DNA from: Clostridium sp. CAG:253
GTDB lineage: Bacteria > Bacillota > Clostridia > Lachnospirales > Lachnospiraceae
DNA: 42,263 bases
Reading direction: 5' to 3'
Assembly (NCBI GenBank): GCA_000436755.1
Contig: FR887314.1
Span: 106,640-148,902 of the forward strand
Part shown: positions 1 to 42,263 of the stretch, piece after piece
Numbering within the stretch: position 1 is the first letter of the stretch
How the letters are laid out: each line of letters opens with the position of its first letter
The notes under the pieces: model-generated
Database searches by the model: none
What the model was told of the DNA's origin: nothing
What the model saw: only the letters and a program-made list of their open reading frames with translations
Program-made: the position numbers and the translations under genes

Positions 1-1782
1 TATCGTATAGGAAGAAAACTTCCGGCAGCAGTTATTCCTTTGAAAGATGAATATAAAAAAGGAAGCGTTTATTTTCTGACAATCACCGGCATAAGAGGTT
101 ATGATAACTGTGATATAGCAGCCGTATTGTCAGAAGAATATGAATATATGTATGAGGCAGACGGTCAGGAATTTGTAGATCCGTATGCACAGATTATACA
201 TGGCCGTGAGAAATGGGGAAAGCGCAAAGGTTCTGATTTTCTGCGTGCCGGAATATGTCTTGAAGAATTTGAATGGCAGGATGATGTAATGCCGGGAAGA
301 CATTTTAGCGAAGTGATAATGTACCAGCTTCATGTGAGAGGTTTTACAAAACATTCTTCTTCAAAAGTCAAAAATAAGGGGATGTATTTGGGAATTGCGG
401 AGAAGATACCATATTTAAAAGAACTTGGGATAAATGCAGTCATGCTTTTACCGTGTTATGAGTTTGATGAGCTTTGTTATGATGAATATACACCTTTTGA
501 AAAAGAGAAAGACAAAGAACATGAGACAAAGCATAAGTTAAACTATTGGGGTTATGGAACAAAAAATACATATTATCTGGCTCCAAAATCTTCTTATGCA
601 TCAGAGGCAGAACATTCAGACAGAGAGTTTAAGGAGTTTGTCAAAAAGATGCATCTTGCAGGCATTGAAGTGCTTATGGATATATATTTTATGCCCGGGA
701 CAAACTTATGCCTTATGACTGACTGTTTGAGGCATTGGGTTATAAATTACCATATAGACGGTTTTAGGATTAATCAGGAAGTTATGCCTTCAATATCGCT
801 TGTATCTGACCCTATTATTTCGGGCGTAAAGCTTATGACATCTTATTGGGATGAAAATATGTTGCGTGATACGGGAGCACTAAATAATGATTCTCTTGCC
901 GAGTACAATGAAGGATTTATGAATGATGCAAGACGTTTCCTAAAAAGTGATGAGGGAATGGTTCAGACATTTGCAGAAAGATTTAAGAGAAATTCATCTG
1001 TATACTCCATTATCAACTTTATAACGCATGTAAATGGTTTTACTCTTATGGATCTTGTTTCATACGATATAAAACATAATGAAACAAATGGTGAGGGAAA
1101 CAGAGACGGAACAGAGTTTAATTACAGCTGGAACTGCGGTGTAGAGGGAAAAACAAGAAAAAGAGCCATTATGCGCAGCAGAATGAACCAGATAAGAAAT
1201 GCGTTTATGATGCTTTTATGCAGTCAGGGAACGCCTATGATTCTTGCCGGAGATGAATTTGGAAATTCCCAGCTTGGCAACAACAATGCGTATTGTCATG
1301 ATGACAATATTACATGGCTCAATTGGAATCACACTAAATCTGAGCAGGATATTTTGGATTTTGTAAAAAAGCTTATAGCATTTAGAAGAGAACATTGTAT
1401 ACTTCACGCAAAAGAGCCGTTTACAATGTTAGACACAAAGGGTGTAGGTATACCCGATATATCTGTTCACGGCACACAGGCATGGAGAGCAGATTTCTCA
1501 AATTACAGCCGTATGCTTGGAGTGCTTCTTGGCGGGAAATACGGTGAGAATGAGGACGATGATATATACATAGTTTTCAATATGTTTTGGGAGAAAAAAG
1601 TATTTGAACTTCCAAATCCTGCTATAGGAAGAAAATGGTATCCTGTAGTAGATACATCTGTCGGCGAATTTTTGTACGTGCCGGCAAAAAGGAAAAGAAG
1701 AAAAAAGGCTAAACAGGAGAGAGGTACATATAGAGAGTATCTCATGCAGCCAAGAAGTATAGCTGTATTTGTCGGAAGATAA
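1..1782 (+). CDS. GlgX/isoamylase-like GH13 protein, probable pseudoenzyme, 5'-truncated by window
   Basis: The frame is open from base 1, so the gene begins upstream; the TTG at 40 lies inside it and is not a start. The protein follows glycogen-debranching enzymes of family GH13: YQLHVRGFTKH near residue 92, an FKEFVKKMH block, then a C-terminal KHNETNGEGNRDG and SWNCGVEG stretch typical of GlgX/isoamylases (residues counted from codon 40). The four conserved catalytic regions are altered. Region I reads MDIYFMP where DVVFNH is expected; region II reads GFRIN with Asn245 in place of the nucleophile Asp; region III reads LMTSYWD with Ser268 in place of the acid/base Glu; region IV reads THVNGF with Val331-Asn332 in place of His-Asp. 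The frame is intact over 594 codons with normal codon use, so this is not a decaying pseudogene. Glucan hydrolysis is unlikely; glucan binding or a scaffold or regulatory role is an inference. A hairpin terminator follows. Confidence 0.85.
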   Translation, partial: YRIGRKLPAAVIPLKDEYKKGSVYFLTITGIRGYDNCDIAAVLSEEYEYMYEADGQEFVDPYAQIIHGREKWGKRKGSDFLRAGICLEEFEWQDDVMPGRHFSEVIMYQLHVRGFTKHSSSKVKNKGMYLGIAEKIPYLKELGINAVMLLPCYEFDELCYDEYTPFEKEKDKEHETKHKLNYWGYGTKNTYYLAPKSSYASEAEHSDREFKEFVKKMHLAGIEVLMDIYFMPGTNLCLMTDCLRHWVINYHIDGFRINQEVMPSISLVSDPIISGVKLMTSYWDENMLRDTGALNNDSLAEYNEGFMNDARRFLKSDEGMVQTFAERFKRNSSVYSIINFITHVNGFTLMDLVSYDIKHNETNGEGNRDGTEFNYSWNCGVEGKTRKRAIMRSRMNQIRNAFMMLLCSQGTPMILAGDEFGNSQLGNNNAYCHDDNITWLNWNHTKSEQDILDFVKKLIAFRREHCILHAKEPFTMLDTKGVGIPDISVHGTQAWRADFSNYSRMLGVLLGGKYGENEDDDIYIVFNMFWEKKVFELPNPAIGRKWYPVVDTSVGEFLYVPAKRKRRKKAKQERGTYREYLMQPRSIAVFVGR

Positions 1783-1858
1783 AATGTATTTTGATTTATA
1801 CATGCTTGCGTAATGGCAGCAAAATAGGCAGCAACAATAAAATATAAACGATAATAAA

Positions 1859-1894
1859 AAAGTGTGCTTTATCTGTAAAAGTAAAGCACACTTT
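1859..1894. terminator. Bidirectional hairpin terminator
   Basis: A perfect 13-bp inverted repeat (AAAGTGTGCTTTA at 1859-1871 and its complement at 1882-1894) with a 10-base loop. It is A-rich on the left and lies between the convergent GH13-like gene and the minus-strand Cys-rich gene, so it could end transcripts from both sides. Confidence 0.8.
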
Positions 1895-1918
1895 AAAAAT
1901 GAAGCAATCCGTGGCGTC

Positions 1919-1950
1919 GGTTGGGGCAAAATACCTTTTGCCTTCCAACA
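1919..1950 (-). repeat. Dispersed intergenic palindromic repeat, copy A
   Basis: Nested inverted repeat: outer GTTGG (1920-1924) with CCAAC (1945-1949), inner GGCAAAA (1925-1931) with TTTTGCC (1936-1942). Read on the minus strand it contains GGTATTTTGCCCCAAC, which matches the core of the elements at 11916, 23693 and 29676. It lies just beyond the stop codon of the minus-strand gene at 1967. Confidence 0.5.
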
Positions 1951-1966
1951 TTAAAAAATGGCAGTA

Positions 1967-2161
1967 TTACAACTGATGATTAGTGACGATTTCTTCATAA
2001 AGATCGATATCGCATACATTTTTTTCATCGTAATGTGTACAAGTCTGACAGGATGCAGTGGATGCTGAAGAGTTTTTTGAACCGCATCCGCAGTCATCAC
2101 AGCTGCAGTATTTGCTGCAAAGTGAAGCAACTTCTCTCATCATTTCAGCATTTTTTTTCAT
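1967..2161 (-). CDS. Small cysteine-rich protein, 64 residues, putative metal-binding
   Basis: The start is set by GAGGT seven bases before ATG at 2161 on the minus strand; a longer in-frame start at 2182 lacks such a site. The protein has a helical, Met/Lys-rich N-terminus, then a cluster of cysteines (CSKYCSCDDCGCG), a Ser/Ala linker, and CQTCTHYDEKNVCDIDLYEEI near the C-terminus. The spacing C-x3-C-x-C-x2-C-x-C followed by C-x2-C-x-H and another C suggests one or two metal sites, zinc being most likely. I recall similar small CxxCxHY...CxxDLYxEI proteins in Clostridia, but know no assigned function. It is monocistronic, ends facing the GH13-like gene, and its promoter region overlaps a perfect 14-bp palindrome (2194-2237), which could be an operator. 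Confidence 0.7.
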   Translation of the reverse strand: MKKNAEMMREVASLCSKYCSCDDCGCGSKNSSASTASCQTCTHYDEKNVCDIDLYEEIVTNHQL

Positions 2162-2193
2162 TTTGACCTCGTTTCTGCGCATTTTTATTGCTG

Positions 2194-2237
2194 ATAATAT
2201 GAACTCTGCAAAATGCGCAAAATAGAGTTCATATTAT
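2194..2237. promoter_or_regulatory. 14-bp perfect inverted repeat, candidate operator of the Cys-rich gene
   Basis: ATAATATGAACTCT (2194-2207) is repeated inverted at 2224-2237 with a 16-base spacer. On the minus strand TATTAT near the inner arm has a possible TTTGCG -35 sixteen bases upstream, so the palindrome would overlap the promoter of the gene at 1967-2161. A transcribed-hairpin role is an alternative. Confidence 0.45.
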
Positions 2238-2353
2238 TTGCATACCGCCTGAACAGCGATGTCAAGCTGATGTTATGCAAAGTTGTTTGACAGTTACATA
2301 TATATAAAGACAACATACAGAAAATGCTTGTATTGAAATCTGTATTTGTTGTC
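2238..2353 (+). other. Two further inverted repeats upstream of the DUF5721-like gene
   Basis: TTGCATA (2238-2244) pairs with TATGCAA (2274-2280) around an inner CAGC/GCTG pair. A second hairpin pairs GACAACATACAGA (2309-2321) with TCTGTATTTGTTGTC (2339-2353), with a two-base bulge. A small palindrome, GTAAATA g TATTTAC, follows at 2356-2370 just before the ribosome binding site of the next gene. The stretch could be a structured leader; no known riboswitch consensus was recognised. Confidence 0.35.
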
Positions 2354-2386
2354 GTGTAAATAGTATTTACGGAAAGTTGAAATTTT

Positions 2387-2884
2387 ATGTTAAGTTTAAA
2401 AATAAATGATATAAAAATTACGATGGCTCATCTGTTGTTAAAAGAGACATTTGATGAGTTTTTACTGGAACATTCAAAAGTGGTAACATTTGCCGCATTT
2501 GAAATAAATGGAAAAAGAAATTTAAATTGGTATGATGATGACGAAAAAGAAAATCAATTGCAGCCACTTCTGTATTGGAGTGAGGCAAGAGATTTTTTGT
2601 TTGATTACATAAAAGGAAAAAAGACACCGGAGTATATGAAGATATCCCTTAAAGCAAGCCGTAAATGTGCAGAAAAAATTCTTGAAAACAGCGGTGTGCT
2701 TTCGAGGTATTTAAGTGAAATGCCTGATATGTATCTTCAGATAAAATTTGAAAAAGGTGAGCTTACGATGGTTACGGGTATCACTCACAAAGAATTTACG
2801 ATGGATAAAACACTTGACAGGGGATGGGATGATGCCATAAGAGAGTGGATTAGAACATTGAAAATTTCAGCTGCTGTGCAGTAA
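2387..2884 (+). CDS. DUF5721-like family protein
   Basis: A 165-residue soluble protein with no signal peptide or membrane segment. It begins MLSLKINDIKITM and contains the acidic patch WYDDDEKENQ at about residues 50-60; the C-terminal half (MYLQIKFEKGELTMVTGITHKEFTMDK) looks like beta hairpins. Length and pattern match what I recall as DUF5721, a family largely confined to Lachnospiraceae, but this rests on recognition, not a search. The function is unknown. A GGAAAG about 11 bases before the ATG is a weak ribosome binding site. It sits 42 bases upstream of the ABC exporter pair in the same direction and could share its transcript. Confidence 0.6.
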   Translation: MLSLKINDIKITMAHLLLKETFDEFLLEHSKVVTFAAFEINGKRNLNWYDDDEKENQLQPLLYWSEARDFLFDYIKGKKTPEYMKISLKASRKCAEKILENSGVLSRYLSEMPDMYLQIKFEKGELTMVTGITHKEFTMDKTLDRGWDDAIREWIRTLKISAAVQ

Positions 2885-2926
2885 CAGTTTAGTGTTCTTA
2901 ATTAATAAATTATAAGGAGGACAAAA

Positions 2927-4666
2927 ATGCTTAAAACATTAGGCGCACAGGTTAAAGAATTTAAAAAAGATTCGATTCTTACTCCTGTATTTATGATTTT
3001 GGAAGTTATCATGGAAACAATAATTCCGTTGATAATGGGTTCAATAATTAGTGGTGGCGTACAAAAAGGTAATCTTAGACATATTTACCTTATGGGCGCA
3101 CTCATGGTATTAACAGCGTTTATAAGCCTTTGGGCAGGCGCAATGGGTGGAAAATACGGTGCAAGTGCATCGACAGGATTTGCGAGAAACTTAAGAAAGG
3201 CAATGTATGATAATATACAGACTTTCAGTTTCTCAAATATTGATAAGTTTAGTACATCAGGGCTTGTAACAAGACTTACAACGGATGTGACAAATGTTCA
3301 GAATGCGTATCAGATGATACTTCGTATGTGCATGAGAGCACCTGCAAGTCTTATCTGTGCCATGGCAATGTCATTTTATGTAAATGCAAGGGTTGCCTCA
3401 ATTTATCTTATTGCAGTTATTATACTCGGATGTTTTCTTGCACTTATCATAAAGATAGCAATGAAATATTTTGATCAGGTTTTCAAAAAATATGATAAAT
3501 TGAATGAAAGTGTTCAGGAGAATGTAAATGCCATAAGAGTAGTAAAGGCTTATTCAAGAGAGAGTTTTGAACAGAAAAAGTTTACTAAGGCAAGTGAAAA
3601 TGTATATAAGATGTTTATCAAGGCAGAAAAAACGGTTGCTTACAATATGCCTCTTATGAATCTGACGGTTTACAGCTGTATACTTATTATAAGCTGGGTA
3701 GGTGCAAAGCTTATTGTAGGTGGCAGCATGGACATTGGTAAGCTCTCGACACTTCTTGCTTATTGTATGAATATTCTTATGAGTCTTATGATGCTTTCAA
3801 TGGTATTTGTAATGATAACAATGAGTGTATCAAGTGCAGAGCGTATATGTGAAGTGATAAATGAAAAGCCTGACATAACAAATCCTGAGAATCCTGTTAT
3901 GGAAATTAAAAACGGTGATATTTCATTTGAAAATGTAAACTTCAGTTACAAAAAAGATGCCAAAACTCCTGTATTGAAAGATATAAATCTTGAGATAAAA
4001 TCAGGACAGACAATAGGTGTGATAGGAGGAACAGGAAGTGCTAAGTCAAGTCTTGTAAATCTATTGAGCCGTCTTTATGATGTCACGGATGGAAGTGTAA
4101 AAATCGGTGGTGTCGATGTAAGAGAGTATGATATTGAGACTCTTAGAGATGAAGTTTCAGTTGTATTGCAGAAAAATGTTCTGTTTAGCGGAACAATATT
4201 TGAAAATCTTCGCTGGGGTGACAAAAATGCAACAGATGAGGAATGTATAAAAGCATGTAAACTTGCCTGCGCAGACGAATTTATTGATAGGATGCCGGAT
4301 GGATACAATACATATATTGAACAGGGTGGAAATAACGTATCAGGCGGACAGAAACAGAGACTTTGTATTGCAAGGGCGCTTATAAAGAAGCCTAAGGTGC
4401 TTATTCTTGATGATTCGACAAGTGCCGTAGATACAGCCACAGATGCAAAGATAAGAAAAGCATTTGCTGAGGAAATACCCGGTACAACAAAGATTATCAT
4501 TGCACAGAGAGTATCAAGCATAAAGGACTGTGACAAGATAATCGTTATGGAAGACGGATGCGTAAATGGATTCGGAACATCGGATGAACTTCTTGAAAGC
4601 AATGAGATTTATAAAGAAGTATATGAATCTCAGGTAAATGGTAATGCAGATTTCGATGAAAAATAA
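2927..4666 (+). CDS. ABC exporter half-transporter, degenerate-site subunit (MdlA-like)
   Basis: A 579-residue type IV ABC exporter half: about six membrane segments (residues 15-300), then a nucleotide-binding domain. The Walker A reads GGTGSAKSS (residues 367-375), where Ala replaces the usual Gly. The signature is VSGGQKQR. Walker B ends LILDDS, so Asp496 replaces the catalytic Glu, and the switch position is Gln527 (IIAQR) instead of His. These changes are those known for the degenerate partner in heterodimeric exporters such as TM287/288. AAGGAGG lies six bases before the ATG, and the partner gene follows after 20 bases. The substrate is unknown; drugs, lipids or peptides are all possible for this family. 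Confidence 0.93.
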   Translation: MLKTLGAQVKEFKKDSILTPVFMILEVIMETIIPLIMGSIISGGVQKGNLRHIYLMGALMVLTAFISLWAGAMGGKYGASASTGFARNLRKAMYDNIQTFSFSNIDKFSTSGLVTRLTTDVTNVQNAYQMILRMCMRAPASLICAMAMSFYVNARVASIYLIAVIILGCFLALIIKIAMKYFDQVFKKYDKLNESVQENVNAIRVVKAYSRESFEQKKFTKASENVYKMFIKAEKTVAYNMPLMNLTVYSCILIISWVGAKLIVGGSMDIGKLSTLLAYCMNILMSLMMLSMVFVMITMSVSSAERICEVINEKPDITNPENPVMEIKNGDISFENVNFSYKKDAKTPVLKDINLEIKSGQTIGVIGGTGSAKSSLVNLLSRLYDVTDGSVKIGGVDVREYDIETLRDEVSVVLQKNVLFSGTIFENLRWGDKNATDEECIKACKLACADEFIDRMPDGYNTYIEQGGNNVSGGQKQRLCIARALIKKPKVLILDDSTSAVDTATDAKIRKAFAEEIPGTTKIIIAQRVSSIKDCDKIIVMEDGCVNGFGTSDELLESNEIYKEVYESQVNGNADFDEK

Positions 4667-4686
4667 ATATAGGAGGATAAGTTTTT

Positions 4687-6612
4687 ATGGCTAGAGGACC
4701 AAAGGGACCGGGAACTAAAGGGATGAAACCCGGAATGAAGATAGAAAATCCCGGTAAACTTTTTGTCAGATTGATGAAATACATATTTAAATATTACTGG
4801 CTTCACTGTATTATCGTGGTTATTGGAATAGTGGTAAGCGTATTTGCCACAAATCAGGGAACAATGTTTACTCAGACACTTATTGATAAATATATATTAC
4901 CTTTGTCACAGAGTTCCAACCCTGATTTTTCTAAACTTTTTGCCAAAATAACAGAAGTTGGGGTATTTTATGCGGCAGGTGTTGTAGGAGTATTTTTATA
5001 CAACAGACTTATGATATATGTAACACAGGGTACACTTAAACGACTTAGAATAGAAATGTTTAATAAAATGGAGACACTTCCTATTAAATATTTTGATACG
5101 CATGCACATGGAGATATTATGTCGCTTTATACAAACGATATAGATACGCTTCGACAGATGATAAGCCAGAGTATTCCACAGGCAATATCAAGTGCAATAA
5201 CTGTAGTCAGCGTCTTTATCTATATGCTTATACTCAATGTGCCTCTTACAGTAATTACAATTGCCATGGTCGGGGTGACATTGGCAGTGACAAAGAAACT
5301 TGGAGGATTAAGCGGTTCTTACTTTATGGCACAACAGAGAGATATAGGTAAGTTAAACGGTTATGTTGAAGAGATGATGGAAGGTCAGAAGGTTGTCAAG
5401 GTATTTTGCCACGAAGAAGAAAGCAAGGAAGGTTTTGACAAATTGAATGATCAGTTGTTTGACAGTGCAAACAATGCAAACAAATTTGCCAATATACTTA
5501 TGCCTATAAATGCTCAGCTTGGAAATATCAGTTATGTTCTTTGTGCAATGGTAGGTGGTATACTTGCATTAAACGGTGTAGGCGGATTTACCATAGGAGC
5601 TCTTGTAAGTTTCCTTACATTCAATAAATCATTTTCAATGCCTGTAAACCAGATGAGCCAGCAGTTTAACTCAATTGTAATGGCACTTGCAGGTGCCGAC
5701 AGGATTTTCAAGATTCTCGATGAGGAACCTGAGGTTGATGACGGATATGTTGAACTTGTCAACGCAAAAGAAGATGCCAATGGAGATATAACCGAGACTG
5801 AGGAACACACCGGAATGTGGGCATGGAAACATTTCCATAAGGATGATGGAACAACGACTTATGCACATATGAGAGGCGATATAGTATTTGACCACGTTGA
5901 TTTTGGATACAATGATGACAAGATGATACTTCATGATATAGTTTTGTATGCAAAGCCGGGGCAGAAGATAGCTTTTGTCGGAGCGACAGGAGCAGGAAAA
6001 ACTACTATTACAAATCTTATAAACAGATTTTATGATATTCAGGATGGAAAGATAAGATATGACGGTATCAATGTAAATAAGATAAAGAAAAATGACTTGC
6101 GACGTTCACTCGGTATCGTTTTACAGGACACACATCTCTTTACGGGAACAGTAAGGGATAACATCCAGTACGGTAAGCTTGATGCCACGGATGAGGAAAT
6201 CATAAAGGCAGCAAAACTTGCAAATGCACACAGCTTTATAACAAGACTTCCTGACGGATATGATACAATGCTTACAGGTGACGGAGCAAACTTAAGCCAG
6301 GGACAGAGACAGCTTCTTGCAATCGCCAGGGCAGCAGTTGCCGACCCACCGGCACTTATACTTGATGAGGCTACAAGTTCTATAGATACAAGAACAGAAA
6401 AACTTGTACAGCAGGGAATGGACAGTCTTATGAAAGGAAGAACAACGTTTGTTATTGCCCACAGACTTTCGACAGTCAGAAACAGTGATTGCATCATGGT
6501 TCTTGAACAGGGAAGGATAATTGAGCGAGGAACTCATGATGAGCTTATAAAAGAAGAAGGAAAGTATTATCAGCTTTATACAGGCAAACTTGGAAAAGGA
6601 ATTGCAGGATAA
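4687..6612 (+). CDS. ABC exporter half-transporter, catalytic subunit (MdlB-like)
   Basis: A 641-residue half-transporter that pairs with the upstream gene. It starts with a basic Gly/Pro/Lys-rich tail, then six membrane segments (about residues 35-330). A charged insert of about 45 residues follows EEPEVDDGYVELVN and precedes the nucleotide-binding domain. All ATPase residues are canonical: Walker A GATGAGKTT at 432-440, signature LSQGQRQ, Walker B LILDEATSSID with Glu561, and His592 in IAHRLSTV. With the degenerate partner this gives one consensus and one non-consensus ATP site. AGGAGG lies upstream of the ATG, and the gene ends 22 bases before the chosen start of the purine nucleoside phosphorylase gene, so the three are probably one operon. 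Confidence 0.94.
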   Translation: MARGPKGPGTKGMKPGMKIENPGKLFVRLMKYIFKYYWLHCIIVVIGIVVSVFATNQGTMFTQTLIDKYILPLSQSSNPDFSKLFAKITEVGVFYAAGVVGVFLYNRLMIYVTQGTLKRLRIEMFNKMETLPIKYFDTHAHGDIMSLYTNDIDTLRQMISQSIPQAISSAITVVSVFIYMLILNVPLTVITIAMVGVTLAVTKKLGGLSGSYFMAQQRDIGKLNGYVEEMMEGQKVVKVFCHEEESKEGFDKLNDQLFDSANNANKFANILMPINAQLGNISYVLCAMVGGILALNGVGGFTIGALVSFLTFNKSFSMPVNQMSQQFNSIVMALAGADRIFKILDEEPEVDDGYVELVNAKEDANGDITETEEHTGMWAWKHFHKDDGTTTYAHMRGDIVFDHVDFGYNDDKMILHDIVLYAKPGQKIAFVGATGAGKTTITNLINRFYDIQDGKIRYDGINVNKIKKNDLRRSLGIVLQDTHLFTGTVRDNIQYGKLDATDEEIIKAAKLANAHSFITRLPDGYDTMLTGDGANLSQGQRQLLAIARAAVADPPALILDEATSSIDTRTEKLVQQGMDSLMKGRTTFVIAHRLSTVRNSDCIMVLEQGRIIERGTHDELIKEEGKYYQLYTGKLGKGIAG

Positions 6613-6634
6613 TAAACTTAAAGGAGGTTCAGGT

Positions 6635-7483
6635 ATGGGAAAAGAGTCAAAAGAAATTTATGATAAATTGAAAAAATGTTACGAGTGTTTTAAAAACAAG
6701 GTCGATTTTAAGCCGGAGATAGCACTTGTTCTTGGATCGGGTCTCGGCGATTATGCACAGGGAATAGATGTGGTTTGTGAACTTGACTATCATGATATAG
6801 AAGGTTTTCCGGTATCAACTGTTCCCGGACATCAGGGAAAATACATTTTCGGTTATGTGGGAGATGTACCTGTTGTTTGCATGCAGGGGCGTGTACATTA
6901 CTATGAAGGATATGATATGTCTGATGTGGTGCTTCCGATAAGGCTCATGAAATTTATGGGTGCAGAAGTTTTGTTCCTCACGAATGCGAGCGGCGGTGTA
7001 AATTATGACTTCAGACCCGGAGATTTTATGCTGATAAAAGACCAAATATCAAGTTTTGTTCCGTCACCTCTAATTGGGGAAAATATTGACGAACTCGGTA
7101 TAAGATTTCCTGATATGAGTGAGATATACGACATAAAGTTAAGACAGATAATAAAAAAGACGGCGGCACTGCTTGACATTGATATTAAAGAGGGAACTTA
7201 CCTTCAGTTTACGGGACCGGCATACGAGAGCCCGGCAGAAATAAAGATGTGCAGGGCACTTGGGGCCGATGCTGTCGGAATGAGCACCGCATGCGAGGCG
7301 GTAGCGGCAAATCATATGGGGATGATGATATGTGGAATTTCATGCATATCTAATCTCGCAAGTGGAATGAGTGTGAAAAAGCTAAGCCACAAAGAGGTGC
7401 AGGAGACGGCAGATAGAGTTTCAAAAGACTTTAAAAAACTTGTGACAGAAAGCATAAAAAACATACATGAAAGTATAAAATAG
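6635..7483 (+). CDS. punA: Purine nucleoside phosphorylase, trimeric type
   Basis: This enzyme phosphorolyses purine nucleosides to the base and (deoxy)ribose-1-phosphate in cytosolic salvage. The start at 6635 is set by AAAGGAGG seven bases upstream; an earlier in-frame ATG at 6590 would overlap the ABC gene and lacks such a site. The 282 residues match the low-mass trimeric class: phosphate loop GSGLG (34-38), VPGHQGKY with His66, MQGRVHYYEGY (83-93), LTNASGG (115-121), then GPAYESPAE carrying the base-contacting Glu and SCISNLASG carrying the Asn that selects 6-oxopurines. The Glu and Asn pair suggests inosine/guanosine specificity. It appears co-transcribed with the exporter pair; a functional link between them is unproven. 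Confidence 0.95.
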   Translation: MGKESKEIYDKLKKCYECFKNKVDFKPEIALVLGSGLGDYAQGIDVVCELDYHDIEGFPVSTVPGHQGKYIFGYVGDVPVVCMQGRVHYYEGYDMSDVVLPIRLMKFMGAEVLFLTNASGGVNYDFRPGDFMLIKDQISSFVPSPLIGENIDELGIRFPDMSEIYDIKLRQIIKKTAALLDIDIKEGTYLQFTGPAYESPAEIKMCRALGADAVGMSTACEAVAANHMGMMICGISCISNLASGMSVKKLSHKEVQETADRVSKDFKKLVTESIKNIHESIK

Positions 7484-7566
7484 AACAAAAAAATGACCCC
7501 ATAATGTATTATGATTGTAGAGAAAATATATTTTAGTTAAATCATAAAATATTGTGGTGTCTTTGC

Positions 7567-7596
7567 TTGCATTACAATATTAAGAAGTGGTAAAAT
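7567..7596 (+). promoter_or_regulatory. Sigma-A-type promoter of the L,D-transpeptidase gene
   Basis: TTGCAT at 7567-7572, an 18-base spacer and TAAAAT at 7591-7596. A start near 7603 puts the ATG at 7638 about 35 bases into the transcript and rules out the earlier in-frame codon at 7587. Confidence 0.6.
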
Positions 7597-7637
7597 ATAT
7601 CTGTGAAAATCAATTTTATTTAAATGGGAGGAACAAA

Positions 7638-9725
7638 ATGTTAGAAAAAGGTAGGCAAAGACAAAAGATTGGAATATTACAAATGATGTTTTTGGTGATA
7701 GCATTTACTGCACTTTTTTCGGTTTCATCCAATGCAAGAGCGGCAGAGTACAGTGCCAATGTAAATACAGACCGTACAAACGGTATATGTACATACACAT
7801 TAAACGGCATTGATACTGAGGCGACAAAAAGCATGACAACAAAAGTTACATACAATGATAATGATGGCAATGAAGCAATCATGCTTGAACAGCCTGTTAC
7901 CTTTGATGCCGATAACTGCAAAAACGGACAATATACGGGCTCATTTTCAATGTCTGATTTAAAGACATATGCTTATAAAGAGTATACAGTATCGTTTGTG
8001 ATGAGCGACAATTTTACAGTACAGGCACCGACAAAGTGTGATTTTACTGTTCACAGTGAAAATATGGTTTTAAAGGTTGACGGTTACAAATCAAAAGTGA
8101 ACAGAACTATATCATTTATTAATTCTAACAATGATGTTTTAGTTCCTGGCAAAGACAATCAGATTCAGCTTTCAATTGCAAAAAAAGACGGAACGAACGA
8201 GCAGAAGATAGGTTCTTCTGTTGAAATACCAAATGCATCAAAAAGCTGGGATATTGACCTTACAAAATATTGTACGTCATACGGAAAATATGATGCTGTT
8301 ATCACTGTCCAGAATAGCAAACTTGCAGCAGGAAAAGAAGAGATTGCAAAGACACAGTTTGATGTTGCACTTACATACGGAAAGATAGGTTCAAAATCGA
8401 CAGCAAAGACAGAAAAAAACCAGACTTTTCGTGTGTTTGTGGAAAAAGTTAATTCAGCATTGGTAGTAAAGGATGTCACATTCAATATCTATAACAGTGC
8501 CGGAAAAATTGTATGTACAGCAAAAGGTGTCCACAACGGTACAAGTACATATTACTATTCAGACATACCTTTAAAATCCATAAATTATAAATTTGGAAAG
8601 TACAAGATAGAAGTTTTGGTTACTGACAATGCAGGAATAACGAGAACTCTTAAAGCTACCGGAAATGCAACTCTTAAAGTGAAAAACGGAACACTTACGG
8701 TAGTTAAACTCTCAAACGGAACATGCAAGTTTAAAATTGTGAATGTATATATTCCGGGAAATATAAAAAGAGTGAGATTTAAAGTTTACAGCATAAAAAA
8801 CGGTAAAAGAAAGTTTGAAAAAAGTCTTATTGGGGTATATTCAAATAAAGCTTATATCGCAAATTATAAATATACGGAAAAAGGCAGATTTCAGGTTATT
8901 GCCTGCGGTTATACACAATGGAACAGGGAAATAAAATTCAGAACGAAAGAATTTAATGTAAAAACAGTTGATGTCGGCAAAAACGGATGGCGTTATGAGA
9001 CATACGCCGGAAAGACATACAAATTTTATTATAAAAACGGTGATAAGGTTACAGACCTTACAAACATTCTCAAATTGAAAAAGGGAAACAATAAATTTAA
9101 GATTGTGGTAAACAGAGCAGCCTGTTGTGTTACGATATATGCGTATGACAGTCAGAAAAAAGGTTTTATTATTCCGATAAAGACATGTACAGTGTCTGTC
9201 GGAAGAGATACTGCAACTGTTTCAGGAGAGTCAGGACTTACAACGACATCGTCTTATACTCCGTTAGGCTCATATTCCATAAGCAGTAACGGTCAGGCAT
9301 CAAAATACAGTTTAAAACCTATGAACGAGCCTGATGGAAGTACTGTATATGCGAGATGGGCAAGCCATGTTGTAGGAAATGTTTATTTTCATGCAATAGC
9401 AGTAGGAAGCAAATCACATTATGCACTTAATCCGACAACTTACAACAAACTCGGAAGTGCTGCATCAGCGGGATGTATAAGAATGACTGTAGCAGATGCA
9501 AAATGGCTTTATGATTATGTGGCAGTAGGAAGCCAGGTAAAGATTGAAAAGGGTAATTCAAAACAGCCCGGACCTCTTGGAAAAGAAGCTGCCATAAAGG
9601 TTACAGGCTCAATAAATTATGACCCTACTGACCCGTCAGTACCTATATCAACAAAGAAAAAAGATTATAAGGCAGGAAAGATAAGCGGATATATGACCGG
9701 TAAAGGTGTAAAAGTAGGATATTGA
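7638..9725 (+). CDS. Secreted L,D-transpeptidase (YkuD) with Ig-like N-terminal modules
   Basis: The start at 7638 follows GGGAGGAACAAA. The 695-residue product has a signal peptide (basic tail, hydrophobic 15-30, cleavage after ARAA near residue 37). Several all-beta segments follow up to about residue 480; repeated VKVDGY/AKTEKNQTFRVFV-like strands suggest tandem Ig- or GBS-Bsp-like modules. The C-terminal catalytic domain (about 490-650) has His585 in YFHAI and Cys613 in SAGCIRM. The usual motif is SHGC[IV]R, so the His two residues before the Cys is Ala. The family makes 3-3 cross-links in peptidoglycan or anchors proteins, acting outside the membrane. A Lys/Gly-rich tail follows the domain. 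The gene has its own promoter and is followed after 63 bases by the cytidylate-kinase-like gene. Confidence 0.88.
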   Translation: MLEKGRQRQKIGILQMMFLVIAFTALFSVSSNARAAEYSANVNTDRTNGICTYTLNGIDTEATKSMTTKVTYNDNDGNEAIMLEQPVTFDADNCKNGQYTGSFSMSDLKTYAYKEYTVSFVMSDNFTVQAPTKCDFTVHSENMVLKVDGYKSKVNRTISFINSNNDVLVPGKDNQIQLSIAKKDGTNEQKIGSSVEIPNASKSWDIDLTKYCTSYGKYDAVITVQNSKLAAGKEEIAKTQFDVALTYGKIGSKSTAKTEKNQTFRVFVEKVNSALVVKDVTFNIYNSAGKIVCTAKGVHNGTSTYYYSDIPLKSINYKFGKYKIEVLVTDNAGITRTLKATGNATLKVKNGTLTVVKLSNGTCKFKIVNVYIPGNIKRVRFKVYSIKNGKRKFEKSLIGVYSNKAYIANYKYTEKGRFQVIACGYTQWNREIKFRTKEFNVKTVDVGKNGWRYETYAGKTYKFYYKNGDKVTDLTNILKLKKGNNKFKIVVNRAACCVTIYAYDSQKKGFIIPIKTCTVSVGRDTATVSGESGLTTTSSYTPLGSYSISSNGQASKYSLKPMNEPDGSTVYARWASHVVGNVYFHAIAVGSKSHYALNPTTYNKLGSAASAGCIRMTVADAKWLYDYVAVGSQVKIEKGNSKQPGPLGKEAAIKVTGSINYDPTDPSVPISTKKKDYKAGKISGYMTGKGVKVGY

Positions 9726-9788
9726 TAATTATGTGTCTTTGTCTGTATTATTGATGTGGACAAAGGACAGTTTTGGAGGTGTATAGAT

Positions 9789-10724
9789 ATGGAAAAATAT
9801 GATGTAAAACAGCTTGTAGAAAAAATCTATGAGCTTGACGTAAAAGTTTATGAGGCAACAGGAAGTACGATGGGAAAAGTATTTCCTGCGGGAAAAGATT
9901 TGTCTGTTAAAAAGATGCTTAAACATCTTGATGAGGATAAAAGACATTTTATAAGAGATGAGACAATTCTTATAGGAAATATGATTTCTACCATAAAGGA
10001 TTCAAGTGTTGCAAGTGAGTGCAGAAAAGAACTTGAAGAACTCAATGAAATGCTTGAGCAGTATAATCCTACTAAACAGTTGCCTGATAGTTTTATAAGT
10101 GATATTTCTGAAATGAAGAGTATATTTAAAGGAGGAAAGAATAAGATTTTATGTATAGGACGTCAATATGGAAGCGGCGGACATGAGGTTGGCTTAAGGC
10201 TTTCAACAAAATTAAACATGTCATACTATGACAATGAGATTATAAAAATGGCTTGTGAGCATATAGGCAAAGACTTTTCGTCAGTCGATGCATCGCAGGC
10301 AGACAGTAAAAAAGGCTGGTTAAACAAGACACCATTTTCACTTCGCAAATTTTCAGGAAACGATGAACTTTTCTTTGCACAGAGCCAGATGATAGAGGAA
10401 ATGGCAAAAAAAGGCGATTGTATTTTCCTTGGACGTTGTGCAGATGTTGTGCTTGAGCATGCAGATATACCACATGTTTCAGTGTTTATAGGTGCTCCGT
10501 TTGAACAGAGAGTCAAACACGATATGGTATGTACAGGTGCAGGATATGATGAGACCGCGGAGAAAGTAAGAGCAATGGACCGCGTCAGAAAAGCATATTA
10601 TAATTATTATACAGGCCGCCGCTGGGGGCATTCAGAAAATTATGATATGTGTCTTAATACAGCTTGCTATGGTATAGATGGTACTGTAGAGGTGATAGAA
10701 AAAATGTTTAAATTATTTGACTAA
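9789..10724 (+). CDS. Cytidylate kinase-like protein with extra N-terminal helical domain
   Basis: The start at 9789 follows TTTTGGAGG; the earlier in-frame codon at 9756 has no ribosome binding site. The 311-residue product has two parts. Residues 1-115 are charged and helical (KRHFIRDETILIGNMIS, then ELEELNEMLEQY) and match no domain I recognise. From about 118 it follows the cytidylate-kinase-like family (Cytidylate_kin2): nucleotide loop CIGRQYGSGGHEVG, YYDNEIIKMA, FLGRCADVVLE, then RVKHDM and an Arg-rich DRVRKAYYNYYTGRRWG lid. The glycine loop lacks a classical GKS/T. Members are often annotated as (d)CMP kinases without proof. Its stop codon overlaps an alternative ATG of the next gene, so it is probably coupled to the flavodiiron gene. 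Confidence 0.82.
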   Translation: MEKYDVKQLVEKIYELDVKVYEATGSTMGKVFPAGKDLSVKKMLKHLDEDKRHFIRDETILIGNMISTIKDSSVASECRKELEELNEMLEQYNPTKQLPDSFISDISEMKSIFKGGKNKILCIGRQYGSGGHEVGLRLSTKLNMSYYDNEIIKMACEHIGKDFSSVDASQADSKKGWLNKTPFSLRKFSGNDELFFAQSQMIEEMAKKGDCIFLGRCADVVLEHADIPHVSVFIGAPFEQRVKHDMVCTGAGYDETAEKVRAMDRVRKAYYNYYTGRRWGHSENYDMCLNTACYGIDGTVEVIEKMFKLFD

Positions 10725-10744
10725 TGAAAGGAGAAATTAAGCTT

Positions 10745-11908
10745 ATGTTTATTTCGGATAGTATTAAATATGTTGGTGTTGATGATAAGGATATCGACCT
10801 TTTTGAGAGCCAGTACGTTGTTCCTGATGGAGTTTCATACAATTCATATATTATTTTTGATGATAAAATAACTATTATGGATACAGTTGACGCAAGAGCA
10901 ACAGAAGAATGGGTAAAAAATGTTGAGGAGGCACTTGACGGAAAGAAACCTGAGTATCTTGTCATTTCACATCTTGAGCCTGACCATGCGGCAAATATCA
11001 AACTTATTGCAGATAAGTATCCTGATATGAAACTAATCGGAAATGCAAAGACATTCCAGATGCTTCCTCAATTCTTTGATGAAGATTTTTCTGACAGACA
11101 GGTTGTAGTTAAAGAGGGTGATGAGATTTCTCTCGGAAAGCATTCTCTTACATTTGTTATGGCACCGATGGTTCACTGGCCGGAAGTTATGGTTGCATAC
11201 GAAAAGACAGAGAAAATACTTTTCTCGGCAGACGGATTTGGAAAGTTTGGTGCGCTTGACACTGAGGACGAAGAAGGATGGGCTTGTGAAGCAAGAAGAT
11301 ACTATTTTAATATAGTAGGAAAATATGGTGCACAGGTGCAAAATCTTTTGAAAAAGGCAGCGGCACTTGACATTCAGACAATTTGTCCGCTTCATGGTCC
11401 TGTATTAAAAGAAAATCTTGGATATTATCTTAATTTATATAATACATGGAGCAGTTATGAGCCAGAGGATGAAGGTGTTCTTGTGGCTTATGCGTCAATT
11501 CATGGAAATACTGCAAAAGCAGCAAAGCAGATAGCTGAAAAACTTAAAGCCAAAGGTGTTGAAAAGATGGAAGTAATGGATCTTTCAAGAGACGATATGG
11601 CAGAAGCTGTAGAGGCTGCTTTTAGGTACGACAAGATGGTGCTTGCATGTGCTACATATGACGGTGGACTTTTCCCGGTTATGGAGGATTTCCTTGGTCA
11701 CTTGAAAGCAAAGAATTTCCAAAAGAGAAAAGCGGCACTTGTTGAGAATGGTTCATGGGCTCCGCTTGCAGCCAAGAAGATGCGTGAAAGTCTTGAAAGC
11801 ATGAAGAATATAGAAATATGCGAAAACACAGTTTCAATAAAATCAACAGTCAAGGCTGAAAATGTTGAGCAGATGGACAAGATGATTGATGAACTTCTTG
11901 GAAAATAA
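10745..11908 (+). CDS. FprA-family A-type flavodiiron protein
   Basis: This cytosolic enzyme reduces O2 to water and/or NO to N2O with electrons usually supplied by rubredoxin, protecting anaerobes from oxygen or nitrosative stress. The 387 residues have two domains. The metallo-beta-lactamase-like domain (1-250) carries the diiron ligands HLEPDH (76-81), the His of MVHWPE, the Asp of ADGFGKFG and the His of CPLHGPV. The flavodoxin domain (about 254-387) begins VAYASIHGNTAKAA, the FMN phosphate loop. AAAGGAGA lies about ten bases before the ATG at 10745; an ATG at 10724 overlapping the previous stop is possible but poorly placed. No rubredoxin gene or reductase domain is visible nearby, so the electron donor is encoded elsewhere. 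Confidence 0.95.
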   Translation: MFISDSIKYVGVDDKDIDLFESQYVVPDGVSYNSYIIFDDKITIMDTVDARATEEWVKNVEEALDGKKPEYLVISHLEPDHAANIKLIADKYPDMKLIGNAKTFQMLPQFFDEDFSDRQVVVKEGDEISLGKHSLTFVMAPMVHWPEVMVAYEKTEKILFSADGFGKFGALDTEDEEGWACEARRYYFNIVGKYGAQVQNLLKKAAALDIQTICPLHGPVLKENLGYYLNLYNTWSSYEPEDEGVLVAYASIHGNTAKAAKQIAEKLKAKGVEKMEVMDLSRDDMAEAVEAAFRYDKMVLACATYDGGLFPVMEDFLGHLKAKNFQKRKAALVENGSWAPLAAKKMRESLESMKNIEICENTVSIKSTVKAENVEQMDKMIDELLGK

Positions 11909-11915
11909 TATCAGG

Positions 11916-11963
11916 GATATTGGTGTGATTATCAGATTTTGCCCCTTGCATCATTTTGATAAT
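11916..11963 (+). repeat. Dispersed intergenic repeat, copy B
   Basis: Starts seven bases after the flavodiiron stop codon. It shares GATATTGG, ATTTTGCCCC and TGATAAT, in the same order and almost the same spacing, with the element at 29676-29723. Confidence 0.5.
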
Positions 11964-11974
11964 GAGTGAAATAG

Positions 11975-12003
11975 ACAGCTCGGAAACTTTGTTTTCGGGC
12001 TGT
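11975..12003 (+). terminator. Hairpin after the flavodiiron gene
   Basis: ACAGCTCGGAAAC (11975-11987) pairs with GTTTTCGGGCTGT (11991-12003) through 13 positions, two of them G-U, with a TTT loop. No T-run follows, so termination efficiency is uncertain. Confidence 0.55.
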
Positions 12004-12111
12004 TAGTATGTAAGTATAACCAAATAGCAATTGGTATATAAACATATATTGCTGTTTGATTTTGAATCCTGCATCGTATCTGTTGAGTATTAAAAGGGAT
12101 AAGTGATTAAA

Positions 12112-13065
12112 ATGATAAGAAAGATAAGTGATTTAATTTTGATAGCAGATGAAAAAGAGACAGGGACAATACTTTACCGCGTATTTTCTAAAAGTGGCGT
12201 AGTGGATATACCGGAAGGGATAACTGATATTGCACCATATTGTTTTTCTGAAACTATGCATCTGCCAAAAGAATTACAAAAAGAATATGATGAAAGAGAT
12301 ACAGACATATTGTATCATGAGTTTTCGGGGGAATTTGTAAACAGCATAACATTTCCAAAAAGTGTTGAAAAGATAGGAAATAACGCATTTTATAACTGCA
12401 GGGAACTTACGGATATTACGATGGGAAGTAATATAAAAGAAGTCGGCAGTGATGTTTTTATGAATTGTCGAAATCTGCATAAAATATGTATTCTAAGTGA
12501 TATAAAAGATGTGACAGGACTTAGGCAGGTTTTAAGCCGTATATCATCGGAGATAGAAGTAACTTATATGAAATATGATAAGATAACCGCAAAAGTTCTT
12601 TATCCGGAATATAGTGAATCTTATGATGAAATAGCCCCGGCTCATATATTTGGAAGGAATATAGAGGGCGAAGGATTCAGGGCGAGACAGTGTTTTGACG
12701 GTGGCAGGGCAGATATGAGACAATATGACACCATATTTCCAAAGGCATCGGCAGAAGAAAGTGTTGAGGTCGCAGGGAAAATAGCAATGTATCGGTTGAT
12801 GTATCCATACATGCTTAATGATTCTGAAAAAGATTTATATATGGAATATCTTGAAAACAATAAAAGTGAAATAGTAAATCTTTTTGTTGAAAATAAGAGT
12901 ATTGATGAAGTGGAATTTATGCTTGAGCTGTTTGGTTCAGATAGGGAAATGATAGAAAATGCAATAGTGAAGGCAGCTGAGACAGGATTTGGAGAAGTAA
13001 CGGCACTTGTTTTAAAGTATCGGCGTAAAAAAGAGGATATAAGAAAAGAAAGATATTCTTTTTAG
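12112..13065 (+). CDS. BspA-type leucine-rich-repeat protein with helical C-terminus
   Basis: First gene of a three-gene set with the VWA and AAA+ genes. The 317-residue protein lacks a signal peptide, so unlike most BspA proteins it is probably cytoplasmic. Two LRR_5-type stretches are visible: VVDIPEGITDIAPYCF, then ITFPKSVEKIGNNAFYNC followed by ITMGSNIKEVGSDVFMNC. A middle segment (about 170-215) includes FGRNIEGEGF and FDGGRADMRQYD. The C-terminal ~70 residues (EIVNLFVENKSIDEVEFMLELF, broken here by a charged turn before ENAIVKAAETG) look like ankyrin-type helical pairs. These modules suggest a protein-binding adaptor or client-recognition role, which is an inference. ATG at 12112 was chosen; GTG at 12103, four bases after AAGGGAT, is an alternative. 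Confidence 0.75.
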   Translation: MIRKISDLILIADEKETGTILYRVFSKSGVVDIPEGITDIAPYCFSETMHLPKELQKEYDERDTDILYHEFSGEFVNSITFPKSVEKIGNNAFYNCRELTDITMGSNIKEVGSDVFMNCRNLHKICILSDIKDVTGLRQVLSRISSEIEVTYMKYDKITAKVLYPEYSESYDEIAPAHIFGRNIEGEGFRARQCFDGGRADMRQYDTIFPKASAEESVEVAGKIAMYRLMYPYMLNDSEKDLYMEYLENNKSEIVNLFVENKSIDEVEFMLELFGSDREMIENAIVKAAETGFGEVTALVLKYRRKKEDIRKERYSF

Positions 13066-13088
13066 CTATAGCGGAAATGGAGGGATTT

Positions 13089-14366
13089 ATGTCAAAAGTT
13101 CAGACACAGAGCGAGTGGGAATGGCAGGCTGCCAATGATATTTTTGAGTTTATAAAAAATGAGCTTTATATGGAACTTCGATTTTTTGATGTGGCTTTTT
13201 GTTCGCTTATTCCCAAAATTGACGAGACAATTGATACAATGTCAACTGATGGCAGTTTTATTTATTTTAAGCCTGAGCATATGATAAGTGTGTTTAAGAA
13301 AAATTCAAAATATCTGGACAGACTTTATTTACATAGCATTCTTCACTGCATATACAGCCATCTCTGGGTCAGAGGTGAGAGAGACTTATTTTTATGGGGG
13401 ATAGCATGTGATATTATCGTTGAATATACAATCGATAAGATGGAAAAGGAAACATTAAAAAGACCTCTTAGCTGGCTGAGGATACAGGCTTATGAGAAGA
13501 TGGATGAAAATAAGGCAGGACTGTCGGCAGCAGTTATATACAGAAAACTAATGAAACTCGACAGCGAAACCATAAACAGGCTTGCAGTCGAGTTTTATAC
13601 GGATACGCATACGCATTGGCCAAAAGAAAATAAAATGTCGGCCATGCAGAATCAGACGAAAAATAAATGGGATAAAATATCAAGGCAAAGTGAGATAAAA
13701 AAGGAAAGCCAGGGCAAGGACAGTGAAGAGGGAAAGAACTTCTGGCAGCAGCAGATAAAGGCAGAGAGAGGAAAGAAAAGTTATAAAGATTTTTTGAGAA
13801 AGTTTTGTAAATTAAAAGAAGAACTTAGGATAGACATGGATGAATATGACTTAAACTATTATACTTATGGTTTGAGATTGTATAGAAATATGCCGCTTAT
13901 TGAGCCGATGGAAACAAAAGAAAACTTGAGAATAGAGGAACTTGTAATAGTTGTCGATACAAGTTATTCGACAAAAGGAGAACTTGTCAAAAAGTTTCTC
14001 AGAGAGACATTTACAATATTATCGGAGACAGACAACTTTTTTAATAAAAGAAAAATTCATATAATACAATGTGATGAGATGGTACATTCGGATATAATCA
14101 TCACGAAAGATACGGATATAGATGTTCTTATTAATAATTTTGAACTAGCCGGAGGAGGAAACACTGATTTCAGACCGGCATTTGAGTATGTAAACAAGCT
14201 GATTGATACAGGTGAAATAAAAAAACTGCAGGGACTTCTTTATTTTACAGATGGAAAGGGAAGATATCCGAAAAAGAAAATGCCTTATCAGACAGCGTTT
14301 GTTTTTATTGATAAGATGAGTGAGTGTGAGGTGCCGGCATGGGCAATGAAGGTTGAGCTGGAATAA
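13089..14366 (+). CDS. DUF2201-type VWA protein with degenerate metallopeptidase-like domain
   Basis: The start at 13089 follows GGAGGG; an ATG at 13077 is in frame but uses the same bases as its own leader. The 425 residues have an N-terminal metallopeptidase-like domain (about 10-190). Where the family has HExxH this protein reads HSILH (His82, Ser83, His86), followed by CIYSHLWVRG and WGIACDIIVEY, so the catalytic Glu is lost. A charged linker (190-240) follows. The VWA domain (about 285-425) keeps the MIDAS metal site: DTSYS (290-294), GGGNTDF with Thr359-Asp360, and YFTDGKG. In known MoxR-VWA pairs the VWA protein works with the AAA+ partner on metal insertion, complex assembly or membrane stress. 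The genes on both sides are close (23 and 50 bases), so a stable three-protein system is likely. Confidence 0.85.
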   Translation: MSKVQTQSEWEWQAANDIFEFIKNELYMELRFFDVAFCSLIPKIDETIDTMSTDGSFIYFKPEHMISVFKKNSKYLDRLYLHSILHCIYSHLWVRGERDLFLWGIACDIIVEYTIDKMEKETLKRPLSWLRIQAYEKMDENKAGLSAAVIYRKLMKLDSETINRLAVEFYTDTHTHWPKENKMSAMQNQTKNKWDKISRQSEIKKESQGKDSEEGKNFWQQQIKAERGKKSYKDFLRKFCKLKEELRIDMDEYDLNYYTYGLRLYRNMPLIEPMETKENLRIEELVIVVDTSYSTKGELVKKFLRETFTILSETDNFFNKRKIHIIQCDEMVHSDIIITKDTDIDVLINNFELAGGGNTDFRPAFEYVNKLIDTGEIKKLQGLLYFTDGKGRYPKKKMPYQTAFVFIDKMSECEVPAWAMKVELE

Positions 14367-14416
14367 AGTGAGTAGAAAAAGCAGGATAAAAAGAAAATTA
14401 ATGAGAGGATTAGATA

Positions 14417-15979
14417 ATGAATATCAAGAAAGCAAAGGAAGAGATTAAGAATACAGTTAGAGCATATTTGAAAAAAGATGCTGACGGGGAGTATATGATT
14501 CCAGCTATAAGACAGCGTCCGATGTTACTTATAGGACCTCCGGGTATTGGCAAGACACAGATTATGGAACAGATTGCGAGAGAGTGTAAAGTAGGACTTG
14601 TCTCTTATACGATTACACATCATACAAGGCAGAGTGCAGTTGGTCTGCCGTTTATTGTTGAGGAAGAATTTGACGGAAAAAAATATTCTGTCACAGAATA
14701 TACAATGAGTGAAATTATTGCAAGTGTATATAGAAAAATTAAGGAAAGCGGCATTCCGGAGGGAATTTTGTTTATCGATGAGATAAATTGTGTGTCGGAA
14801 ACGCTTGCACCGACAATGCTTCAGTTTTTGCAATGCAAAACATTCGGAAATCAGGAGATACCTAAGGGATGGATAATAGTAGCGGCAGGGAATCCGGCAG
14901 AATATAATAAATCTGTAAGAGAATTTGACATGGTAACTCTTGACAGAGTAAGAAAAATAAACGTTGAAGCGGATTTTAATATATGGAAAGAATATGCGAT
15001 AAACAGTCATATAAACAGGGCAATAATAAATTATCTTGAACTCAGGCCAAACAATTTTTATAAAGTTGAGGCAGATATAGACGGTATGCAGTTTGTTACG
15101 GCAAGAGGCTGGGAGGATTTGAGTAATCTTTATGATACATACAATGAGATAGGGATAAAAGTTGATGAGGATATAATTGCCGAATTTATACAGCATGAAG
15201 ATACGGCAAAAGATGTAGCTGCGTATTTTGAACTTTATGAAAAATACAAAAATAATTACGGTATTTTGGATATACTTGCAGGAAATCCCGGAAAACAGGT
15301 ATATCAAAACATATTTGACGCATCATTTGATGAGAGGATAAGCGTTGTAAACCTTTTGATAAGCGGACTTGAGGTATCATTTCATAAAGTATCGTTGAAT
15401 AAGATGATTACTGATATATGGTATGATTTTCTGAAAAAATATAAAAATGGACTTGAAGAAAACGGCTATGAACAAAAAGAGTGCAGAGATACAGCAGGTA
15501 TCGGTCAGGATGGAAGCATTTTTGCAGACATGTTTGAACAAAAGAAAATCGAATTTGACAGGAGTAAAAAAGCAGGCTTTTTAAGCAGAGATGAGATAAA
15601 AGCGAATGAATATATAATAGAAAAATTATCAAAGACAAATATAAGCTCGGAAAAAGATGCAGATGCGGCATTTAGGGAAGCACTTACAGGATTTGAATGC
15701 ATGAGACAGGAACTTGAAAAAAGCGAGGATTTGGCATCAGAACAGCTTGAAAATGTATTCTTGTTTATTGAAGAGGCAATTGGTGCAGGTCAGGAAATGG
15801 TCGTATTTGTAACAGAGCTTACATTAAATAGTGAAACAGCTATGTTTCTTTCTGACAATCCGAGTGAAAAATATCTCAAATATAACAGTGAGCTTCTTGT
15901 CGGTACAAAGAAAGAAGAGATATTGTCAAAACTGAGAAAAGATGAGATTTACGGAGAAGAGCATGTAAGGGACTTCTGA
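14417..15979 (+). CDS. MoxR-like AAA+ ATPase
   Basis: A 520-residue AAA+ protein. Walker A is GPPGIGKT (40-47), Walker B is ILFIDEIN (Asp121-Glu122), sensor 1 is AAGNPAEYN, and LDRVRK supplies the arginine-finger region. HHTRQSAVGLP between Walker A and B is typical of MoxR-like enzymes, which insert loops into their substrates. The C-terminal third (about 340-520) is helical and charged and probably binds the partner or client; it is longer than in minimal MoxR proteins of roughly 320 residues. GAGAGG lies eight bases before the ATG. It follows the VWA gene by 50 bases and ends convergent with the ABC-F gene. The client is unknown. Confidence 0.88.
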   Translation: MNIKKAKEEIKNTVRAYLKKDADGEYMIPAIRQRPMLLIGPPGIGKTQIMEQIARECKVGLVSYTITHHTRQSAVGLPFIVEEEFDGKKYSVTEYTMSEIIASVYRKIKESGIPEGILFIDEINCVSETLAPTMLQFLQCKTFGNQEIPKGWIIVAAGNPAEYNKSVREFDMVTLDRVRKINVEADFNIWKEYAINSHINRAIINYLELRPNNFYKVEADIDGMQFVTARGWEDLSNLYDTYNEIGIKVDEDIIAEFIQHEDTAKDVAAYFELYEKYKNNYGILDILAGNPGKQVYQNIFDASFDERISVVNLLISGLEVSFHKVSLNKMITDIWYDFLKKYKNGLEENGYEQKECRDTAGIGQDGSIFADMFEQKKIEFDRSKKAGFLSRDEIKANEYIIEKLSKTNISSEKDADAAFREALTGFECMRQELEKSEDLASEQLENVFLFIEEAIGAGQEMVVFVTELTLNSETAMFLSDNPSEKYLKYNSELLVGTKKEEILSKLRKDEIYGEEHVRDF

Positions 15980-16031
15980 TAAGGCAATAAATTTTAATTA
16001 TTTCTTAAATATTTTTAGGATAAACAAAAGT

Positions 16032-16082
16032 AACAGCTTAGCGTATTGAAAAAAATAATTTTTTGTATATCACTAAGCCGTT
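16032..16082. terminator. Hairpin between convergent genes
   Basis: AACAGCTTAGCG (16032-16043) faces CACTAAGCCGTT (16071-16082). On the minus strand all 12 positions pair with two G-U, suiting the ABC-F transcript; on the plus strand two pairs mismatch but a T-rich stretch follows. Confidence 0.6.
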
Positions 16083-16094
16083 GTTTTTGTCATT

Positions 16095-18044
16095 TTACTG
16101 TATCGTTTCCCATCTTTCCATAAGTTCTTCAAGTCTGTCTGTATTTTGTTCTATTTTAGAAGAAATCTCCTGTAATTTAACAGAGTTAGTTGACACTTCA
16201 TCTGTCTGTAAAAGTTCTGTGAGTTCTTCATTTTCTGTTTCAAGTTTTTCAATTTCAGCTTCAATTTTCTTGACTTCATTTTCGATTTTTCTAAGACGAG
16301 CCTGTTCTTCCTTCTGCTGTTTCCAACTGAGTTTTGTATCGGAAGAAGTATTATCTGAGCTGTCTGTATCAGAAATCATAGTGGAACTGTTTCCGGAGGT
16401 TTGATTTAAAGTCAGGTCATTAAGCTGCGCACGCTCGTTGTCCTCTTTTTTTTCAAGGTAGTAATCGTAGTTACCGACATAGTTTACTATCTGATGTCTG
16501 GTAAGGTCAAGTATTCTTGTCGCTGTTTTGTTTATAAAAAATCTGTCATGAGATACATAGAGGACAGTTCCCTCAAAATTATTTATTGCATTTTCAAGGA
16601 TTTCCTTTGAGTCTATATCAAGGTGGTTTGTCGGCTCATCAAGGATGAGGAAGTTTGCATCTGACAACATAAGTTTTGCAAGAGATACACGACCTCTTTC
16701 GCCACCGCTCAGATTTTTAATTTTCTTAAAGACATCATCCTCCGTAAACAAAAATGCGGCAAGCATATTTCTTATCTGCGTATTTGTCATTGTAGGATAT
16801 GTATCCTGAATTTCTTCAAACAATGTTTTTTCCATGTGGAGTACCTGGTGTTCCTGGTCATAGTACGCAATCTGAACATTGGTGCCTAGTGTTATGCTGC
16901 CTGTGTCAGGGGCAAGCATTTTGTTTATCATTTTCAGGATAGTGGTTTTGCCTGTACCATTGTCACCGATTATGGCTACTTTTTCACCTCGTTTTACCTC
17001 AAATGCAATGTCTGAAAAGAGTGAGTGTTCACCGAAACTCTTTGATAAATTTTTTATTGTAAGTACATCATTTCCGCTTTGTATCTTCGGTGTAAAAAGG
17101 AGGTGCATCTGAGTGTTTTCTTCAACAGGTTTTTCGATACGCTCCATCTTATCGAGCATTTTTTGACGGCTTTCTGCACGTTTTATGGATTTTTCTCTGT
17201 TGAAAGAGCGAAGCTTTGTAATAACTTCCTCTTGATGTTTTATCTCAGCCTGTTGGTTCATGTACTGTTTCATAAGGCTGTCGAGAAGTGCCTGGCGTTT
17301 TGTTGAATAATCGCTGTAATTACCCGAAAAGACTGTTGAATGTGTCTGTCTTAATTCAACAACCTTAGTGACTATTTTATCAAGAAAATATCTGTCATGA
17401 GCAACTATTAAAACGGCACCCTTATAGCTGTTTAGATAGCCTTCAAGCCAGTGGATTGAATTCATGTCAAGGTGGTTTGTCGGCTCATCGAGTATTATTA
17501 AATCGGGAGCCTGTAAAAGCATTTTAGCAAGTGCAACTCTGGTTTTCTGACCACCTGAAAGTTTGGAGATAGGTTTGCTAAAATCATTATCTTCAAAACC
17601 AAGACCTTTTAAGACACCGTTTATCTCGCTTTCATATGAATAACCGTCAAGCTGTTCAAAGCGGTGTCTGGCATTATCATATTGCTTGATAAGAGAATCA
17701 AGTTCATCACCTGATGCATTATTCATTTTTTCTGAAAGTTCATGCATTTTTTTTTCTAAGATCTTTACCTCAGGCTTAGCGGTCTGCATTTCTTCTATAA
17801 TACTCTCACCCGATTCAAATTCCTGATTCTGTGCAAGATATCCGACAGAAGCGTCTTTTTTTATAATAATATCACCGGAATCGTAACCTTCTTTTCCTAC
17901 TATAATTTTTAATAAGGTAGATTTACCGGAACCGTTTACACCTACGATGGCGGCTTTTTCGTTGTCATTTATATGAAATGATACATCATTTAAAACTACA
18001 TCTGTTGCAAATGATTTGCTGATGTGGCTGCATTGTAATATCAT
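16095..18044 (-). CDS. ABC-F family ATPase (translation factor type)
   Basis: A 649-residue soluble protein with two ABC domains in tandem and no membrane segments. Domain 1 has GVNGSGKST (35-43), LSGGQKTRVALA and ILDEPTNHLD; domain 2 has GDNGTGKTT, LSGGERGRVSLA and FLILDEPTNHLD. A charged helical linker (about 235-320) joins them, which in ABC-F proteins reaches the ribosomal peptidyl-transferase region. A Ser/Thr-rich spacer (about 535-565) and a C-terminal coiled coil (570-649) resemble the Uup/YdiF subgroup. These proteins act on stalled or antibiotic-bound ribosomes; nothing here marks it as a resistance factor. GGAGG lies five bases before the ATG, and a good promoter lies at 18082-18110. 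Confidence 0.93.
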   Translation of the reverse strand: MILQCSHISKSFATDVVLNDVSFHINDNEKAAIVGVNGSGKSTLLKIIVGKEGYDSGDIIIKKDASVGYLAQNQEFESGESIIEEMQTAKPEVKILEKKMHELSEKMNNASGDELDSLIKQYDNARHRFEQLDGYSYESEINGVLKGLGFEDNDFSKPISKLSGGQKTRVALAKMLLQAPDLIILDEPTNHLDMNSIHWLEGYLNSYKGAVLIVAHDRYFLDKIVTKVVELRQTHSTVFSGNYSDYSTKRQALLDSLMKQYMNQQAEIKHQEEVITKLRSFNREKSIKRAESRQKMLDKMERIEKPVEENTQMHLLFTPKIQSGNDVLTIKNLSKSFGEHSLFSDIAFEVKRGEKVAIIGDNGTGKTTILKMINKMLAPDTGSITLGTNVQIAYYDQEHQVLHMEKTLFEEIQDTYPTMTNTQIRNMLAAFLFTEDDVFKKIKNLSGGERGRVSLAKLMLSDANFLILDEPTNHLDIDSKEILENAINNFEGTVLYVSHDRFFINKTATRILDLTRHQIVNYVGNYDYYLEKKEDNERAQLNDLTLNQTSGNSSTMISDTDSSDNTSSDTKLSWKQQKEEQARLRKIENEVKKIEAEIEKLETENEELTELLQTDEVSTNSVKLQEISSKIEQNTDRLEELMERWETIQ

Positions 18045-18081
18045 ATTTACCTCCGTGTGAAAAATTTATATACAAAAGTTA

Positions 18082-18110
18082 AGTATAAATTTGAAAAGTG
18101 ATTTTTGCAA
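18082..18110 (-). promoter_or_regulatory. Promoter of the ABC-F gene
   Basis: On the minus strand TTGCAA (18110-18105), a 17-base spacer and TATACT (18087-18082), about 40 bases before the ATG at 18044. Confidence 0.7.
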
Positions 18111-18119
18111 GCTTAAAAA

Positions 18120-18158
18120 TACAGACAGAAAAACTTTTTTGGAGTAATTCTGTCTGTA
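18120..18158 (-). terminator. Terminator of the DtxR-family gene
   Basis: TACAGACAGAA (18120-18130) is complementary to 18148-18158 over 11 bp. On the minus strand the stem is followed by TTTTTAA, a classic intrinsic terminator 38 bases past the stop codon. Confidence 0.8.
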
Positions 18159-18196
18159 TAAGGTACGATTTAGTCATTTTAGAAAAATCATAGTAT

Positions 18197-18562
18197 TTAA
18201 TTATTATGAAGACTGTTTTTCATCGCTTCAAAGCTTTCTTTACTTATTACATGCTCAATGCGGCATGCATCTTCAAGAGCAATTTCCTCAGGAACACCAA
18301 GAGATATAAGCCATTTGGAAATAAATTCGTGTCTCTCATATATCATTTCTGCTATTTCACGACCTGAATCGGTAAGATATATGTAACCGGCATCAGTGAC
18401 TGTGATGTGTTTCTTTTCACGAAGATTTTTCATGGCAACACTGACACTGGATTTTTTAAAGCCAAGATGATTTGCTATATCTACACCCCTGACAACAGGG
18501 AGGGTTTTGCTGAGCATAAGTATAGTTTCAAGATAATTTTCAGAAGATTCATTACTGTTCAT
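18197..18562 (-). CDS. DtxR/MntR-family metal-dependent repressor, short form
   Basis: A 121-residue regulator. Residues 8-65 form a winged helix (ENYLETILMLSK, then VVRGVDIANHLGFKKSSVSVAMKNLREK with the recognition helix). Residues 70-121 form the metal-binding dimerisation domain (LTDSGREIAEMIYERHEFISKWL, then DACRIEHVIS). The C-terminal SH3/FeoA-like domain of DtxR is absent, as in MntR and many clostridial homologues. GAGGTGAG precedes the ATG. It is divergent from a FeoB-associated peptide, which suggests that iron (or manganese) controls the shared 220-base region. Candidate operator sequences overlap both promoters. Confidence 0.92.
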   Translation of the reverse strand: MNSNESSENYLETILMLSKTLPVVRGVDIANHLGFKKSSVSVAMKNLREKKHITVTDAGYIYLTDSGREIAEMIYERHEFISKWLISLGVPEEIALEDACRIEHVISKESFEAMKNSLHNN

Positions 18563-18598
18563 TTAACTCACCTCACCATAAGTTTACTTTCATACCTA

Positions 18599-18627
18599 AT
18601 TTTAACATATAGAATATGTTTTTTCAA
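18599..18627 (-). promoter_or_regulatory. Promoter of the DtxR-family gene with internal palindrome
   Basis: On the minus strand TTGAAA (18627-18622), a 17-base spacer and TAAAAT (18604-18599). The spacer contains the palindrome ACATATagaATATGT (18605-18619), a possible autoregulatory site. Confidence 0.65.
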
Positions 18628-18650
18628 TGACGCATATTTTTTCAATGCTA

Positions 18651-18682
18651 TTGACATTGATTATCAGTTAGAATATACTAAC
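18651..18682 (+). promoter_or_regulatory. Promoter of the FeoB-associated gene with candidate DtxR-type operator
   Basis: TTGACA (18651-18656), a 17-base spacer and TATACT (18674-18679), very close to consensus. GTTAG-6-CTAAC (18667-18671 and 18678-18682) is a palindrome spanning the -10, resembling half-sites of DtxR/IdeR boxes (TTAG...CTAA). Repression by the divergent regulator is an inference. Confidence 0.65.
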
Positions 18683-18785
18683 AATTGTAAGAGATAATAA
18701 ACAAAATGTCAATAATAAATATGTTTTTAAGTTGCTGTCTGCATCGCAGATGTAGACAGTGATATTTTAGGAAGGGGACTTTAAA

Positions 18786-18926
18786 ATGATAGCAACTGTT
18801 ATTATAAGTATTATTATTGTGATTGCATTGGCGGCAGCACTTAGAAGTGTTATAAAAGGAAAGAAGAATGGATGCACAGGAAATTGTGCGAGCTGTTCAG
18901 GATGTGCGGTGCATCACAAAAAGTAA
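18786..18926 (+). CDS. FeoB-associated Cys-rich membrane peptide
   Basis: A 46-residue protein: an N-terminal membrane helix (residues 3-20, Ile/Val/Ala-rich), a basic turn (VIKGKK), then CTGNCASCSGCAVHHKK with four cysteines and two histidines. This is the layout of the FeoB-associated Cys-rich family, found with the ferrous iron transporter FeoB in Firmicutes. AGGAAGGGG precedes the ATG. No feoA or feoB lies in the window, so here it is next only to a DtxR-family regulator and is probably iron-regulated from the promoter at 18651. Metal binding by the Cys cluster is plausible but unproven. Confidence 0.88.
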   Translation: MIATVIISIIIVIALAAALRSVIKGKKNGCTGNCASCSGCAVHHKK

Positions 18927-18930
18927 AAAC

Positions 18931-18961
18931 TTGCAAACTGTCTGTGTGAGACAAACTGCAA
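18931..18961 (+). other. Hairpin between the FeoB-associated gene and metF
   Basis: TTGCA-AAC-TGTCT faces AGACA-AAC-TGCAA (18931-18961) with a five-base loop and a symmetrical AAC/AAC internal loop. No T-run follows; it could be an attenuator or mRNA-processing site. Confidence 0.4.
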
Positions 18962-18977
18962 AGAAATGAGGAATACA

Positions 18978-19872
18978 ATGAAGATAAGTGAAATATTGAA
19001 AAACAATAAAATTACATTGTCTATGGAGGGTTTTCCGCCAAAGACTGGAGGTTTTTCCGCCAAAGACGAGTACAGCGTTTGAAACGGTAAATAAGGCTGT
19101 TAAAGAGATTGCGGCATTGAAGCCTGATTTTATGAGCGTTACATATGGTGCCGGCGGTGGTACGAGTAAACACACGGTTAAGATAGCGACAGACATAAAA
19201 AAACAGTACGGAGTGACTTCCATGGCGCACCTTACCTGTGTTTCATCGAGTGAGGATACAGTTAGGAAACAAATTGAGCTTATAAGAGATGCCGGCATTG
19301 AAAATATACTTGCCTTAAGGGGAGATATTCCGGAAGAAACAGAGTTCCCTATGCCGGGGCAGTTTAAACATGCGTCTGACCTTGTATATCAGATTAAAAA
19401 TATAGCACCGGATATCTGCATAGGAGGCGCATGTTATCCGGAAGGACATCCGGAGGCTGATGACAAGACTGCGGATATAGCCAATATAAAGAAAAAAGTT
19501 GATGCTGGATGCGAGTTTTTGACAACTCAGATGTTTTTTGATAATTCGATTTTTTATAATTATCTGTACAGATTAAGGGAGGCGGGTATATTTGTACCTG
19601 TAATTGCGGGAATTATGCCTATTACGAAGAAGGCACAGCTTGCAAGGAGCATACAGCTTTCAGGTTGTTGTGTACCGGCTAAATTTAAGTCGATAGTTGA
19701 CTGGTTTGGTGATGAATCTCAAAAGATGCAGCAGGCAGGAATTGCTTATGCTACGGAACAGATTATCGATTTGTTTGCAAACGGTATTAAAAATGTGCAT
19801 GTATACACGATGAATAATCCTGAGGTAGCACTTGGTATACAAAACAATCTGTCTGAAATAATCGGAAAATAA
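18978..19872 (+). pseudogene. metF: metF, 5,10-methylenetetrahydrofolate reductase, frame broken by tandem duplication
   Basis: MetF reduces methylene-THF to methyl-THF for methionine synthesis. Translation from ATG 18978 (after GAGGAA) gives the expected N-terminus, KITLSMEGFPPKT, then runs out of frame to a stop at 19080 (34 residues). The remaining barrel (SVTYGAGGGTSKHT, HLTCVSSSEDT, LALRGDIPEE, FLTTQMFFDN, the last giving the usual QxFFD) is open in the +1 frame to 19872. The cause is a direct 22-bp duplication at 19024-19067; deleting one copy gives a normal 290-residue MetF. Copy 2 encodes MEVFPPKT, nearer the family consensus than copy 1 (MEGFPPKT). The downstream part is otherwise undamaged, so the event is recent, reversible, or a sequence error. 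The 251-residue frame from 19117 lacks the catalytic Glu of the N-terminus. Confidence 0.88.
19024..19067 (+). repeat. 22-bp direct tandem duplication inside metF
   Basis: Copy 1 is 19024-19045 and copy 2 is 19046-19067, abutting. They differ at one base: GGAGGGTTTT in copy 1, GGAGGTTTTT in copy 2. Being 22 bp long, the duplication shifts the frame by +1. Confidence 0.97.
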
Positions 19873-20034
19873 AAACAGAAAAGCAGAAATTTTCGCGGCA
19901 GCAGGCATGAATACTGAGAAAAATTCACAAAATTTGTAGCAAAATCTGTTTATAAATTAGTGATTTGTTATAGAATAAATGGGATAAAGTAGGTATAATG
20001 TATGAATAAACAGTTAACAAGGAGAAGTGGAAAT

Positions 20035-21801
20035 ATGAAAACATTAAGAATGAAAATACTTATTCCTATTTTGGTGCTTGCATTTATATGTACTGCTTAC
20101 TCAGGATGGAATATTTTATCTATGAAAAACCTTAAAGAGTCAAGTATAAGTAACTCTAAAAAAAATTCAGAAGCGATTCACAAGCTGGACACGCTTTCTA
20201 TTGAATTTGAGAAAATGCACAAACAAATATTCATTTATTTTGTTACAGGAAATGAAACTGCAAAGGCGGAGATAAGAAACAATGTCTCAGATATTGCAGA
20301 AACTGTTACAAGCAATATAGATGAATATGAAAAAGGCATTGACAAGAATAATACTAAGGAAGTAACACGTTTTAATACTTTTAAGGAATCATATAACGAA
20401 CTTTATAAAAAGTATAAACAGGCATTGTTAATGTGCGAAAAAGATTTAAACAGTGCCATTCAGGTTGCAAATGATGAGCTTCAACCTATGGTAGACAAGA
20501 CGGAATCTGCCATCAATGCATTGACAGATGCTATTCAAAATGATATTGCGGCGTCTAATGAGGAACAGGCAAAGACATTTGATATGAGCATAAGAATGTC
20601 GATTGTTCAGATTGTTATAGCACTTATCATAAGCCTGATTTCTGTATTGGCATGTATTATTACCATTACAAAACCTACGACAAATACAACAAAAGATTTG
20701 GACAAAGTTGTTGAGAAGCTTGAAAATAATTGTGGCAATCTAAATGAGAGAATTCCGGTCAGGACTAAGGATGAGATTGGACTTCTTGTAAAGGGCATAA
20801 ATAAATTTATGGATGTTTTGCAGAGCGTTATAGGGGATGTTGTGAAATCCTCAGGCGGACTTAAAGAAAGCTTTGCAGATGTTGAAAAGAGTATAACACG
20901 TGTGAATGACAATTCATGTGATGTATCTGCTGTTATGCAGCAATTGTCGGCATCCATGCAGGAAGTATCAGCAACATTGATTACAATAGATAAAAATGTC
21001 AGTGATGTAGATTCAAGCGTAGACGAATTTGAAAAATCAAGTGAGGATATATTAGAGTATTCAAATGAAATGCAGCAGAGAGCAACTGAACTTGAACAAA
21101 ATGCGATAGACAGCCGAAAGACAACAGGAGATATGGTTGGAGAAATCATTGAAAAGCTTAAGAAAGCCATTGACAATAGCAGAAGCGTTGAGCAGGTTGA
21201 AAATCTTACAAATGAAATCTTGTCTATATCCAGCCAGACTAACTTACTTGCATTAAATGCTTCTATAGAAGCGGCAAGAGCTGGTGAGGCAGGAAAAGGA
21301 TTTGCGGTTGTTGCAGACGAGATAAGAAAACTTGCCGACAGCAGCAGGGAAACGGCAAACAATATCCAGCAGATTAACGAGCATGTTATAGCTGCGGTAA
21401 ATGAACTTAGCAAAAATTCAAATCAGATAGTTGAATACATAGACAGTGATATTTTACCTGACTACAACAATTTTGTTGAATCAGGAAGAAAATACAGTGA
21501 TGATTCGGTTTACATCAATGATGAGATGAAGAACTTTGCTGAAAAAACACGCAAATTACATAAAGTTATCAGCAAGCTTGTAAATTCCGTATCAAGTATA
21601 ACTACAGTTATAGAAGACAGTGCAAGAGGTATTGAAAATGCATCTCAGGGCGCAACATCACTTGCAGGTGAAGTGCAGAAGATAAAAAATGAAATGAGTG
21701 TAAGTATGGAACTTGTCGGCGTGCTTGAGGATAACTGTAACAGATTTAATGTAAGCACGGTCACAGAAGAACATAGTGCAGAGTGTGAGACAGAAATATA
21801 A
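20035..21801 (+). CDS. Methyl-accepting chemotaxis protein
   Basis: A 588-residue membrane receptor. TM1 spans about residues 8-28, an extracellular four-helix-type sensor 30-185, TM2 186-208, a HAMP domain 210-265 ([16 protein letters not shown]), and a cytoplasmic coiled coil whose tip is [20 protein letters not shown] followed by [15 protein letters not shown], the CheA/CheW-binding hairpin. No C-terminal NWETF-type tail is present. AAGGAG lies ten bases before ATG 20035. TATAAT at 19994-19999 would start transcription near 20005, which rules out the ATG at 20002. The ligand cannot be predicted. It implies a motile relative or ancestor, although no flagellar gene lies in the window. Confidence 0.95.
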
Positions 21802-21827
21802 AATATCCATAAATTTTATATTGTATA

Positions 21828-21855
21828 TTGCAAGTAAAATTTTTTCAGGTATAAT
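21828..21855 (+). promoter_or_regulatory. Promoter of the Na/Pi cotransporter gene
   Basis: TTGCAA (21828-21833), a 16-base spacer and TATAAT (21850-21855). The start would fall near 21862, so translation begins at the ATG at 21925. Confidence 0.65.
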
Positions 21856-21924
21856 TGATAAGTGGTGAATGTTTTTTACAAATGTAAAAAGAAGAACCTA
21901 TCACTTTTTGAAAGGAAGAATACA

Positions 21925-23682
21925 ATGGATATTTTTAATGTATTGACAATGATTGGTGGACTTGCTCTATTTCTTTATGGAATGCATGTCATGGGAGACG
22001 GTCTTGCCAAAACATCCGGTGGTAAATTAGAAGCAATTCTTGAAAAGTTTACTTCAAAAACTCTTTTTGCCGTATTGCTTGGTGCCGGAGTAACAGCCGT
22101 TATTCAGTCATCGTCAGCTACAACAGTTATGGTTGTAGGTTTTGTGAATTCAGGCATTATGAAGCTTGAACAGGCTGTTGGCATAATCATGGGTGCCAAC
22201 ATCGGTACTACAGTAACTTCATGGATACTTTCACTTACGGGAATTCAAGGAGACAGTCTGATTATCAATCTTTTGAAACCGACATCATTCTCACCGATAC
22301 TTGCAATAATTGGTGTGGGCATGATTTTATTTGCAAAAAGCAATACCAAAAAAGATGTTGGAACAATATTAGCAGGTTTTGCCATTCTTATGACAGGTAT
22401 GAGTACAATGAGTGAGGCTGTTGAACCACTCACAAAAATGCCTGCATTTACAAAAATATTTTTAATGTTTAGTGATAATCCTATCATAGGTGTTATTGTA
22501 GGAACCGTGCTTACTGCGATTATACAGTCTTCATCAGCTTCTGTTGGTATATTACAGGCATTTTGTCTTGCAGGAACAGTCAGCTATGCATCAGCGCTGC
22601 CTATTATTATGGGACAAAATATCGGTACATGTGTAACTGCACTTTTATCGGCAGTAGGAGCAAGAAAAAATGCGAAGAGAGCAGCATTTGTACATTTCTA
22701 TTTTAACCTTATAGGAACTATTGTCTTTATGATTGGTTTTTACGGAATAAATGCGTTTGTACATTTTGATTTCCTAAGTCAGTCAGCTTCGGTTGCAGGT
22801 ATAGCTGTAATTCATACTGCATTTAATATAATAGCAACATTATGTCTGCTTCCTCTGAAAAATGTACTTGTTACCCTTGCCAAACTCACAATCAAAGATA
22901 ACGAGACAGAGGAACATACGGTTAAATCACTTCTTGACGAGCGTTTCCTTGAGAAACCTGCATTTGCTGTAAATCAGGCACAGAAAACAGCTGTTCTTAT
23001 GGCAAAAGCGTCAGAAGATGCATTGTTTAAGGCAATTGCTCTTTTCCATCATTATGATAAGGACATTGCCGAGGAAGTATCAAATTTGGAAGATATGGTA
23101 GATCATTATGAGGATGAGCTTGGAACATATCTTATGAAACTTAATAACGCAGACCTTTCAGATGCGGATTCAAAGATTGTTTCTACGATACTTCATTGTA
23201 TAGGGGATTTCGAGAGAATTTCAGACCATGCGGTAAATCTTATGAATACAGCCAATGAAGTTTACAGGAAAGAGGAACATTTCTCTGACAAGGCGAAAGG
23301 TGAATTAGAGGTATACGAAGGTGCCATAAGAGATATTGTTTCAATGACATTCAGTGTTTTTGAAAAACAGGATGTAGCTATGGCAACAAAAGTTGAGCCT
23401 TTGGAGGAAGTTATTGATACATTAAATGATGAGGTAAAGAAAAAGCATGTAAAACGTCTGCGCAAAGGAAAATGTACTATTGAACTTGGTTTTGTACTTT
23501 CTGACATAACCACCAATTTTGAGAGAATAGCAGACCATTGTTCCAATATAGCAGTCTGTATTATACAGACAAACGAGGATGGATTTGATACGCATGAGTA
23601 TCTTGATAACTTAAAGGAAAACGATGATCCTAAGTTTAAAAATATGTACAAAGAATACCGCAACAAGTACAAATTACCATGA
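21925..23682 (+). CDS. Na/Pi cotransporter family protein with C-terminal PhoU-like domain
   Basis: A 585-residue protein. The membrane part (about 1-320) carries the two inverted-repeat signatures of the NptA/YjbB family, VIQSSSATTVMVVGF near residue 60 and IIQSSSASVGILQAF near residue 200, and a GANIGTT / GQNIGTC pair. The C-terminal 230 residues form a PhoU-like helical bundle (HHYDKDIAEEVSNLEDMVDHY, split by acidic loops, then ISDHAVNLMNTANEVY and ERIADHCSNIAVCI). The family moves phosphate with sodium; direction and affinity are not evident. GAAAGGAAG precedes the ATG. It has its own promoter and no pst or phoR/phoB genes next to it. Confidence 0.92.
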   Translation: MDIFNVLTMIGGLALFLYGMHVMGDGLAKTSGGKLEAILEKFTSKTLFAVLLGAGVTAVIQSSSATTVMVVGFVNSGIMKLEQAVGIIMGANIGTTVTSWILSLTGIQGDSLIINLLKPTSFSPILAIIGVGMILFAKSNTKKDVGTILAGFAILMTGMSTMSEAVEPLTKMPAFTKIFLMFSDNPIIGVIVGTVLTAIIQSSSASVGILQAFCLAGTVSYASALPIIMGQNIGTCVTALLSAVGARKNAKRAAFVHFYFNLIGTIVFMIGFYGINAFVHFDFLSQSASVAGIAVIHTAFNIIATLCLLPLKNVLVTLAKLTIKDNETEEHTVKSLLDERFLEKPAFAVNQAQKTAVLMAKASEDALFKAIALFHHYDKDIAEEVSNLEDMVDHYEDELGTYLMKLNNADLSDADSKIVSTILHCIGDFERISDHAVNLMNTANEVYRKEEHFSDKAKGELEVYEGAIRDIVSMTFSVFEKQDVAMATKVEPLEEVIDTLNDEVKKKHVKRLRKGKCTIELGFVLSDITTNFERIADHCSNIAVCIIQTNEDGFDTHEYLDNLKENDDPKFKNMYKEYRNKYKLP

Positions 23683-23692
23683 TATGATGCAA

Positions 23693-23723
23693 TGGTCAAA
23701 ATAATTTTTGCCCCAACATCATG
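23693..23723 (+). repeat. Dispersed intergenic repeat, copy C
   Basis: Begins 11 bases after the Na/Pi cotransporter stop codon: GGTCAAAATA, then TTTTTGCCCCAACATCATG. The core TTTTGCCCCAAC is also read on the minus strand at copy A (1919-1950). Confidence 0.5.
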
Positions 23724-23742
23724 AAAAATATGATTAAATTTT

Positions 23743-23774
23743 ACACGCCCCTATGTTTTCACACAGGGGCGTGT
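23743..23774. terminator. GC-rich 10-bp hairpin upstream of the RlmI-like gene
   Basis: ACACGCCCCT (23743-23752) is perfectly complementary to 23765-23774 with a 12-base loop. No T-run follows on either strand. TATAAT at 23780-23785 probably belongs to the promoter of the next gene, so the stem's right arm lies between its -35 and -10. Confidence 0.45.
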
Positions 23775-23843
23775 CGTGTTATAATGTAAACATAAATGTG
23801 CTTAAAACGTAATAAGAAAATAATTGATAAGAGAGGATAAAAA

Positions 23844-25040
23844 ATGGCAATAGTAACATTAAAAAAGGGTGAGGGAAGAACAATTAAAAGTGGCGGAATG
23901 TGGATTTTTGACAATGAGATTGCCTCAATAATGGGTTCTTTTGAAGATGGAGATATAGTTCTTGTTCATGATTTTGACGGTTATCCGATGGGAAAAGGTT
24001 TTATAAACAGAAATTCAAAAATCAGAGTCAGATTGATGACAAGAAATACAGAACAGGATATAAATGATGAATTTTTGAGAAAGAGGCTTGAAAATGCATG
24101 GGAATACAGAAAAAAGACGGTTGATACATCGAGCTGCAGGGTAGTGTTTGGTGAGGCAGATTTTCTTCCGGGACTTGTTATAGACAAATTTTCTGACGTG
24201 TTGGTTGTTCAGTCTCTTGCACTCGGAATAGATAAATTTAAGGAAAAGATAGTTGATATATTAAAAGATATTTTGGAAAAAGACGGAATTCATATAAGAG
24301 GTGTGTATGAGAGGAGTGACGCAAAAGTCAGAAAAAATGAGGGACTTGAGCGTATCAAAGGATTTATAGGAAATGAATTCGACACGAATGTTGAGATAGT
24401 TGAAAACGGAGTTAAATATTATGTGGATGTAAAAGAAGGTCAGAAAACAGGATTTTTCCTTGATCAGAAATACAACAGGCAGTCTATAAGAAAATTGTGT
24501 AAAGATGCGAAAGTTCTTGATTGCTTTACACATACAGGTTCGTTTGCTTTAAATGCAGGTCAGGCAGGAGCAAAAAGTGTACTTGGTCTTGATGCATCTG
24601 AACTTGGTGTAGAGCAGGCAATAAAAAATGCAGAGCTTAACGGGCTCTCGGATACAGTTAAATTTGAATGTGCAGATGTGTTCGACAAATTACCTGAGCT
24701 TGAAAAAGCCGGCGAAAAATTTGATGTGGTTATACTTGACCCACCGGCATTTACAAAATCAAGAAATTCAATAAAAAATGCCGTAAAGGGTTATCGTGAA
24801 ATAAATTTGAGAGGAATGAAACTTGTAAAAGACGGCGGTTTTCTTGCAACCTGTTCATGTTCACACTTTATGGATTATGACTTATTTACAAAAACAATAG
24901 CGCAGGCAGCGTCAAATGTGCATAAAAGACTTCGTCAGGTTGAGTTTAGAACACAGGCACCTGATCATCCGATACTTTGGGCTGCCAATGAATCATACTA
25001 TTTGAAGTTTTATATATTCCAGGTATGTGATGAAAAGTAA
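23844..25040 (+). CDS. rlmI: Class I rRNA large-subunit methyltransferase, RlmI-like
   Basis: A 398-residue protein matching the RlmI family, which makes 5-methylcytosine in 23S rRNA. The N-terminal PUA domain (1-75) reads LKKGEGRTIKSGGMWIF and GFINRNSKIRVR. A linking domain (80-190) includes DFLPGLVIDKFSD. The Rossmann domain (195-398) has LDCFTHTGSFAL (SAM loop), VLGLDASELGVEQA, VVILDPPAFTKSR, and ATCSCSHFM with Cys337/Cys339 at the expected catalytic place. GAGAGG lies upstream of the ATG. It is followed after 38 bases by sbcD. Exact target base assignment needs comparison with E. coli C1962. Confidence 0.92.
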   Translation: MAIVTLKKGEGRTIKSGGMWIFDNEIASIMGSFEDGDIVLVHDFDGYPMGKGFINRNSKIRVRLMTRNTEQDINDEFLRKRLENAWEYRKKTVDTSSCRVVFGEADFLPGLVIDKFSDVLVVQSLALGIDKFKEKIVDILKDILEKDGIHIRGVYERSDAKVRKNEGLERIKGFIGNEFDTNVEIVENGVKYYVDVKEGQKTGFFLDQKYNRQSIRKLCKDAKVLDCFTHTGSFALNAGQAGAKSVLGLDASELGVEQAIKNAELNGLSDTVKFECADVFDKLPELEKAGEKFDVVILDPPAFTKSRNSIKNAVKGYREINLRGMKLVKDGGFLATCSCSHFMDYDLFTKTIAQAASNVHKRLRQVEFRTQAPDHPILWAANESYYLKFYIFQVCDEK

Positions 25041-25078
25041 GAAGAATTTAGCTGATATGCTTAGAATAAAGGAGTAAT

Positions 25079-26224
25079 ATGAGATTTTTTCACATTTCCG
25101 ATTTACATTTTGGAAAACAATTATATGGGTATGACCTTACAGAGGAACATAGAAATTTTATAAGACAGCTTGGAAAATATTGCGAGGAGTATTCGCCTGA
25201 TGCAGTGCTTATTGCAGGGGATATTTATGACAGAGCAGTTCCTTCGGCAGGTGCAGTTACACTCATGGATGAACTTTTAATGACTCTTTCAGGAATAACT
25301 GTTCTGATAATTTCAGGAAATCACGATAATGCCCAAAGGCTCAATTACGGAAGTGATTTTTTGAGAAAACACAATATATATATATCATCAATGCCACCGG
25401 TTGAAGATTTGAAAATGGAGAAGATAAGTCTTTCGGATGAAAACGGAAATGTAAATTTTTATCTTTTACCTTTTTTTAAACCGGTTGTGTTTAAAAATTC
25501 CATGCCGGATGAATATTTAAACGGCGAAAATGCTATTATAAAAAAAATCGTTGAAAATACGGATATAGATAAGAGCGAGCGCAATGTTGTAATGTCACAT
25601 CAATTTTTTATATCGGGACATGAAGAACCAAAACTTTGTGATTCTGAGCAATTGCCGGCAATAGTGGGAGGACTTGATGCTGTAGATATAGCGGCTTTTG
25701 AAGATTTTGAGTATAGTGCCCTGGGGCATATACACGGAGGTCAGTTCGTCGGAAATGAAAAAAACAGATACAGCGGGACACCGGTCAAATTTTCAGTAAG
25801 CGAGAGAAATCATAATAAAAGCATTGTTATGGTGGATTTAGAAGAGAAGGGCAAAAAGGCTGAAATAACAAAACTTCCGCTTAACCAGATAAGAGATGTA
25901 AAGAAATTAGAAGGATATTTTGAAGATATAATTGCACTGGCAGATGAAGAAATTAAGAAAGATTATGTGAGCATAACTCTGAGGGATGAAGATATAATTC
26001 CTAATGTAAAGGAGAAGCTGAATGCATATTTTGATAATATATTAGAGGTAATTATAGATAATTCACAGACGAGAAAGATAATGCTTGATGATGTTGAAGA
26101 ATTAAAGGAAATGTCACCATTTGACTCTTTTAACACATTTTTTGAGCAGTTAAATGACCGAAAGATGGATGAAAATGAAAGTGAGTTATTCAGGGAAATA
26201 CTTAGTGAGGTTATAAAGGAGTAG
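25079..26224 (+). CDS. sbcD: SbcCD exonuclease, nuclease subunit
   Basis: The Mre11-type subunit of the ATP-dependent complex that opens DNA hairpins and trims double-strand ends. The 381 residues begin MRFFHISDLHFGKQL with the metal ligands Asp8 and His10, then AGDIYD (Asp48), SGNHDN (Asn81-His82), VVMSHQFF and LGHIHGG. The C-terminal 110 residues form the capping domain and the helices that dock on SbcC. AAAGGAG lies five bases before the ATG. sbcC starts six bases after this stop codon, the standard pair arrangement. Confidence 0.96.
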   Translation: MRFFHISDLHFGKQLYGYDLTEEHRNFIRQLGKYCEEYSPDAVLIAGDIYDRAVPSAGAVTLMDELLMTLSGITVLIISGNHDNAQRLNYGSDFLRKHNIYISSMPPVEDLKMEKISLSDENGNVNFYLLPFFKPVVFKNSMPDEYLNGENAIIKKIVENTDIDKSERNVVMSHQFFISGHEEPKLCDSEQLPAIVGGLDAVDIAAFEDFEYSALGHIHGGQFVGNEKNRYSGTPVKFSVSERNHNKSIVMVDLEEKGKKAEITKLPLNQIRDVKKLEGYFEDIIALADEEIKKDYVSITLRDEDIIPNVKEKLNAYFDNILEVIIDNSQTRKIMLDDVEELKEMSPFDSFNTFFEQLNDRKMDENESELFREILSEVIKE

Positions 26225-26230
26225 AATGAT

Positions 26231-29200
26231 ATGAGACCGATAAAACTTGTTATGTCAGCATTTGGTTCTTATGGCGGTGAGGAAGTTGTGGATTTCTCAA
26301 AGATAAAAGGAGGTCTGTTTCTTATATCAGGAGATACAGGCTCAGGCAAAACGACTATATTTGATGGTATAATGTATGCTCTTTATAATAAGCTGGGCGG
26401 TGATGACAGAGAAACTAAAATGATGCGCAGTGAGTATGCTGATGATAAACGAAAAACTTTCGTGGAATTTACATTTGAATATGCTCACGGACAAAATAAA
26501 GGCTTATATACAGTAAAGAGGACTACTCATTTTAGAAAAAGCGGAATGGTGTCTGATGTAACGCTTACGATGCCTGACGGAGAAGTTTTTGTCGGGAAAA
26601 ATAAAGAGACAGATGAGAAAATACAAAGTATTATAGGACTTGATTACAAACAATTTGGAAAGATAGTCATGATAGCTCAGGGACAATTTCGTGAACTCAT
26701 AATGGAAAGCACGAAAAACAGAAAAGAAATTTTTAAAAGTATTTTTTCAATGGATATTTATGAGAAAATTGAAAAAAACATAAGTGAAAGATTTAAAAAA
26801 ATATATGGAAAGTTAAAGGATAATAATCTTTTGCTTGAGGAAAATTTTGGGTCTGTTATTATAAACAGTGAAAGTGAAAATGCAATTTTATGGAGTGATG
26901 CATATGATAAGAGAGACACGGAGCCTGAAAAATTGTTGTCAATTCTTGAAAGTGAGATAGACATACTTGAAAAAGACAAAACTGGACTTAAAAAGGTTAT
27001 AGATAAGGAAAATACTGAGCTGGTTAGGATAACCAAACAGATATCTGATGCTGACAAGATAAACGCGAAATTTGAGAAAATGCAGATGTCGGAAACAAGA
27101 TATAAAGAATTGTTAGGCGAAAAGGAGATATATGCGGCTAAAGCGGAAAAAGTAAGAAAAGCCAAAGCAGCATATGAGGTCAGGCAGGTACAAAATATTT
27201 ACCTTAAGATACAGAAAAATATACAATTAAAAAAAGAACAGCTCAAAAAAAATCAAAGCAGACTGGAGGAGACTTCAAAAAGGCATGATGCTTTGTTAGT
27301 CAGGAAAGAGGAATTTGAGCAGAAAAATAATGCAAAATATACACAACTTTTAAATCAAAAAAGTAAGATTGAAAATGAAATGTCTGTGTATGAAGAATAT
27401 GACGATAAAAGAGAACTATATCAGAAAGAAAATGATACATTAACAGAGATTAGAAATCAGGTTTTGGAATTAAAAAAGCAGAATGAAGAATATCTTTTGT
27501 CAAGAGAGAAAACAGAGGAAAAACTGCATGAGTTAAAGGACATTGAAATAGTATTTAGTCAGTATGAAAATGATAAGGAAAAAATTCTTAAAAACACAGA
27601 TGAAATTTCGCAGCTTCAAAAGACATTAAAAATGTATCTGACTGAAAACGACAGTCTTAAGAATATTGAAAATGACTATAGTGCTAAATATATTGAGTGG
27701 AAAAATGCAAGAAAGACATTTGAGCAGATAAGTGACAGGTATGTAACGGCACAGGCAGCTATTCTTGCTGCTAAGTTAGAAAACGGAAAACCATGTCCGG
27801 TATGTGGAGCATTGGAACATATAAATCCGGCTAAGATGACTGAAGACACAGTTACAAAAGATGATTTAGACAAGGCGAAATTAAGAGAGAACAGGCTTGA
27901 GAGAGAAAAAAACGAAAAGCAGGCAGAGTACGAGGAGATCAGGAGAAAGACTGAGATTTTAAAATCTGAATTTATAAAAGGATATTATAAGGAAAATAAA
28001 CAATCAGATACGCAGATTTTAGATTTTGATAAAGCAGAAAAAGAATTGGAAAATAAACTTTCTGATGCAAAAGAAAAACTGAATGGTGTTGAAAAAAATA
28101 TTGATATTGCAAAGAAAAAGATAGTTCAAAAGGAAGAATGTTATAAGACAAGAGAAAAACTTGAAACAAAACTTGCGGTATTGGAAAAGGAAATAGCAAA
28201 AACATGTGACAGGCTGAATGAACAATCGGTCTATGTGGGAAGCATTTTAGCACAAGCTGATACGTTAGGTAAAACCTTATCATACAATAATTCCAAAGAA
28301 GCAAAAAAAGTGCTTGAAAAGTTTGAAAAAGAGATTAAAGAAATTGAGTCTGAAAAACAGGAAATAGAGGATTTGACAGCGGAGTGTGACAAAACAAAGA
28401 GTCTGTTAGAAGGAAAAATAGAGGAAACAAAAAAACAGTTAGAGACAGATAAAAATGAGTTTGCAAAAGAGTATAAGAATTTTGAAAATATGCTTAACAA
28501 AAAAGGTTTTGATAGTATAGATTCATATAAAGAAAGTATTTTAGAAGATGAACAGATAACATTGCTTGAAGAACAGATTGAGAAATACCGTGATGAACTC
28601 AACAGGCTGAAATCAGAAATAGCAGTATTAAATGACATGCTGGCAGATGAGAGTATAATAGATACGGAAGAACTTTTACAGACTAAATCAAAAATGCAGG
28701 TTAGAGTTAAGCAGTTAAACAAGGAAAACGAAGATATAATTTCAAAACTTGGAAACAATGTCTCTGTAAAGAAAAAAATAGTCAATCTGTTGCGTGACAG
28801 AGGTGAGTTAGATAAAAAATACAGAGTTATAGCCTCACTTAACAATGCTGCAAATAATAAAAAAATACATTTTCAGACTTTTGTATTGAGACAATATTTC
28901 AATATGGTAATATCATATGCAAACAAAAGACTTGCGGTAATGACATCAAATAATTTTTTGCTGAGATGCAGAGACATTTCATTTTCAACTGCCGGTGAGA
29001 CAGGACTTGAACTTGATGTTTATAGTCCTGTGACAGGAAAGGTAAGGGATGCACATTCACTTTCAGGTGGTGAAACATTTATGGCTTCTCTTGCAATGGC
29101 ACTCGGAATGTCAGATATTGTTCAAAATAAATCAGGTAAAACTAATATTGATACAATGTTTATTGATGAGGGATTTGGCTCATTAAGTGATGATGTGAGA

Positions 29201-29356
29201 GACAAGGCAGTCAGAATACTTCTTGAACTTGCAGGAAGCAGCAGAACGGTAGGGGTTATTTCGCATGTATCGGAACTTAAAGAGCAGATTCCGTCAAAGA
29301 TACTTGTAAGAAAGGAGAACGATGGAAGTCATATTAAATGGTCTCAGGACAGATAG
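26231..29356 (+). CDS. sbcC: SbcCD exonuclease, SMC-like ATPase subunit
   Basis: A 1041-residue Rad50-type ATPase. The N-terminal lobe has GDTGSGKTT (34-42) and the Q-loop region MIAQGQFRELI. Two long antiparallel coiled coils (about 190-515 and 535-860) are joined by the zinc hook CPVC at 522-525. The C-terminal lobe has the signature SLSGGETFMASLA near residue 942 and Walker B MFIDEGFGSL near 980. It partners SbcD in end and hairpin processing. The unusually A-rich coding of the coils reflects Lys/Glu-rich helices and is not a sign of transfer. The 3' end overlaps the next gene by 35 bases. Confidence 0.96.
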   Translation: MRPIKLVMSAFGSYGGEEVVDFSKIKGGLFLISGDTGSGKTTIFDGIMYALYNKLGGDDRETKMMRSEYADDKRKTFVEFTFEYAHGQNKGLYTVKRTTHFRKSGMVSDVTLTMPDGEVFVGKNKETDEKIQSIIGLDYKQFGKIVMIAQGQFRELIMESTKNRKEIFKSIFSMDIYEKIEKNISERFKKIYGKLKDNNLLLEENFGSVIINSESENAILWSDAYDKRDTEPEKLLSILESEIDILEKDKTGLKKVIDKENTELVRITKQISDADKINAKFEKMQMSETRYKELLGEKEIYAAKAEKVRKAKAAYEVRQVQNIYLKIQKNIQLKKEQLKKNQSRLEETSKRHDALLVRKEEFEQKNNAKYTQLLNQKSKIENEMSVYEEYDDKRELYQKENDTLTEIRNQVLELKKQNEEYLLSREKTEEKLHELKDIEIVFSQYENDKEKILKNTDEISQLQKTLKMYLTENDSLKNIENDYSAKYIEWKNARKTFEQISDRYVTAQAAILAAKLENGKPCPVCGALEHINPAKMTEDTVTKDDLDKAKLRENRLEREKNEKQAEYEEIRRKTEILKSEFIKGYYKENKQSDTQILDFDKAEKELENKLSDAKEKLNGVEKNIDIAKKKIVQKEECYKTREKLETKLAVLEKEIAKTCDRLNEQSVYVGSILAQADTLGKTLSYNNSKEAKKVLEKFEKEIKEIESEKQEIEDLTAECDKTKSLLEGKIEETKKQLETDKNEFAKEYKNFENMLNKKGFDSIDSYKESILEDEQITLLEEQIEKYRDELNRLKSEIAVLNDMLADESIIDTEELLQTKSKMQVRVKQLNKENEDIISKLGNNVSVKKKIVNLLRDRGELDKKYRVIASLNNAANNKKIHFQTFVLRQYFNMVISYANKRLAVMTSNNFLLRCRDISFSTAGETGLELDVYSPVTGKVRDAHSLSGGETFMASLAMALGMSDIVQNKSGKTNIDTMFIDEGFGSLSDDVRDKAVRILLELAGSSRTVGVISHVSELKEQIPSKILVRKENDGSHIKWSQDR

Positions 29357-29675
29357 AAAAAAGAAGATGACATGTAAGCAGGTACAAAAAAAGATTATTG
29401 ATTTCATAAACGATGATATGGATGTCAAAGAACTGGGTACTTTTATTGAGCATTTGGAAAGCTGCGACGAGTGTAAGGAAGAGTATGATGTATATTATAC
29501 ACTTATAATGGGAATGAGAATACTTGACAGTGATAATCTTAAGGGAAAGACAAAGATTGATTCGCAGGAAAAAATTAACAGTGCTAAATCTTATCTGTTT
29601 AAATGGCGCATTGTTTTATTGGAAAAAATTCTTCTTTTTATATTTATCTGTATTGGCATTATTCTTGTATATTGA
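29322..29675 (+). CDS. Small membrane protein with zf-HC2 (anti-sigma-like) zinc finger
   Basis: A 117-residue protein. Cys18, His44, Cys48 and Cys51 (EHLESCDECKEE) fit the zf-HC2/ZAS-type zinc motif, and residues 93-116 (VLLEKILLFIFICIGIILVY region) form one membrane helix. The start at 29322 has AAAGGAG five bases upstream and lies inside the end of sbcC, implying translational coupling; an ATG at 29367 just before the zinc domain is an alternative with a poor site. In most bacteria this fold belongs to anti-sigma factors next to an ECF sigma gene, but no sigma factor lies here. A role with SbcCD or as an orphan regulator is speculative. Confidence 0.75.
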   Translation: MEVILNGLRTDRKKKMTCKQVQKKIIDFINDDMDVKELGTFIEHLESCDECKEEYDVYYTLIMGMRILDSDNLKGKTKIDSQEKINSAKSYLFKWRIVLLEKILLFIFICIGIILVY

Positions 29676-29723
29676 GATATTGGGGTCAAAAGGCATTTTG
29701 CCCTCAATTGATGCGTGATAATT
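29676..29723 (+). repeat. Dispersed intergenic repeat, copy D
   Basis: Begins on the base after the zf-HC2 stop codon. TTGGGGTCAAAAGGC leads into ATTTTGCCCTCAA, a partly self-complementary block, and the element ends in TGATAATT. Left end, core and right end match copy B at 11916-11963. Confidence 0.5.
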
Positions 29724-29767
29724 AACATTTGTGATTTATGATAAGAACTAAGAAGGGAAATTTTATA

Positions 29768-32659
29768 ATGAGTGAAAAGATAGTTTTAATAGATGGACAC
29801 AGTATCTTAAACAGAGCATTTTACGGAGTGCCTGATTTGACAAATTCGGAGGGAATGCATACAAACGCTGTATATGGATTTTTAAATATCATGTTTAAAA
29901 TTTTGGATACAGAAAAGCCGGAATATCTCACGGTTGCATTTGATGTAAAAAAACCTACGTTCAGGCATGAAATGTTTAAGGAATATAAGGGGACAAGAAA
30001 GCCGATGCCCGAGGAATTAAGACAGCAGGTTCCGATAATCCAGCAGGTTCTTGAGGCTATGGGAATAACAATAGTAAAAAGACCCGGTTTTGAGGCAGAC
30101 GATATACTTGGAACTATTGCAAAAACGGCAGAAGCACAAGGAAAAGAAGTTACACTTGTATCAGGTGACAGAGATTTACTTCAATTGGCGTCAGAGCATA
30201 TAAAGATAAGTATTCCCAAGACAAAAAAAGGTGGTTCTGAGGTAGAGGAATATTACACAGAGGATGTAATAGAAAAATACGGTGTGACACCGGTTCAGAT
30301 TATAGATATGAAAGGTCTTATGGGAGATACTGCTGATAATATTCCCGGAGTTGCAGGTGTTGGTGAAAAGACAGCGGTAAAGATACTTAAAGCTTTTCCA
30401 AGCGTTGAACAGGCATACGAACATATTGAGGAGGTTGAACCAAAGAGAGCAAGAGAGCTTTTGAGAGCAGGAAAAGATATGGCTTTTCTCAGTAAAAATC
30501 TTGCGACAATAAAGACGGATTGTGAGTTGGATTATAATATTGCGGATGCAAAACTTGAAAATATTTTTACGCCTGAGGCTTTTGAGTGGGTAAAAAAACT
30601 TGAATTAAAGTCACTTGTCAACAAATTTGATATGGATACAAGAAGCAGTATTGTCATAAAACCTATGAACTTTAAGTTCTTAAAAAAGAAAGCGGAGGTT
30701 GAAAAATTTGCAAAGGAACTTATAAAAAATTCACCTGATGTTGTGGGAGTTTCATTTTTTGGAGATGAGTGGTCAAACTCAGGTGTACAGAAAAAAAAGA
30801 ATAAAAAGAAAAACGGCGGTCAGATGGCATTTGTTTTTGATGATATATCGGCAGTTTCGCTTGAAGATGAGAGCGATAGTTTAAACGAGTATCTGTTTTT
30901 AGGGCTGAGTTTAAGTTATGAGACAGATGGAACTTTTGAGACGATAAGCATACTAAAAAATGATGAGACAGATGGAGATTTTCTTATAGATATTTATAAA
31001 AAAATCGAAAAGAAAATACCGCATATCGCGCTGTTTGACTGGAAAAATGAATTGCATCTTACATCTGCTGTTGAAAATTATTCAGAGGAAAAAGAAGCTC
31101 CGTCACAGGCAGCTTTTGATGACTCGGATTTTGACATGATTTTTAACAAAGTTTCAGATGTAAGCATTGCCGCTTATCTGATAAATCCGTTAAAAGACAG
31201 TTATGAGCCGGATGATATTGCGAGAGATTATCTTAATATGACAATTCCTTCATACAGTGAGAGATTCGGAAAAAGTAAACTCTCGGAAGTAATTGCGGAG
31301 GTTGAGGAATTTTATTTTAATGAAAATACAGATGAAGAAAAAAATATTATTTTAGAAAATCTTTTGGACTATACGGGTGAACTTTCGTTTGTTGCGGCAC
31401 AGGGATATAAAAATCTTAAAGACGAACTCGAAAAAACAGGCATGATGAACCTTTACCGTGAGGTAGAAATACCGACAGCCTATTTTTTATATCAGATGGA
31501 GAGAGTTGGTGTGAAAGCTGATATAAAAGTCCTTGAAAAGCTTGCAGAAAAGCTTGACAGAAAGATAGTTGAACTTGAGGGGGATATTTATGATTTGGCA
31601 GGTGAGGAATTTAATATAAATTCTCCAAAACAGCTTGGTGTAATTTTGTTTGAAAAAATGAAGCTGCCATTTGCCAAAAAGACAAAAACAGGTTATTCGA
31701 CATCAGCGGATATTCTTGAAAAATTAAAGACAGAAGACCCTATAATATCAAAAATACTTGATTACAGACAGTTTACAAAATTGAAATCAACTTATGCGGA
31801 GGGACTTGCTGTATTTATCGAGAGTGATAACAGGATTCATGGTAAATTTAATCAGATGATTACAGCAACAGGAAGAATCAGTTCTACAGAGCCAAATCTT
31901 CAGAATATACCTATCAGAATGGAGATGGGACGTGAGTTTAGAAAAGTTTTTAAGGCTAAAGAAGGATGTGTATTCTTAGATGCTGATTATTCACAGATAG
32001 AACTCAGGGTTTTAGCTGATATGTCAGGTGATGAGCATCTTATAGAAGCCTACAAAAATGGTGACGATATTCACAGAAGTACCGCTTCAAAAGTTTTCCA
32101 TACCCCGTTTGAGGAAGTTACTGAGCTTCAGAGAAGAAATGCAAAGGCAGTAAATTTTGGAATTGTTTATGGGATAAGTGCATTTGGATTATCACAGGAT
32201 TTAGGAACAACAAGAAAAGAAGCAGACGAGATAATAAAAAAATATTTCGCAACTTATCCGGCAATAAAGGCATTTCTTGACGAAAAAGTTGAGGATGCAA
32301 AAAAGACCGGTTATTCATATACAAAATTTGGACGCAGAAGACCTGTGCCTGAGATAAAATCACCAAACTTTATGCAGCGTTCATTTGGAGAGCGAATCGC
32401 AATGAATTCTCCGATACAGGGAACGGCGGCAGATATAATAAAGATTGCGATGATAAAAGTTGCAAGGAAACTAAAAGAAGAAAAACTAAAATCAAGAATA
32501 GTCCTTCAGGTTCATGACGAACTGCTTGTTGAGACAAGTGTGGATGAAATAGATAAAGTTAAAGAAATACTTATATCAAATATGCAGTCGGCAGCAAGCC
32601 TGAAAGTGCCGCTTATTGCCGAGGTTGAACAGGGAGATGACTGGTTTGAGGCTCACTGA
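29768..32659 (+). CDS. polA: DNA polymerase I
   Basis: A 963-residue repair and Okazaki-fragment polymerase. The N-terminal 5' nuclease (1-290) has LIDGHSILNRAF, AFDVKKPTFRHE, GFEADDILGT, SGDRDLLQL and GVAGVGEKTA. The middle domain (about 300-560) is the remnant of a 3'-5' exonuclease: the usual FDTET motif is missing (VVGVSFFGDEW stands there), so proofreading is not expected, as in many Firmicute enzymes. It also carries a basic insert, KKKNKKKNGG. The polymerase domain has motif A LDADYSQIELR near residue 738, motif B RRNAKAVNFGIVYG and motif C QVHDELL (His916-Asp917). ATG 29768 was chosen over the in-frame codon at 29738, which has no binding site. Confidence 0.96.
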   Translation: MSEKIVLIDGHSILNRAFYGVPDLTNSEGMHTNAVYGFLNIMFKILDTEKPEYLTVAFDVKKPTFRHEMFKEYKGTRKPMPEELRQQVPIIQQVLEAMGITIVKRPGFEADDILGTIAKTAEAQGKEVTLVSGDRDLLQLASEHIKISIPKTKKGGSEVEEYYTEDVIEKYGVTPVQIIDMKGLMGDTADNIPGVAGVGEKTAVKILKAFPSVEQAYEHIEEVEPKRARELLRAGKDMAFLSKNLATIKTDCELDYNIADAKLENIFTPEAFEWVKKLELKSLVNKFDMDTRSSIVIKPMNFKFLKKKAEVEKFAKELIKNSPDVVGVSFFGDEWSNSGVQKKKNKKKNGGQMAFVFDDISAVSLEDESDSLNEYLFLGLSLSYETDGTFETISILKNDETDGDFLIDIYKKIEKKIPHIALFDWKNELHLTSAVENYSEEKEAPSQAAFDDSDFDMIFNKVSDVSIAAYLINPLKDSYEPDDIARDYLNMTIPSYSERFGKSKLSEVIAEVEEFYFNENTDEEKNIILENLLDYTGELSFVAAQGYKNLKDELEKTGMMNLYREVEIPTAYFLYQMERVGVKADIKVLEKLAEKLDRKIVELEGDIYDLAGEEFNINSPKQLGVILFEKMKLPFAKKTKTGYSTSADILEKLKTEDPIISKILDYRQFTKLKSTYAEGLAVFIESDNRIHGKFNQMITATGRISSTEPNLQNIPIRMEMGREFRKVFKAKEGCVFLDADYSQIELRVLADMSGDEHLIEAYKNGDDIHRSTASKVFHTPFEEVTELQRRNAKAVNFGIVYGISAFGLSQDLGTTRKEADEIIKKYFATYPAIKAFLDEKVEDAKKTGYSYTKFGRRRPVPEIKSPNFMQRSFGERIAMNSPIQGTAADIIKIAMIKVARKLKEEKLKSRIVLQVHDELLVETSVDEIDKVKEILISNMQSAASLKVPLIAEVEQGDDWFEAH

Positions 32660-32719
32660 TTTGCAAAACTGATTAGAGAGTTGCGTAATTCAATTACATT
32701 TTATGACAGTTTAGCAAAT
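32659..32719 (+). repeat. Inverted repeat overlapping the polA stop codon
   Basis: ATTTGCAAAACTG (32659-32671) and CAGTTTAGCAAAT (32707-32719) are complementary at 12 of 13 positions. The 35-base interior holds a small palindrome GTAAT-TCA-ATTAC (32685-32697). No T-run follows, so it may be an RNA structure or a tiny mobile-type repeat. Confidence 0.5.
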
Positions 32720-32758
32720 ATTTGATTGTGATTATTATGAGAATAAGAGGGTATATTT

Positions 32759-33343
32759 ATGAGAGTTATAGGTTTGACAGGCGGTGTCGGGAGTGGGAAG
32801 TCGCTTGTGGCACAGATTTTAAAGCAAGAGACGGGTGCGGAGCTTATTTTGACGGATGATGTTGGTCATATTGTTACTGATAAGGGTGGAAGTGCCTTTG
32901 ATTTAGTGGTGGAGAGATTTGGAAATGAAATTGTTTCTGAAACAGGAGAGATTGACAGAAAAAAACTGGCTGATATTGTGTTTAATGATAAAAAGGCAAT
33001 TAAAGATTTAAATGATATTGTGCATCCGAAAGTAAAAGAATATATAGAGCAATATATAGAAAACAGAAAAGAAAAAGCTGGAAATATAATTCTTGAAAGT
33101 GCAATATTATTTGAGACAGAATGCGATAAATATTGTGATGAGATATGGTATGTATATGTACCGAGAAATATAAGAATTGAAAGGCTTAAAGATAGCAGAG
33201 GATATTCTGTCGAAAAATGTGAAGCAGTTATGGCTAGTCAGAAACCTGATGAATTTTATATAAGCAGGAGTGACAGGGTCATAAAAAATGACGGCTCGGT
33301 GGAAAAGTTAAGAGAATATTTGAAAAATATCTCAAAAGACTGA
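32759..33343 (+). CDS. coaE: Dephospho-CoA kinase
   Basis: The last step of coenzyme A synthesis: ATP-dependent phosphorylation of the 3'-hydroxyl of dephospho-CoA. The 194 residues begin MRVIGLTGGVGSGKS (P-loop 8-15), followed by LILTDDVGHIVTDKG (the substrate-binding Asp region), IDRKKLADIVF, LNDIVHPKV, ESAILFET and YVPRNIRIERLKDSRGYS with the lid arginines. Length is normal for the family. GAGGG precedes the ATG. It commonly follows polA in Firmicutes, as here, 99 bases downstream. It ends convergent with the SpoIIM-like gene, with only 44 bases between the stop codons. Confidence 0.95.
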   Translation: MRVIGLTGGVGSGKSLVAQILKQETGAELILTDDVGHIVTDKGGSAFDLVVERFGNEIVSETGEIDRKKLADIVFNDKKAIKDLNDIVHPKVKEYIEQYIENRKEKAGNIILESAILFETECDKYCDEIWYVYVPRNIRIERLKDSRGYSVEKCEAVMASQKPDEFYISRSDRVIKNDGSVEKLREYLKNISKD

Positions 33344-33387
33344 GCTTTGCTAAGTCGTTGCCGGGCTTTTAATAAAATCATGATCAA

Positions 33388-33993
33388 TTATTTTGCGGCA
33401 CCGGCAAGATGTGACAAAAGCAGTGGGTTTATGTAACCCTCGGCAAGACTGCCGATAAGTATAAGCAGAATACTAAGTAAAAATAAGGGGAATTGTTTTA
33501 AGAACAGTTTCCCTTTTTGATTTGTATCATCACAGGAGTTTATTTTGTGAAGATTCATTATAATATATAAAAATGAAGGCACAAAAATAAGATATTGCGG
33601 CATTATACAGCAGGTGTAGTTTGCAATTCCTGCAAATTTGTAAATTGAAATGTTGAAGAAAAGTAAAAGACCGTTTGAAAAACCGGTGTAGACAGAAAAA
33701 ACAAGGCAGTAATAACGCCAAAGGTCAGTCATGGAAAAAATAAAAAGCAGCAGTACAAATTTTATGTTTCTGTTAAATGAGGACAGGACTATTTTGTCTG
33801 ATGGTATGTCCAATGAAGGTATGGAACTCAATGTTTCGGTGTATATAGATTTTAATTCAGGCAAGAGAGCGGAATTAAAAAGTTTTCCGACAAGAGTGCC
33901 AAGCATCATACCGATAAAAAAGAAAATGATGACTGTCTGACATATGCGTGGCATTTTACCTTTTCGTATATTTATTGAAGAATTTTTTTTCAT
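33388..33993 (-). CDS. SpoIIM-like integral membrane protein
   Basis: A 201-residue membrane protein. Hydrophobic segments lie at about 18-38, 77-92, 95-115, 130-148 and 170-195. The last segment, LLILIGSLAEGYINPLLL, with its Glu and Pro, fits the SpoIIM/DUF95 family, whose Bacillus member drives septal peptidoglycan hydrolysis during engulfment. No other sporulation gene is near. Related proteins also occur outside sporulation, so the role is open. The ribosome binding site is poor: GAAAGG sits about 17 bases before the ATG, so expression may be low. It is divergent from the efflux operon across 246 bases in which I see no other gene or convincing element. Confidence 0.6.
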   Translation of the reverse strand: MKKNSSINIRKGKMPRICQTVIIFFFIGMMLGTLVGKLFNSALLPELKSIYTETLSSIPSLDIPSDKIVLSSFNRNIKFVLLLFIFSMTDLWRYYCLVFSVYTGFSNGLLLFFNISIYKFAGIANYTCCIMPQYLIFVPSFLYIIMNLHKINSCDDTNQKGKLFLKQFPLFLLSILLILIGSLAEGYINPLLLSHLAGAAK

Positions 33994-34239
33994 ATAATAA
34001 TACCATACCTTTCAAAAAATTATATTATAAAGCTATATAGTTTCATAGTTTCTTTTGTATCTAATCTATCTTATGACACACAATAAAAAATATTCATAGC
34101 TGTTGTTTTGGCTAGATGAAAATATGGCAATTCACATTTTACACACAACTTTTCCACCTCATTTTCACAAATTTTATGTAATATTTTGGGTACAAAACAG
34201 ATATTAAAGGATTTATGAAATTTGATAGGAGGAAAAATG

Positions 34240-35826
34240 ATGCACCGAAAAAGAAAAATTGCATTGATAATGGCGGCAGTGCTTGTTATAGCAGGTGTGG
34301 GGATATACGGCGGAAAGAGCATCTTAAAAAAAAGCTCATCCAAGCAGTCTCAAAAGACGCAGACCTCAGAAAGTAAAGGGGAGAATTCAGGAGAGTCTCA
34401 AAACAGCAGTATATTACAGGCTGGGGGCACTACATCTGGTGGAACTGACTATCAGTTATATAATTTGAATCTTGCCGGAACAAGTAAGACAGGTGCACTT
34501 GAAGTAAAGAGTGTACTAAAAAGTTCCGGTGATGAGGTTAAAAAGGGAGAGGCACTTATAAAACTTACGAAGGACAGCGTTACAGATACTAAAAATATTC
34601 TGAGTAAAGCAGTAAAAACTTATAAAAAGAAATATGAATCGGCAAAACTTGATTATGAAGAAGCTGTTTTTGATGCAAAAAGTGATTATCAGGACAGTTT
34701 ATCAGCATATGCTTCGGCACTTACTGATTACAAAGACAGCTTATCAGAGTATACAGGGTCGGTAAAAGAAGCAAAAAAACAGCTGGATAACAGCAAAAAA
34801 ATAATAAGTACATATCCTGAAAAGATAAAAAAAGCAAAACAGGACCTTACAAAAAAACAGAAACAGCTTATAAGTATAAATAAAAAATTAAAAAAGGCAA
34901 AAAAGCAGGCAGATAATAAAGCGAAAAATCTTCAGTCGAAACAAAACGCATATGAACAGGCAAAACAAAAAAATGATGAATTAAATACAGTTTCAAGATA
35001 TATAGGAGAATTCAGCAGGGAGAACAAGAGTGATATTTCACAGCTTACAAAAGATATTGAAGAAAAACTTGCATCATCAAATCAAGAAATGACAGCAAAA
35101 AATAATGCATATAAGAAAGCATCAAATCAGGCTGACAAGGCACAGAAGACATATGATAGTTACAGCTCTAAGAAAAATCAGCTTACATCACAGATAAGTA
35201 AATTAAGAAATAATATATCATCATATGGGAGTGCGTATAAAAATGCAAAGATGAACCTGGCGGCATACAGTTCATCTTACAATCAGGCATTATCTCAGGA
35301 AACAACGGGAAGAGTTAGTGCCAAAAAGACTTATGACGAGAGTGTTAGGGCATATAAAAGTGCCGATACGGTTTATAAGGCAGCGATAAAGTCAGCAAAA
35401 GAAACATTGCAGAAAGCAAAAGATAATTATACAAATGCAAGAGACAGAATAAAAGCATTTAATAAACTTGTATCTGGAAATAATGTTGTGGCATCAATGT
35501 CAGGAACTTTGTCGGAAATATCATATGAAAGCGGAGATATATTGAATAGTATGACGGCAATAGCAGGCTACAGTAATGAAAATACATTGAGTATCGATGT
35601 TACTGTCGACCAGACTGACATAGGAAATATTTCGGTAGGTGATGAGGTATCAGTAAACATTCAGAATATGCCTCAGACAGTAACAGGCAAGGTCGCAGCT
35701 ATCGAAACAGCATCATCATCGGAAAGCGTTTCAAAAGTAACATACACAGTGACAGTTTCTGTTGACAATACACAGGGAATGATGTCAAGCGGAAGTACGG
35801 CACAGGTGAATTTTACAGTAGAGTAA
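34240..35826 (+). CDS. HlyD/MacA-like efflux adaptor with long coiled coil (first of two)
   Basis: A 528-residue single-pass membrane protein. The start has two adjacent ATGs (34237 and 34240); 34240 is seven bases after AGGAGG. An N-terminal anchor (7-24) is followed by a Ser/Gln-rich linker. A split lipoyl-like domain (VKSVLKSSGDEVKKGEALIKL near 90-110, resumed by VVASMSGTLSEISYESGDIL near 430) flanks a very long alpha-helical hairpin (about 115-420, rich in Lys, Ala and Tyr). A beta-barrel segment, VDQTDIGNISVGDEVSVNI, ends the protein. This is the adaptor layout of MacA/YknX, here with an unusually long hairpin. It is the first gene of a probable operon; the next start is 30 bases on. Confidence 0.88.
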   Translation: MHRKRKIALIMAAVLVIAGVGIYGGKSILKKSSSKQSQKTQTSESKGENSGESQNSSILQAGGTTSGGTDYQLYNLNLAGTSKTGALEVKSVLKSSGDEVKKGEALIKLTKDSVTDTKNILSKAVKTYKKKYESAKLDYEEAVFDAKSDYQDSLSAYASALTDYKDSLSEYTGSVKEAKKQLDNSKKIISTYPEKIKKAKQDLTKKQKQLISINKKLKKAKKQADNKAKNLQSKQNAYEQAKQKNDELNTVSRYIGEFSRENKSDISQLTKDIEEKLASSNQEMTAKNNAYKKASNQADKAQKTYDSYSSKKNQLTSQISKLRNNISSYGSAYKNAKMNLAAYSSSYNQALSQETTGRVSAKKTYDESVRAYKSADTVYKAAIKSAKETLQKAKDNYTNARDRIKAFNKLVSGNNVVASMSGTLSEISYESGDILNSMTAIAGYSNENTLSIDVTVDQTDIGNISVGDEVSVNIQNMPQTVTGKVAAIETASSSESVSKVTYTVTVSVDNTQGMMSSGSTAQVNFTVE

Positions 35827-35856
35827 TGAATTATGAATCGAAAGGAAAGTGGAAAA

Positions 35857-37695
35857 ATGGCAGATAAAGAAAAAAAACAGATGACATCAAAGTCACGTAA
35901 AAAAAGAATAAAAAAAGTGGCGGTTTCCGTTATTCTTATTGCATGTATAACAGTTGTTGTGGTTTTTAATGTCATGAATAAAAATGATGACACAAAGACA
36001 ACCACTGTTACTAAAGAAAATACAGCTAAAAAAGGAAATCTTACAGTCGGAATAACTGAAAGCGGAACTATGGAGAGTGGTTCAATTACCCAGGCGTATG
36101 AACTTGATACATCTTCGGTAGGAAGCAGCAGTTCTTCGGCATCAGGGGCAGGCAGCAGTTCATCAGGAAACAGCAGCCAGAACAAAAGTGACTCACAGGG
36201 AATGCAGAATATCGGAAATGTAATGGGAATGGCAGGCGGTCAGTCCGGCTCAGAAAGTACGACATCTACTAAGTCAACAACATCATCGGGCAGTGAGAGT
36301 GTATCGGATTCAGACCTTGTTATAGGGAAAGTATGTATTACATCAGGACAGAATGTCAAAAAAGGTGATACTATTTTGAAATTGACAAATAAAAGTGTTT
36401 CAAATGTAAGAAAACTTTATAAAGAGGCAGTAAGCTCAGCAAGACTTTCACTGAAAGAAGCAAAGATTGACAGAGATTCCGATAAACTTACGGCAGAATA
36501 CGAATATAAAGAGAGACTTGCAGCAGGACAGAGTGCAAAAACAACATATAACGCTATGGTACAAAGTCTTAACAGTGCAGTTATGGCCGCACAGAACAAT
36601 TACAACACGGCAGTTTCGGGAATAAAAACACTTCCTTTAAAAATAAAAACGTTACAAAAGAAGATTAAAAAAGCAGGCGGAAGTACCTCTGTTTATAAAA
36701 GTACATCATCAAACCAGTCAACAGACCAGAAAGTGGGAGAAGGTTCAGGAGCATCATCAAATAACATGTCCGGTATGGAAAATTATAATAAAAATATGAC
36801 ACAGGATTCTTCCACGAATACAAATACATCGTCAGACAGCAGCAGTCAGGGTACATCAAGTAAGATAACAATAATGCAGCAGCAGCTTGCAACATATAAA
36901 CAGCAGTTATCAGAGTATAAAGCTAATCTGATAAACTTAAAGTCTCAGCTTAAGGCAGCGAAAAAAGCAAAAAAGACAGGTGAAGTCAGTGCCCAAAAGA
37001 CTTATGATGCAGCCATGCTTCAATATTCAAACGCAAAGACGCTTTACAATGTTGCAATGGATGGAATAGATGATGATGTCAAAGAGGCGCAGGAGACATT
37101 AAAAGATGCACAAAAAGAACTTAAGACATTTGAAAAATATGCAGGAACAGGCGTGATAAAAGCGGAGTGTTCAGGTACAGTTACTTCAGTCGGCTATGAA
37201 GACGGTGAGACACTTAGCACAGACACGGATATAGCCACGTATAAGAATGCAGAAGCAGTTACGATTTCTGTATCTGTTGCACAGGATGATATTTCAGAAG
37301 TAGAAGTCGGAGATACCGTAAATATAAATCTTACTGCATATGAGGATGAGACATTCCATGGCAAAGTTACATCTATTTCTTCTACAACATCATCTGATAC
37401 AAGCACGGTAAGTTATCCTGTTGTAGTTACTATGACGGGTGACGTTTCAAGCGTTTATGCAGGCATGAGTGCGGAAGTTACATTTGTTACCAAAGAGATA
37501 AAGGATGTTCTTTATATTTCTAATAAAGCAGTAACGACAGAGGGAACAAAGTCATACGTTACAAAGAAAAAAAGTGACGGAAGTACAACAAAGACACAGG
37601 TTAAGACAGGTTTCTCAGATGGACATAATGTTCAGATAGAGAGTGGATTAAGTGAAGGTGATACAGTTCTTATAGAAAGCCGGGTGAGCGAATGA
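35857..37695 (+). CDS. MacA/YknX-like efflux adaptor with low-complexity inserts (second of two)
   Basis: A 612-residue adaptor, start at 35857 after AAAGGAAAG. It has a basic cytoplasmic tail, an anchor at about 20-40, then GNLTVGITESGTMESG, the typical first lipoyl half. Residues 86-152 are a Ser/Gly/Gln/Met-rich insert before VIGKVCITSGQNVKKGDTI. The helical hairpin (about 165-425) holds another Ser/Asn/Thr-rich insert near its tip. C-terminal parts are CSGTVTSVGYEDGETL, a barrel with AQDDISEVEVGDTVNINL, and a membrane-proximal domain, KDVLYISNKAVTTEGTKSYV, that the first adaptor lacks. The stop overlaps the permease start by four bases (ATGA). It probably bridges the permease to an outside partner or to cell wall. 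Confidence 0.9.
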   Translation: MADKEKKQMTSKSRKKRIKKVAVSVILIACITVVVVFNVMNKNDDTKTTTVTKENTAKKGNLTVGITESGTMESGSITQAYELDTSSVGSSSSSASGAGSSSSGNSSQNKSDSQGMQNIGNVMGMAGGQSGSESTTSTKSTTSSGSESVSDSDLVIGKVCITSGQNVKKGDTILKLTNKSVSNVRKLYKEAVSSARLSLKEAKIDRDSDKLTAEYEYKERLAAGQSAKTTYNAMVQSLNSAVMAAQNNYNTAVSGIKTLPLKIKTLQKKIKKAGGSTSVYKSTSSNQSTDQKVGEGSGASSNNMSGMENYNKNMTQDSSTNTNTSSDSSSQGTSSKITIMQQQLATYKQQLSEYKANLINLKSQLKAAKKAKKTGEVSAQKTYDAAMLQYSNAKTLYNVAMDGIDDDVKEAQETLKDAQKELKTFEKYAGTGVIKAECSGTVTSVGYEDGETLSTDTDIATYKNAEAVTISVSVAQDDISEVEVGDTVNINLTAYEDETFHGKVTSISSTTSSDTSTVSYPVVVTMTGDVSSVYAGMSAEVTFVTKEIKDVLYISNKAVTTEGTKSYVTKKKSDGSTTKTQVKTGFSDGHNVQIESGLSEGDTVLIESRVSE

Positions 37696-39092
37696 AACTA
37701 AGTGAGATATTAAGACTTGTCTGGATAAATCTTATTCAGAATAAATTTAAGGTTGTGCTTACTTCTATAGGTATAGTTGTCGGTGCAGCAACAATAGTGA
37801 TGGTTATTGCGATAGGAAGAGGCGGTCAGATGGATGTTGCAGACCAGTTCAAAAATCTGAACGCCGGAGCTATTGATATTTCATATGAGCAATCGACAGA
37901 CAGTTCATCGTTAAATAGTAAAGGGTCTTCAAAATCAGGCTCAACAAATAAATCATCGGGAGAAAATAGTGAGTCCAAAGGAAACCAGGGAGGCCCCGGC
38001 GGATTTGGAGGCGGACAGTGGATGCCGCAGATGCCCGGAGGTGGCATGCAAGGCGGCGGTTTCGGCGGATTTATGGCAGGAGGAAATAACAATAATGACA
38101 GTTCAAAAATAAATCAGGAAAAAATCACATTGTCAGAAGATGACATGGATGATTTAAAAACATTTCTTCCGGGAATATCAGATATAACAATATCTTATAC
38201 TACAAAATCTGAAGTGGACGGTGGAGACCTTGACGAGGCAGAAAGCTACACAATAGCAGGGGTAAAAAATAATTATGCAAGTATGAGTAATCTCACAATG
38301 GCAGCAGGAAGTTTTATCGAATCATCAAATGAGACAAATAAGGAAAAGGTTTGTGTACTCGGATATTCAGTTGCAAAAGAAATATTTGGAAGTGTAGAAG
38401 ATGCATATGACAGCACAATATACGTAGACAACAGGGCGTATGTTGTAAATGGTGTAATATCTGAAGTTGGAACAGTATCCTCAGGGATAAGTCCTGATGA
38501 CTCAATTTTCATACCATATAATACCGGTGTAAAGTATATAGTAGGTACAGATGCAAATTCTACGATAACAGTAATAGCATCTGATGTTGATAATGTAGAC
38601 AATGTTATGGAGAATATACAATCAGTATTGGCGGAGAATTATCCAAATGCCGAATTTACTATAACTGATGCAGGAAGCAAAATGGAGGCAGCCTCAGAAT
38701 CAAATAATACACTTACAACACTTCTTATTGCAATGGCAGCAATAGTATTTATTGTAGGCGGTATAGGAATTATGAATGTATTATTTGTATCGGTTAAAGA
38801 GAGAACAAAAGAGATTGGTATATTGAAAGCAATAGGATGTACCAAAAAAGATATTCTTATAGAATTTTTGCTGGAGGCGTGTTTTATAAGTATTCTAGGC
38901 GGAATACTCGGAGTTCTTTTGAGTTTTGGCATAACACCGATAGTTGAGTACTTTGACGTGAGAGTTGAACTTTCTGTTGCCGGTGCAGTGCTTGCAGTTG
39001 TATTTGCAATATTTACAGGAACAGTATTTGGATTTTATCCAGCACTCAAAGCTTCAAAACTTGTACCTGTTGAGGCAGTAAATGAAGAATAG
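37692..39092 (+). CDS. MacB-like ABC transporter permease
   Basis: A 466-residue FtsX/MacB permease without its own ATPase domain. TM1 is at about 20-42; an extracellular MacB_PCD domain spans 43-340; TM2-4 lie at about 345-367, 390-412 and 428-450. VKERTKEIGILKAIGCTKKDI is the coupling helix that meets the ATPase, and the protein ends with the usual PALKASKLVPVEAV. Residues 68-139 are a low-complexity insert: Ser/Lys-rich, then Gly/Met/Pro/Gln-rich (GGGQWMPQMPGGGMQGGG), then NNNN. Its start overlaps the adaptor stop. The matching ATPase follows after a short lipoprotein gene. Confidence 0.93.
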   Translation: MKLSEILRLVWINLIQNKFKVVLTSIGIVVGAATIVMVIAIGRGGQMDVADQFKNLNAGAIDISYEQSTDSSSLNSKGSSKSGSTNKSSGENSESKGNQGGPGGFGGGQWMPQMPGGGMQGGGFGGFMAGGNNNNDSSKINQEKITLSEDDMDDLKTFLPGISDITISYTTKSEVDGGDLDEAESYTIAGVKNNYASMSNLTMAAGSFIESSNETNKEKVCVLGYSVAKEIFGSVEDAYDSTIYVDNRAYVVNGVISEVGTVSSGISPDDSIFIPYNTGVKYIVGTDANSTITVIASDVDNVDNVMENIQSVLAENYPNAEFTITDAGSKMEAASESNNTLTTLLIAMAAIVFIVGGIGIMNVLFVSVKERTKEIGILKAIGCTKKDILIEFLLEACFISILGGILGVLLSFGITPIVEYFDVRVELSVAGAVLAVVFAIFTGTVFGFYPALKASKLVPVEAVNEE

Positions 39093-39128
39093 TTTCGCGA
39101 GTATTTATAAGGATAGGGGAAATGAAAT

Positions 39129-39720
39129 ATGGTTCTTAAATTGAAAAAAATCAGAAAAATGACTGTATTGCTGCTTGTAATCTGCCTGTTGGTATCAGGT
39201 TGTTCAAAAGCAGAAGAAGAAAACACAAATGATATAGATTCTGTGAAACTGAAATCAAATCAGGAAATAGTAACCTGCAAGATAACGGCAATATATGGAA
39301 ATGAGATAGAGTATACTGTTGCTAAAGAGCAAAGTGTATCAGACACGAAAAAAGATAAAATGCCATCATCAAGCGGGGCACCTGACATGAATAATGGAAA
39401 TAATGATAATTCTGCCGGGGGACCGCCCGATATGGGCGGGGACAGCAAAAATTCATCGTCAGGTAATTCAGACAAAAATAAATCGGATAAAAGTAAATCT
39501 TCTAAGAACAGTGACAAAAAGGTTTACACATTGACAGATGAGACAGGAATTGACAGATGAGACAGGAAGTACAACGATACCGGTTGGAACGGATGTGATA
39601 ACATCACTCGGAAAAACGACAACGTTTTCAAGATTATCAAACGGGGATATTATCAAGATGATAATGGAGAAGGACTCAAGCGGAGAAAAAGTCGTAGTAG
39701 GAGTGTGGATAGTTTCATAA
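39129..39720 (+). pseudogene. Small lipoprotein of the efflux operon, frame broken by 19-bp tandem duplication
   Basis: The N-terminus has a basic region, a hydrophobic core and the lipobox LVSGC, giving a lipid-anchored product with Cys near residue 25. A Ser/Gly/Asn/Pro/Lys-rich spacer (about 75-130, with GGPPDMGGD) follows, then KVYTLTDETG. A direct 19-bp duplication at 39531-39568 repeats TDETG and shifts the frame; the first frame ends at 39560 (143 residues). The +1 frame continues STTIPVGTDV, then LSNGDIIKMIMEKDSSGE and VVGVWIVS to 39720. With one copy the product is a 190-residue lipoprotein with a C-terminal beta-rich domain. A good ATPase start follows 14 bases later, so polar effects are possible. 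The function is unknown. Confidence 0.85.
39531..39568 (+). repeat. 19-bp perfect direct tandem duplication in the lipoprotein gene
   Basis: TTGACAGATGAGACAGGAA at 39531-39549 is repeated without change at 39550-39568. The length is 19 (one more than a multiple of three), so the frame shifts by +1. Confidence 0.97.
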
Positions 39721-39734
39721 GAAAGGTGGTTTTT

Positions 39735-40493
39735 ATGATTAAGTTTGGAAAGAAAAAAGCAGTAAACAGTGATACTGATAAAGATAAAAATAAAAAGACT
39801 GCCGTTAAGCATGACGAGCATAAGATAGAGATTATCAATGTTAATAAGACTTATGACATGGGGAGGGAGTCTCTTCATGTCCTGAAGAATATAAATTTCA
39901 CGGTAGACGAGGGAGAGTTTGTTGCTATTCTTGGTCCCTCCGGTTCAGGTAAGTCTACACTTATGAATGTTATAGGCTGTATGGATCTTTTTGACGAGGG
40001 TGAATATTATCTTGACAGGCTTGCAATTCATGCAATGAAAGAAAAGAAACTTACAGGTATCAGAAACGAAAAAATCGGATTTATATTTCAGAATTATCAT
40101 TTGATACCTACATATACTGTTATTCAGAATGTTATAATGCCGCTTCTTATGAGAGGATATGAACATGAAGAAGCAGAAGAGATGTGTATGGATACAATAG
40201 AAATGCTTGGTCTTAAGGAAAGGGTAAACCATAAACCAAACGAGCTTTCAGGCGGTCAGAAACAGAGAGTTGCAATAGCAAGAGCGCTGGTAGGTGAACC
40301 TACAATTCTTTTGGCAGATGAGCCTACAGGAGCACTTGACAGTAAAAGCGGTAAAGAAGTTTTAAAACTGTTTAGAAAACTTAATGACATGGGAAATACG
40401 ATAGTTATGATAACACATGACCTTGAGGTGGCAAAAGCTGCAAAAAGGGTGGTTAAGATTGTAGACGGAGAGATGTTTGATGTCGAAAATTAA
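39735..40493 (+). CDS. MacB/LolD-type ABC transporter ATPase
   Basis: A 252-residue ATPase partner of the permease at 37692. After a charged N-terminal tail (1-30) come IEIINVNKTYDMG, Walker A GPSGSGKST (67-75), the Q-loop FIFQNYHLIPTYTVIQNV typical of this subfamily, signature ELSGGQKQRVAIARAL, Walker B LLADEPTGALD and MITHDLEVA with the switch His. AAAGGTGG lies five bases before ATG 39735. The order adaptor-adaptor-permease-lipoprotein-ATPase matches Gram-positive MacAB-like exporters such as the Bacillus Ykn type in content but has two adaptors. The substrate is unknown. The 3' end overlaps a small membrane-peptide frame. Confidence 0.94.
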   Translation: MIKFGKKKAVNSDTDKDKNKKTAVKHDEHKIEIINVNKTYDMGRESLHVLKNINFTVDEGEFVAILGPSGSGKSTLMNVIGCMDLFDEGEYYLDRLAIHAMKEKKLTGIRNEKIGFIFQNYHLIPTYTVIQNVIMPLLMRGYEHEEAEEMCMDTIEMLGLKERVNHKPNELSGGQKQRVAIARALVGEPTILLADEPTGALDSKSGKEVLKLFRKLNDMGNTIVMITHDLEVAKAAKRVVKIVDGEMFDVEN

Positions 40494-40587
40494 AAGATGG
40501 TTTAAATTGACATGGAGCGGGCAGAGTTTTACTCTAATTATATTAGCAATATTATTATCAGTGAAAGGAATAGTGTCTGCTCCATGA
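40480..40587 (+). CDS. Possible 35-residue membrane peptide
   Basis: A short frame overlapping the ATPase end by 14 bases and the next start by four (ATGA). It encodes a basic, Trp-containing N-terminus (SKIKRWFKLTW), a hydrophobic helix (FTLIILAILLSV) and ends VSAP, like a signal peptide with its cleavage site. GGAG lies nine bases before the ATG. The overlaps on both sides suggest translational coupling, either as a real small transporter subunit or leader, or as the detached signal sequence of a former exported protein. No homologue is recognised. Confidence 0.45.
   Translation: MSKIKRWFKLTWSGQSFTLIILAILLSVKGIVSAP
40507..40535 (+). promoter_or_regulatory. Possible promoter before the SBP5-like gene
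   Basis: TTGACA (40507-40512), a 17-base spacer and TACTCT (40530-40535), inside the small peptide frame. The -35 is perfect and the -10 weak. CATGGAGC (40511) and GCTCCATG (40579) form an inverted repeat around it. Confidence 0.35.
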
Positions 40588-41774
40588 AAAAAAATATAAT
40601 TGTTGTTGCTTTTTATGTATGTCTTGTCATTATAGTAATCACTTCATTTTGCAAAAATAAAAAAGATGATAATGGCGAACAGATTACATATTCACAAATA
40701 AAACAGACTGATGTGAAAGTGAAGAATACTGAAAATGATACGCAAAAAGTGCTGCATATAAAGGGTGATGTATCTGAAGAAATATCGCCTTTTGTATATA
40801 AGACAAAAGCTGACAGATATATATTGGATAAATGCTATATAAATATATATAATGAGTTAAAAAAAATAAACTCAGGCTCAGATTCGTTATATTTTGAAAG
40901 TGTAGAAAAAGACAGCCGGTATCTAAATAAAGGCAGAAAGAAAACAAAAAATAAGCTGACAACATACACAATAAGACTTAAAGAGGGAATTAGGGCAACA
41001 GACGGAATGGCTGTAACAGCCGATGATTTGATGTTTAATTATTATCTGAGAACCGACAGTTCGTATGAGGCATCTGACAATGTGTACAAGTGTAAGATAC
41101 TTGGACTGTTAAATTATCAGACTGGTTGTGAGAACAGTTCAAAAGCAAAGTATACGCTCTATGCGAAAATAAAGAAACCGTCTTCTGCAATGAAAAAAAA
41201 GATAAAAACAAAAATAATATATTCCGAGATAAAAGACGCATTTGAGTGGACGAGTTCTTTATACCGGGATGAAACTTACTCTTACATAACAGACAAATAT
41301 CCGAGGACAAGGGATTTGTTTGTTTATTTTTTTTCTCTGAATCCAAAATATAAAGCGAAAAATAAGAATGCTGATACGGTGATAAAACAGATTTCAGCCC
41401 AATACGGTTATGATTACAAAAAACTTGGAAAAGTGACAGGAAAGAATTATGATGCTCTTGTAAAAAAAATCGTACTCAATGAAATCTGCAAAAAGCAGCT
41501 GGACAAAAAGCAGCGTATAAAGGGATTGACAAAGATAGACAGCTATACGATACAGATACAGGTATATGAAAAGACATCTGAGAAAGATTTGTTTGACTTT
41601 TATGTAGTCCCGCTTGCAAAATGGGGTGATGTACAAAGCTTTGATTCAAATTATCAGTGGGGAGTGAAAAAGACAAAAACAAATGAGATAACGACAAAGA
41701 AAAACATAACGGGCGATGAGACAGGAGGGTTTAGGATAATTAGCAAAAATCCGTATGAACTTGTAGAGAAGTGA
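40584..41774 (+). CDS. Short SBP5-like (oligopeptide-binding) protein, C-terminal lobe missing
   Basis: A 396-residue protein with an N-terminal membrane anchor (about 4-22, VITSFC is not a good lipobox). YTIRLKEGIRATDGMAVTADDLMFNYYL near residues 130-160 is the hallmark of family 5 solute-binding proteins, and a TIQIQVYEKTSEKDLFDFYVVPLAKW stretch (interrupted here by no gap) near 330-355 matches the middle of that fold. The chain stops soon after ETGGFRIISKNPY, where normal members of 500-600 residues continue into the second half of lobe II, so it is truncated or a reduced variant. The ribosome binding site (GAAAGGAA) is 14 bases from ATG 40584; coupling to the upstream peptide frame could help. 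No peptide permease is nearby. Confidence 0.7.
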   Translation: MKKNIIVVAFYVCLVIIVITSFCKNKKDDNGEQITYSQIKQTDVKVKNTENDTQKVLHIKGDVSEEISPFVYKTKADRYILDKCYINIYNELKKINSGSDSLYFESVEKDSRYLNKGRKKTKNKLTTYTIRLKEGIRATDGMAVTADDLMFNYYLRTDSSYEASDNVYKCKILGLLNYQTGCENSSKAKYTLYAKIKKPSSAMKKKIKTKIIYSEIKDAFEWTSSLYRDETYSYITDKYPRTRDLFVYFFSLNPKYKAKNKNADTVIKQISAQYGYDYKKLGKVTGKNYDALVKKIVLNEICKKQLDKKQRIKGLTKIDSYTIQIQVYEKTSEKDLFDFYVVPLAKWGDVQSFDSNYQWGVKKTKTNEITTKKNITGDETGGFRIISKNPYELVEK

Positions 41775-41862
41775 TAAAAATAACAACAGACAGTAATCTT
41801 AATAGCGTACAGTGAACATAATGTTTAAAAACAGTATAATTGGTATGTTCAGATTTATATTT

Positions 41863-41963
41863 AAAGAGACTGTTGCATTAATGAAAAATCGTACAGGATA
41901 TAGAAGTAGTTACTATTAAATATCTATATTTGTATGAAATTTTCTTATTGCAGCTGTCTCTTT
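41863..41963 (+). repeat. 101-bp element with 19-bp imperfect terminal inverted repeats, terminator or MITE-like
   Basis: AAAGAGACTGTTGCATTAA (41863-41881) matches the complement of 41945-41963 at 16 of 19 positions, and seven T's run from 41961. It could be a terminator with an extended loop for the efflux operon, or a small non-autonomous transposable remnant. No target duplication is obvious. Confidence 0.5.
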
Positions 41964-42004
41964 TTTTGCACTGTTATGTTTTTGAAAAGATAAAAAACTC
42001 ATAC

Positions 42005-42033
42005 TTGACAAAATAAAACAATATGTATATATT
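42005..42033 (+). promoter_or_regulatory. Promoter of the PadR-family gene
   Basis: TTGACA (42005-42010), a 17-base spacer and TATATT (42028-42033). The -10 lies inside the long palindrome at 42021-42071. Confidence 0.65.
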
Positions 42034-42071
42034 TTATATATAATATTTTTATATATAAAATATATACATAT
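42021..42071. promoter_or_regulatory. 51-bp AT-rich perfect palindrome, candidate PadR operator
   Basis: Arms of 23 bp (42021-42043 and 42049-42071) are fully complementary around a five-base loop. The outer ends read ATATGTATATA and TATATACATAT, resembling the ATGT...ACAT sites known for PadR regulators. It covers the -10 and the probable transcription start, as expected for autorepression. Confidence 0.6.
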
Positions 42072-42097
42072 AATTAGCAAGGAAAGGGAGTGGAAAG

Positions 42098-42263
42098 ATG
42101 TACTATCCTGTATCAGCGCATCTGATAGAATTTTTAATCCTGTCGGTACTGCAAAAAGAAGATTCTTACGGGTACGAGATAAGCCGCACAGTTAAACTTG
42201 TGGCGGATATAAAAGAGTCAACGCTTTATCCGATTTTGAAAAAACTTGAGAAAAACGGTTTTA
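42098..42263 (+). CDS. PadR-family transcriptional regulator, 3'-truncated by window
   Basis: The visible 55 residues form the winged-helix start of a PadR-like repressor: MYYPVSAHLIEFLILSVL, then KEDSYGYEISRTV and ESTLYPILKKLEKNGF, the usual GYEI and TLYPxLxxLE signature. AAGGGAGTGGAAAG leads into the ATG at 42098. PadR proteins often control an adjacent multidrug ABC transporter or membrane gene; the likely targets are beyond the window edge, or the upstream efflux operon. A palindrome over its promoter suggests autoregulation. Confidence 0.92.
   Translation, partial: MYYPVSAHLIEFLILSVLQKEDSYGYEISRTVKLVADIKESTLYPILKKLEKNGF

Follow-up and report, generated by a model that had tools for sequence, protein, structure and literature searches.

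Is the metF gene of Clostridium sp. CAG:253 lost, reversibly switched, or broken only in the assembled sequence? The question arises from a tandem pair of 22-bp units near the start of the gene, within the window (the whole stretch of 42,263 nucleotides that was analysed; Table 1). Tandem Repeats Finder, run on the window, reports at 19024-19067 a repeat with a period of 22, 2.0 copies, and 95% matches. Direct comparison shows that the copies differ at one base only, the seventh of the unit (G in the first copy, T in the second), and comparison of the flanks shows that homology extends past neither side of the pair; the coordinates, the copy number, and the mismatch given in the original prediction are thus all correct. 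The i.i.d. chance of such a repeat at this period and this composition is ~1.4e-6 per window. The pair shifts metF by +1, with the copy junction at 19045/19046, within codon 23, and the frame from ATG 18978 reads MKISEILKNNKITLSMEGFPPKTGGFSAKDEYSV and then meets a stop. It was proposed that the shift comes directly after the active-site Glu motif; the +1 shift is confirmed and its position refined, as the codon of the conserved Glu (19026-19028) is part of the duplicated unit and the frame changes six codons after it. With one 22-bp unit fewer, metF encodes 290 residues, in agreement, by simple arithmetic, with the length expected earlier. The claim that the rest of the gene is undamaged also holds: the post-junction frame is open as far as 19872 and, queried as printed, including 15 out-of-frame residues at its start, passes the curated cut-off of the methylenetetrahydrofolate reductase model TIGR00676 (305.9 vs. 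293.7 bits, residues 16-284). As printed, metF is broken and its remainder intact.

Table 1. Features of the window and two-copy repeats of the control sequences (control positions are those within each locus).
Feature	Position	Strand	Remarks
ABC-F protein	16095-18044	opposite	upstream of metF
MntR/DtxR-type regulator	18197-18562	opposite	upstream of metF
FeoB-associated Cys-rich small membrane protein	18786-18923		upstream of metF; PF12669
metF, 5′ part	18978..19082	+	own frame, 34 codons, then out-of-frame TGA 19080-19082
Copy 1 of 22-bp unit	19024..19045	+	encodes MEGFPPKT
Copy 2 of 22-bp unit	19046..19067	+	equals relatives' EVFPPKT
Remainder of metF, MTHFR family	19045..19872	+	275 codons from CTG 19045 to natural stop
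Chemotaxis receptor, Na/Pi symporter, SbcD- and SbcC-like proteins, DNA polymerase I, CoaE			downstream of metF
Predicted lipoprotein gene, as broken	39129-39560
Second frame-breaking tandem duplication	39530..39568	+	19 bp x 2, perfect, 1 bp junction homology
Control repeat	L066 2776		period 17; just past stop of 686-codon frame
Control repeats	L011 2936, L102 8206, L115 19850		outside any frame of at least 80 codons
Control repeats	L065 2904, L076 548		overlap long stop-to-stop frames in their first part; for L076 548 an antisense frame too
Control repeat	L065 4486		period 14; overlaps end of 219-codon frame, another frame next; break there possible
Control repeat	L111 4698		period 13, near-repeat; in 1791-codon frame, stays open

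Which of the copies is original can be judged from related proteins. In the MetF search 7999 candidates were scored and the best 120 of 7995 relatives were compared; among these, 63 entries are 91-99% identical to the query, the closest at 99%. The duplicated place is covered by 62 of the 63 entries with at least 91% identity (P0002-P0063), whose contig counts sum to 849. The original prediction suggested looking for the same duplication in sister genomes, and all 62 of these entries proved to be single-copy, with the duplicated (off) state in none, in a protein set clustered at 90%, within whose clusters broken copies could hide. The strict motif is matched by 60 of the 62, the other two differing by substitutions only. 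Val follows the Glu in every one of them, as in copy 2, and the Val-to-Gly change of copy 1 occurs in 0/62; therefore copy 2, together with what follows it, corresponds to the sequence of the relatives, whereas copy 1 deviates and holds the sole base that sets it apart from them in coding effect. P0002, one of the single-copy relatives, matches PF02219 and solved MetF structures (1v93 and 1b5t among others), and the EVFPP/EFFPP motif is conserved in its alignments to these structures; the Glu of this motif we take to be the catalytic Glu of MetF. A search for truncated products among the best 120 of 7995 returned three entries shorter than 280 residues (P0063, P0081, and P0115), of which P0063 and P0081 carry the duplicated place once. 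P0115 (216 aa, 97% identical) starts with MAHLTC, residue 75 of the full protein and downstream of the place. It could be a broken copy, a contig-edge copy, or the product of another N-terminal lesion, and its sequence is not that of the window's strain.

Close relatives could be compared through protein entries but not through DNA, since the DNA searches gave no near match. For same-species metF DNA in genome contigs the best among the matches listed reached 76%. In 28 genomes from the genus to which G024, a relative, belongs, the best metF match reached 79%; a metF pattern of 39 bases, with 3 mismatches allowed, was found in none of the 397 family genomes that were sampled. In the same 28 genomes a MetF copy at 72-79% is present in 14, only one at 40-45% in seven, only weak matches in four, and none in three. 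By these matches MetF is patchy across the genus, where some genomes may be incomplete.

The window contains a second gene broken in the same manner. A perfect 19-bp pair at 39530-39568, the counterpart of the one in metF, sits in a predicted lipoprotein gene that adjoins MacB/HlyD-like transporter genes. In the best 120 of 497 lipoprotein relatives, which were compared, the place of the 19-bp unit is single-copy without exception (120/120); the motif at this place is matched by 95, while the other 25 have Asp instead of Gly, and the C-terminus is normal in 119, one stopping early. Because the relatives read single-copy, intact copies of both metF and the lipoprotein gene exist in related strains. 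Two genes broken alike suggest that the cause acts along the contig and is not particular to metF. The lengths of the same lipoprotein relatives (P0122-P0241, the best 120 of 497) fall mostly in 14-residue steps (190, 204, 218, 232, and 246 aa), which in seven sequences correspond to copies of a KGGDMPSSSGAPDM-like unit, i.e., an in-frame 42-bp repeat of variable copy number.

How rare gene-breaking duplications are was estimated with a detector of two-copy repeats (period 13-60, at most 1 mismatch, low-complexity units filtered out) applied to two control sets: 580,059 bases of relatives' loci around metF (L001-L100) and 400,000 bases in 20 stretches drawn from five genomes in the genus of G024 (L101-L120). 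One locus, L081, repeats part of L001 and a few others overlap, leaving 964,216 of 980,059 bases as the non-redundant control. The control yielded 16 repeats, whose effect on genes was read from the open frames rather than from homology; in eight of the 16 the period is not divisible by three (Table 1). Of the 16, six fall in L001-L100; five of these six have such periods (13-17) and are placed either outside long frames or at their margins. Among the ten in L101-L120, five lie in frames of at least 139 codons and have periods that are multiples of three; the sixth in a frame is that at L111 4698. No gene-breaking duplication with a period of at least 17 bp was seen in the 964,216 non-redundant control bases. 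The window itself holds a third repeat, an AT-rich 15-bp unit at 42032-42061, which breaks no frame. If two events are spread evenly over window and control, the probability by length share that both fall in the 42-kb window is ~0.0018, a value to be read as a guide rather than a test, the assembly methods of the control sequences not being given.

Beyond the two pairs, the ORF list of the window, taken by itself, shows no other obviously broken gene. The consensus thus seems otherwise clean, and this counts against a seam. A Pfam scan of 28 window ORFs, the broken lipoprotein among them, matched 25 to a family at an E-value of 1e-5 or better, and neither feoA nor feoB is among the 28. The PF12669 gene just upstream of metF is divergent from the MntR/DtxR-type regulator. 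No riboswitch or other RNA control was found in the window, with 0 Rfam matches at the gathering score.

The structure of the junctions bears on how the pairs arose. When a duplication is made by slippage or through microhomology, the array is longer than two units, the excess being equal to the homology, and template slippage usually leaves more junction homology than 0-1 bp, although genuine short duplications lacking microhomology may arise as well. Here the excess over two units, and with it the short homology flanking the duplicated unit, is 0 bp at metF and 1 bp at 39530-39568, which is the outcome expected of a blind join. A distance of 20,503 bp (41 x 500 + 3) separates the two junctions. 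So close an approach to a multiple of 500 has a chance of ~0.014, a post hoc figure that comes from two points only; in window coordinates the metF junction itself falls 45 bp beyond such a multiple. In the accessible part of its description, metaMDBG polishing, akin to racon, splits contigs into non-overlapping windows of 500 nt and builds a consensus for each (PMC11392814). If the ends of neighbouring consensus pieces shared ~20 bases and were joined without removal of the overlap, a tandem duplication would result; with 500-nt polishing windows, the tail of one and the head of the next overlapping by ~20 bases would give the observed picture, and the odd base in copy 1 could be due to poor support for the tail of the left piece. 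A scaffolder that joined overlapping contig ends would leave the same picture, except for the spacing. An assembly or polishing seam should have companions of its kind elsewhere in the contig, and one is present in the pair at 39530-39568, which we infer to be itself an assembly seam. It is therefore proposed, with a probability of about 0.6 and from the printed letters of the contig, that the metF duplication is most likely a seam from its assembly or consensus polishing. The organism's real metF would then be an ordinary single-copy gene encoding 290 residues, and the duplication, true of the printed sequence, is probably not true of the organism. Among the papers listed by the literature searches, none was seen to describe exactly this seam error. 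From the three readings offered by the original prediction (knock-out, switch, or error), the one named last fits best.

The knock-out reading assumes a real and recent loss-of-function tandem duplication in one strain, in which replication copied 22 bp twice and turned metF off; it ranks second in likelihood, at well below even odds. The allele would be transient as the surroundings supply methionine, and precise loss of one copy could restore the gene. The otherwise undamaged metF is what a young lesion would leave, loss of the gene may be tolerable because MetF is patchy in the genus of G024 (28 genomes, some maybe incomplete), and a pneumococcal precedent, in which a capsule gene is switched off by a tandem duplication, is given in the available part of PMC4022640. 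However, two rare events in 42 kb and, in addition, a point change in copy 1 are required, the duplicated allele is shared by none of the 62 close MetF entries that cover the place, and microhomology of at most 1 bp at both junctions argues against a real duplication. Far less credible is a selected, reversible on/off switch operating by slippage between the copies. Tandem 22-bp copies can in principle recombine to one, but a phase-variable locus should present both states among close relatives and several identical units, and what is found are 62 of 62 single-copy relatives and 2.0 copies with one mismatch, unlike any multi-copy contingency repeat. Moreover, metF is a housekeeping enzyme gene, and the type of lesion is not specific to it, the second gene being broken likewise; together with the lack of junction microhomology, these observations leave the switch unsupported.

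A different possibility is that the gene as printed still yields some enzyme, from a CTG start at 19045 that would replace the natural internal ATG codon of MEVFPPK and give 275 residues, with 15 missing. The frame is open from this CTG, GGAGG lies upstream at 19025-19029, and P0081 (275 aa) is listed as starting at the matching residue. The spacing of 15 nt between GGAGG and CTG is nevertheless long for a ribosome site, and the product would lack the first part of the barrel; efficient use of this start is unlikely, and we consider it very improbable that such a product explains the locus. The slightest probability is assigned to a strain that makes short microhomology-free tandem duplications unusually often, with many genes, metF included, toggled by gain or loss of ~20 bp. 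If real and strain-wide, such a process would give Clostridia a new means of inactivating genes reversibly. If the pairs are artefacts of assembly or polishing, they call for caution, as tandem duplications of ~20 bp, when seen in one assembled contig, can mimic pseudogenes or switches.

Waite et al. reportedly described, in 2001 and 2003, spontaneous tandem duplications in pneumococcal capsule genes, observed in cultured populations and with an off phenotype. As far as the accessible part of that literature goes, the metF pair is alike in that a short head-to-tail duplication breaks an open reading frame and could be lost again; it differs in being known from one contig, in residing in a metabolic gene, and in having a second gene broken alike. 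When compared with MetF proteins (TIGR00676, PF02219), the gene is whole apart from the insertion, but its frame is broken within codon 23. The likeness to racon-like window seams or contig-end joins, drawn from the sequence alone, comprises the blind junction, the doubling of a ~20-bp overlap, the occurrence of more than one such junction in the window, and a spacing near a multiple of 500.
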